Shown here: piece by piece, positions 1 through 34,859 of the stretch
Numbering within the stretch: position 1 is the stretch's first letter
Layout: each line of letters opens with the position of its first letter
Assembly: GCF_000521865.1 (NCBI RefSeq)
Contig: NZ_JAME01000041.1
Span: 1-34,859 of the forward strand
Reading direction: 5' to 3'
Source of the DNA: Roseivivax isoporae LMG 25204
GTDB lineage: Bacteria; Pseudomonadota; Alphaproteobacteria; Rhodobacterales; Rhodobacteraceae
Length of the DNA stretch: 34,859 nt
Program-made: the position numbers and the translations under genes
Notes under the pieces: model-generated
The model's input: only the letters and a program-made list of their open reading frames with translations
What the model was told of the DNA's origin: nothing
The model's database searches: none

Positions 1-24
1 ACAGGCGCCGCGGACCGCAGGGCC

Positions 25-918
25 TCAGGCGGTCAGTCCCTCGGGCTCCGGCAGGCCGTTCGCCCGGCAGCACGCGGTCGTCGTGTTGGCCAGGAGGCAG
101 GCGATGGTCATCGGCCCGACTCCGCCCGGCACCGGCGTGATCGCGCCCGCCACCGCCGCGCAGCTGTCGTAGTCGCAATCGCCCACGAGCCGGGTCTTGC
201 CGTCTCCCGCATCCACCCGGTTGATGCCCACGTCGATCACCGTGGCGCCGGGCTTGATCCAGTCGCCGGTCACCATGCCGGGCCGGCCCACCGCCGCCAC
301 CACGATGTCGGCGCGTCGCACCACCGCGGCCAGGTCCCGCGTGCGCGAATGGGCGATGGTGACGGTGCAGCTGTCCCCGAGCAGGAGCTGCGCCATGGGC
401 TTGCCGACGATGTTCGAACGACCCACCACCACCGCGTCGAGGCCCGAAAGGCTGCCCAGATGGTCGCGCAGCAGCATCAGGCAGCCGAGCGGCGTGCAGG
501 GGACCATGCTCTTCTGCCCGGTCCCGAGCAGCCCCACATTCGAGACGTGGAAGCCGTCCACGTCCTTCGCCGGGTCGATCGCGTTGATCACCAGATCCGA
601 ATCGATGTGCGCGGGCAGCGGCAGCTGCACGAGGATGCCGTGCACCGCCGGGTCCGCGTTGAGCTGCCCGACGAGCGCCAGCAGGTCCTCCTGCCGGGTG
701 TCGGCCTCGAGCCGGTGCTCGTAGGAATTCATTCCCGCCTCGACCGTCTGCTTGCCCTTCGAGCGCACGTAGACCTGGCTCGCGGGATCCTCGCCCACCA
801 GCACGACGGCGAGCCCCGGCGTGATCCCGTGATCCGCCTTGAGCCGGCTCACGTGCCCGGCCACCTCTCCGCGCACCCGCGCGGCGAAGGCCTTGCCGTC
901 GATGATCGTTGCGGGCAT
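25..918 (-). CDS. folD: Bifunctional methylene-THF dehydrogenase / methenyl-THF cyclohydrolase FolD
   Basis: FolD interconverts 10-formyl-, 5,10-methenyl- and 5,10-methylene-tetrahydrofolate with NADP in the cytosol. The 297-residue protein has the family's usual length. Visible landmarks are the catalytic Tyr50/Lys54 (YVRSK), the VQLPLP signature near residues 97-102, an Asp near 121, the dinucleotide-loop motif GRSNIVGKP at 166-174, and a C-terminal [14 protein letters not shown] 30 nt upstream would extend the frame, but the ATG ending at 918 has a strong AAGGAGG about 7 nt ahead, so I start there. It lies 123 nt downstream of fhs on the same strand. Here it probably works in the reductive direction, feeding formate-derived C1 units to serine synthesis in place of MtdA/Fch, neither of which is in the window. 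That direction is inferred from the serine-cycle operon next door. The enzyme assignment is very secure. Confidence 0.97.
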
Positions 919-930
919 GGCGCGCCCTCC

Positions 931-966
931 TTCTTCTTCTTGGTCCAAATATCCCCGCCGGAGGCA
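931..966 (-). repeat. Possible dispersed Rhodobacteraceae intergenic motif
   Basis: Read on the minus strand, this stretch contains CCTCCGGCGGGGATATTTGG followed by ACCAAGAAGAAG, just before the folD ribosome-binding site. I recognise this string from memory as one recurring at gene ends and leaders in many Rhodobacteraceae genomes. Only one copy is visible in this window, so the repeat status rests on recall and not on anything the window shows. Confidence 0.35.
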
Positions 967-987
967 GGAGCCGCGCAGGCGGCGACC

Positions 988-1020
988 GGGCGGTCGGGGG
1001 CTCGATGCCCCTGACCGCCC
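988..1020 (-). other. Intercistronic GC hairpin between fhs and folD
   Basis: Two 14-nt arms, 988-1001 and 1007-1020, pair with one G-T wobble around a 5-nt loop. On the minus strand the hairpin follows the fhs stop by about 20 nt and precedes folD. No T-run follows, so it is not a classic terminator. It may block 3' decay of the fhs message or partly reduce read-through into folD. Confidence 0.5.
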
Positions 1021-1041
1021 GCACCCGTCAGGGCCGGCGGC

Positions 1042-2718
1042 TCAGAACAGGCCCTCGATCTGCCCCTGGGCGTTCAGCCGGATGCTCTCGGCCGAGGGCA
1101 CCCGCGGCAGGCCCGGCATGGTCATGATCTCGCCGCAGATGGCGACGACGAAGCCCGCGCCGGCCGAGAGCCGCACCTCGCGCACGGGCAGATCGAACCC
1201 CTCGGGCGCGCCGCGCGCGCCGGGATCGGTCGAGAACGAGTACTGGGTCTTGGCCATGCAGACGGGCAGGGCGCCGTAGCCCTGCGCCTCCCAGTCCTTG
1301 AGCTGCGCGCGCACCCTCGCGTCGGCGGTGACGCTGCCCGCGCGGTAGATGCGCTTCGCCACGGTCTCGATCTTCTCCATGAGGCCCATCTCGTCGGGAT
1401 AGAGCGTCCGGAAGGCCGAGGTTCCTGCGTCGGCGATCTCGGCCACGCGCGCGGCCATCTCGGTCATGCCCTTCGAGCCCTCGGCCCAGTGCCGGCATAG
1501 GATCGCCTCCGCGCCTTGCGCGGCCACGTAGGCGCGCACGGCCGCGATCTCGGCCTCGGTGTCGCCGGCGAAATGGTTGATGCCCACCACCACCGGCACG
1601 CCGAACCCCTTCACGTTCTCGATGTGCCGCCCGAGATTGGCGCAGCCCGCCTCGACCGCGGCCACGTTCTCGGCGCCGAGGTCGGCCTTGGCGACGCCGC
1701 CGTTCATCTTCATCGCCCGCACCGTCGCCACGACCACCACGCAATCGGGAGCGAGGCCGGCCTTTCGGCACTTGATGTTCATGAACTTCTCGGCGCCGAG
1801 ATCGGCGCCGAAGCCCGCCTCGGTCACCACGTAGTCGGCGAGCTTCAGCGCGGTGCGCGTGGCGATGACCGAATTGCAGCCATGCGCGATGTTGGCGAAG
1901 GGCCCGCCGTGCACGAAGGCCGGATTGTTCTCGAGCGTCTGCACGAGGTTCGGCTGCATCGCGTCCTTCAGGAGCACCGTCATCGCCCCGTCGGCCTTGA
2001 GGTCGCGGGCGAAGACCGGGGTCTTGTCGCGCCGGTAGGCCGCGATCATCGCGCCGAGCCGCTCCTGCAGGTCGGCGAGGTCGCGTGCGAGGCAGAGGAT
2101 CGCCATGACCTCGGAGGCCACCGTGATGTCGAAGCCCGCCTCGCGCGGGAAGCCGTTGGCGACGCCGCCCAGCGAGGCGGTGATCTGCCGCAGCGCGCGA
2201 TCGTTCATGTCGAGGACGCGCCGCCAGGTCACGCGCCGGACGTCGATGTCCTGCTCGTTGCCCCAGTAGACGTGGTTGTCGATCATCGCCGCGAGCAGGT
2301 TGTGCGCCGAGGTGATCGCGTGGAAGTCGCCGGTGAAGTGGAGGTTCATCTCCTCCATCGGCACGACCTGGGCGTAGCCGCCGCCGGCGGCGCCGCCCTT
2401 CATGCCGAAGTTGGGGCCGAGCGAGGCCTCGCGGATGCAGATGCAGGCCTTCCTGCCGATGGCGTTCAGACCGTCGCCGAGCCCCACCGTGGTCGTGGTC
2501 TTGCCCTCGCCCGCGGGGGTCGGGTTGATCGCGGTCACGAGGATCAGCTTGCCGTCGGGGCGGTCGGCGAGGCTGTCGATGAAGGCCTGGCTGACCTTCG
2601 CCTTGTCGTGGCCGTAGGGCAGCAGGTGCTCGCTGGCGATGCCGAGCGTCTCGCCGATCTCCTGGATCGGGCGCTTGCGTGCCGCGCGGGCGATCTCGAT
2701 ATCCGTCTTGAAGGCCAT
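1042..2718 (-). CDS. fhs: Formate--tetrahydrofolate ligase
   Basis: This enzyme makes 10-formyl-THF from formate, THF and ATP, and is the entry of formate carbon into the serine cycle. The 558-residue length is standard. The ATP-binding loop TPAGEGKTT is at about 67-75 and the family signature [11 protein letters not shown] at about 105-115, followed by the conserved [10 protein letters not shown] stretch. The frame runs 34 codons further upstream, but the ATG at 2718 has GGAGGGG placed correctly ahead of it and begins the conserved [10 protein letters not shown], so I start there. It is the first gene of an fhs-folD pair, divergent from the LuxR-type regulator at 3014 across a 295-bp control region. 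With no methylene-H4MPT genes present, it suggests C1 enters as formate. The assignment is very secure. Confidence 0.98.
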
Positions 2719-2904
2719 GGACCCCTCCCCTGCACTGTCGTCGCGCGCATCAAGCATCTTTCTGCCCGACCCGACAATGCGCGAAGCGCGCGTTCTGCCC
2801 CGGCGGGCGACACTTTCCATCCGGCCGGGCGCGCGGGCCTACCCGTTCCGGCGGGAGAGGCGCCCGCGGCCCGTGCCGAGGTGCGGGCGATGCCGCGGCG
2901 CGGC

Positions 2905-2924
2905 GGAAGAATACGGAAGAATAC
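2905..2924. promoter_or_regulatory. Tandem 10-bp direct repeat in the fhs/regulator divergent region
   Basis: The 10-mer GGAAGAATAC occurs twice, head to tail and without a spacer, in the intergenic region that must hold both the fhs and the regulator promoters. Around it the sequence is GC-rich and otherwise featureless. A one-turn direct repeat suits a transcription-factor site. No known consensus was recognised. Confidence 0.35.
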
Positions 2925-2947
2925 CGTGACAGGCCCGCGGCTTGGGG

Positions 2948-2972
2948 CCAGTTAGGAAGATGGTCTAGCTGG
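2948..2972. promoter_or_regulatory. Dyad operator candidate upstream of the LuxR-type regulator
   Basis: CCAGTTAG at 2948-2955 and CTAGCTGG at 2965-2972 form an 8-bp inverted repeat with one mismatch and a 9-nt spacer. It lies about 40 nt before the regulator's start codon. The size and symmetry suit a dimeric HTH protein, possibly autoregulation by the adjacent LuxR-type product. That partner is inferred from position only. Confidence 0.4.
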
Positions 2973-3013
2973 CGTGACGGGGGTGTGCCTGCGATCTTGC
3001 GCGGAGGAGGATC

Positions 3014-3670
3014 ATGAACTTGCAGGTGCAGGACATGGGGGGCGCGGCCGTTGCGGACACGACGGCGGAGGTTCGCGTTTTCCTCGTCGAGCCGAACCCG
3101 CTGGTCGTCTCCGCGCTCGGGCTCTGCTTCGAGCGCGACCGCAGGTTCCGGCTCTGCGCGAGCACGCCGAGCGGCGCGGCTCTTCTGGATACGCGGACCG
3201 GCAGCTTCGACGTCGCGGTGCTGTCGTGGCAGAGCGCGGACCTGGGCGCGGCCGAGGTGCTGCGCGCGTGGCGCGCGGCCGGGCGCAGCGAACCGGTGAC
3301 CGTCTTCTCGAACAACCGCGACCTCGGCACCGTGCGGCAATCCGTCAGGCTCGGTGCGCAGGGCTACTGCTACCAGTTCGACGATCCCTCGGTCCTGTTC
3401 GACACGCTGCACGCGGTGGCCAACGGGCGCATCTGCGTGCCCTTCATCGACGTCACCGCGATCAACGACACGCCGCTCGCCGGTCTGACCGTGCGCGAGC
3501 GCGAGCTTCTCGAGGTGCTGGCGCGCGGCTGGACCAACCAGCAGATCGCGAACCGCACCGGCATCTCGGAGAACACGGTGAAATATCACCTGAAGAACCT
3601 CTACGAGAAGCTCGGCGTGCGCAACCGGGCCATGGCGGTCGCCATCTGGTCGCGCGAGATGGACGGCTGA
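3014..3670 (+). CDS. LuxR/NarL-type transcriptional regulator with degenerate receiver domain
   Basis: The 218-residue protein has a receiver-like fold (about 20-140) and a C-terminal LuxR-type helix-turn-helix (about 156-212, with LTVRERELLEVLARG and TGISENTVKYHLKNLYEKLGV). The receiver lacks the usual phosphorylation residues. The phospho-acceptor Asp position reads Ser71 in FDVAVLS, the N-terminal acidic pair is Glu26-Pro27, and the conserved Lys position is Gln121. It is therefore probably not a phosphorylation switch and may respond to a ligand or act constitutively. AGGAGG sits 3 nt before the ATG. It lies between fhs-folD and the serine-cycle operon, reading toward the latter, so local control of C1 genes is the natural guess. 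The known Methylobacterium regulator, QscR, is LysR-type and unrelated. HTH family is secure; the regulatory target is inference. Confidence 0.88.
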   Translation: MNLQVQDMGGAAVADTTAEVRVFLVEPNPLVVSALGLCFERDRRFRLCASTPSGAALLDTRTGSFDVAVLSWQSADLGAAEVLRAWRAAGRSEPVTVFSNNRDLGTVRQSVRLGAQGYCYQFDDPSVLFDTLHAVANGRICVPFIDVTAINDTPLAGLTVRERELLEVLARGWTNQQIANRTGISENTVKYHLKNLYEKLGVRNRAMAVAIWSREMDG

Positions 3671-3905
3671 CCGCCGTTCGCCGCCGCGCGCCTGAACCCT
3701 CTTCCATCCTCTCTCCCGTGATCCCTGTATCGCGCCCCGCCGCGCGCGGATCCGCGTGCCCGTCCGCAGAGGGCCCGCGTGTCTGTTCGGGTAGGACCCG
3801 CCCACCCCGGGGCGCGCGAATCCTATCCGCGTGTGTGTGGTGGAAAATGTCGCCGCTGCCATCCTTGGCACAACGATGTTTCGCATCCCGAGGAGGATCC
3901 CGCCC

Positions 3906-5099
3906 ATGCCCGGCTACAAGCATCTCTTCATTCCCGGCCCGACCAACATCCCCGAGGAGGTCCGCATGGCGATGAACGTCGCGATGCAGGACATGCGGGC
4001 GCCGGATTTCCCGAACCTGACGAAGCCGATCTTCGAGAAGGTGCAGAAGGTGTTCCGCAACACCACGGGCCGCGTCTTCCTCTACCCGTCCTCGGGCACG
4101 GGGGCGTGGGAGGCGGCGATCCAGAACACGCTGTCGCCGGGCGACAAGGTCCTGATGAGCCGATTCGGCCAGTTCTCGAACCTCTGGGTCGACATGGCGC
4201 AGCGGCTTGGCCTCGACGTCGACGTGATCGACTGCGCATGGGGCGAGGGCGTCCCGGTCGAGGCCTACGCCGAGAAGCTCAAGGCCGACAAGACGCACGA
4301 CTACAAGGCGGTGTTCGCCACCCACAACGAGACCGCGACCGGCGTGACCTCGGACATCGCCGGCGTGCGGCGCGCGCTCGACGACGCGAACCACCCGGCG
4401 CTCCTGATGGTCGACGGCGTTTCCTCGGTGGGCTCGATCCCCTTCGACCAGGACGCGCTCGGCGTCGACTGCTGCGTCTCGGGCAGCCAGAAGGGCTTCA
4501 TGCTGCCTGCGGGTCTCGGGATCCTGTCGGTCAGCAAGTGGGCGCTCGAGGCGCACAAGACGTCGGAGTACGGGCGCTGCTTCTTCTCGTTCGAGGACAT
4601 GATCAAGACGAACGACGCGGGCTATTTCCCCTACACGCCGGCGACGCAGCTGCTGCGCGGGCTCGACGTCGCCTGCGACATGATCCTCGACGAGGGGCTC
4701 GAAGCCGTCTGGGCGCGCCACCACCGGCTGGCCGAAGGCGTGCGCCGCGCCGTCGATGCCTGGGGGCTCAAGCTCTGCGCGAAGGAGCCGAAGTGGCATT
4801 CGGACACCGTCAGCGCCATCGTGGTGCCGGAGGACAAGGATGCGCGCGACGTCATCTCGACCGCCTACACGAAGTACAACACCTCCCTCGGCACCGGGCT
4901 CGACCGCGTGATGGGCAAGGTGTTCCGCATCGGGCATCTCGGCTGGCTGAACGAGGGCATGGTCTGCACCGCGCTCTCCTCGGCCGAGATGGCGATGATC
5001 GATTGCGGCTTCGACATCACCGCGGGGTCGGGCGTCGGGGTGGCGATCCGGCATTTCACCGAGACGCCGGCGCCCGCGCTCAAGCTCGCGGCGGAGTGA
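3906..5099 (+). CDS. sgaA: Serine--glyoxylate aminotransferase
   Basis: This PLP enzyme (fold type I, class V) converts serine plus glyoxylate to hydroxypyruvate plus glycine, the central exchange step of the serine cycle. The 397-residue protein starts MPGYKHLFIPGPTN. It shows the phosphate-site stretch PSSGTGAWEAA, the PLP-ring Asp170 in LLMVDGVSS, and the Schiff-base Lys196 in SGSQKG. The frame extends 25 codons upstream, but GAGGAGG sits about 9 nt before the ATG at 3906, and homologues begin near there. It opens a same-strand run with mcl, mtkA, mtkB and hprA, with a 7-nt gap to mcl. That context argues strongly for serine-glyoxylate over alanine-glyoxylate activity. The 235-bp region upstream, back to the regulator, presumably holds the operon promoter, but I could not pick a convincing box. 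Confidence 0.96.
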   Translation: MPGYKHLFIPGPTNIPEEVRMAMNVAMQDMRAPDFPNLTKPIFEKVQKVFRNTTGRVFLYPSSGTGAWEAAIQNTLSPGDKVLMSRFGQFSNLWVDMAQRLGLDVDVIDCAWGEGVPVEAYAEKLKADKTHDYKAVFATHNETATGVTSDIAGVRRALDDANHPALLMVDGVSSVGSIPFDQDALGVDCCVSGSQKGFMLPAGLGILSVSKWALEAHKTSEYGRCFFSFEDMIKTNDAGYFPYTPATQLLRGLDVACDMILDEGLEAVWARHHRLAEGVRRAVDAWGLKLCAKEPKWHSDTVSAIVVPEDKDARDVISTAYTKYNTSLGTGLDRVMGKVFRIGHLGWLNEGMVCTALSSAEMAMIDCGFDITAGSGVGVAIRHFTETPAPALKLAAE

Positions 5100-5106
5100 G
5101 GGCACC

Positions 5107-6051
5107 ATGAGCCATACCGTCCACGGCCCCCGTGCGGCCCGCCTGCAACGCTCGACGCTGGCGGTGCCGGCGTCGAACCCCACCATGATCGAGAAGGCGG
5201 CCGACAGCGCTGCAGACGTGGTGTTCCTCGACCTCGAGGACGCGGTGGCGCCGAACGACAAGGAACAGGCGCGGAAGAACGCCATCCAGGCGCTGAACGA
5301 CATCGACTGGAAGGCGAAGAACAAGATCACCAGCGTCCGTATCAACGGGCTCGACACCCATTACATGTACCGCGACGTGGTCGACGTGATGGAGCAGGCG
5401 GGCCGGTTCCTCGACATCGTGCTGATCCCCAAGGTGGGGCTGCCCGCGGACGTCTACATGGTCGAGGCGATGCTGAACCAGATCGAGATGGCCATGGGCT
5501 ACGAGCGCAAGGTCGGCATCGAGGCGCTGATCGAGACGCCGCTCGGGATGGCGAATGTCGAGGCGATCGCGGCGGCGCCGTCGCGGCTCGAGGCGATGCA
5601 TTTCGGCGTCGCCGACTACGCGGCCTTCCACAAGGCGCGCACGGTCAACATCGGCGGGCTGAACCCGAATTACCCCGGCGACCAGTGGCACGCGGCGCTG
5701 TCGCGCATGACGACCGCCTGTCGCGCCTACGGGCTGCGGCCCATCGACGGGCCCTTCGGCGACTTTTCGGACCCCGACGGCTTCCGCGACGCCTGCAAGC
5801 GGGGCGCGGCGCTCGGGATCGAGGGCAAGTGGGCGATCCATCCGAGCCAGATCGCGCTTGCCAACGACGAGTTCTCGCCGACCCCGGCGGAGGTCGACCG
5901 CGCCGAGAAGATCATCGCCGCGCTCAGGGAGGCCGCTGCGCAGGGCAGGGGCGCCGCAAGCCTCGACGGCAAGATGATCGACGCCGCATCCGAGAAGATG
6001 GCCCGGAACGTGCTCGCCGTGCAGGAAACCCTGCGCGCGCGGGCAGCCTGA
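5107..6051 (+). CDS. mcl: L-malyl-CoA / beta-methylmalyl-CoA lyase
   Basis: A HpcH/HpaI-citrate lyase beta family enzyme that cleaves malyl-CoA to acetyl-CoA and glyoxylate. At 314 residues it matches Mcl of methylotrophs and Rhodobacter. Landmarks are FLDLEDAV at 40-47, Arg78, the Mg-binding Glu143 (ALIETPLGM) and Asp170 (GVADYAA), and IHPSQI near the C-terminus. It follows sga by 7 nt and precedes mtkA, whose product makes its substrate, so serine-cycle lyase is the primary role. In Rhodobacterales the same enzyme can also serve the ethylmalonyl-CoA pathway through beta-methylmalyl-CoA. The start is set by a modest purine-rich site overlapping the sga stop codon. Confidence 0.95.
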   Translation: MSHTVHGPRAARLQRSTLAVPASNPTMIEKAADSAADVVFLDLEDAVAPNDKEQARKNAIQALNDIDWKAKNKITSVRINGLDTHYMYRDVVDVMEQAGRFLDIVLIPKVGLPADVYMVEAMLNQIEMAMGYERKVGIEALIETPLGMANVEAIAAAPSRLEAMHFGVADYAAFHKARTVNIGGLNPNYPGDQWHAALSRMTTACRAYGLRPIDGPFGDFSDPDGFRDACKRGAALGIEGKWAIHPSQIALANDEFSPTPAEVDRAEKIIAALREAAAQGRGAASLDGKMIDAASEKMARNVLAVQETLRARAA

Positions 6052-6083
6052 GCCCGCCACGCCGAACCTGAGGGAGGAGCCCC

Positions 6084-7259
6084 ATGGATATCCACGAATA
6101 CCAGGCCAAGGACCTGCTGGTGACGCGGGGCATCCGCGTGCCGCGCGGCGGTCTCGCCTATTCGCCCGAGCAGGCGGCCTACCGCGCGACCGAACTGGGC
6201 GGCGACGCCTGGGTGGTCAAGGCGCAGGTCCATTCCGGCGCCCGCGGCAAGGCCGGCGGAATCATCATGTGCCGCTCCGACAAGGAGGTGGAGGAGGCCG
6301 CCGACAAGCTGCTCGGCGCACGCCTCGTGACAAAGCAGACCGACGGCCGGGGCAAGCTCGTCTCCCGCGTCTATGTCGAGGAGACGGTCCCGATCGACCG
6401 CGAACTCTACCTTGGCTTCGTGCTCGACCGGAAGGAGGAGCGCATCATGATCGTCGCCTCCAGCCAGGGCGGCATGGACATCGAGGAGATCTCGGAGAAG
6501 GAGCCCGACAGCATCGTGCGCGCGTCGGTCGACCCGGGAGCGGGCATGATGCAGTTCCAGGCGCGCGAGATCGCCTTCGGACTCGGGCTCGACGGCGCCC
6601 TCATCGCCAAGGCGGTGCAGACGATCATGGGCTGCTACCGCGTCTTCCGCGACTTCGACGCCTCGATGCTCGAGATCAATCCGCTCGTTGTGTCCAAGGA
6701 CGATCTGCTCGCGCTCGACTGCAAGATGAGCTTCGACGAGAACGCCGTGTTCCGCCGGCCCGAACTTTCCGAGCTGCGCGACAAGAGCCAGGAGGATCCG
6801 CGCGAGACCTTCGCGTCCGATCGCGGGCTCAGCTATGTCGGCCTTGACGGCAACATCGGCTGCATCATCAACGGCGCCGGCCTCGCCATGGCGACCCTCG
6901 ACATGATCAAGATCGCCGGCGGCGAGCCCGCGAACTTCCTCGACATCGGCGGCGGCGCCTCGCCGGAGCGGGTGGCGAAGTCGTTCCGCGCGGTGCTGAA
7001 GGATCCCAAGGTCGAGGTGATCCTCGTGAACATCTTCGCCGGCATCAACCGCTGCGACTGGGTGGCCGAGGGTGTCGTCAAGGCCATCGAGGAGGTGGGC
7101 GTGCCCGTGCCGCTGGTCGTGCGCCTGTCCGGCACAAAGGTCGCGGAAGGCCGCCGCATCCTCGCCGAACGCGCGCCGTCGGTGATCGTCGCCGACACGC
7201 TCAAGGACGCCGCGGACAAGGCCGTGTCGGCCTGGAAAAGCACCCGCAAGGCCGCCTGA
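6084..7259 (+). CDS. mtkA: Malate--CoA ligase subunit beta (malate thiokinase)
   Basis: The 391-residue ATP-grasp subunit resembles SucC. It begins MDIHEYQAK, carries [15 protein letters not shown] in the N-terminal ATP-grasp region, and has GGGASPERV and [10 protein letters not shown] in the CoA-ligase domain. With MtkB it forms malyl-CoA from malate, CoA and ATP. Sequence alone cannot exclude succinyl-CoA synthetase. Its place directly after malyl-CoA lyase and before hydroxypyruvate reductase, with no sdh/suc genes nearby, makes malate thiokinase much more likely. The ribosome-binding site GGAGGAG lies 4 nt before the ATG and is part of a 14-nt string shared exactly with mtkB. Confidence 0.93.
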
Positions 7260-7270
7260 GGAGGAGCCCC

Positions 7271-8170
7271 ATGTCCATTCTCATCGACAAGAGCACCAAG
7301 GTCATCATCCAGGGCTTCACCGGCCGCATCGGCAATTTCCACGCCGGCGAGATGATGGAATACGGCACCACCCTCGTGGGCGGCGTGACGCCCGGCAAGG
7401 GCGGGCAGATGCATCTCGGAAAGCCGGTCTTCAACACCGTGAAGGGCGCGGTGGAGGAAACCGGCGCGGATGCCTCGATCATCTTCGTGCCGCCGCCCTT
7501 CGCCGCCGACGCGATCATGGAGGCGGCGGATGCCGGCATCCGCTACTGCGTCTGCATCACCGACGGCATCCCCGCGCAGGACATGATGCGGGTGAAACGC
7601 TACATGCGCCGCTACCGCGCCGAGAACCGCATGCGGCTGACCGGACCGAACTGCGCCGGCACCATCTCGCCGGGCAAGGCGATGCTCGGGATCATGCCGG
7701 GCCACATCTACACGCCGGGCCGGGTCGGCGTGGTGGGCCGTTCGGGCACGCTCGGCTACGAGGCGGCGAGCCAGATGCAGGCGCACGGCATCGGCATCTC
7801 GACCTCGGTCGGCATCGGCGGCGACCCGATCAACGGGTCGTCCTTCAAGGACATCCTGATGCTGTTCGAGGAGGATCCCGAGACCGACGCCGTGGTGATG
7901 ATCGGCGAGATCGGCGGCCCGCAGGAGGCCGAGGCGGCCCAGTGGGCGCGCGAGCACATGAAGAAGCCGCTCATGGCCTATGTCGCGGGACTGTCCGCGC
8001 CGAAGGGCAAGAAGATGGGCCATGCCGGGGCCATCGTGCAGGCCTTCGGCGAGAGTGCGCAGGAGAAGGTGGAAATCATCCGCGAGGCGGGTCATACCAT
8101 CATCCCGAACCCTGCCGCGTTCGGCGAGACGGTCGAGGCGGTGCTCACCGGCAAGAAGGTGGCGGCCTGA
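7271..8170 (+). CDS. mtkB: Malate--CoA ligase subunit alpha (malate thiokinase)
   Basis: The 299-residue SucD-like subunit has an N-terminal CoA-binding Rossmann region ([13 protein letters not shown]), the conserved LTGPNCAG loop at about 123-130, GRSGTLGYE near 156-164, and the phosphohistidine loop [13 protein letters not shown] with His251 as the phosphorylated residue. The tail after the active His differs from E. coli-type SucD, as expected for malate thiokinases. It begins 11 nt after mtkA, with the same GGAGGAGCCCC leader, which implies similar translation of the two subunits. Its stop codon abuts hprA. The partner is MtkA; the product malyl-CoA goes to Mcl. Confidence 0.93.
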
Positions 8171-9139
8171 ATGGCGAAAGCGAAGATCCTCGTCACGCGC
8201 AAATGGCCGGAAGCCGTCGAAAGACGGCTTTCGCGCGATTACGACGCGACGCTCAATTCCGACGACACCCCGATGACCACCGAGGAGATCGGCGCGGCCC
8301 TCGACGCGTACGACGCGGTCTGTCCGACCGTGTCCGACCGGCTGCCCGGCGCGATCTTCACCGGCGGGCACCGCGCGAAGATCCTCGGCAATTTCGGCGT
8401 GGGCTTCAACCACATCGACATCGCCGCGGCGCAGGGGGCCGGCCTCACCGTCACGAACACGCCGCACGTCCTGACCGACTGCACCGCGGACTGCGCGATC
8501 ACGCTCATGCTCATGCTCGCGCGGCGCGCGGGCGAGGGCGAGCGGGAGTTGCGCGCGGGCAGGTGGACCGGCTGGCGGCCGACGCACATGATGGGCACCC
8601 GCCTGCGCGGCAAGACGCTCGGCATCGTGGGCATGGGCCGCATCGGCATCGCGACGGCGCGCCGCGCGCAGGCGGCCTTCGGGATGAGGGTGGTCTACTA
8701 CAACCTCGTCGACGTGCCTGCCGAGGCGCTCGACGGGCTCGACGCCACGCGGCTCGACACGATCGAGGCGGTGCTCGAGGCGGCGGACGTGGTGTCGTTG
8801 CACGTGCCGGGCGGCGGCGACAACACCCATCTCATGAACGCCGAGCGGCTTGCGCTGATCGGTCCCGCGGGCATGCTCGTGAACACCGCGCGCGGCGACG
8901 TGGTGGACCAGTCGGCGCTGATCTCGGCGCTCGAGGGCGGGCGGCTCGGCGGTGCCGGGCTCGACGTCTACGAGGGCGAGCCGGCGGTGCCGGACGCGCT
9001 CATCGCGCGCGACGACGTGGTGCTGCTTCCGCATCTCGGATCGGCCACCACCGAGACGCGCGAGGACATGGGCAACATGGTCGCCGACAACCTCGACGCC
9101 TTCTTTGCCGGAAAGCCGGTGCCGAACCCGGTCGGCTGA
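8171..9139 (+). CDS. hprA: Hydroxypyruvate reductase / D-2-hydroxyacid dehydrogenase
   Basis: The enzyme reduces hydroxypyruvate to D-glycerate. The 322-residue protein has the dinucleotide motif VGMGRIG at about 153-159 and the full catalytic set Arg241 (NTARGD), Glu270 (VYEGEP) and His288 (LPHLGSAT). At the end of the second Rossmann strand, where NAD-specific members usually carry Asp, the sequence reads VVYYNLV, with Asn178. Relaxed or NADPH-leaning cofactor use is thus possible. The ATG directly follows the mtkB stop codon, so translation is probably coupled. It is the last gene of the sga operon, and a hairpin at 9146 follows. The family also contains glyoxylate reductases, but the operon context favours hydroxypyruvate. 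Confidence 0.92.
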
Positions 9140-9145
9140 GCGTCC

Positions 9146-9169
9146 GAAGGGCCGCGGGCGCGGCCCTTC
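9146..9169 (+). terminator. Hairpin terminator candidate after the serine-cycle operon
   Basis: A perfect 10-bp stem (GAAGGGCCGC with GCGGCCCTTC) and a 4-nt loop begin 6 nt after the hprA stop. It is followed by a C-run, not a T-run, so it may be a weak or Rho-assisted terminator. Its position, ahead of the unrelated mutL, supports the role. Confidence 0.6.
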
Positions 9170-9219
9170 CCCCACATCCCCGATGGTCGAATCGCGCACG
9201 TGCTGCTAAGTCTTGTGGC

Positions 9220-11076
9220 ATGAACGACCATAGTCGCAATATCCATGCCGCCCCCCGGCCGGTCATCCGCCAACTGGACGATGCCGCGATCAACCGGATC
9301 GCCGCCGGCGAGGTGGTGGAGCGTCCCGCCTCCGCGGTCAAGGAACTGGTGGAGAACGCCATCGACGCCGGCGCCCGGCGCATCGCCATCGACATCGCGG
9401 ACGGGGGCAAGACGCTGATCCGCGTCACCGACGACGGCTGCGGCATGACGGCCGAGGACCTGCCGCAGGCGCTGGCCCGGCACGCGACGTCCAAGATCGA
9501 CGGGTCGGACCTGCTCGACATCCGGTCGTTCGGCTTTCGCGGCGAGGCGCTGCCGTCGCTTGGCGCCGTCGGCCGGCTGACCATCCAGAGCCGCGCGGAG
9601 GGGTCCGACGCGGCAGAGATCGCCGTGGCCGCCGGCATCGTGAGCCCGGCGAAGCCCTGCGCGCTGACCCGCGGCACCGTCGTCACCCTACGCGACCTCT
9701 TCTACGCGACGCCCGCGCGGCTCAAGTTCCTGCGGACGGACCGCGCGGAATCGCAGGCCATCGGCGAGGTGGTGCGCAGGCTCGCCATGGCCGAACCCGC
9801 GGTGGGCTTCACGCTGCGCGATGTCTCGGGCGGGGGAGAGGGGCGGGTGACGTTCCGGGCCGAGCCGCTGTCGGGCGACCTCTTCGCCGCGCTCGAGGAA
9901 CGGCTCGGGCAGGTCATGGGCCGCGATTTCGTCCAGAACGCGCTGCCGCTCGATGCCGAACGGGACGGGGTGCGGCTGACCGGGCTCGCGGCGCTGCCCA
10001 CCTATTCCCGCGGCTCGGCGGTGGCGCAGCACCTCTTCGTCAACGGTCGGCCGGTACGGGACCGGATGCTGCTCGGCGCGCTGCGCGCGGCCTATCGCGA
10101 CGTCCTGCCCCGCGACCGCCACCCCGCCGCGGCGCTGTTCCTCGACTGCGCACCCGAACGGGTCGACGTGAACGTGCATCCCGCGAAGTCCGAGGTGCGG
10201 TTCCGCGATGCGGGCACCGTGCGGGGCCTCATCGTGTCGGGCCTGCGCCACGCGCTGGCCGGGGCGGGCCATCGCGCGGCGACGACCGTCGCGGGTGTGG
10301 CGCTGGGCGCCGCCCGGCCGGAACCCGTGGCCCCGCGCGTCTACCAGATGGACCGCCCGTCGCCGGCGGCCCGCGCGGCGGTCTACACCGCGCAGGCGCC
10401 GGGATTTGCCGAGATGCAGGACGCCTGGAGCGCCCGCGCCGTCGAGCCCGCGGCCGAGCCCGCACCGGCCGACCCCGCGCCCGCGCCGCAGGAGACGCAT
10501 CCTCTGGGGGCGGCGCGCGGGCAGGTGCACGGCACCTACATCATCGCGCAGACCACCGACGGCATGGTCATCGTCGACCAGCACGCCGCGCACGAGCGGC
10601 TGGTCTACGAACGCCTCAAGCGGCAGATGGACGACAGTGGCATCGCGGCGCAGGCGCTGCTCATCCCCGAGATCGTGTCGCTGTCGAACGGCGACCGGGC
10701 GCTGCTGCTCGAGGCCGCGGACGATCTCGCGCGGCTCGGGCTCGGGATCGAGCCCTTCGGCGGCGACGCCGTGGCGGTGCACGAGACGCCCGCGCTCCTG
10801 GGCGAGGTCGACGCCGAGGCGCTGCTGCGCGACGTGCTCGACGAGCTGTCCGACGGCGGCACGTCGGAGCTGGTCCGCGAACGGCTCGATGCCATCCTGT
10901 CGCGCGTCGCCTGCCACGGTTCCGTGCGCGCCGGCCGCCAGATGCGCGCCGAGGAAATGAACGCGCTCCTGCGCGAGATGGAGGCGACGCCGCGGTCCGG
11001 CCAGTGCAATCACGGGCGACCCACCTGGGTCGAGCTGCGCCTGTCCGACATCGAGAAGCTGTTCGGCCGCACATGA
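9220..11076 (+). CDS. mutL: DNA mismatch repair protein MutL, endonuclease type
   Basis: MutL couples mismatch recognition by MutS to strand incision. The 618-residue protein has the GHKL ATPase N-terminus: [13 protein letters not shown], the ATP-hydrolysis Glu42 with Asn46 in KELVEN, and [14 protein letters not shown] Pro/Ala-rich linker around 375-425 leads to the C-terminal dimerisation domain. That domain carries the nuclease metal motif [12 protein letters not shown] (from about 453, matching DQHA-x2-E-x4-E), an ACHGSVRAG segment, and CNHGRP at about 596-601. These show an endonuclease MutL, as in bacteria lacking MutH/Dam-directed repair. The ATG at 9220 has no convincing Shine-Dalgarno, but it is the first suitable start before conserved sequence. 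The gene overlaps rmuC by 4 bp (ATGA). Confidence 0.96.
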
Positions 11077-12305
11077 TCGCCGAGGTCCTGACGCGGCTCG
11101 AGGCGGGTGATCCCGCGACCCTCGCCGCGGCGGCCGGCGCCGTCGCGGTCCTGGTCGTCGTCCTGATGCTGTGGGTTGCGCTCGCGCGCGCCGGCAGGTC
11201 GGCCCGCGCGGCCGAGGCGCTCGGGCGGCACCTCGTGCGGCTCGGGCAGGACGTGCAGTCGCTGGGCCAGGGCCAGGCGCAGCTCGCCGGCAGCCTGCAG
11301 ACCGTGTCGGACACCGCGTCGCAGGCGCAGCTGCGCGTCCTGCAGACCGTGGAGACGCGCCTGTCCGAGGTGCAGCGCCAGATGGGCGAACGGCTGGCCG
11401 ACGGGCAGGTGCGGCAGGCGCGGACGATGGCCGACCTGCAGGAAAAGATGAACGAGGTCCTGACCGGGCAGGCCGAGCGTACCGCCACCTCGCTGACGCA
11501 GCTGCAGGAACGCCTGCAGGTCATCGACCGCGCGCAGGACAACATCACCCGGCTTTCGGGGGACGTGCTGTCGCTGCAGGACATCCTGTCGAACAAGCAG
11601 ACACGCGGCGCCTTCGGGGAAATCCAGCTCACCGACATCGTGTCGAAGGCGCTGCCCTCGGACAGCTACACGCTGCAGGCGACGCTCTCGAACGGCCGGC
11701 GGGCCGATTGCCTGATCCACCTGCCGAAGCCGCCCGGTCCGATCGCGGTCGACGCGAAGTTCCCGCTCGAGGGGTTCGAGGCGCTGCGCCGCGCCGAGAC
11801 GCAGGACCAGCAGGCGCGCGCCGCGCAGCAGTTCCGCCTGAGCCTGCGCAAGCACATCCGCGACATCGCCGAGCGCTACATCCTCGAGGGAGAGACCGCG
11901 GACGGCGCGATCCTCTTCCTGCCGTCCGAGGCGATCTACGCCGAGCTGCACGCGTCCTTTCCGGACGTGGTGCGCGAGGGATTCGCGGCGCGGGTCTGGA
12001 TCGTGTCGCCGACGACCTGCATGGCGACCCTCAACACCATGCGTGCCATCCTCAAGGACGCGCGCATGCGCGAGCAGGCGGGCGCGATCCGGCGCGAGCT
12101 CGGGCTGCTCTACGCCGATGTCGACCGGCTGGGCACGCGGGTCGAGAACCTCGACCGCCATTTCGGCCAGGCGGCGCGGGACATCGCCGAGATCCGCGTG
12201 AGCGCCGAGAAGGCCGGCCGCAGGGCGCGGCGGCTCGACAACTTCGATTTCGAGGAGATCGGGCCGGCGGAGGCCGAGGCGCCCTCGCTCGGCGCGGCGG
12301 AATAG
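11073..12305 (+). CDS. rmuC: DNA recombination protein RmuC
   Basis: The 410-residue protein has an N-terminal membrane segment (about 16-38), a long coiled-coil region rich in Gln, Leu and Arg (about 45-170), and a C-terminal RmuC domain. That domain begins about [18 protein letters not shown] and includes the nuclease-like [15 protein letters not shown]. RmuC proteins limit inversions and rearrangements at short inverted repeats; the exact biochemistry is not settled. The frame is open upstream inside mutL, but the ATG at 11073, overlapping the mutL stop as ATGA, gives a normal N-terminal anchor and translational coupling. Pairing with mutL fits a genome-maintenance role. Confidence 0.92.
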
Positions 12306-12459
12306 GCGCCGGTCGCCGCCGCGCGAGAACATTTTTGCTTTTCTTCCGGCGGGCAACACGTTCAACCTGAAGGCTACGGCGCTGCGCGGCACGCGCGGTC
12401 CGAGGTGCAGGGTCGACGCCGCCCCAGATGCGCGCGGCCCGGCAAGGGAGGAGATGCGC

Positions 12460-12501
12460 GTGACCGCACACGCTGAAGGTGGAAGATTTGTTCAACGTTG
12501 A
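12460..12501 (+). CDS. Possible 13-codon leader peptide ahead of aceE
   Basis: A GTG start, 6 nt after GGAGGAG (12447-12453, within AAGGGAGGAG), opens a frame of 13 codons (MTAHAEGGRFVQR) ending at TGA 12499-12501. The ribosome-binding site is among the best in the window and serves no other long frame. The stop codon lies inside the 14-bp palindrome at 12490-12503. No repeated regulatory codon is evident, so the peptide could be incidental or a translation-coupled switch. Confidence 0.3.
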   Translation: MTAHAEGGRFVQR

Positions 12502-12503
12502 AC
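12490..12503. promoter_or_regulatory. Perfect 14-bp palindrome upstream of aceE
   Basis: GTTCAACGTTGAAC is identical to its own reverse complement, with no spacer, about 200 nt before aceE. A half-match (GTTCAAC) lies 130 bp upstream at 12360. It is a good candidate operator for a dimeric regulator of pyruvate dehydrogenase. It does not resemble the enterobacterial PdhR box (AATTGGT..ACCAATT). Confidence 0.5.
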
Positions 12504-12702
12504 TATCCGGCTTGCAGGTTACGCATGCCGGATATTCGCGCGGTTGCCTATTTCCAGTGCTTCCGGCGTGCTACCGCCTGCACGGACGCGGCAATGCCGT
12601 CGCGACTTGCAGCTTCGGCGCCGAGGACGCATGGATCTGCAGGAAATCGTTCAAGGCTAAACGGCTTTTGGGCCGCCGCACCGAGTTCTAGGGAGAGGGC
12701 TG

Positions 12703-15357
12703 ATGAAAGATACCCCGAACGACATCGATCCGGTCGAATCGCAGGAATGGCAGGAGGCGATCGAGGACGTCATCCTGCGCGACGGTCCCGACCGGGCGCA
12801 CTTCCTGCTCGACAAGGCGGTGCAGCAGGCGCGCGCGGCGGGGGCCCGGCTGCCCTTCTCCGCGACGACGCCATACCAGAACACGATCTCGCCCGATGAC
12901 GAGGTCGACGTGCCGGGCGACTACGGCATGGAATGGCGCATCCGCACCATCAATCGCTGGAACGCCATGGCGACCGTGGTGCGCGCCAACAAGTCGACCG
13001 ACGGCATCGGCGGCCACATCGCATCCTTCGCATCGTCGGCGGCGCTCTACGACGTCGGGCTCAACCATTTCTGGCGTGCGCGCTCGACCATGCACGGGGG
13101 CGACCTCGTCTTCTTCCAGGGCCACGTGGTGCCCGGCATCTATGCGCGCTCCTTCATGGAGGGGCGGCTTTCCGAGGAGGACCTCCTGAGCTTCCGCCAG
13201 GAAGTGAACGGCAAGGGCCTGTCCTCGTACCCGCATCCCTGGCTCATGCCGGATTACTGGCAGTTCCCGACCGTCTCGATGGGCCTCGGCCCGATGATGG
13301 CGATCTACCAGGCGCGGTTCATGAAGTACCTGCACAATCGCGGGCTCATCGATGCCGGCGACCGCAAGGTCTGGGCCTTCCTCGGCGACGGCGAGATGGA
13401 CGAGCCCGAAAGCCTCGGCGCCATCAACCTCGCCGCGCGCGAGGGCCTCGACAACCTCGTCTTCGTGGTCAACTGCAACCTGCAGCGGCTCGACGGGCCG
13501 GTGCGCGGCAACGGCAAGATCGTCCAGGAACTCGAGGGCGCGTTCCGCGGCTCGGGCTGGGAGGTCATCAAGCTGCTGTGGGGCCGCGGGTGGGACGACC
13601 TGCTCGAGCGCGACACTTCGGGCAAGCTGCGCCAGCTCATGGACGAGACCATCGACGGCGACTACCAGACCTTCAAGTCGAAGGACGGCGCCTATATCCG
13701 CGAGCATTTCTTCGGCAAGTATCCCGAGACCGCGAAGCTGGTCGAGGACTGGACCGACGACGAGATCTGGAGCCTGCGCCGCGGCGGCCACGACATCAAG
13801 AAGGTCTACAACGCCTACCGCCGCGCCACGCAGGCCGACGGCCAGCCCACCTGCATCCTCGTCAAGACGGTGAAGGGCTACGGCATGGGCACGGCCGGCG
13901 AGGGCCAGAACATCGCCCACCAGTCGAAGAAGATGCAGGTCGACCAGCTCAAGGCGATGCGCGACCGCTTCAAGATCCCGATCGACGACGCGGATCTCGA
14001 CAAGGTGCCCTTCGTCACGCTGAACAACGCGCAGAAATCCTACCTGACCGAGCGCCGCAAGGAGCTGGGGGGCGAGTTCCCCAAGCGCCATTCCGAGGCG
14101 CCGAAGCTCGACGTGCCGGCGCTCGACAAGTTCAAGGGCCAGCTCGAATCCACCGGCGAGCGCGAGATCTCGACCACGATGGCGTTCGTGCGGATCCTCA
14201 CGACGCTCCTGCGCGACAAGACGATCGGCAAGTACGTGGTGCCGATCGTCCCGGACGAGAGCCGGACCTTCGGCATGGAGGGCCTGTTCCGGTCGGCCGG
14301 CATCTACAACCCGCTGGGGCAGAACTACACGCCCCAGGACGCCGACCAGATGATGTTCTACAAGGAATCGAAGGACGGCCAGGTCCTTCAGGAGGGCATC
14401 AACGAGGCCGGATCGATGGCCGACTGGATCGCCGCCGCGACGAGCTACTCGACGCACGGCGTGCCGATGATCCCGTTCTACATCTTCTACTCGATGTTCG
14501 GCTTCCAGCGGATCGGCGACTTTGCCTGGGCCGCCGGGGACAGCCGCGCGCGCGGCTTCCTGCTCGGCGGCACCGCTGGGCGCACCACGCTCAACGGCGA
14601 GGGCCTGCAGCACGAGGACGGCCACAGCCATGTTCTGGCCAGCACCATCCCGAACTGCATCAGCTATGATCCGACCTTCAGCTACGAGGTCGCGGTGATC
14701 GTGCAGCACGGCCTCAAGCGGATGTATCAGGACCAGGAAGACGTCTACTTCTACCTGACCCTGATGAACGAGAACTATGCCCATCCCGAGATGCCCACCG
14801 GCGCCGAGGAGGGCATCATCCGCGGCCTGCACCGCATCCAGAAGACCTCGCGCCCGGGCAAGAAGCACGTGAACCTCATCGGGTCGGGCACGATCCTCAT
14901 GCAGGCGATCCGCGCGGCCGAGATGCTGAAGGACGATTTCGGCATCTCGTCGGACATCTGGTCGGCCACGAGCTTCAACGAGCTGGCGCGGGACGGGCAG
15001 GATGCGCTGCGCCACAACCGCCTGAACCCGCTCGCCGAGGAGCGCGTGCCTTACGTGACGCAGCAGCTGCAGAACGCAAAGGGCCCGGTGATCGCCGCGA
15101 CCGACTACATGAAGAACTACGCCGAGCAGATCCGGGCCTTCGTCCCGGGCCGCTACACCGTGCTCGGGACCGACGGCTACGGCCGGTCGGACAGCCGCGA
15201 GAACCTGCGCCGCTTCTTCGAGGTGGACGCGAACCACATCGCCGCCGCGGCGATGGTGGATCTCTTCCGCGAGGGCGCCGTGTCCGAGAAGGACGTCGAG
15301 GCCGCACTCAAGAAATACGACATCGACGGCGGCAAGCCGAACCCGCGCCTGAGCTGA
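12703..15357 (+). CDS. aceE: Pyruvate dehydrogenase E1 component, homodimeric type
   Basis: E1 decarboxylates pyruvate on thiamin diphosphate and acetylates the lipoyl group of E2. The 884-residue single-chain protein is the AceE form, not PdhA/PdhB. Landmarks are an N-terminal YQNTISPDDE segment, a conserved GGHIASFASSA region near 103-113, and the ThDP motif beginning GDGEMDEPES at about 228 and ending near NCN at 257. The transketolase-like pyrimidine and C-terminal domains complete the fold. The start follows GGGAGAGG. The gene leads an operon with aceF (26-nt gap) and lpdA, which together encode the whole complex. It converts glycolytic pyruvate to acetyl-CoA, the same product Mcl makes in the serine cycle. 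Length and context are fully typical. Confidence 0.97.
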   Translation: MKDTPNDIDPVESQEWQEAIEDVILRDGPDRAHFLLDKAVQQARAAGARLPFSATTPYQNTISPDDEVDVPGDYGMEWRIRTINRWNAMATVVRANKSTDGIGGHIASFASSAALYDVGLNHFWRARSTMHGGDLVFFQGHVVPGIYARSFMEGRLSEEDLLSFRQEVNGKGLSSYPHPWLMPDYWQFPTVSMGLGPMMAIYQARFMKYLHNRGLIDAGDRKVWAFLGDGEMDEPESLGAINLAAREGLDNLVFVVNCNLQRLDGPVRGNGKIVQELEGAFRGSGWEVIKLLWGRGWDDLLERDTSGKLRQLMDETIDGDYQTFKSKDGAYIREHFFGKYPETAKLVEDWTDDEIWSLRRGGHDIKKVYNAYRRATQADGQPTCILVKTVKGYGMGTAGEGQNIAHQSKKMQVDQLKAMRDRFKIPIDDADLDKVPFVTLNNAQKSYLTERRKELGGEFPKRHSEAPKLDVPALDKFKGQLESTGEREISTTMAFVRILTTLLRDKTIGKYVVPIVPDESRTFGMEGLFRSAGIYNPLGQNYTPQDADQMMFYKESKDGQVLQEGINEAGSMADWIAAATSYSTHGVPMIPFYIFYSMFGFQRIGDFAWAAGDSRARGFLLGGTAGRTTLNGEGLQHEDGHSHVLASTIPNCISYDPTFSYEVAVIVQHGLKRMYQDQEDVYFYLTLMNENYAHPEMPTGAEEGIIRGLHRIQKTSRPGKKHVNLIGSGTILMQAIRAAEMLKDDFGISSDIWSATSFNELARDGQDALRHNRLNPLAEERVPYVTQQLQNAKGPVIAATDYMKNYAEQIRAFVPGRYTVLGTDGYGRSDSRENLRRFFEVDANHIAAAAMVDLFREGAVSEKDVEAALKKYDIDGGKPNPRLS

Positions 15358-15383
15358 CGCGACCGAGGGAGTGAGTTGAGACT

Positions 15384-16673
15384 ATGACGACAGACGTGAA
15401 AGTGCCCGACATCGGCGACTTCAAGGACGTTCCGGTGATCTCGATCCTGGTGAGCGTCGGCGACACGGTGGCCGAAGAGGACCCGCTGATCGAGCTTGAA
15501 AGCGACAAGGCGACGATGGAGGTTCCGTCCTCCGCCGCCGGCAAGGTGGTGGAGATCAAGGTCAGCGAGGGCGACAAGGTGTCCGAGGGCGACCTGATCC
15601 TCGTGGTCGAGGCCGCCGACGGCGGGTCGGAAGAGCCGAAGAAGGACGAGCCGAAGGCCAAGGAGGAAGCCAAGGCCGAGCCGTCCGAGCCGGCCGCCAC
15701 GCAATCCTCGAGCCCGGCGCCCGCACAGGCGGCGGCCCCGGTGACGGATGCGGGCTTTTCCCGCGTCCATGCCTCTCCGTCGGTGCGCGCCTATGCGCGC
15801 CGGGTCGAGGTCGACCTCAACACGGTGAACGGTACGGGCCGCAAGGGCCGCATCCTGCGCGAGGACATCGAGAAGGCGCTCAAGGCCAAGTCCGCGCCCG
15901 CGGCCGCGGCCGGCGGCGGCGCGGTGTCGGGCGGCATGGGCATCCCGCCGATCCCCGCGGTCGACTTCTCGAAGTTCGGCCCCGTGGAAGAGGTCGAGAT
16001 GTCCCGGATCAAGAAGCTCTCGGGGCCGGCCCTGCACCGCTCTTGGCTCAACATCCCGCACGTCACCCACAACGAGGACGCGGACATCACCGAGCTCGAC
16101 AAGTACCGCAAGGAGCTCGACACGATGGCGAAGGAGGAGGGCTACCGCGTCACGCTCCTGTCCTTCGTGGTCAAGGCCTGCGTCTCTGCGCTCAAGAAGC
16201 ACTGGGAGTTCAACTCGTCGATCCATCCCGATGGCGACAAGCTGATCAAGAAGGACTATTACAACATCGGCTTTGCCGCCGACACGCCGAACGGCCTGAT
16301 GGTCCCCGTGATCAAGGACGCCGACCGCAAGGGCATCGTCGAGATCTCGAAGGATCTGGGCGAGCTGTCCAAGGCGGCACGCGACGGCAAGCTGAAGTCC
16401 GCGGACATGCAGGGCGCGACCTTCACCATCTCGTCGCTGGGCGGGATCGGCGGGACGTCCTTCACGCCCATCGTGAACGCGCCCGAGGTGGCGATCCTCG
16501 GCCTTACCCGCTCGGCGATGAAGCCCGTGTGGAACGGCACCGAGTTCGAGCCGCGCAACATGCTGCCCATGTCGCTCAGCTACGACCACCGGGCGATCGA
16601 CGGCGCGCTCGCCGCGCGCTTCGCCGCCCATCTGAAATACCTGCTGGCGGACGCGCGCCGGCTCATGCTGTGA
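15384..16673 (+). CDS. aceF: Dihydrolipoamide acetyltransferase (PDH E2)
   Basis: E2 carries acetyl groups on lipoyl-lysine and transfers them to CoA. The 429-residue protein has a single lipoyl domain (about 2-76, lipoylated Lys42 in ELESDKATMEV), a Glu/Lys then Ala/Pro linker, a peripheral subunit-binding domain (about 131-168, SPSVRAYARR to REDIEKALK), and a catalytic core ending in SYDHRAIDG, with His402 and Asp406. E. coli AceF has three lipoyl domains; one is the shorter form. The lipoyl domain is nearly identical to the one fused to the downstream Lpd. The ribosome-binding site is a loose GGGAGTGAG. The gene lies between aceE and lpdA, with a 10-nt gap before the lpdA ATG. Confidence 0.97.
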   Translation: MTTDVKVPDIGDFKDVPVISILVSVGDTVAEEDPLIELESDKATMEVPSSAAGKVVEIKVSEGDKVSEGDLILVVEAADGGSEEPKKDEPKAKEEAKAEPSEPAATQSSSPAPAQAAAPVTDAGFSRVHASPSVRAYARRVEVDLNTVNGTGRKGRILREDIEKALKAKSAPAAAAGGGAVSGGMGIPPIPAVDFSKFGPVEEVEMSRIKKLSGPALHRSWLNIPHVTHNEDADITELDKYRKELDTMAKEEGYRVTLLSFVVKACVSALKKHWEFNSSIHPDGDKLIKKDYYNIGFAADTPNGLMVPVIKDADRKGIVEISKDLGELSKAARDGKLKSADMQGATFTISSLGGIGGTSFTPIVNAPEVAILGLTRSAMKPVWNGTEFEPRNMLPMSLSYDHRAIDGALAARFAAHLKYLLADARRLML

Positions 16674-16683
16674 GGTGACGATC

Positions 16684-18495
16684 ATGGATGTGAAAGTCCC
16701 CGATATCGGTGATTTCAAGGACGTGCCCGTCGTCTCGGTGCTGGTCAGCGTCGGTGACACGGTCGAGAAGGAAGACCCGCTGATCGAGCTCGAGAGCGAC
16801 AAGGCGACCATGGAGGTTCCCTCCTCGGCCGCCGGCAAGATCACGGAGATCAAGGTCAAGGAAGGCGACAGGCTGTCCGAGGGCGACGTGATCCTCGTGC
16901 TCGAGGGCGCGGAGGAGGGCGACGCCCCCGCCGCCCCAGACGACGCGGGGTCCGCCGCGTCCGAGAAGAGCGGCGGCAAGGATGCCGGCGGCTACGGCGA
17001 CCGCGGCACGTCGGGGCCTGCCAAGGCCGCGCCGGCGGCGGTCGAGGCCACCGGCGGCGACGGCGGCCAGGGCGATGTGCACGGCGAGGTGGTCGTGCTG
17101 GGTTCCGGCCCCGGCGGCTATTCGGCGGCCTTCCGCGCCGCGGATCTCGGCAAGAAGGTCGTGATGATCGAGCGCAACTCGACCCTCGGCGGCGTCTGCC
17201 TGAACGTGGGCTGCATCCCGTCGAAGGCGCTGTTGCACGTGGCCAAGGTCATCACCGAGGCCGACGAGATGGGCGCGCACGGCATCGCCTTCGGCAAGCC
17301 CAAGATCGACCTCGACGAGCTTCGCGACTTCAAGGACGGCGTCGTGGGCAAGCTGGCCGGCGGGCTCGACGGGCTCGCCAAGGGCCGCAAGGTCCAGGTC
17401 GTGCGCGGGGTCGGCAAGTTCACCGGCCCGAACATGATCGCGGTCGAGGGGCCGGAGGGCACCACCAGGGTCAGCTTCGACCAGTGCATCATCGCGGCCG
17501 GGTCGGAACCGGTCGAGCTGCCCTTCATCCCGCACGACGACCCGCGGGTCGTGGATTCGACCGGCGCGCTCGAGCTTCTGGACATTCCCAAGCGGATGCT
17601 GGTGCTGGGCGGCGGGATCATCGGGCTCGAGATGGCCTGCGTCTACGACGCGCTCGGATCGAAGATCACGGTGGTCGAGCTCATGGACCAGATCATCCCG
17701 GGCGCCGACAAGGACCTCGTGAAGCCGCTGATGAACCGCATCAAGGGCCGCTACGAGAACATCTTCCTCAAGACGAAGGTGACCGGCATGGAGGCCCAGA
17801 AGAAGGGTCTCAAGGTCACGTTCGAGGACGACAAGGGCGAAACCTTCACCGACACCTTCGACAAGGTGCTCGTGGCGGTCGGCCGCAAGCCCAACGGCAA
17901 GCTGATCGACGCCGAGAAGGCCGGTGTCGCGGTGGACGAGCGCGGCTTCATCGCGGTGGACGCGTTCCAGCGCACCGGGCAGAGCCACATCTACGCCATC
18001 GGCGACGTGGTGGGGCAGCCCATGCTGGCGCACAAGGCGGTGCACGAGGGCAAGGTCGCGGCCGAGGTCGCGGCGGGAGAAAAGCGCGCCTTCGACGCGC
18101 GGGTGATCCCGTCGGTCGCCTACACCGATCCCGAGGTCGCCTGGTGCGGCCTGACCGAGGAGCAGGCCAAGGCGCAGGGCATCAAGGTCGAGAAGGGCGT
18201 GTTCCCCTGGGCCGCGTCCGGCCGGTCGCTGTCGAACGGCCGGTCCGAGGGCATGACCAAGCTTCTCTTCGATCCCGAGGACGACCGGGTCGTGGGCGGG
18301 GCCATCGTCGGCACCAACGCGGGCGACCTGATCTCGGAGGTGGCGCTGGCGATCGAGATGGGCGCCGACGCGGTCGATCTCGGCCACACGATCCACCCCC
18401 ACCCGACGCTGTCGGAGACGGTGAACTTCGCCGCCGAGATGTTCGAGGGCACCATCACCGACCTCATGCCGCCGAAGAAGAAAAAGGCGCACTGA
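16684..18495 (+). CDS. lpdA: Dihydrolipoamide dehydrogenase with N-terminal lipoyl domain (PDH E3)
   Basis: E3 reoxidises dihydrolipoamide with NAD through FAD and a redox disulfide. The 603-residue protein is about 130 residues longer than plain Lpd because of an N-terminal lipoyl domain (about 1-75, Lys40 in ELESDKATMEV) and a Gly/Ala/Asp-rich linker (about 76-133). Then come the FAD loop GSGPGGY (about 141-147), the disulfide Cys172/Cys177 in CLNVGC, the NAD loop GGGIIGLE, and the dimer-interface HPHPTLSE near the C-terminus. A GTG 9 nt upstream is possible, but the ATG at 16684 has GAGGTG 6 nt ahead. Lipoyl-fused Lpd is known in other proteobacteria. A strong terminator follows at 18514. 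Confidence 0.97.
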   Translation: MDVKVPDIGDFKDVPVVSVLVSVGDTVEKEDPLIELESDKATMEVPSSAAGKITEIKVKEGDRLSEGDVILVLEGAEEGDAPAAPDDAGSAASEKSGGKDAGGYGDRGTSGPAKAAPAAVEATGGDGGQGDVHGEVVVLGSGPGGYSAAFRAADLGKKVVMIERNSTLGGVCLNVGCIPSKALLHVAKVITEADEMGAHGIAFGKPKIDLDELRDFKDGVVGKLAGGLDGLAKGRKVQVVRGVGKFTGPNMIAVEGPEGTTRVSFDQCIIAAGSEPVELPFIPHDDPRVVDSTGALELLDIPKRMLVLGGGIIGLEMACVYDALGSKITVVELMDQIIPGADKDLVKPLMNRIKGRYENIFLKTKVTGMEAQKKGLKVTFEDDKGETFTDTFDKVLVAVGRKPNGKLIDAEKAGVAVDERGFIAVDAFQRTGQSHIYAIGDVVGQPMLAHKAVHEGKVAAEVAAGEKRAFDARVIPSVAYTDPEVAWCGLTEEQAKAQGIKVEKGVFPWAASGRSLSNGRSEGMTKLLFDPEDDRVVGGAIVGTNAGDLISEVALAIEMGADAVDLGHTIHPHPTLSETVNFAAEMFEGTITDLMPPKKKKAH

Positions 18496-18513
18496 CCTCT
18501 GCCGCGCCATGGA

Positions 18514-18549
18514 AAAGGGGCTGTCGCGGTGACCCGCGGCAGCCCCTTT
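18514..18549 (+). terminator. Rho-independent terminator after lpdA (probably bidirectional)
   Basis: AAAGGGGCTG and CAGCCCCTTT form a 10-bp outer stem, and the enclosed sequence adds a CGCGG/CCGCG inner stem. It ends in TTTCTC on the plus strand, and reads as AAAGGGGCTG..CAGCCCCTTTTCC on minus. It lies between the convergent lpdA and chrR stop codons, so it can serve both. Confidence 0.85.
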
Positions 18550-18570
18550 CTCGTGCGCGCAAGGCGCGCG

Positions 18571-19215
18571 TCAGATCTTGAGGAAGGGTTGCGCGAGGCG
18601 CGGCAGCAGGCCCTTGAAGCGCAGCCGCGCATCGGTCGCAGCGAGGCAGATGCAGTCGCCCGAGATGTCGGCGACCGGCATGTGGTCGTCGTCCTCGGTC
18701 GCGATCTCGACATCGCCGCGCGCGAACCGGCCGTGTGCGTCCGAAAAGGCCCCCTGCAGGACCAGCGTGATCTCCATGCCGCGGTGCCCGTGATCCGGCA
18801 TCGCCGCGCCGGCCGGGATGTAGAGCAGCCGCGCCTCGCAGCTGCCGGCGGTCTTGAGGATCGCCTGCCGGACGCCCATGCCGACGCCGCGCCACGGGAT
18901 GTCCTCGACGCCGCCGCCCACGTAGTCGACGAGCGGCGCGGGCAGGATGGCGTCCGTCTTGATCGGCCGGGCGGGCGCCGGGTCCGGCGCCTCGCCGCGG
19001 ATGCGCGCGAGCGTCGCCTCGAGGCAATCGCCGGAGACCCGGCTCTCGGGGCAGGTGTCGAGCACGGCGGCGCCGAGCGCGTCGTAGCTTTCGGCGGTCG
19101 CGCGGCATTCGTCGCACAGCGACAGGTGGCAGGCGACGGCCAGGTCGAACGCCTCGGGCAGGGTGCCCGCGGCATAGGCCATCAGCAGGGGTTCGGTCAG
19201 GTGATGCGCGATCAT
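18571..19215 (-). CDS. chrR: Zinc-binding anti-sigma factor ChrR
   Basis: ChrR binds and silences sigma-E (RpoE) and releases it when cells meet singlet oxygen. The 214-residue protein has the N-terminal zinc anti-sigma domain (His4/His5, His30, Cys34, Cys37 in HLSLCDEC) and a C-terminal cupin. In the cupin, the second metal set aligns as His142, His144, Glu148 and His178, and the paired Cys187/Cys189 are kept (numbers within one of R. sphaeroides ChrR, from memory). All residues needed for both zinc sites are present, so a working sensor is expected. It starts 10 nt after the rpoE stop, in one transcript with rpoE. The protein is cytosolic and acts by direct contact with RpoE. Confidence 0.95.
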   Translation of the reverse strand: MIAHHLTEPLLMAYAAGTLPEAFDLAVACHLSLCDECRATAESYDALGAAVLDTCPESRVSGDCLEATLARIRGEAPDPAPARPIKTDAILPAPLVDYVGGGVEDIPWRGVGMGVRQAILKTAGSCEARLLYIPAGAAMPDHGHRGMEITLVLQGAFSDAHGRFARGDVEIATEDDDHMPVADISGDCICLAATDARLRFKGLLPRLAQPFLKI

Positions 19216-19225
19216 GTCAGGGCTC

Positions 19226-19771
19226 TCACGTCATGGCGTGGCGCAAGCGGTCGAGCGCCAGTCGGATCCGGGATTTGATCGTGCCGAGCGGGAGACCCGT
19301 CTCGGTCGCGATCTCGGAATGGCTCAGATCGCCGAAATACGCCTTCTCGATCAGGTGGCGTTGTTTCTCGGGCAGCTTCGCGAGCGCAACGGCGAGGCGT
19401 TCCGCGTCCTGCTGCATGCCGAGCGCCTCGGCGGGTTCGGGATCGTTCTCGGGCCCCCAGGGCAGGTCCTCGGGTTCGGGGCGGCGGTGCTTGCGGATCA
19501 TGTCGATCCGCTTGTTTCGCGCGATCGTGAAGATCCACGTGGACGCGCTGGCGCGGGACGGGTCGAACAGGTGCGCCTTGCGCCATACGGTCGAGAAGAC
19601 CTCCTGCACGACTTCCTCGGCCAGCGTCGCATCCGCACCCGACCGCATGAGGAATGCCTTGATGCGGGGGGCGAAATGCTCGAAGAGCGCAACGAAGGCG
19701 GCTTCGCTGCGGCTCGTGCGGATATCGTGGATGCGCTGGGCCCAGATGGCCGGATCCGCCTCGGACGTCAT
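19226..19771 (-). CDS. rpoE: ECF RNA polymerase sigma factor RpoE (singlet-oxygen response)
   Basis: A group-IV sigma factor held inactive by ChrR. Region 2 shows AEEVVQEVFSTVWRKAHLFD and ASTWIFTIARNKRIDMIRKHRR. Region 4 shows LPEKQRHLIEKAYFGDLSHSEIATETGLPLGTIKSRIRLALDRLR. The open frame extends to 19960, which would give 244 residues. I choose the ATG at 19771 (181 residues) because relatives are about that long and start with a similar acidic MTxxADP-type N-terminus, and because the sigma-E-like promoter at 19891-19916 would start transcription inside the longer version. No start has a good Shine-Dalgarno, so this choice is moderate. Autoregulation is likely from that promoter. It is divergent from the five-gene operon at 20001. 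Confidence 0.94.
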   Translation of the reverse strand: MTSEADPAIWAQRIHDIRTSRSEAAFVALFEHFAPRIKAFLMRSGADATLAEEVVQEVFSTVWRKAHLFDPSRASASTWIFTIARNKRIDMIRKHRRPEPEDLPWGPENDPEPAEALGMQQDAERLAVALAKLPEKQRHLIEKAYFGDLSHSEIATETGLPLGTIKSRIRLALDRLRHAMT

Positions 19772-19890
19772 CGATGCAGACACGCCCGTCCGCACCCGCG
19801 ACGGGCCCGGCGCGGAGGCGACCGGGTCCACGAACGGGGTGTCGGGTTCGAAGTCGTCGAAGTTTTCCACATCGCGGAACATGCCTGACA

Positions 19891-19916
19891 TACGACGCAC
19901 CACCGTGACCGGATCA
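19891..19916 (-). promoter_or_regulatory. Sigma-E-like promoter candidate for rpoE-chrR
   Basis: On the minus strand TGATCC (19916 to 19911) is followed after 16 nt by CGTA (19894 to 19891). TGATCC is the known -35 element of R. sphaeroides RpoE promoters. A second TGATCC lies at 19937-19932 but lacks a matching -10. The same spacing recurs in the opposite promoter at 19941. Initiation here would give an rpoE leader of roughly 100 nt. Confidence 0.6.
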
Positions 19917-19940
19917 ATCTTCACGGAAGGTGGATCATTT

Positions 19941-19966
19941 TCATCCAACGTCACGTGCATTCCGTA
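19941..19966 (+). promoter_or_regulatory. Sigma-E-like promoter candidate for the 20001-24597 operon
   Basis: TCATCC (one mismatch to TGATCC) at 19941-19946, then exactly 16 nt, then CGTA at 19963-19966, followed by ACA. Transcription would begin near 19973, about 28 nt before the first gene. The geometry mirrors the rpoE promoter, implying both arms are co-induced by RpoE. Confidence 0.5.
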
Positions 19967-20000
19967 ACAAGTTCAAGATCCGACGGGAGAATACCAGTTC

Positions 20001-21296
20001 ATGCCATTCGAAATCATGCCGTCACGGCCACGCCGCATCGCCGTGATCGGCGGTGGCGTCTCGGGCCTCGGCGCCGCGCACTACCTCTGCGACGATCACC
20101 ACGTCACGCTGTTCGAGGCCGAGCCGCGCCTGGGCGGTCACGCGCGCACCCGCCTGTCCGGCCGCAACGGCGACCTGCCGGTCGACACCGGCTTCATCGT
20201 CTTCAACCGGGCGAACTATCCCCAGCTCGTGCGGCTCTTCGAGCGTCTGGACGTGCCGGTGGTGACCTCCGACATGAGCTTTGCCGCAAGCCTGCGCGGC
20301 GGGGCGCTGGAATACGGGCTCGCGAGCCTCGGCGCGCTCTTCGCGCAGCGCAAGAACGTGGTCGATCCGCGCTTCCTGCGCATGGTGCGTGACATCATGC
20401 GCTTCAACGCGCGCGCCGTCGGCGCGGTCAAGGACCGCTCGCAGAGCCTCGGCGACTTCCTCGACGTGCTGCGCATGGGACCGTGGTTCCGCGACTACTA
20501 CCTCCTGCCGCTCTCGGGGGCGATCTGGTCGACGCCGACGGAAAAGGTGCTCGACTTCCCGGCCCACGCGCTGATCCGGTTCTTCGAGAACCACGCGCTG
20601 CTCGGGGTCTACGGCCAGCACCAGTGGTACACCGTCGACGGCGGGTCCGAGCAGTACGTGCGCCGGCTGACCGAGGACCTCTCGCGGCGCGGGGTGGACC
20701 TGCGCGCGGGCGCGCCCGTCGATGCGGTGCGCCGCGTGCCGGGCGGCGTCGAGGTCAAGGCACGGGGCGGCGACTGGGAGGATTACGACGAGGTGGTCCT
20801 TGCCACCCATTCCGACGACAGTCTCGCGATGCTGTCCGACGCCTCGCCCGACGAGGCGCGGATCCTCGGCGCGGTCCGATACCAGCCGAACCGGGTCGTT
20901 CTGCACCGCGACGCGTCGGTGATGCCGCGGCGGCGGGTCTGCTGGTCCTCGTGGAACTACACCGAGGACGGCGTGAAGACCATGAACCGGATCGACATGA
21001 CCTACTGGATGAACTCGCTGCAGCCGCTGCCCAAGGACGACAACGTGTTCGTCACGCTGAACACCACGCGGCCGATCCGCGAGGAACTGATCGACGACGA
21101 GACCGTGCTGCGCCATCCCGTCTACGACATCGGCGCGCTCGAGGCGCAGGAGGAGATGGGCCGCCGGAACGGAACCGCCCACACCTGGTTCTGCGGGGCA
21201 TGGATGAAGAACGGTTTCCACGAGGACGGCCTGTCCAGCGCCTGGGACGTGGCCGAGGCGATCCGCCTGCGCGCGGGAAGCGCCGCGGCGGCATGA
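20001..21296 (+). CDS. FAD-dependent amine oxidase-like protein of the sigma-E operon
   Basis: The 431-residue flavoprotein begins with an FAD-binding Rossmann motif (IAVIGGGVSGLGAA, Gly17-Gly22, ribose-binding Glu39 in LFEAEPRLGGHA). It ends with a C-terminal FAD segment WFCGAWMKNGFHEDGLSSA. It belongs to the NAD(P)-binding flavin amine oxidase superfamily, in the group often labelled cyclopropane fatty-acid-associated. From memory, the R. sphaeroides counterpart next to rpoE is RSP_1091, a sigma-E target linked to furan fatty acid formation. A fatty-acyl substrate in membrane phospholipid is therefore a reasonable inference, but not shown by this sequence. GGGAG precedes the ATG by about 10 nt. 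The stop overlaps the next start by 4 bp. Confidence 0.85.
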   Translation: MPFEIMPSRPRRIAVIGGGVSGLGAAHYLCDDHHVTLFEAEPRLGGHARTRLSGRNGDLPVDTGFIVFNRANYPQLVRLFERLDVPVVTSDMSFAASLRGGALEYGLASLGALFAQRKNVVDPRFLRMVRDIMRFNARAVGAVKDRSQSLGDFLDVLRMGPWFRDYYLLPLSGAIWSTPTEKVLDFPAHALIRFFENHALLGVYGQHQWYTVDGGSEQYVRRLTEDLSRRGVDLRAGAPVDAVRRVPGGVEVKARGGDWEDYDEVVLATHSDDSLAMLSDASPDEARILGAVRYQPNRVVLHRDASVMPRRRVCWSSWNYTEDGVKTMNRIDMTYWMNSLQPLPKDDNVFVTLNTTRPIREELIDDETVLRHPVYDIGALEAQEEMGRRNGTAHTWFCGAWMKNGFHEDGLSSAWDVAEAIRLRAGSAAAA

Positions 21297-22048
21297 CGGC
21301 GGGCGTCGAGCATATCGCGGGCCACACGTGGCACGGCCGGAAGGGCGCGGTGAAGAACGCGTTCCGGTACGGCATCGACTACGTGCTGCTCGACGCCGAG
21401 GCGCCGATCCGCGGCCCACGGTTGTTCTCCCGGAACGGCTGCAACGTCGCCGCGCTGCGCGACCGCGACCATGGCGGCGCACCGGGTCAGGGCGCCGGGC
21501 CCGCCTGGGCGCGCGCGGTCCTCGCCGAACACCAGGTGCGGGCCGAGGGAAAGCTCCTGCTCCTGGCGCAGCCGCGCATCCTCGGCCACATCTTCAATCC
21601 CGTTAGCTTCTGGCTGGCGCATGACCGCGATGGCGCGCTGACGGCGGTGATCGCGGAGGTGACGAACACCTATGGCGACCGGCATTCCTACCTCTGCAGC
21701 AAGGGTGACGGATCGGCCATCGGCCCCGAGGACGACCTGCACGCGCGCAAGATCTTCCACGTCTCGCCCTTCCAGCCGGTCGAGGGCGGATATGTCTTCC
21801 GGTTCGACATCCGCCCCGATCACGTGGGCATCCGCATCGATTACGACCGCACGGAGGGAGGGCTCGTGGCCACGCTGACCGGGCGCCGCCGTCCCCTGAC
21901 GGATGCCGGGCTCCTTCGGGCGCTCCTGCGCCGGCCGTTCGGGTCGCGGCGGGTCCTTGCGCTGATCCACTGGCAGGCGCTCAGGTTGTGGTGGAAGGGC
22001 GCGCGGTTCCGCACGCGCCCCGAGCCCCCGGCGCGGGAAGTTTCGTGA
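21293..22048 (+). CDS. DUF1365 family protein
   Basis: The 251-residue protein is a DUF1365 member, recognised by an early HTWHGRKGAVKNAFRYGIDYVLLD, the central GHIFNPVSFWLAHD, EVTNTYGDRHSYL, and KIFHVSPFQP. The family is regularly found beside the flavin amine oxidase and sometimes a cyclopropane-fatty-acid-synthase-like methyltransferase, which is absent here. No catalytic mechanism is established to my knowledge. The R. sphaeroides homologue (RSP_1090, from memory) is in the same position and has been implicated in sigma-E/ChrR signalling. It starts inside the previous stop (ATGA) and ends in a GTGA overlap with the transporter, so the genes are tightly coupled. Alternatively, the product could be a lipid-modifying subunit. 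Confidence 0.85.
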   Translation: MTAGVEHIAGHTWHGRKGAVKNAFRYGIDYVLLDAEAPIRGPRLFSRNGCNVAALRDRDHGGAPGQGAGPAWARAVLAEHQVRAEGKLLLLAQPRILGHIFNPVSFWLAHDRDGALTAVIAEVTNTYGDRHSYLCSKGDGSAIGPEDDLHARKIFHVSPFQPVEGGYVFRFDIRPDHVGIRIDYDRTEGGLVATLTGRRRPLTDAGLLRALLRRPFGSRRVLALIHWQALRLWWKGARFRTRPEPPAREVS

Positions 22049-23304
22049 GCGCCATCGCCGACAGCCCGCGCGCGGGCACCGGGCGCGTCGGCGGTCTGCC
22101 GGGCTACGCGGTTTTCGCGGGCGTCCTGTCCGCCGCGGGCCTGCCCATCTACATCCACGCGCCGAAGTTCTACGCCGACACCTATTCCGTGAGCCTTGCC
22201 GCCATGGGAACGCTTCTCGCGGTGCTGCGGCTTCTCGACGTGGTGCAGGATCCGCTGCTGGGCCGGCTGGCCGAGGCGCTGCGCCACCGGCGCGCGGCCT
22301 CCGTCGCCGTTGGGGGCACGGTGATGGCGGCGGGCATGGTCGGCCTTTTCGCGGTCACGCCGCCCGTGGCGCCGATCCTGTGGTTCGGGGTCACGTTGAC
22401 GCTGGTCTTCTCGGCGTTCAGCTTCCTCACCATCACCTTCTATGCCCGCGGCGTCGCCAAGGCGCGCGGGCTCGGGACGCACGGGCATCTGAGGCTCGCG
22501 CGCTGGCGCGAGACCGGTGCGCTTCTCGGCGTCTGCATCGCGGCGGTGCTGCCGAACGCGCTCGGCGCGGCGGGCCTGCCGCCCTTCGCGGGCTTCGCCG
22601 TCGCCTTCGCGCTCGCCGCCGCGGTCGCGATCTGGTTCATGCGCGGCGAATGGGGGGCGGACGGGACGCCCGACAGCGCGGGCTTCGGCCCGGTCCTGCG
22701 CGACCCGGTGGCACGGCGGCTGCTGCTCGTGGCGCTGGCGAACGCCGCGCCGGTGGCGGTGTCGTCGACCCTGTTCCTGTTCTTCGTGGAAAGCGTCCTG
22801 CAGGCGGCGGGATGGGAGGGGCCCCTGCTCCTGCTGTTCTTTCTCGCAGCGGCGGCGTCGGCACCGGCCTGGGGCGCCATCGCGGAACGCACCGGCGCCA
22901 AGCGCGCGCTGCTCGCCGCCATGGTGCTGGCGATCCTGTCCTTCGGGTTCGCCCTGACGCTCGGCGCGGGCGACATCTGGGCCTTCGCGCTCATCTGCGT
23001 CGCGTCGGGCGCGGCGGTCGGTGCCGACCTGACGCTCCTGCCCGCGATGTTCGCGCGGCGGATGGCGGACGTCGCGCCCAATGCGAGCGAGGGCTTCTCG
23101 CTCTGGTCCTTCGCGCAGAAGGTGTCGCTGGCCTTTGCCGCAGCGGCGTTGCTGCCGCTCCTCGAGGCGGCGGGGTTCTCGTCGGGCCGGGACAATTCCG
23201 AGGGCGCGCTGCGGGTGCTGAGCCTGCTCTACGCGCTCGTGCCCTGCCTGCTCAAGCTCGTGGCCATCGCCATCCTCTCCACGACACCGATCAAGGAGTC
23301 CTGA
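22045..23304 (+). CDS. GPH/MFS-type membrane transporter
   Basis: The 419-residue polytopic protein shows around ten to twelve hydrophobic helices. Between helices are MFS-like basic loops such as RLAEALRHRRAA and AERTGAKRALL. It resembles the GPH sugar:cation symporter branch. The frame is open 19 codons further upstream, but the GTG at 22045, overlapping the DUF1365 stop as GTGA with GGGAAG ahead, is the likely start. In the R. sphaeroides sigma-E island the equivalent gene holds the same place. Its substrate is unknown; a lipid or a lipid-derived product is possible given its neighbours, a sugar less so. Confidence 0.85.
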   Translation: MSAIADSPRAGTGRVGGLPGYAVFAGVLSAAGLPIYIHAPKFYADTYSVSLAAMGTLLAVLRLLDVVQDPLLGRLAEALRHRRAASVAVGGTVMAAGMVGLFAVTPPVAPILWFGVTLTLVFSAFSFLTITFYARGVAKARGLGTHGHLRLARWRETGALLGVCIAAVLPNALGAAGLPPFAGFAVAFALAAAVAIWFMRGEWGADGTPDSAGFGPVLRDPVARRLLLVALANAAPVAVSSTLFLFFVESVLQAAGWEGPLLLLFFLAAAASAPAWGAIAERTGAKRALLAAMVLAILSFGFALTLGAGDIWAFALICVASGAAVGADLTLLPAMFARRMADVAPNASEGFSLWSFAQKVSLAFAAAALLPLLEAAGFSSGRDNSEGALRVLSLLYALVPCLLKLVAIAILSTTPIKES

Positions 23305-23305
23305 C

Positions 23306-23869
23306 ATGTCCGTGCTCGTCGGCATCCTGTCCGCGGTCGCGACCATCGCGCTCTTTACCGCCGCGCGCTATCGCTACGCGTCGTTCGCCGCGCAGCGACC
23401 CGCCGATTATGCCGAGGACAGCCCGGTCTTCGACCTGCGCACGCACCTGTCGGGCCCCATCCTTTGCGAAGGGGTGGTCTACGGGCCGCTCGGGCGCGTC
23501 GCCTCGCGCTTCGTCGGGCATTTCGATGCCCGCTGGGACGGCAATCGCGGGGTGATGACCGAACATTTCATCTACGACAGCGGCGAGACGCAGGACCGCG
23601 AATGGCGGCTGACCTTGCACACCGACGGCCGGATCGAGGCGCTGGCCGACGACGTTCCGGGCGAGGGCCGGGGCTGGCAGACAGGGCCGACGGTGCAGCT
23701 CTGCTACAAGCTGCGGCTCGACGGCAGCGCTGGGGGCCACGTGCTCGACGCGGTCGACTGGATGTACCTCGCGCCCAACGGAACAATCGTCAACCGCAGC
23801 CAGTTTCGGAAGTTCGGGATCAAGGTCGCCGAACTGGTGGCGACGATGCGACGCGCGGAGGCGGCATGA
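23306..23869 (+). CDS. DUF3833 family protein, probably membrane-anchored
   Basis: The 187-residue protein starts with a hydrophobic helix (about 2-19, VLVGILSAVATIALFTAA) that can be a signal anchor or signal peptide. A beta-rich soluble domain follows, with GPLGRVASRFVGHFDARWDG and DAVDWMYLAPNGTIVNRSQFRKFGIKVAEL. DUF3833 members consistently occur in sigma-E/ChrR-linked oxidative lipid clusters; their activity is unknown. A lipocalin-like lipid-handling role is sometimes suggested by the fold pattern, but I cannot verify it. The start has GGAG about 7 nt upstream. It begins 1 nt after the transporter stop and overlaps the SDR start by 4 bp. Confidence 0.8.
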   Translation: MSVLVGILSAVATIALFTAARYRYASFAAQRPADYAEDSPVFDLRTHLSGPILCEGVVYGPLGRVASRFVGHFDARWDGNRGVMTEHFIYDSGETQDREWRLTLHTDGRIEALADDVPGEGRGWQTGPTVQLCYKLRLDGSAGGHVLDAVDWMYLAPNGTIVNRSQFRKFGIKVAELVATMRRAEAA

Positions 23870-24597
23870 GACAGCTCGACGGAAAACGCTACTGGCTGAT
23901 CGGCGCCTCGGACGGGCTCGGCGCCGCGCTTGCCCGGCGGCTGAGCGCCGAGGGCGTGTCGCTCGTCCTGTCCGCGCGGAGCCGCGACAAGCTCGAGGAG
24001 CTCGCGGCGTCGCTGCCCGGTCCGGCCGAGGTCGTGACGATCGACGTGAGCGACCGCGAGTCCGTGTCCGAGGCGGCGAGCGCGGCGGGCGACATCGACG
24101 GCGTCGTGTTCCTCGCCGGGGTCTACTGGCCGTTCGGCGCGACCGAATGGGACGCGGAGCACGCCGAGGCGATGGCCGACGTGAACTTCACCGGCGCGAT
24201 GCGGGTCATGGGCGCGGTGGTGCCGGGGTTCGTCGCGCGCGATCGCGGCCATGTGGTGCTGACCGGGTCGCTCACGGGCTATCGCGGCCTTCCGGGGTCG
24301 GTCGCCTACACCGCGTCGAAGGCCGGGGTCATGTCCATGGCCGAATGCATGCATTGCGACCTGCGCAAGACAGGCGTCGACGTGCAGCTGGTCGCTCCGG
24401 GCTTCATCCGCACGCGGCTCACCGACAAGAACGATTTCCGCATGCCGCAGATCATGGAGCCCGACGCCGCCGCGAAGATCGTGTTCGACCACATGAAGAC
24501 CGAGCGGTTCCAGCGCGCGTTCCCGCGGCCGTTCTCGTGGGCGCTGCGGGCCGGGCAGTTCCTGCCCGAGGGGCTGTACTACCGGATCTTCGGCTGA
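23866..24597 (+). CDS. Short-chain dehydrogenase/reductase, last gene of the sigma-E operon
   Basis: The 243-residue classical SDR has the nucleotide motif GASDGLG (13-19), the catalytic Ser135, and Tyr148/Lys152 (YTASK), followed by the PGFIRTRL stretch. The usual NNAG is varied to FLAG. Its position at the end of the operon matches RSP_1087 in R. sphaeroides (from memory). The likely substrate is a carbonyl or alcohol product of lipid oxidation; this is inference. The ATG overlaps the DUF3833 stop. It is convergent with dinB, with only 9 nt between their ends, and no terminator is evident in that gap. Confidence 0.88.
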   Translation: MRQLDGKRYWLIGASDGLGAALARRLSAEGVSLVLSARSRDKLEELAASLPGPAEVVTIDVSDRESVSEAASAAGDIDGVVFLAGVYWPFGATEWDAEHAEAMADVNFTGAMRVMGAVVPGFVARDRGHVVLTGSLTGYRGLPGSVAYTASKAGVMSMAECMHCDLRKTGVDVQLVAPGFIRTRLTDKNDFRMPQIMEPDAAAKIVFDHMKTERFQRAFPRPFSWALRAGQFLPEGLYYRIFG

Positions 24598-24606
24598 GAC
24601 CCGGGG

Positions 24607-25860
24607 TCAGCGCAGCGCGCGCCCCTTGAGGATCGCCTCGGGGCCGAAGCGCGCGCGGATGCGGTCCGTCGCGCGTTCCGCCGCCGTGCGCCGCGCCGCC
24701 TGCGGATCGAGGAGATCGGGCGTCCGGTCGGCCTCGGCCTCGGGGCAGAGCTCGGAGAGGCCGACGCCCAGCAGACGGTAGGGGCGCCGTCCCTCGACCT
24801 GGTCGAAGAGCCCGCGCGCGGTGCGGTAGATGCGGTCGGCGATCTGCGTCGGGTCGCGCAGCGCCTGCCGGCGGGTCACCAGCGCAAAATCCGCGCGCTT
24901 GAGCTTCAGCACCACGACGCGGCCGGCGAGGCCCTTGGCCTTGGCGCGGTCCGCGACCTTTTCCGCCATGCGCCAGATGTGCCCGTCGAGGATGTCGGGG
25001 TCGCTCGTGTCCTCGTTGAAGGTCGTCTCGTTCGAGATCGACTTGACCGGGGCGTGCGGCGAGACGCGCCGCGTGTCCTGCCCCCGGGCGAGGTGCCAGA
25101 GCCGCGTACCCATGGAGCCGAACCGCTGGGTGAGGTCGCGCGCGTCCCAGCGCCGCAGATCGGCGAAGGTGGCGATGCCCGCGCGCGACAGGCTTTCGCG
25201 CCCGGCCTCGCCCACGCCCCAGATCAGCCCCACGGGCCTGTCGGCGAGGAAATCCATGGTCTCGGCCGCACCGATCACCGAGAAGCCGTGCGGCTTGTCG
25301 AGATCCGAGGCGATCTTGGCCAGGAACTTGTTGTGAGAGAGCCCGATCGATCCGGTGATGCCCAGCTCGTCGCGCATCCGCCGCACGAGCCGTGCCAGCA
25401 TCGCCGCCGGCGGCGCGCCGTGCAGCCGCGCTGTGCCCGAGAGGTCGAGGAACGCCTCGTCGAGCGACAGCGGCTCGATCGCCGGCGTCAGATCCTCCAT
25501 CATCGCTCGGATGGCGCGGCTGACCTCGGCATAGACCGCCATGCGGGGTTTGATGACGACCGCGTCCGGGCAGAGCTTCAGCGCCTTGAACATGGGCATG
25601 GCCGAGCGCACGCCGCGGATGCGCGCCACGTAGCAGGCGGTGGACACTACACCGCGCCGCCCGCCTCCGATGATCACCGGCTTGTCGGCAAGCGAGGGGT
25701 CGTCGCGCTTCTCGACCGAGGCATAGAAGGCGTCGCAGTCCATGTGCGCGACCGAGAGGTCCCAGAGCTCCGGATGCTGCACGATTCGCGGGCTGCGGCA
25801 CCTGGGGCAGCGCGTCCCGGCATCGAAGCCGGTCGAACAGTCACGACAGAGGGCTGGCAT
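24607..25860 (-). CDS. dinB: DNA polymerase IV with N-terminal zinc ribbon
   Basis: A Y-family translesion polymerase of 417 residues. An N-terminal Cys4 cluster (Cys5, Cys8, Cys18, Cys21) forms a probable zinc ribbon, as seen in many Rhodobacterales DinB proteins. The palm carries the metal-binding Asp41 (AHMDCDAFYASVE) and the Asp134-Glu135 pair (LSLDEAFLDLSG). Then follow the SIGLSHNKFLAKIASD region and the little-finger domain. The frame is open 23 codons upstream, but the ATG at 25860 leads directly into the zinc ribbon, so I start there; no clear ribosome-binding site helps. No SOS box (GTTC-N7-GTTC type) is visible in the short 62-nt divergent gap to the NUDIX gene. Confidence 0.95.
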   Translation of the reverse strand: MPALCRDCSTGFDAGTRCPRCRSPRIVQHPELWDLSVAHMDCDAFYASVEKRDDPSLADKPVIIGGGRRGVVSTACYVARIRGVRSAMPMFKALKLCPDAVVIKPRMAVYAEVSRAIRAMMEDLTPAIEPLSLDEAFLDLSGTARLHGAPPAAMLARLVRRMRDELGITGSIGLSHNKFLAKIASDLDKPHGFSVIGAAETMDFLADRPVGLIWGVGEAGRESLSRAGIATFADLRRWDARDLTQRFGSMGTRLWHLARGQDTRRVSPHAPVKSISNETTFNEDTSDPDILDGHIWRMAEKVADRAKAKGLAGRVVVLKLKRADFALVTRRQALRDPTQIADRIYRTARGLFDQVEGRRPYRLLGVGLSELCPEAEADRTPDLLDPQAARRTAAERATDRIRARFGPEAILKGRALR

Positions 25861-25922
25861 TGGGTCGCTGACATCGGCAGGGGAACTAGGTCGGAGGATA
25901 AGGTGTCGGAACGGGATACGCC

Positions 25923-26351
25923 ATGGCACAGAACGGAACGGATCGCTTCGGCGGCGCGAAGGTGCTGGTTTTCATGGGAGAGCGGCTGCTGGTCATCCGC
26001 CGCGACCTGCGCGACGACATCCCGTGGCCGGGCGCGCTGGATTTGCCCGGCGGCGGCCGCGAAGGCGACGAGAGCCCCGAACGCTGCGCGCTGCGGGAAA
26101 CCGAGGAGGAGGTGGGCCTGGTGCTGTCCGAGGCGGACCTGTCCTGGCGCGCGCTCCACCTTTCGGCGACGCTGCGCAGCTGGTTCTTCGCCGCGCGCCT
26201 TCCGCCCGAGCGCGTGCGGGACGTGCGCCTGGGCGACGAGGGGACGGAATGGCTGCTGATAGATCCGGGGGCGCTCTTGCGCCGGACGGACACGATCCCG
26301 CACCACATGGCCATGCTCGAGCGCTACCTGGCCGAGACTCATTGCACGTGA
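25923..26351 (+). CDS. NUDIX hydrolase
   Basis: The 142-residue protein carries a complete Nudix box at about 44-66: Gly44, Glu50, Arg58-Glu59, Glu62-Glu63 and Gly65, within LPGGGREGDESPERCALRET. It differs only in having Thr where a hydrophobic residue is usual (RET). Such enzymes hydrolyse nucleoside diphosphates linked to another moiety. With a DNA polymerase beside it and a basic inner helix, a nucleotide-sanitising role is possible but unproved. GGGATACGCC precedes the ATG, a weak site. It is divergent from dinB. Confidence 0.88.
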   Translation: MAQNGTDRFGGAKVLVFMGERLLVIRRDLRDDIPWPGALDLPGGGREGDESPERCALRETEEEVGLVLSEADLSWRALHLSATLRSWFFAARLPPERVRDVRLGDEGTEWLLIDPGALLRRTDTIPHHMAMLERYLAETHCT

Positions 26352-26376
26352 TGCTGCCGGTGGGGTAGGCAGAGGT

Positions 26377-26444
26377 GCGCCGGACCCGGCGGGAATGGAC
26401 CGGGTCCGGCGCTGAACGAGGTCTCCGGGACAGGGAAAGACCTC
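26377..26444. terminator. Two hairpins between convergent NUDIX and small-orphan genes
   Basis: The first hairpin (26377-26412) has a perfect 13-bp GCGCCGGACCCGG stem around a 10-nt loop. The second (26418-26444) has a 7-bp GAGGTCT/AGACCTC stem around a 13-nt loop. No T-run follows either on either strand. They fill the 119-bp gap and probably act as weak or Rho-dependent terminators for both genes. Confidence 0.5.
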
Positions 26445-26470
26445 AGGGGGAACAGGAACTTAACGCCGAC

Positions 26471-26797
26471 TCAGGCAGCGCGGTTCCAGAAAAAGTGCGC
26501 GATGCGCTGGTGCAGGGGCAGGACGTCCTCGGGCGCGGTGTCGCGCACCCGCGGACGCAGCCGCGAGCGCAGTGCGCAGGGCCGGTCGAGCGAGCGCAGC
26601 GCGTCAGCCTTGAGTCCGGCGATGGCCTCCTCCTCGCTCGTGTCGAGCGGCGCGGCGAAGCGTCCGGGCACGCGCATGCGGCCTTCGTCGGTGTCGAGCG
26701 TCACGAGCGCGTCGAACGCCTCGGCCTCGGGCGTGTAGCGCAGGCCGTCAACGGAAACGGCCACGGGATGTGTCTTGGTACCGGTCGCCAGGGTCAT
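26471..26797 (-). CDS. Small orphan protein downstream of pyrF
   Basis: A 108-residue soluble protein I cannot assign to a family. It has an acidic middle (DTDEGRMRVPGRF, LDTSEEEAIAGLK), then a basic stretch (RSRLRPRVRDT), and ends FFWNRAA. No signal peptide or membrane helix is seen. A perfect GAGGAGG stands 7 nt before the ATG, and the codon pattern matches its neighbours, so it is very likely a real gene. It lies 79 nt after pyrF on the same strand, with an 11-bp-stem hairpin between them. Cotranscription with pyrF is possible. I give it no function. Confidence 0.75.
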   Translation of the reverse strand: MTLATGTKTHPVAVSVDGLRYTPEAEAFDALVTLDTDEGRMRVPGRFAAPLDTSEEEAIAGLKADALRSLDRPCALRSRLRPRVRDTAPEDVLPLHQRIAHFFWNRAA

Positions 26798-26831
26798 GGT
26801 CTGGCCTCCTCGTCAGTGCCTTTGACGGGGT

Positions 26832-26857
26832 GAACGCCGGAAAGGGTTCCGGCGTTC
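26832..26857 (-). other. Hairpin between pyrF and the small orphan
   Basis: A perfect 11-bp stem, GAACGCCGGAA with TTCCGGCGTTC, and a 4-nt loop lie in the 79-nt gap. On the minus strand it follows the pyrF stop at 26877 by about 19 nt. No T-run follows. It may attenuate transcription into the orphan or stabilise the pyrF message. Confidence 0.55.
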
Positions 26858-26876
26858 CCTCGGGGCAGGGCGAGGG

Positions 26877-27509
26877 TCAGCCGAGCGCCGCGACGAGGTC
26901 CCGCGCCGCCTGCCGCGGATCGGACGCGCCCCAGACCGCGCGCCCGACGATGAGGTGGTCGGCCGAGGCGACCGGATCGCCGCCGCTCTCGGTCACGATC
27001 AGCGCGTCCGCGGCTCGCGCGCGCACCGCCGCGACGGCCTCCTGCGGAACCACGACACCGTCGGCCCCGGCCTCGAGGGCGCGCACGGCCCGTTCGGCCG
27101 CGATCTCGGTCACGCTGCCGCCGGCGACGAGGCAGGCGTCGAGCGCCGTCCGGTCGAGATCCGCGAGGACCGTCACCGCGAGGATGCGCGTGGCGGTGCC
27201 GCGTGCGCCGGCCATCGCCGCAGCCACCACGTGCGGGTCGCCGTGCACCGTCAGGCACTCGACCTCGAACTGCGCGAGGCCCTGCACCGCGGCCTCGATC
27301 GCCGCCGGCCGGTCGAAGAGTTTCATGTCGAGAAGGATGCACTTGCCGTGTTCCTGGCGCAGCTCGTTGGCCAGCGCGAGCCCGCCGCCCGTCAGCATCC
27401 CGAGGCCCACGCGGTAGAATGTCACCGCGTCGCCAAGCCGTTCGGCGACCGCGAGACCCGCGAGGGCGTCGCTCACGTCGAGTGAGACGATGAGTTTTTC
27501 TCGGGGCAT
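26877..27509 (-). CDS. pyrF: Orotidine 5'-phosphate decarboxylase-like protein, atypical
   Basis: The 210-residue protein belongs to the OMP decarboxylase superfamily, normally decarboxylating OMP to UMP. Recognisable are LIVSLDVSD with Asp11, the LDMKLFD core with Asp61, Lys63 and Asp66, LTVHGDPH, and HLIVGR with Arg190. Two features are odd. The catalytic Lys expected in FYKxGL is Arg33 (FYRVGL), and the segment between IVT and ADHLIVGR is only about 11 residues (ESGGDPVAS). There, normal enzymes carry a longer PGxRP...DQxR..TP phosphate-gripping loop. The protein is correspondingly shorter than the usual ~230. It may be a diverged paralogue or weak enzyme; a second pyrF elsewhere would be expected. 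An upstream ATG at 27539 with GGAG is also possible (+10 residues). Confidence 0.8.
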   Translation of the reverse strand: MPREKLIVSLDVSDALAGLAVAERLGDAVTFYRVGLGMLTGGGLALANELRQEHGKCILLDMKLFDRPAAIEAAVQGLAQFEVECLTVHGDPHVVAAAMAGARGTATRILAVTVLADLDRTALDACLVAGGSVTEIAAERAVRALEAGADGVVVPQEAVAAVRARAADALIVTESGGDPVASADHLIVGRAVWGASDPRQAARDLVAALG

Positions 27510-27613
27510 TCCGCTGCCCGTCAGTCGGTCGCTGGGCATGCTCCGGCTCCGCCATTTCCTCGGTTCCGCAGCACTCCGACGCAGCGCGCGGCATGTCAAC
27601 CTGGGAACGGTTT

Positions 27614-27641
27614 TTGAAACGGGGTGTTCCCGAGCCATATT
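27614..27641 (+). promoter_or_regulatory. Sigma-70-type promoter candidate for the acidic repeat gene
   Basis: TTGAAA (27614-27619) and CATATT (27636-27641) are separated by 16 nt, about 30 nt before the start codon of the gene at 27673. This is a good match for a GC-rich genome, and the surrounding 163-nt gap is free of genes. Confidence 0.45.
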
Positions 27642-27672
27642 GACCCTGAACATCGCAAGCCTGGAGTTCGCA

Positions 27673-28950
27673 ATGGCCGACGAGAAGCAGCCCCCCCAAT
27701 CATCGCAGACCGAGCAGAGTTCCGGAGGTTCGGCGACCGCGCGCCCCGCCGGTCTTGCGCCGATGATCCTCGGATCCGGCGTGGTCGTCGCGCTCGCGAT
27801 CGCGATCGTCCTGAACCTGTCCTCGGGCGGGGGTGACGTCGAGACCGCCTCGGACGTGCCGGCGAGCGACGAGACCGCGTCCGAGAACGCCGAAGGCGAC
27901 AGCCTCGACAGCGGCATGGCCGGCGCCGAGGCCGAAGAGGGCACGGGTGTCGCCGAGGACGAGAGCGACGCGCCGGCCGAGGGCGGCGACGATACCGCCG
28001 CGGCCGAGGATGGCCAGTCGAGCGGGGGCGAGAGCGAGGGCGCCGAAGCGCAGGGCGAAACGTCCGAGGGTGACGAGGACACCGCCGCGGCGGATGCGGA
28101 GACGCAGCAGGACACTTCGGGCGACGAGGCGCAGACCTCAGAAGGTGGCGATGACGCCGCCGCGGATGCCGAAAGCGAACAATCGGCGCAGTCGGATGAA
28201 GGTGCGGCCGACGCAGGCGACGGCTCCGGCCAGGAGGAGCAGGCGGCCGACGGCGGCCAGGGCGGAGCCACCGAGGTCGAGGGCGCGCAGTCGACCCAGT
28301 CGGGCGACGCCCCGGCCGGCGACGGTGACACGTCCGGCCAGCAGGACGGGTCGGAGCAGGCCGACGCCGGCGCGGCCGAGGACGTCGAGGGCGCGCAATC
28401 GACGCAATCGGGCGATGCCCCGGCGGATGACGGACAGTCCGAGGAGGGGTCGGACCAGCAGGCGTCGGGCGAGGCGGCCTCGGACGGCGCGGCCGCGACC
28501 GAGGCCACGTCCGGTCAGCAGCAGGCCCAGGGTGACCAGCAGCAGGGCGACCAGCAGGAGGAGACCTCTGGCCAGCAGGAGCAGTCTGCGGAGAGTGACC
28601 AGCAGGGCGAGTCGAGCGAGCAGGACGAGCAGGCCCAGGGCGGTCAGGAGGGCGACGCGTCCGGCGCACAGGAGCAGGCGCAGGATGACGCGCCCGGCGC
28701 ACAGGACCAGCAGGCCCAGGGTGAGCAGCAGGCCCAGGGTGAGCAGCAGGCCCAGGGTGACGCTGCCGGAAGCGAAGGCGGCGGCGACGAGATGAGCGTG
28801 TCCGAGGCGGCGATGCGCGCCATGGAGGCGGCGCAGAGCGCGGCCGACGCCGCGGACGAGGCGGCGCAGGCTGCGGAAGCCGCAGCACAGGCCGCGCAGG
28901 ACGCCTACGAGCGCCTGCGCGAGGCGAGCCAGACGCTGACCGGTCAATAA
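27673..28950 (+). CDS. Single-pass membrane protein with long acidic Gln-rich repeat domain
   Basis: I do not recognise this 425-residue protein. Residues 1-27 are polar and Gln/Ser-rich, 28-49 form one hydrophobic helix (LAPMILGSGVVVALAIAIVLNL), and about 50-370 are almost entirely Glu, Asp, Gln, Ala, Gly and Ser. The C-terminal ~52 residues are an Ala-rich amphipathic helix (SVSEAAMRAMEAAQ onward, ending ASQTLTGQ). Basic residues come before the helix and a strongly negative tail after it, so the tail is predicted periplasmic. Repeats include VEGAQSTQSGDAPA (two copies) and (D/E)QQAQG (three in tandem). The long frame extends 61 codons upstream, but GGAG lies just before the ATG at 27673. 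A strong terminator follows, and the promoter at 27614 suggests a monocistronic gene. A disordered cation-binding or spacer role is conceivable but not shown. Confidence 0.82.
   Translation: MADEKQPPQSSQTEQSSGGSATARPAGLAPMILGSGVVVALAIAIVLNLSSGGGDVETASDVPASDETASENAEGDSLDSGMAGAEAEEGTGVAEDESDAPAEGGDDTAAAEDGQSSGGESEGAEAQGETSEGDEDTAAADAETQQDTSGDEAQTSEGGDDAAADAESEQSAQSDEGAADAGDGSGQEEQAADGGQGGATEVEGAQSTQSGDAPAGDGDTSGQQDGSEQADAGAAEDVEGAQSTQSGDAPADDGQSEEGSDQQASGEAASDGAAATEATSGQQQAQGDQQQGDQQEETSGQQEQSAESDQQGESSEQDEQAQGGQEGDASGAQEQAQDDAPGAQDQQAQGEQQAQGEQQAQGDAAGSEGGGDEMSVSEAAMRAMEAAQSAADAADEAAQAAEAAAQAAQDAYERLREASQTLTGQ
28276..28434 (+). repeat. Two-copy 51-bp repeat inside the acidic gene
   Basis: Copies at 28276-28326 and 28384-28434 encode VEGAQSTQSGDAPAGDG and VEGAQSTQSGDAPADDG, 108 bp apart start to start. 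They differ mainly at third codon positions, so the peptide has been kept while the DNA drifted. Confidence 0.85.
28705..28758 (+). repeat. Three tandem 18-bp repeats inside the acidic gene
   Basis: Three head-to-tail units (28705-28722, 28723-28740, 28741-28758) of GAGCAGCAGGCCCAGGGT, the first with GAC for GAG, encode (D/E)QQAQG. Units two and three are identical, pointing to recent slippage or unequal crossing-over. Copy number may vary between strains. Confidence 0.9.
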
Positions 28951-28972
28951 GCCCGGCACACGCACGACCATC

Positions 28973-29013
28973 GCGACCGGGACGGCACGGGCCGTTCCGG
29001 TCGCAGCTTTTTT
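28973..29013 (+). terminator. Rho-independent terminator after the acidic repeat gene
   Basis: GCGACCGGGACGGC pairs with GCCGTTCCGGTCGC (14 bp, one wobble) around a 4-nt loop. AGC and a run of six T follow. It begins 22 nt after the stop codon and precedes the clpB promoter. Confidence 0.92.
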
Positions 29014-29025
29014 GGCTGTTGCAAT

Positions 29026-29054
29026 CTTGCACCGGTCGCTGTCCCGCCCCATCT
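29026..29054 (+). promoter_or_regulatory. Sigma-32 (RpoH) heat-shock promoter of clpB
   Basis: CTTGCA at 29026-29031, a 15-nt spacer, and CCCCATCT at 29047-29054 match the classic heat-shock promoter: CTTGAA at -35 with one change, and CCCCATNT at -10 exactly. Transcription would begin near 29061, giving a leader of about 75 nt. Confidence 0.85.
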
Positions 29055-29134
29055 GCTGACCGAAGGCCTCGAACGGGAACGTGCCGCCTTGCGGGCGTCC
29101 CGGAGAGGAGGTGCTTGGAGCAAGGAGACGACCC

Positions 29135-31753
<2,619 letters not shown>

Positions 31754-31772
31754 TCCCTTGAGGTGATGACGG

Positions 31773-31804
31773 AAGGGCCCGCCGGAACGATCCGGCGGGC
31801 CCTT
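31773..31804. terminator. Bidirectional terminator between clpB and the fasciclin gene
   Basis: AAGGGCCCGCCGG and CCGGCGGGCCCTT form a perfect 13-bp stem with a 6-nt loop. A T-rich TTCTCTATCTAT tail follows on the plus strand. It sits between two convergent stop codons. Confidence 0.88.
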
Positions 31805-31831
31805 TCTCTATCTATGCACGTCGTGTCGGGG

Positions 31832-32347
31832 TCAGACCGGGCGCATCAGCGTGTCGACCTCGTGTGCGAAGCCGTTCGTCGCCTCGATCTCTGACAGGCT
31901 GACCGGGGCCCCGCCGGCGCGGAGCCCGTTGCCGCCCAGCCCGTCGACCACGAGCGAGGTGCCCGCGAGCGTCGGCAGCACCGTGCGCCGGCCGACAAGC
32001 TCGAACACCGAATGCCGTTCGGGGACCACGTGGTGGCGCAGGATGCGGGCGAGCTGCGGCCGGAAGACCGGATCGATCAATTGGTCGTACTGCGCCTGCG
32101 ACATCCGCCAGAACGCCATCTCGCGCGGGGCGAAGACCGTGAACGGTCCGCGCCGGCGCAGCGTGTCCGACAGCCCGGTGAGGACCAGCAGGTCCATCAG
32201 CGTCAGGTATTCGGCGCGGGTGCCGAGTTCCGACAGCAGGTCGAGCTGTGCGCGGCGTGCCTGGGCCGCGGCCGGCAGAAGGGACAGCGCGCCGATGCCG
32301 GCGGCGCCGCGCAGCGCGTCGCGACGGGTCAGGGAGCGGGTGGTCAT
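31832..32347 (-). CDS. Fasciclin (FAS1) domain protein, Tat-exported
   Basis: The 171-residue protein begins with a twin-arginine signal (LTRRDALRGAAG, Arg8-Arg9, cleavage likely near 31 after AAAQA). A single FAS1 domain follows, with conserved H1 GPFTVFAPREMAF, the HHVVPE segment, and a variant H2 NGFAHEVDTLMRP (usual form NGVIHVIDxVLLP). FAS1 domains mediate adhesion or matrix interactions at the cell surface. Tat export implies folding before transport, possibly with a cofactor. GGAGGAAG precedes the ATG. It lies 54 nt downstream of the DUF302 gene on the same strand, which suggests a two-gene transcript of exported proteins facing msrPQ. Confidence 0.85.
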   Translation of the reverse strand: MTTRSLTRRDALRGAAGIGALSLLPAAAQARRAQLDLLSELGTRAEYLTLMDLLVLTGLSDTLRRRGPFTVFAPREMAFWRMSQAQYDQLIDPVFRPQLARILRHHVVPERHSVFELVGRRTVLPTLAGTSLVVDGLGGNGLRAGGAPVSLSEIEATNGFAHEVDTLMRPV

Positions 32348-32401
32348 AGCGGGCTTCCTCCACTTGGGCCGCCCCGCGGGGCGGGCTTTGCCGGGCTGCT
32401 C

Positions 32402-32911
32402 TCAGCCGCCGCGGCCGATGGCGTTGCGGGCGATCACGTCGAGCAACGCCTGAGCTTCCTTCATCGGTCCCTCGGGCATCGCGCGATAGCCGATGGTCGT
32501 GACCTCGGGATTGCCCCGCGCCACGATCACGAAGATCGTGTAGGGACAGAACGCGATGTTGAGCGGATCGTTCTCCATCATCTTCTGCGCAAGGATCGAC
32601 GAGCAGAAGCTGTAGGTTTCCGCGTGCTGGTAGACGCTGTCGGCCAGCGCGAGGTCCGTGCGTCCCCCGCCCGACACGCTGACGAGGCTCTGCCGGCTGA
32701 CATCGAGCCCGTGGCCCACGAGCGCGTTCTCGAGCCCGAAGATGACGTCGTCGAAGGGCAGGGGGGTCTGGTAGGACACGACCCCGGCAGGGGCAGGCGG
32801 TGGCGGCCGCAGCACGATCCCGCGGGTGGCAAGGTCCTCGCCCGATGCGCCCCCGGCCATCGCGCAGGCCACAACAAGCACCGCGGCGCGCACATGACGC
32901 GAGATCGGCAT
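32402..32911 (-). CDS. Exported DUF302 family protein
   Basis: The 169-residue protein has an N-terminal Sec-type signal peptide (about 1-24, hydrophobic AAVLVVACAMAGG, cleavage near AGGASG-ED). A small DUF302-like domain follows, with VSYQTPLPFDDVIFGLENAL, LVSVSGGG, and IAFCPYTIFVIVARG. DUF302 has a TBP-like alpha/beta fold, and its function is unknown. The frame extends upstream to 33004, but GGAGGAAAG immediately before the ATG at 32911 fixes the start. It is the first gene of a probable pair with the fasciclin protein and is divergent from msrP across 234 bp. Two cysteines (about 115 and 134) remain in the mature protein. Confidence 0.82.
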   Translation of the reverse strand: MPISRHVRAAVLVVACAMAGGASGEDLATRGIVLRPPPPAPAGVVSYQTPLPFDDVIFGLENALVGHGLDVSRQSLVSVSGGGRTDLALADSVYQHAETYSFCSSILAQKMMENDPLNIAFCPYTIFVIVARGNPEVTTIGYRAMPEGPMKEAQALLDVIARNAIGRGG

Positions 32912-32983
32912 TCTTTCCTCCGCTCCCTTCCGGGCATCGTCCGTCGGGCGGAGTATCCATCGGCACCGTCGGCTTGCCAACAA

Positions 32984-33059
32984 CCGAATTGGATGCCGCG
33001 GCACACGAAACGAGCGCGCAGACGTTTCAGACGCGGCACGTCAACGTGAGCCGAATTGG
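32984..33059. promoter_or_regulatory. Repeated CCGAATTGG boxes in the DUF302/msrP divergent region
   Basis: CCGAATTGG occurs twice in the same orientation, at 32984-32992 and 33051-33059, 67 bp apart, in a region that must carry two divergent promoters. The box is nearly palindromic. The same 234-bp gap also contains a GGATC-ggc-GATCC mini-dyad near 33109. No regulator can be named. Confidence 0.35.
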
Positions 33060-33145
33060 TTTGGGCGCGCCCGTGGCCGCGCCTAAGTTCGCGGGGAACG
33101 GAGGCGGGGATCGGCGATCCGCCGCGAGAGGAACGGAGAGATTGC

Positions 33146-34051
33146 ATGGCCCACCGCTGGACGAACGACCTGACCCGGGAGGACGCGACGCCCGAGGCGC
33201 TGTTCCTGAACCGCCGCCGCGTGCTGGCGGGGCTCGCGGCCGGGGGCATCGCGGCGGGCCTGCCGGGGCGCGGCCGGGCGCAGGACGCGCTCGAGCCCAA
33301 CACCTGGGAGGAGATCACCTCCTACAACAACTACTACGAGTTCGGCACCGGCAAGGAGGATCCCGCGCGCTATGCCGGGCAGCTGACCACCGAGCCGTGG
33401 AGCGTGCGCATCGACGGGCTGGTCGACCGCCCCGGCGACTACGCCTTCGCCGACATCATGGAGCGCATGACGGTCGAAGAACGCATCTACCGGTTCCGCT
33501 GCGTGGAGGCGTGGTCGATGGTGGTGCCCTGGAACGGGTTCGAACTGGCGGACATGCTGGATCTCGCGGGCGTGCAGGAGGGGGCGCGGTACGTGGCCTT
33601 CGAGACGGTGCTGCGCCCCGAGGAGATGCCGGGCGTCTCGCGCCCGGTCCTCGAATGGCCCTATGTGGAGGGGCTGCGCCTCGACGAGGCGCGTCACCCG
33701 CTGACCATCATGGCGACCGGCCTCTACGGCCGGCCGATCCCCAACCAGAACGGCGCGCCGCTGCGGCTGGTGGTGCCGTGGAAGTACGGATTCAAGTCGA
33801 TCAAGTCGGTGGTGCGCGTGACGCTGACCGCGGACGAGCCGCCGACCTCGTGGAACGTCGCCAATCCGCGCGAATACGGCTTTTACTCCAACGTGAACCC
33901 CGAGGTGGACCATCCGCGCTGGAGCCAGGCCTCCGAACGCGAGATCGGCGGGGGCCTCTTTGCCCGCCGCAAGCCCACGCTCATGTTCAACGGCTACGAG
34001 GAAGAGGTCGCTCAGCTCTACGAGGGCATGGACCTCGCGGAGAACTTCTGA
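33146..34051 (+). CDS. msrP: Protein-methionine-sulfoxide reductase catalytic subunit MsrP
   Basis: MsrP (formerly YedY) is a periplasmic molybdopterin enzyme that repairs oxidised methionine in exported proteins. The 301-residue protein has a Tat signal (NRRRVLAGLAAGG) and the molybdenum-ligand Cys119 in RFRCVEAWSMVVPW. Also conserved are GRPIPNQNGAPLRLVVPWKYGFKSIKS and the C-terminal LFNGY/MFNGYEEEVA region. The frame opens 30 codons earlier, but GGAGAG lies 5 nt before the ATG at 33146 and yields a normal Tat leader. msrQ starts at the next base after its stop. Its presence beside sigma-E and ClpB loci adds to the stress-protection theme of the window. Confidence 0.96.
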   Translation: MAHRWTNDLTREDATPEALFLNRRRVLAGLAAGGIAAGLPGRGRAQDALEPNTWEEITSYNNYYEFGTGKEDPARYAGQLTTEPWSVRIDGLVDRPGDYAFADIMERMTVEERIYRFRCVEAWSMVVPWNGFELADMLDLAGVQEGARYVAFETVLRPEEMPGVSRPVLEWPYVEGLRLDEARHPLTIMATGLYGRPIPNQNGAPLRLVVPWKYGFKSIKSVVRVTLTADEPPTSWNVANPREYGFYSNVNPEVDHPRWSQASEREIGGGLFARRKPTLMFNGYEEEVAQLYEGMDLAENF

Positions 34052-34657
34052 ATGACGCCGGTCGACCGCGTGAACGCCGGGCTGCGGCGCGTCCCGGTCT
34101 GGCCTCTCTATATACTGGGGGCGCTGCCGCCCCTTTGGTTCCTCTGGCTCGGCCTGACCGGCGGCCTCGGCGTCGAGCCGATCAAGGCGCTCGAGCACGA
34201 ACTGGGCGAGCTGGCGCTGCAGGTCCTGGTGGCGGGGCTCGCGGTGACGCCGCTGCGCCGGCACCTCGGGCTGAACCTGATGCGGTTCCGGCGGGCCCTG
34301 GGCATCCTCGCCTTTGCCTACGTCTTTCTGCACCTCTTGGTCTGGCTGGTCCTCGACGTGCAGATCCCCGCGCAGATCTGGGCCGACATCGTGAAGCGGC
34401 CGTACATCACCGTGGGCATGGCGGCCTTCGCGCTGATGGTGCCGCTTGTCGCCACCTCGAACGACCGCGCGGTGCGGTGGCTCGGTCCCCGCTGGCGGCG
34501 GCTGCACCGCCTGACCTACCCGGCCGTGATTCTGGGTGCGGTCCACTACGTGATGCTGGTGAAGGGCTTCCAGATCGAGCCGCTCCTCTATCTGGGGGGG
34601 ATTCTGGCTCTCCTGATGCTCCGGATTCGGGTTCCACGGCGGCTCCGGACGGCCTGA
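34052..34657 (+). CDS. msrQ: Heme-binding membrane subunit MsrQ
   Basis: MsrQ (formerly YedZ) is an inner-membrane b-type cytochrome that passes electrons from the quinone pool or a flavin reductase to MsrP. The 201-residue protein has about six hydrophobic helices. Candidate heme ligands are His94 (YVFLHLLVW), His152 (LHRLTYPA) and His165 (AVHYVML), matching the E. coli set closely (from memory). The ATG abuts the msrP stop codon, so the two subunits are translationally coupled. A C-terminal basic tail (RIRVPRRLRTA) is cytosolic by the positive-inside rule. A short GC hairpin follows. Confidence 0.94.
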   Translation: MTPVDRVNAGLRRVPVWPLYILGALPPLWFLWLGLTGGLGVEPIKALEHELGELALQVLVAGLAVTPLRRHLGLNLMRFRRALGILAFAYVFLHLLVWLVLDVQIPAQIWADIVKRPYITVGMAAFALMVPLVATSNDRAVRWLGPRWRRLHRLTYPAVILGAVHYVMLVKGFQIEPLLYLGGILALLMLRIRVPRRLRTA

Positions 34658-34666
34658 AACGCTCCT

Positions 34667-34683
34667 CGCGGCCGCGGGCCGCG
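34667..34683 (+). terminator. Short GC hairpin after msrQ
   Basis: CGCGGCC, a 3-nt loop and GGCCGCG form a 7-bp stem starting 9 nt after the msrQ stop. No T-run follows. It is a weak terminator candidate, supported only by position. Confidence 0.4.
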
Positions 34684-34732
34684 GGGCCGCCGCGCGGGGC
34701 GGCGCGATGTTCCCGCCGGGTGGCGAAGAAAA

Positions 34733-34759
34733 TTGCGTTCGACCTTCCGTCAGACGCAA
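34733..34759. promoter_or_regulatory. Imperfect inverted repeat in the AT-richer end region
   Basis: TTGCGTTCGAC and GTCAGACGCAA pair over 11 bp with a two-base internal mismatch, around a 5-nt centre. The arms flank the centre symmetrically, as in an operator. It sits in the 202-nt non-coding tail of the window. Confidence 0.35.
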
Positions 34760-34803
34760 CATATGGGGCCCAAGCCCATGGTTTTCTTCACGAAAGCGGT
34801 TCT

Positions 34804-34832
34804 TTGAAAAAAATGCGACGATTTCCGAAAAT
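34804..34832 (+). promoter_or_regulatory. Promoter candidate for a gene beyond the window
   Basis: TTGAAA (34804-34809), a 17-nt spacer and GAAAAT (34827-34832) resemble a sigma-70 promoter, in the lowest-GC stretch of the window. The gene it would serve is not included, so only composition and box matches support it. Confidence 0.35.
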
Positions 34833-34859
34833 AGGGCTTGCGGGTATTTGGAGTAATCC

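Follow-up and report, generated by a model that had tools for sequence, protein, structure and literature searches.

What becomes of an OMP decarboxylase when part of its active site is gone and its reading frame stays open? The question is raised by pyrF1, a degenerate type-1 OMP decarboxylase homologue of 210 amino acids (P0001) encoded at positions 26877 to 27509, minus strand, of the window, by which we mean the whole analysed stretch of 34,859 nucleotides from Roseivivax isoporae LMG 25204. OMP decarboxylase is a textbook case in enzymology, its loop and charge network having been studied one residue at a time; it is these parts that evolution in nature has apparently removed here, probably in parallel, once a foreign enzyme had taken over. 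The reading that we consider best, with a probability of roughly 0.6, is a displaced OMP decarboxylase that survives as a pseudoenzyme.

The Lys-Asp-Lys-Asp charge network of pyrF1 is incomplete. Its first lysine is replaced by Arg33 (codon CGC, positions 27411 to 27413, minus strand) within FYRVGL, and the remaining three members, Asp61, Lys63 and Asp66, are retained in DMKLFD (27312 to 27329, minus strand), followed by Arg67 where all 90 canonical relatives carry Ile. The phosphate-gripper loop is reduced to a remnant of nine residues (26964 to 26990, minus strand) between the IVT strand (residues 171-173) and ADHLIVGR, compared with 26 residues in the canonical copies of two other Roseivivax genomes (G004 and G005); both PGxRP and DQKR..TP are missing, and with them the loop Gln and Arg. 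The original prediction had described these departures from the letters of the DNA, and they hold, as does its statement that the frame is intact (ATG to TGA, zero internal stops); its estimate of about 11 residues between IVT and ADHLIVGR was too high. In our alignment, both Lys and both Asp of the network, as well as Gln and Arg in the loop, occur in 90/90 canonical relatives, a set made up of 85 of the 86 loci supplied (one, too short, was left out) and the five canonical members of the genus, and including the best 80 of 563 relatives from a scan of named genomes. Given this uniformity, the alignment indicates that the departures in pyrF1 are not chance. Arg190 is retained, as is Asp11 (27477 to 27479, minus strand), which we take to be a pocket residue and which all four degenerate copies of the genus retain, and the G+C content by codon position (82/50/91 %) is still gene-like. 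With 91.1 bits against the Pfam OMPdecase profile (cut-off 27), the protein belongs to the superfamily, and it scores under the curated cut-offs of NCBIfam PRK00230 (129.8 bits, cut-off 193) and TIGR01740 (77.2 bits, cut-off 92.3). It thus shares with type-1 PyrF (PRK00230 / TIGR01740; PDB 1dbt, 1eix) its superfamily, its genomic position, DMKLFD and the invariant residues described below, but differs in the replaced lysine, the missing loop and the low family scores.

The neighbourhood of pyrF1 is that of the genus. The gene order clpB-pyrF-orf108-NUDIX-dinB-SDR is common to Roseivivax, and tblastn found clpB, dinB and SDR around pyrF in all nine genus genomes, the window genome included. The two syntenic anchors are clpB (29135 to 31753, plus strand; named by eye, with an internal ATG of the listed ORF taken as its start) and a dinB-like Y-family polymerase gene (24607 to 25929, minus strand). 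Between dinB and pyrF1 lie a NUDIX hydrolase gene (25923 to 26351, plus strand), with tblastn matches in 7/9 genomes, and the hypothetical orf108 (26471 to 26797, minus strand; no Pfam match), with matches in 8/9, own genome included in both counts. Because synteny from clpB to dinB extends across the genus, the window gene is the original pyrF, the positional orthologue of the ordinary gene and vertically inherited. Paralogy by duplication, one of the options of the original prediction, is thereby ruled out; the second OMP decarboxylase gene is of type 2 and lies elsewhere. The proteins of the eight other genus genomes are 88-93 % identical to ClpB and 80-85 % identical to DinB of the window, and just 47-58 % identical to its PyrF. 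Between pyrF1 and clpB lies a divergent gene for an acidic low-complexity protein of 425 amino acids (27673 to 28950, plus strand) that has no Pfam match and no tblastn match in the pyrF regions of the other eight genomes; by eye, long repetitive frames occupy this place in G003 and G005.

A search of the full genome for a second pyrF, which had been proposed as a check, was positive. In the window assembly (G000; 4.9 Mb, 203 contigs, 99.85 % complete), a whole-genome profile search returned two PF00215 matches, pyrF1 and C10:78459-79112. The latter belongs to an intact type-2 PyrF gene (C10:78423-79187) that scores 245.2 bits against TIGR02127 (cut-off 110.6) and contains KPQ and DAKRGDIG, presumably motifs with functional roles in type-2 PyrF. 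The type-2 family (TIGR02127, pyrF_sub2) shares Pfam PF00215 with pyrF1 and is the presumed replacement in G000, but it is a separate subfamily with motifs of its own, and the window protein has no match to TIGR02127 at E values up to 1. By eye, the type-2 gene of G000 sits between minC/minD-like genes and a gene for a TRAP-type solute-binding protein (L116, 6019-9941), a setting not seen around the type-2 genes of the three other Roseivivax genomes that carry one.

Within the genus, the presence of a type-2 PyrF coincides with the state of the old gene. Type-2 PyrF occurs in 4/9 genomes (G000, G001, G003 and G006), and these are exactly the ones with a broken PyrF1; the five without it are all canonical. 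The damage differs from copy to copy: G000 has Arg33 and no loop, G001 retains the first Lys and has DLKLYE and a changed loop, G003 has FYRIGL, DLRLGG and no loop, and G006 has FYRIGL, DMTLGG and no loop. All four frames are open, the G003 copy (L011, 2109) having ATC at the expected ATG, preceded by a purine-rich stretch, and no in-frame ATG, GTG or TTG. Among 14 aligned positions that we take to be ligand sites, 8, 5, 9 and 10 are lost in G000, G001, G003 and G006, respectively, and 0 of 14 in each of the five canonical members; losses concentrate only weakly at these positions (Fisher p 0.03, 0.20, 0.14 and 0.02). Of 103 invariant columns, 38 are retained in all four degenerate copies, 28 of them in the N-terminal half. 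Most of what is conserved thus sits N-terminally in the barrel and includes Phe-Tyr, Gly-Leu, Met-Leu-Thr-x-Gly, Gly-Lys, Asp14 and Asp64 (G005 numbering).

How often did this happen? In a type-2 tree of 23 rows, G001, G003 and G006 formed a clade (98/99) with G365, G267 and G825 next, and G000 joined G835. Forcing the four Roseivivax genes together was rejected (AU p = 7e-5), and type-2 PyrF was therefore gained at least twice in the genus. No neighbours were common to the type-2 genes across the four genomes, in about 16 kb around each and with crude gene calls. The canonical G005, which has no type-2 gene, forms a group with G001, G003 and G006 that leaves out G000 (98.9/88 on eight genes, 97.1/90 on six). 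A clade of the four degenerate genomes with G005 outside was rejected in both of the arrangements tried (AU p 0.0003 and 0.026; 0.0014 and 0.049), the SH value for the last of these (AU 0.049) being 0.06. The PyrF1 tree itself favours the four degenerate copies together, a grouping that could stem from long-branch attraction; it just rejects G005 beside G001 (p 0.0498) and does not reject G005 outside G001, G003 and G006 (p 0.25). We read this as probably two independent losses of the active site, a point less secure than the two or more gains. Branching among G001, G003, G005 and G006 is not resolved by the species tree, which did not recover G003 and G006 as sisters, and the case for losses shared by these two therefore rests on the pyrF sequences themselves.

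We next consider what the old protein could still do. By alignment, pyrF1 lacks what we take to be the counterparts of yeast K59, Q215/Y217 and S154, and the G003 and G006 copies additionally lack those of K93 and D96. In the yeast enzyme, D91A, K93A and D96'A show no activity, K59A lowers kcat/Km 1e5-fold, and Q215A/Y217F and S154A cost 4.8 and 5.8 kcal/mol, respectively (studies reviewed in PMC12874384); these variants do not include Lys to Arg. With these key residues missing, the old protein is very unlikely to decarboxylate OMP, above all in G003 and G006, and a phosphorylated ligand would be unlikely without the gripper. Our preferred guess, and it is a guess, is a protein-binding or structural role.

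The selection acting on the broken copies can be approached through the G003 and G006 genes. Synonymous sites are saturated and a free omega fit drove branch times to their bounds; because of this, we used comparisons with omega=1 and a clock taken from neighbouring genes. Both carry the non-canonical residues Arg36, Gly68, Gly69, Glu73 and Ala75 (G005 numbering), so that the network was most likely already missing from their common ancestral gene. They are 68.6/75.5/41.7 % identical at codon positions 1/2/3. Omega=1 was rejected for the pair as a whole (2dlnL 109.9), for the first 106 alignment columns (90.7) and for the rest (19.5), and also on the tree (130.6). Since the losses most likely predate the split of the two genes and neutrality is rejected, the broken protein was still constrained afterwards, and this constraint lies mostly in the N-terminal half. 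The neighbour-gene clock gave rough omega values of 0.11-0.15 on the degenerate terminal branches, 0.76 on the stem of G003 and G006 and 0.03 on canonical branches. Omega=1 was rejected on each degenerate terminal branch (2dlnL 109-227), again by the rough clock and on branches that reach back beyond the loss. A scale of 2.89 was required for the clock fit, which was worse than the free one (lnL -4698 versus -4662), had some neighbour branch times at their bounds, and shares with the tree omega fit a tree on which G003 and G006 are sisters. Selection on the degenerate copies is relaxed yet present. For G000, constraint after the loss is inseparable from constraint before it because no close degenerate relative exists. 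The original view of divergence under constraint rather than decay thus stands for the related G003 and G006 copies and is not demonstrable for the window copy alone.

The strongest competitor, which we consider unlikely on balance, is the slow decay of a gene made redundant: type-2 PyrF would have replaced pyrF, no selection would be left, and high G+C would make stop codons rare. The relaxed omega and the lost start codon of G003 fit this account, and in G365, a genome with a type-2 PyrF, pyrF is gone from the clpB-dinB interval, a possible end point of staged decay. In neutral simulations, the frame stayed open after 100 substitutions in 20-31 % of runs at a mutational G+C of 0.66-0.75; because G+C-rich DNA keeps frames open in this way, an open frame by itself says little here. 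At the divergence of G003 and G006, however (57 % identity, 150-200 substitutions), it survived, according to the mutational G+C, in 0-16 % of runs, and four of four degenerate frames are open. Decay also fits poorly with third positions that are 41.7 % identical in genes whose first 106 columns keep 71 % amino-acid identity, and with the rejection of omega=1 in both halves. It is most plausible for the window copy and for G003 without its ATG, GTG or TTG start.

We return to the displaced pseudoenzyme. In xenologous gene displacement, pseudoenzymes can arise when a foreign enzyme takes over, catalysis being lost and the frame kept. A horizontally acquired type-2 PyrF (C10:78423-79187) would have taken over OMP decarboxylation and thereby released the old PyrF from catalytic constraint; the first Lys would then have gone, as would the phosphate-gripper loop, and the protein would have been retained as a folded barrel, catalytically dead or nearly so, whose N-terminal half may still be selected for a role other than OMP decarboxylation, for example in binding or structure. 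For the window strain, we infer that the type-2 PyrF is the OMP decarboxylase in vivo and that the old protein is inactive, folded and still has a role. Titles and abstract openings in the open-licence literature yielded no case of an OMP decarboxylase pseudoenzyme, displacement, moonlighting or inactive paralogue. More tentatively, and with the odds somewhat against it, PyrF might have a second, non-catalytic job, beyond the reach of the distantly related type-2 enzyme, that has kept the old protein after at least two independent gains and so produced convergent pseudoenzymes. If true, nature would have supplied, in the four strains, separation-of-function mutants of an essential enzyme, and the system in any case lets one ask whether PyrF does anything besides catalysis. 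For annotation, the label OMP decarboxylase is probably wrong for pyrF1, the working enzyme likely being encoded elsewhere in the genome.

Along with the pseudoenzyme, which is the best supported of its options, the original prediction had offered a new substrate or a weakened enzyme, and both find little support. We regard it as quite improbable that the barrel was turned to another, perhaps unphosphorylated substrate with the help of the retained Asp11 and Asp61 and a positively charged residue 33. Asp14 and Asp64 are indeed present, and position 36 is Lys or Arg, in all four degenerate copies (G005 numbering), but the rest of the pocket varies among them: two have Arg or Thr for Lys66, three have Glu or Gly for Asp69, and no new motif is common to the four. 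Nor does a family of other activity score near its cut-off. The 3-hexulose-6-phosphate synthase and KGPDC enzymes (HUMPS), which carry a DxKxxD motif, belong to the same Pfam family as the window protein, yet the latter reaches only 23.9 against HxlA (cut-off 200) and 16.3 against PRK13306 (cut-off 250). Less probable still is weak remaining OMP decarboxylase activity that supplements the type-2 enzyme: the window copy retains Asp61, Lys63, Asp66 and Arg190, and Arg33 preserves the charge, but the losses in yeast K59A, Q215A/Y217F and S154A (1e5-fold, 4.8 and 5.8 kcal/mol; PMC12874384) argue against appreciable activity, and the second Lys and last Asp are also lost in the relatives G003 and G006. 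An assembly or sequencing error has a negligible chance, since, draft though G000 is with its 203 contigs, like losses with open frames recur in the assemblies of four species and match the presence of type-2 PyrF.

Beyond the genus, type-2 PyrF was found in 5/394 genomes of the family, where it is rare, in 2/292 of the order and, above cut-off, in 17/289 of the class, the own genome included in each count. Among 26 genomes, all but G005 with a type-2 match, PyrF1 had no match in 14, a match above cut-off in seven (G005 among them) and one below in five, namely the four Roseivivax and a partial PyrF1 in G830. A canonical PyrF1 stands beside a type-2 match in six genomes (G835, G865, G253, G267, G461 and G086), some of them fragmented assemblies, and the link between type-2 PyrF and a broken PyrF1 is not strict outside Roseivivax. 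In the 394 family genomes, PyrF1 was above cut-off in 375, below it in seven (G000 included) and without a match in 12. Of the other six below cut-off, five candidates for a defective PyrF1 (G030, G228, G264, G342 and G397) were dismissed as fragments at contig ends or an N run, with canonical visible residues. The PyrF1 of G352 (L200, G352:C609:3140-3721; 212 codons) has an in-frame gap from the second helix to DxKxxD that removes Asp-Lys-Asp but spares a canonical first Lys and loop, and the genome gave no type-2 match; this is possibly an assembly collapse or a true deletion in a genome of 640 contigs that is 84 % complete. For seven of the 12 genomes without a match, a Pfam search led to the type-2 gene in G365 and to nothing in five (G103, G394, G092, G203 and G388; 91-99 % complete), where no PF00215 match at all was found. 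In the seventh, the near-complete Rhodobacteraceae genome G134, which has no type-1 or type-2 PyrF match, it led to a PF00215 protein (L201, G134:C32:17558-18154) that by eye is hexulose-phosphate-synthase-like.

Two genomes seem to show the reverse arrangement. The type-2 PyrF of G461 is split over two frames (L147/L148, G461:C2:856645-857402) and that of G267 contains one internal stop (L017, G267:C44:5771-6556), each in a genome whose PyrF1 is still canonical; the same redundancy seems here to have been resolved the other way. A supposed second degenerate PyrF1 beside the type-2 gene of G267, a 73.5-bit match, was rejected as a different member of the superfamily. This protein (L188, G267:C44:7720-8355) is encoded 1.2 kb from the broken type-2 gene and adjoins a gene named radical-SAM-like by eye; about 6 to 9 kb beyond it lie genes that by eye are pyrE- and pyrD-like.
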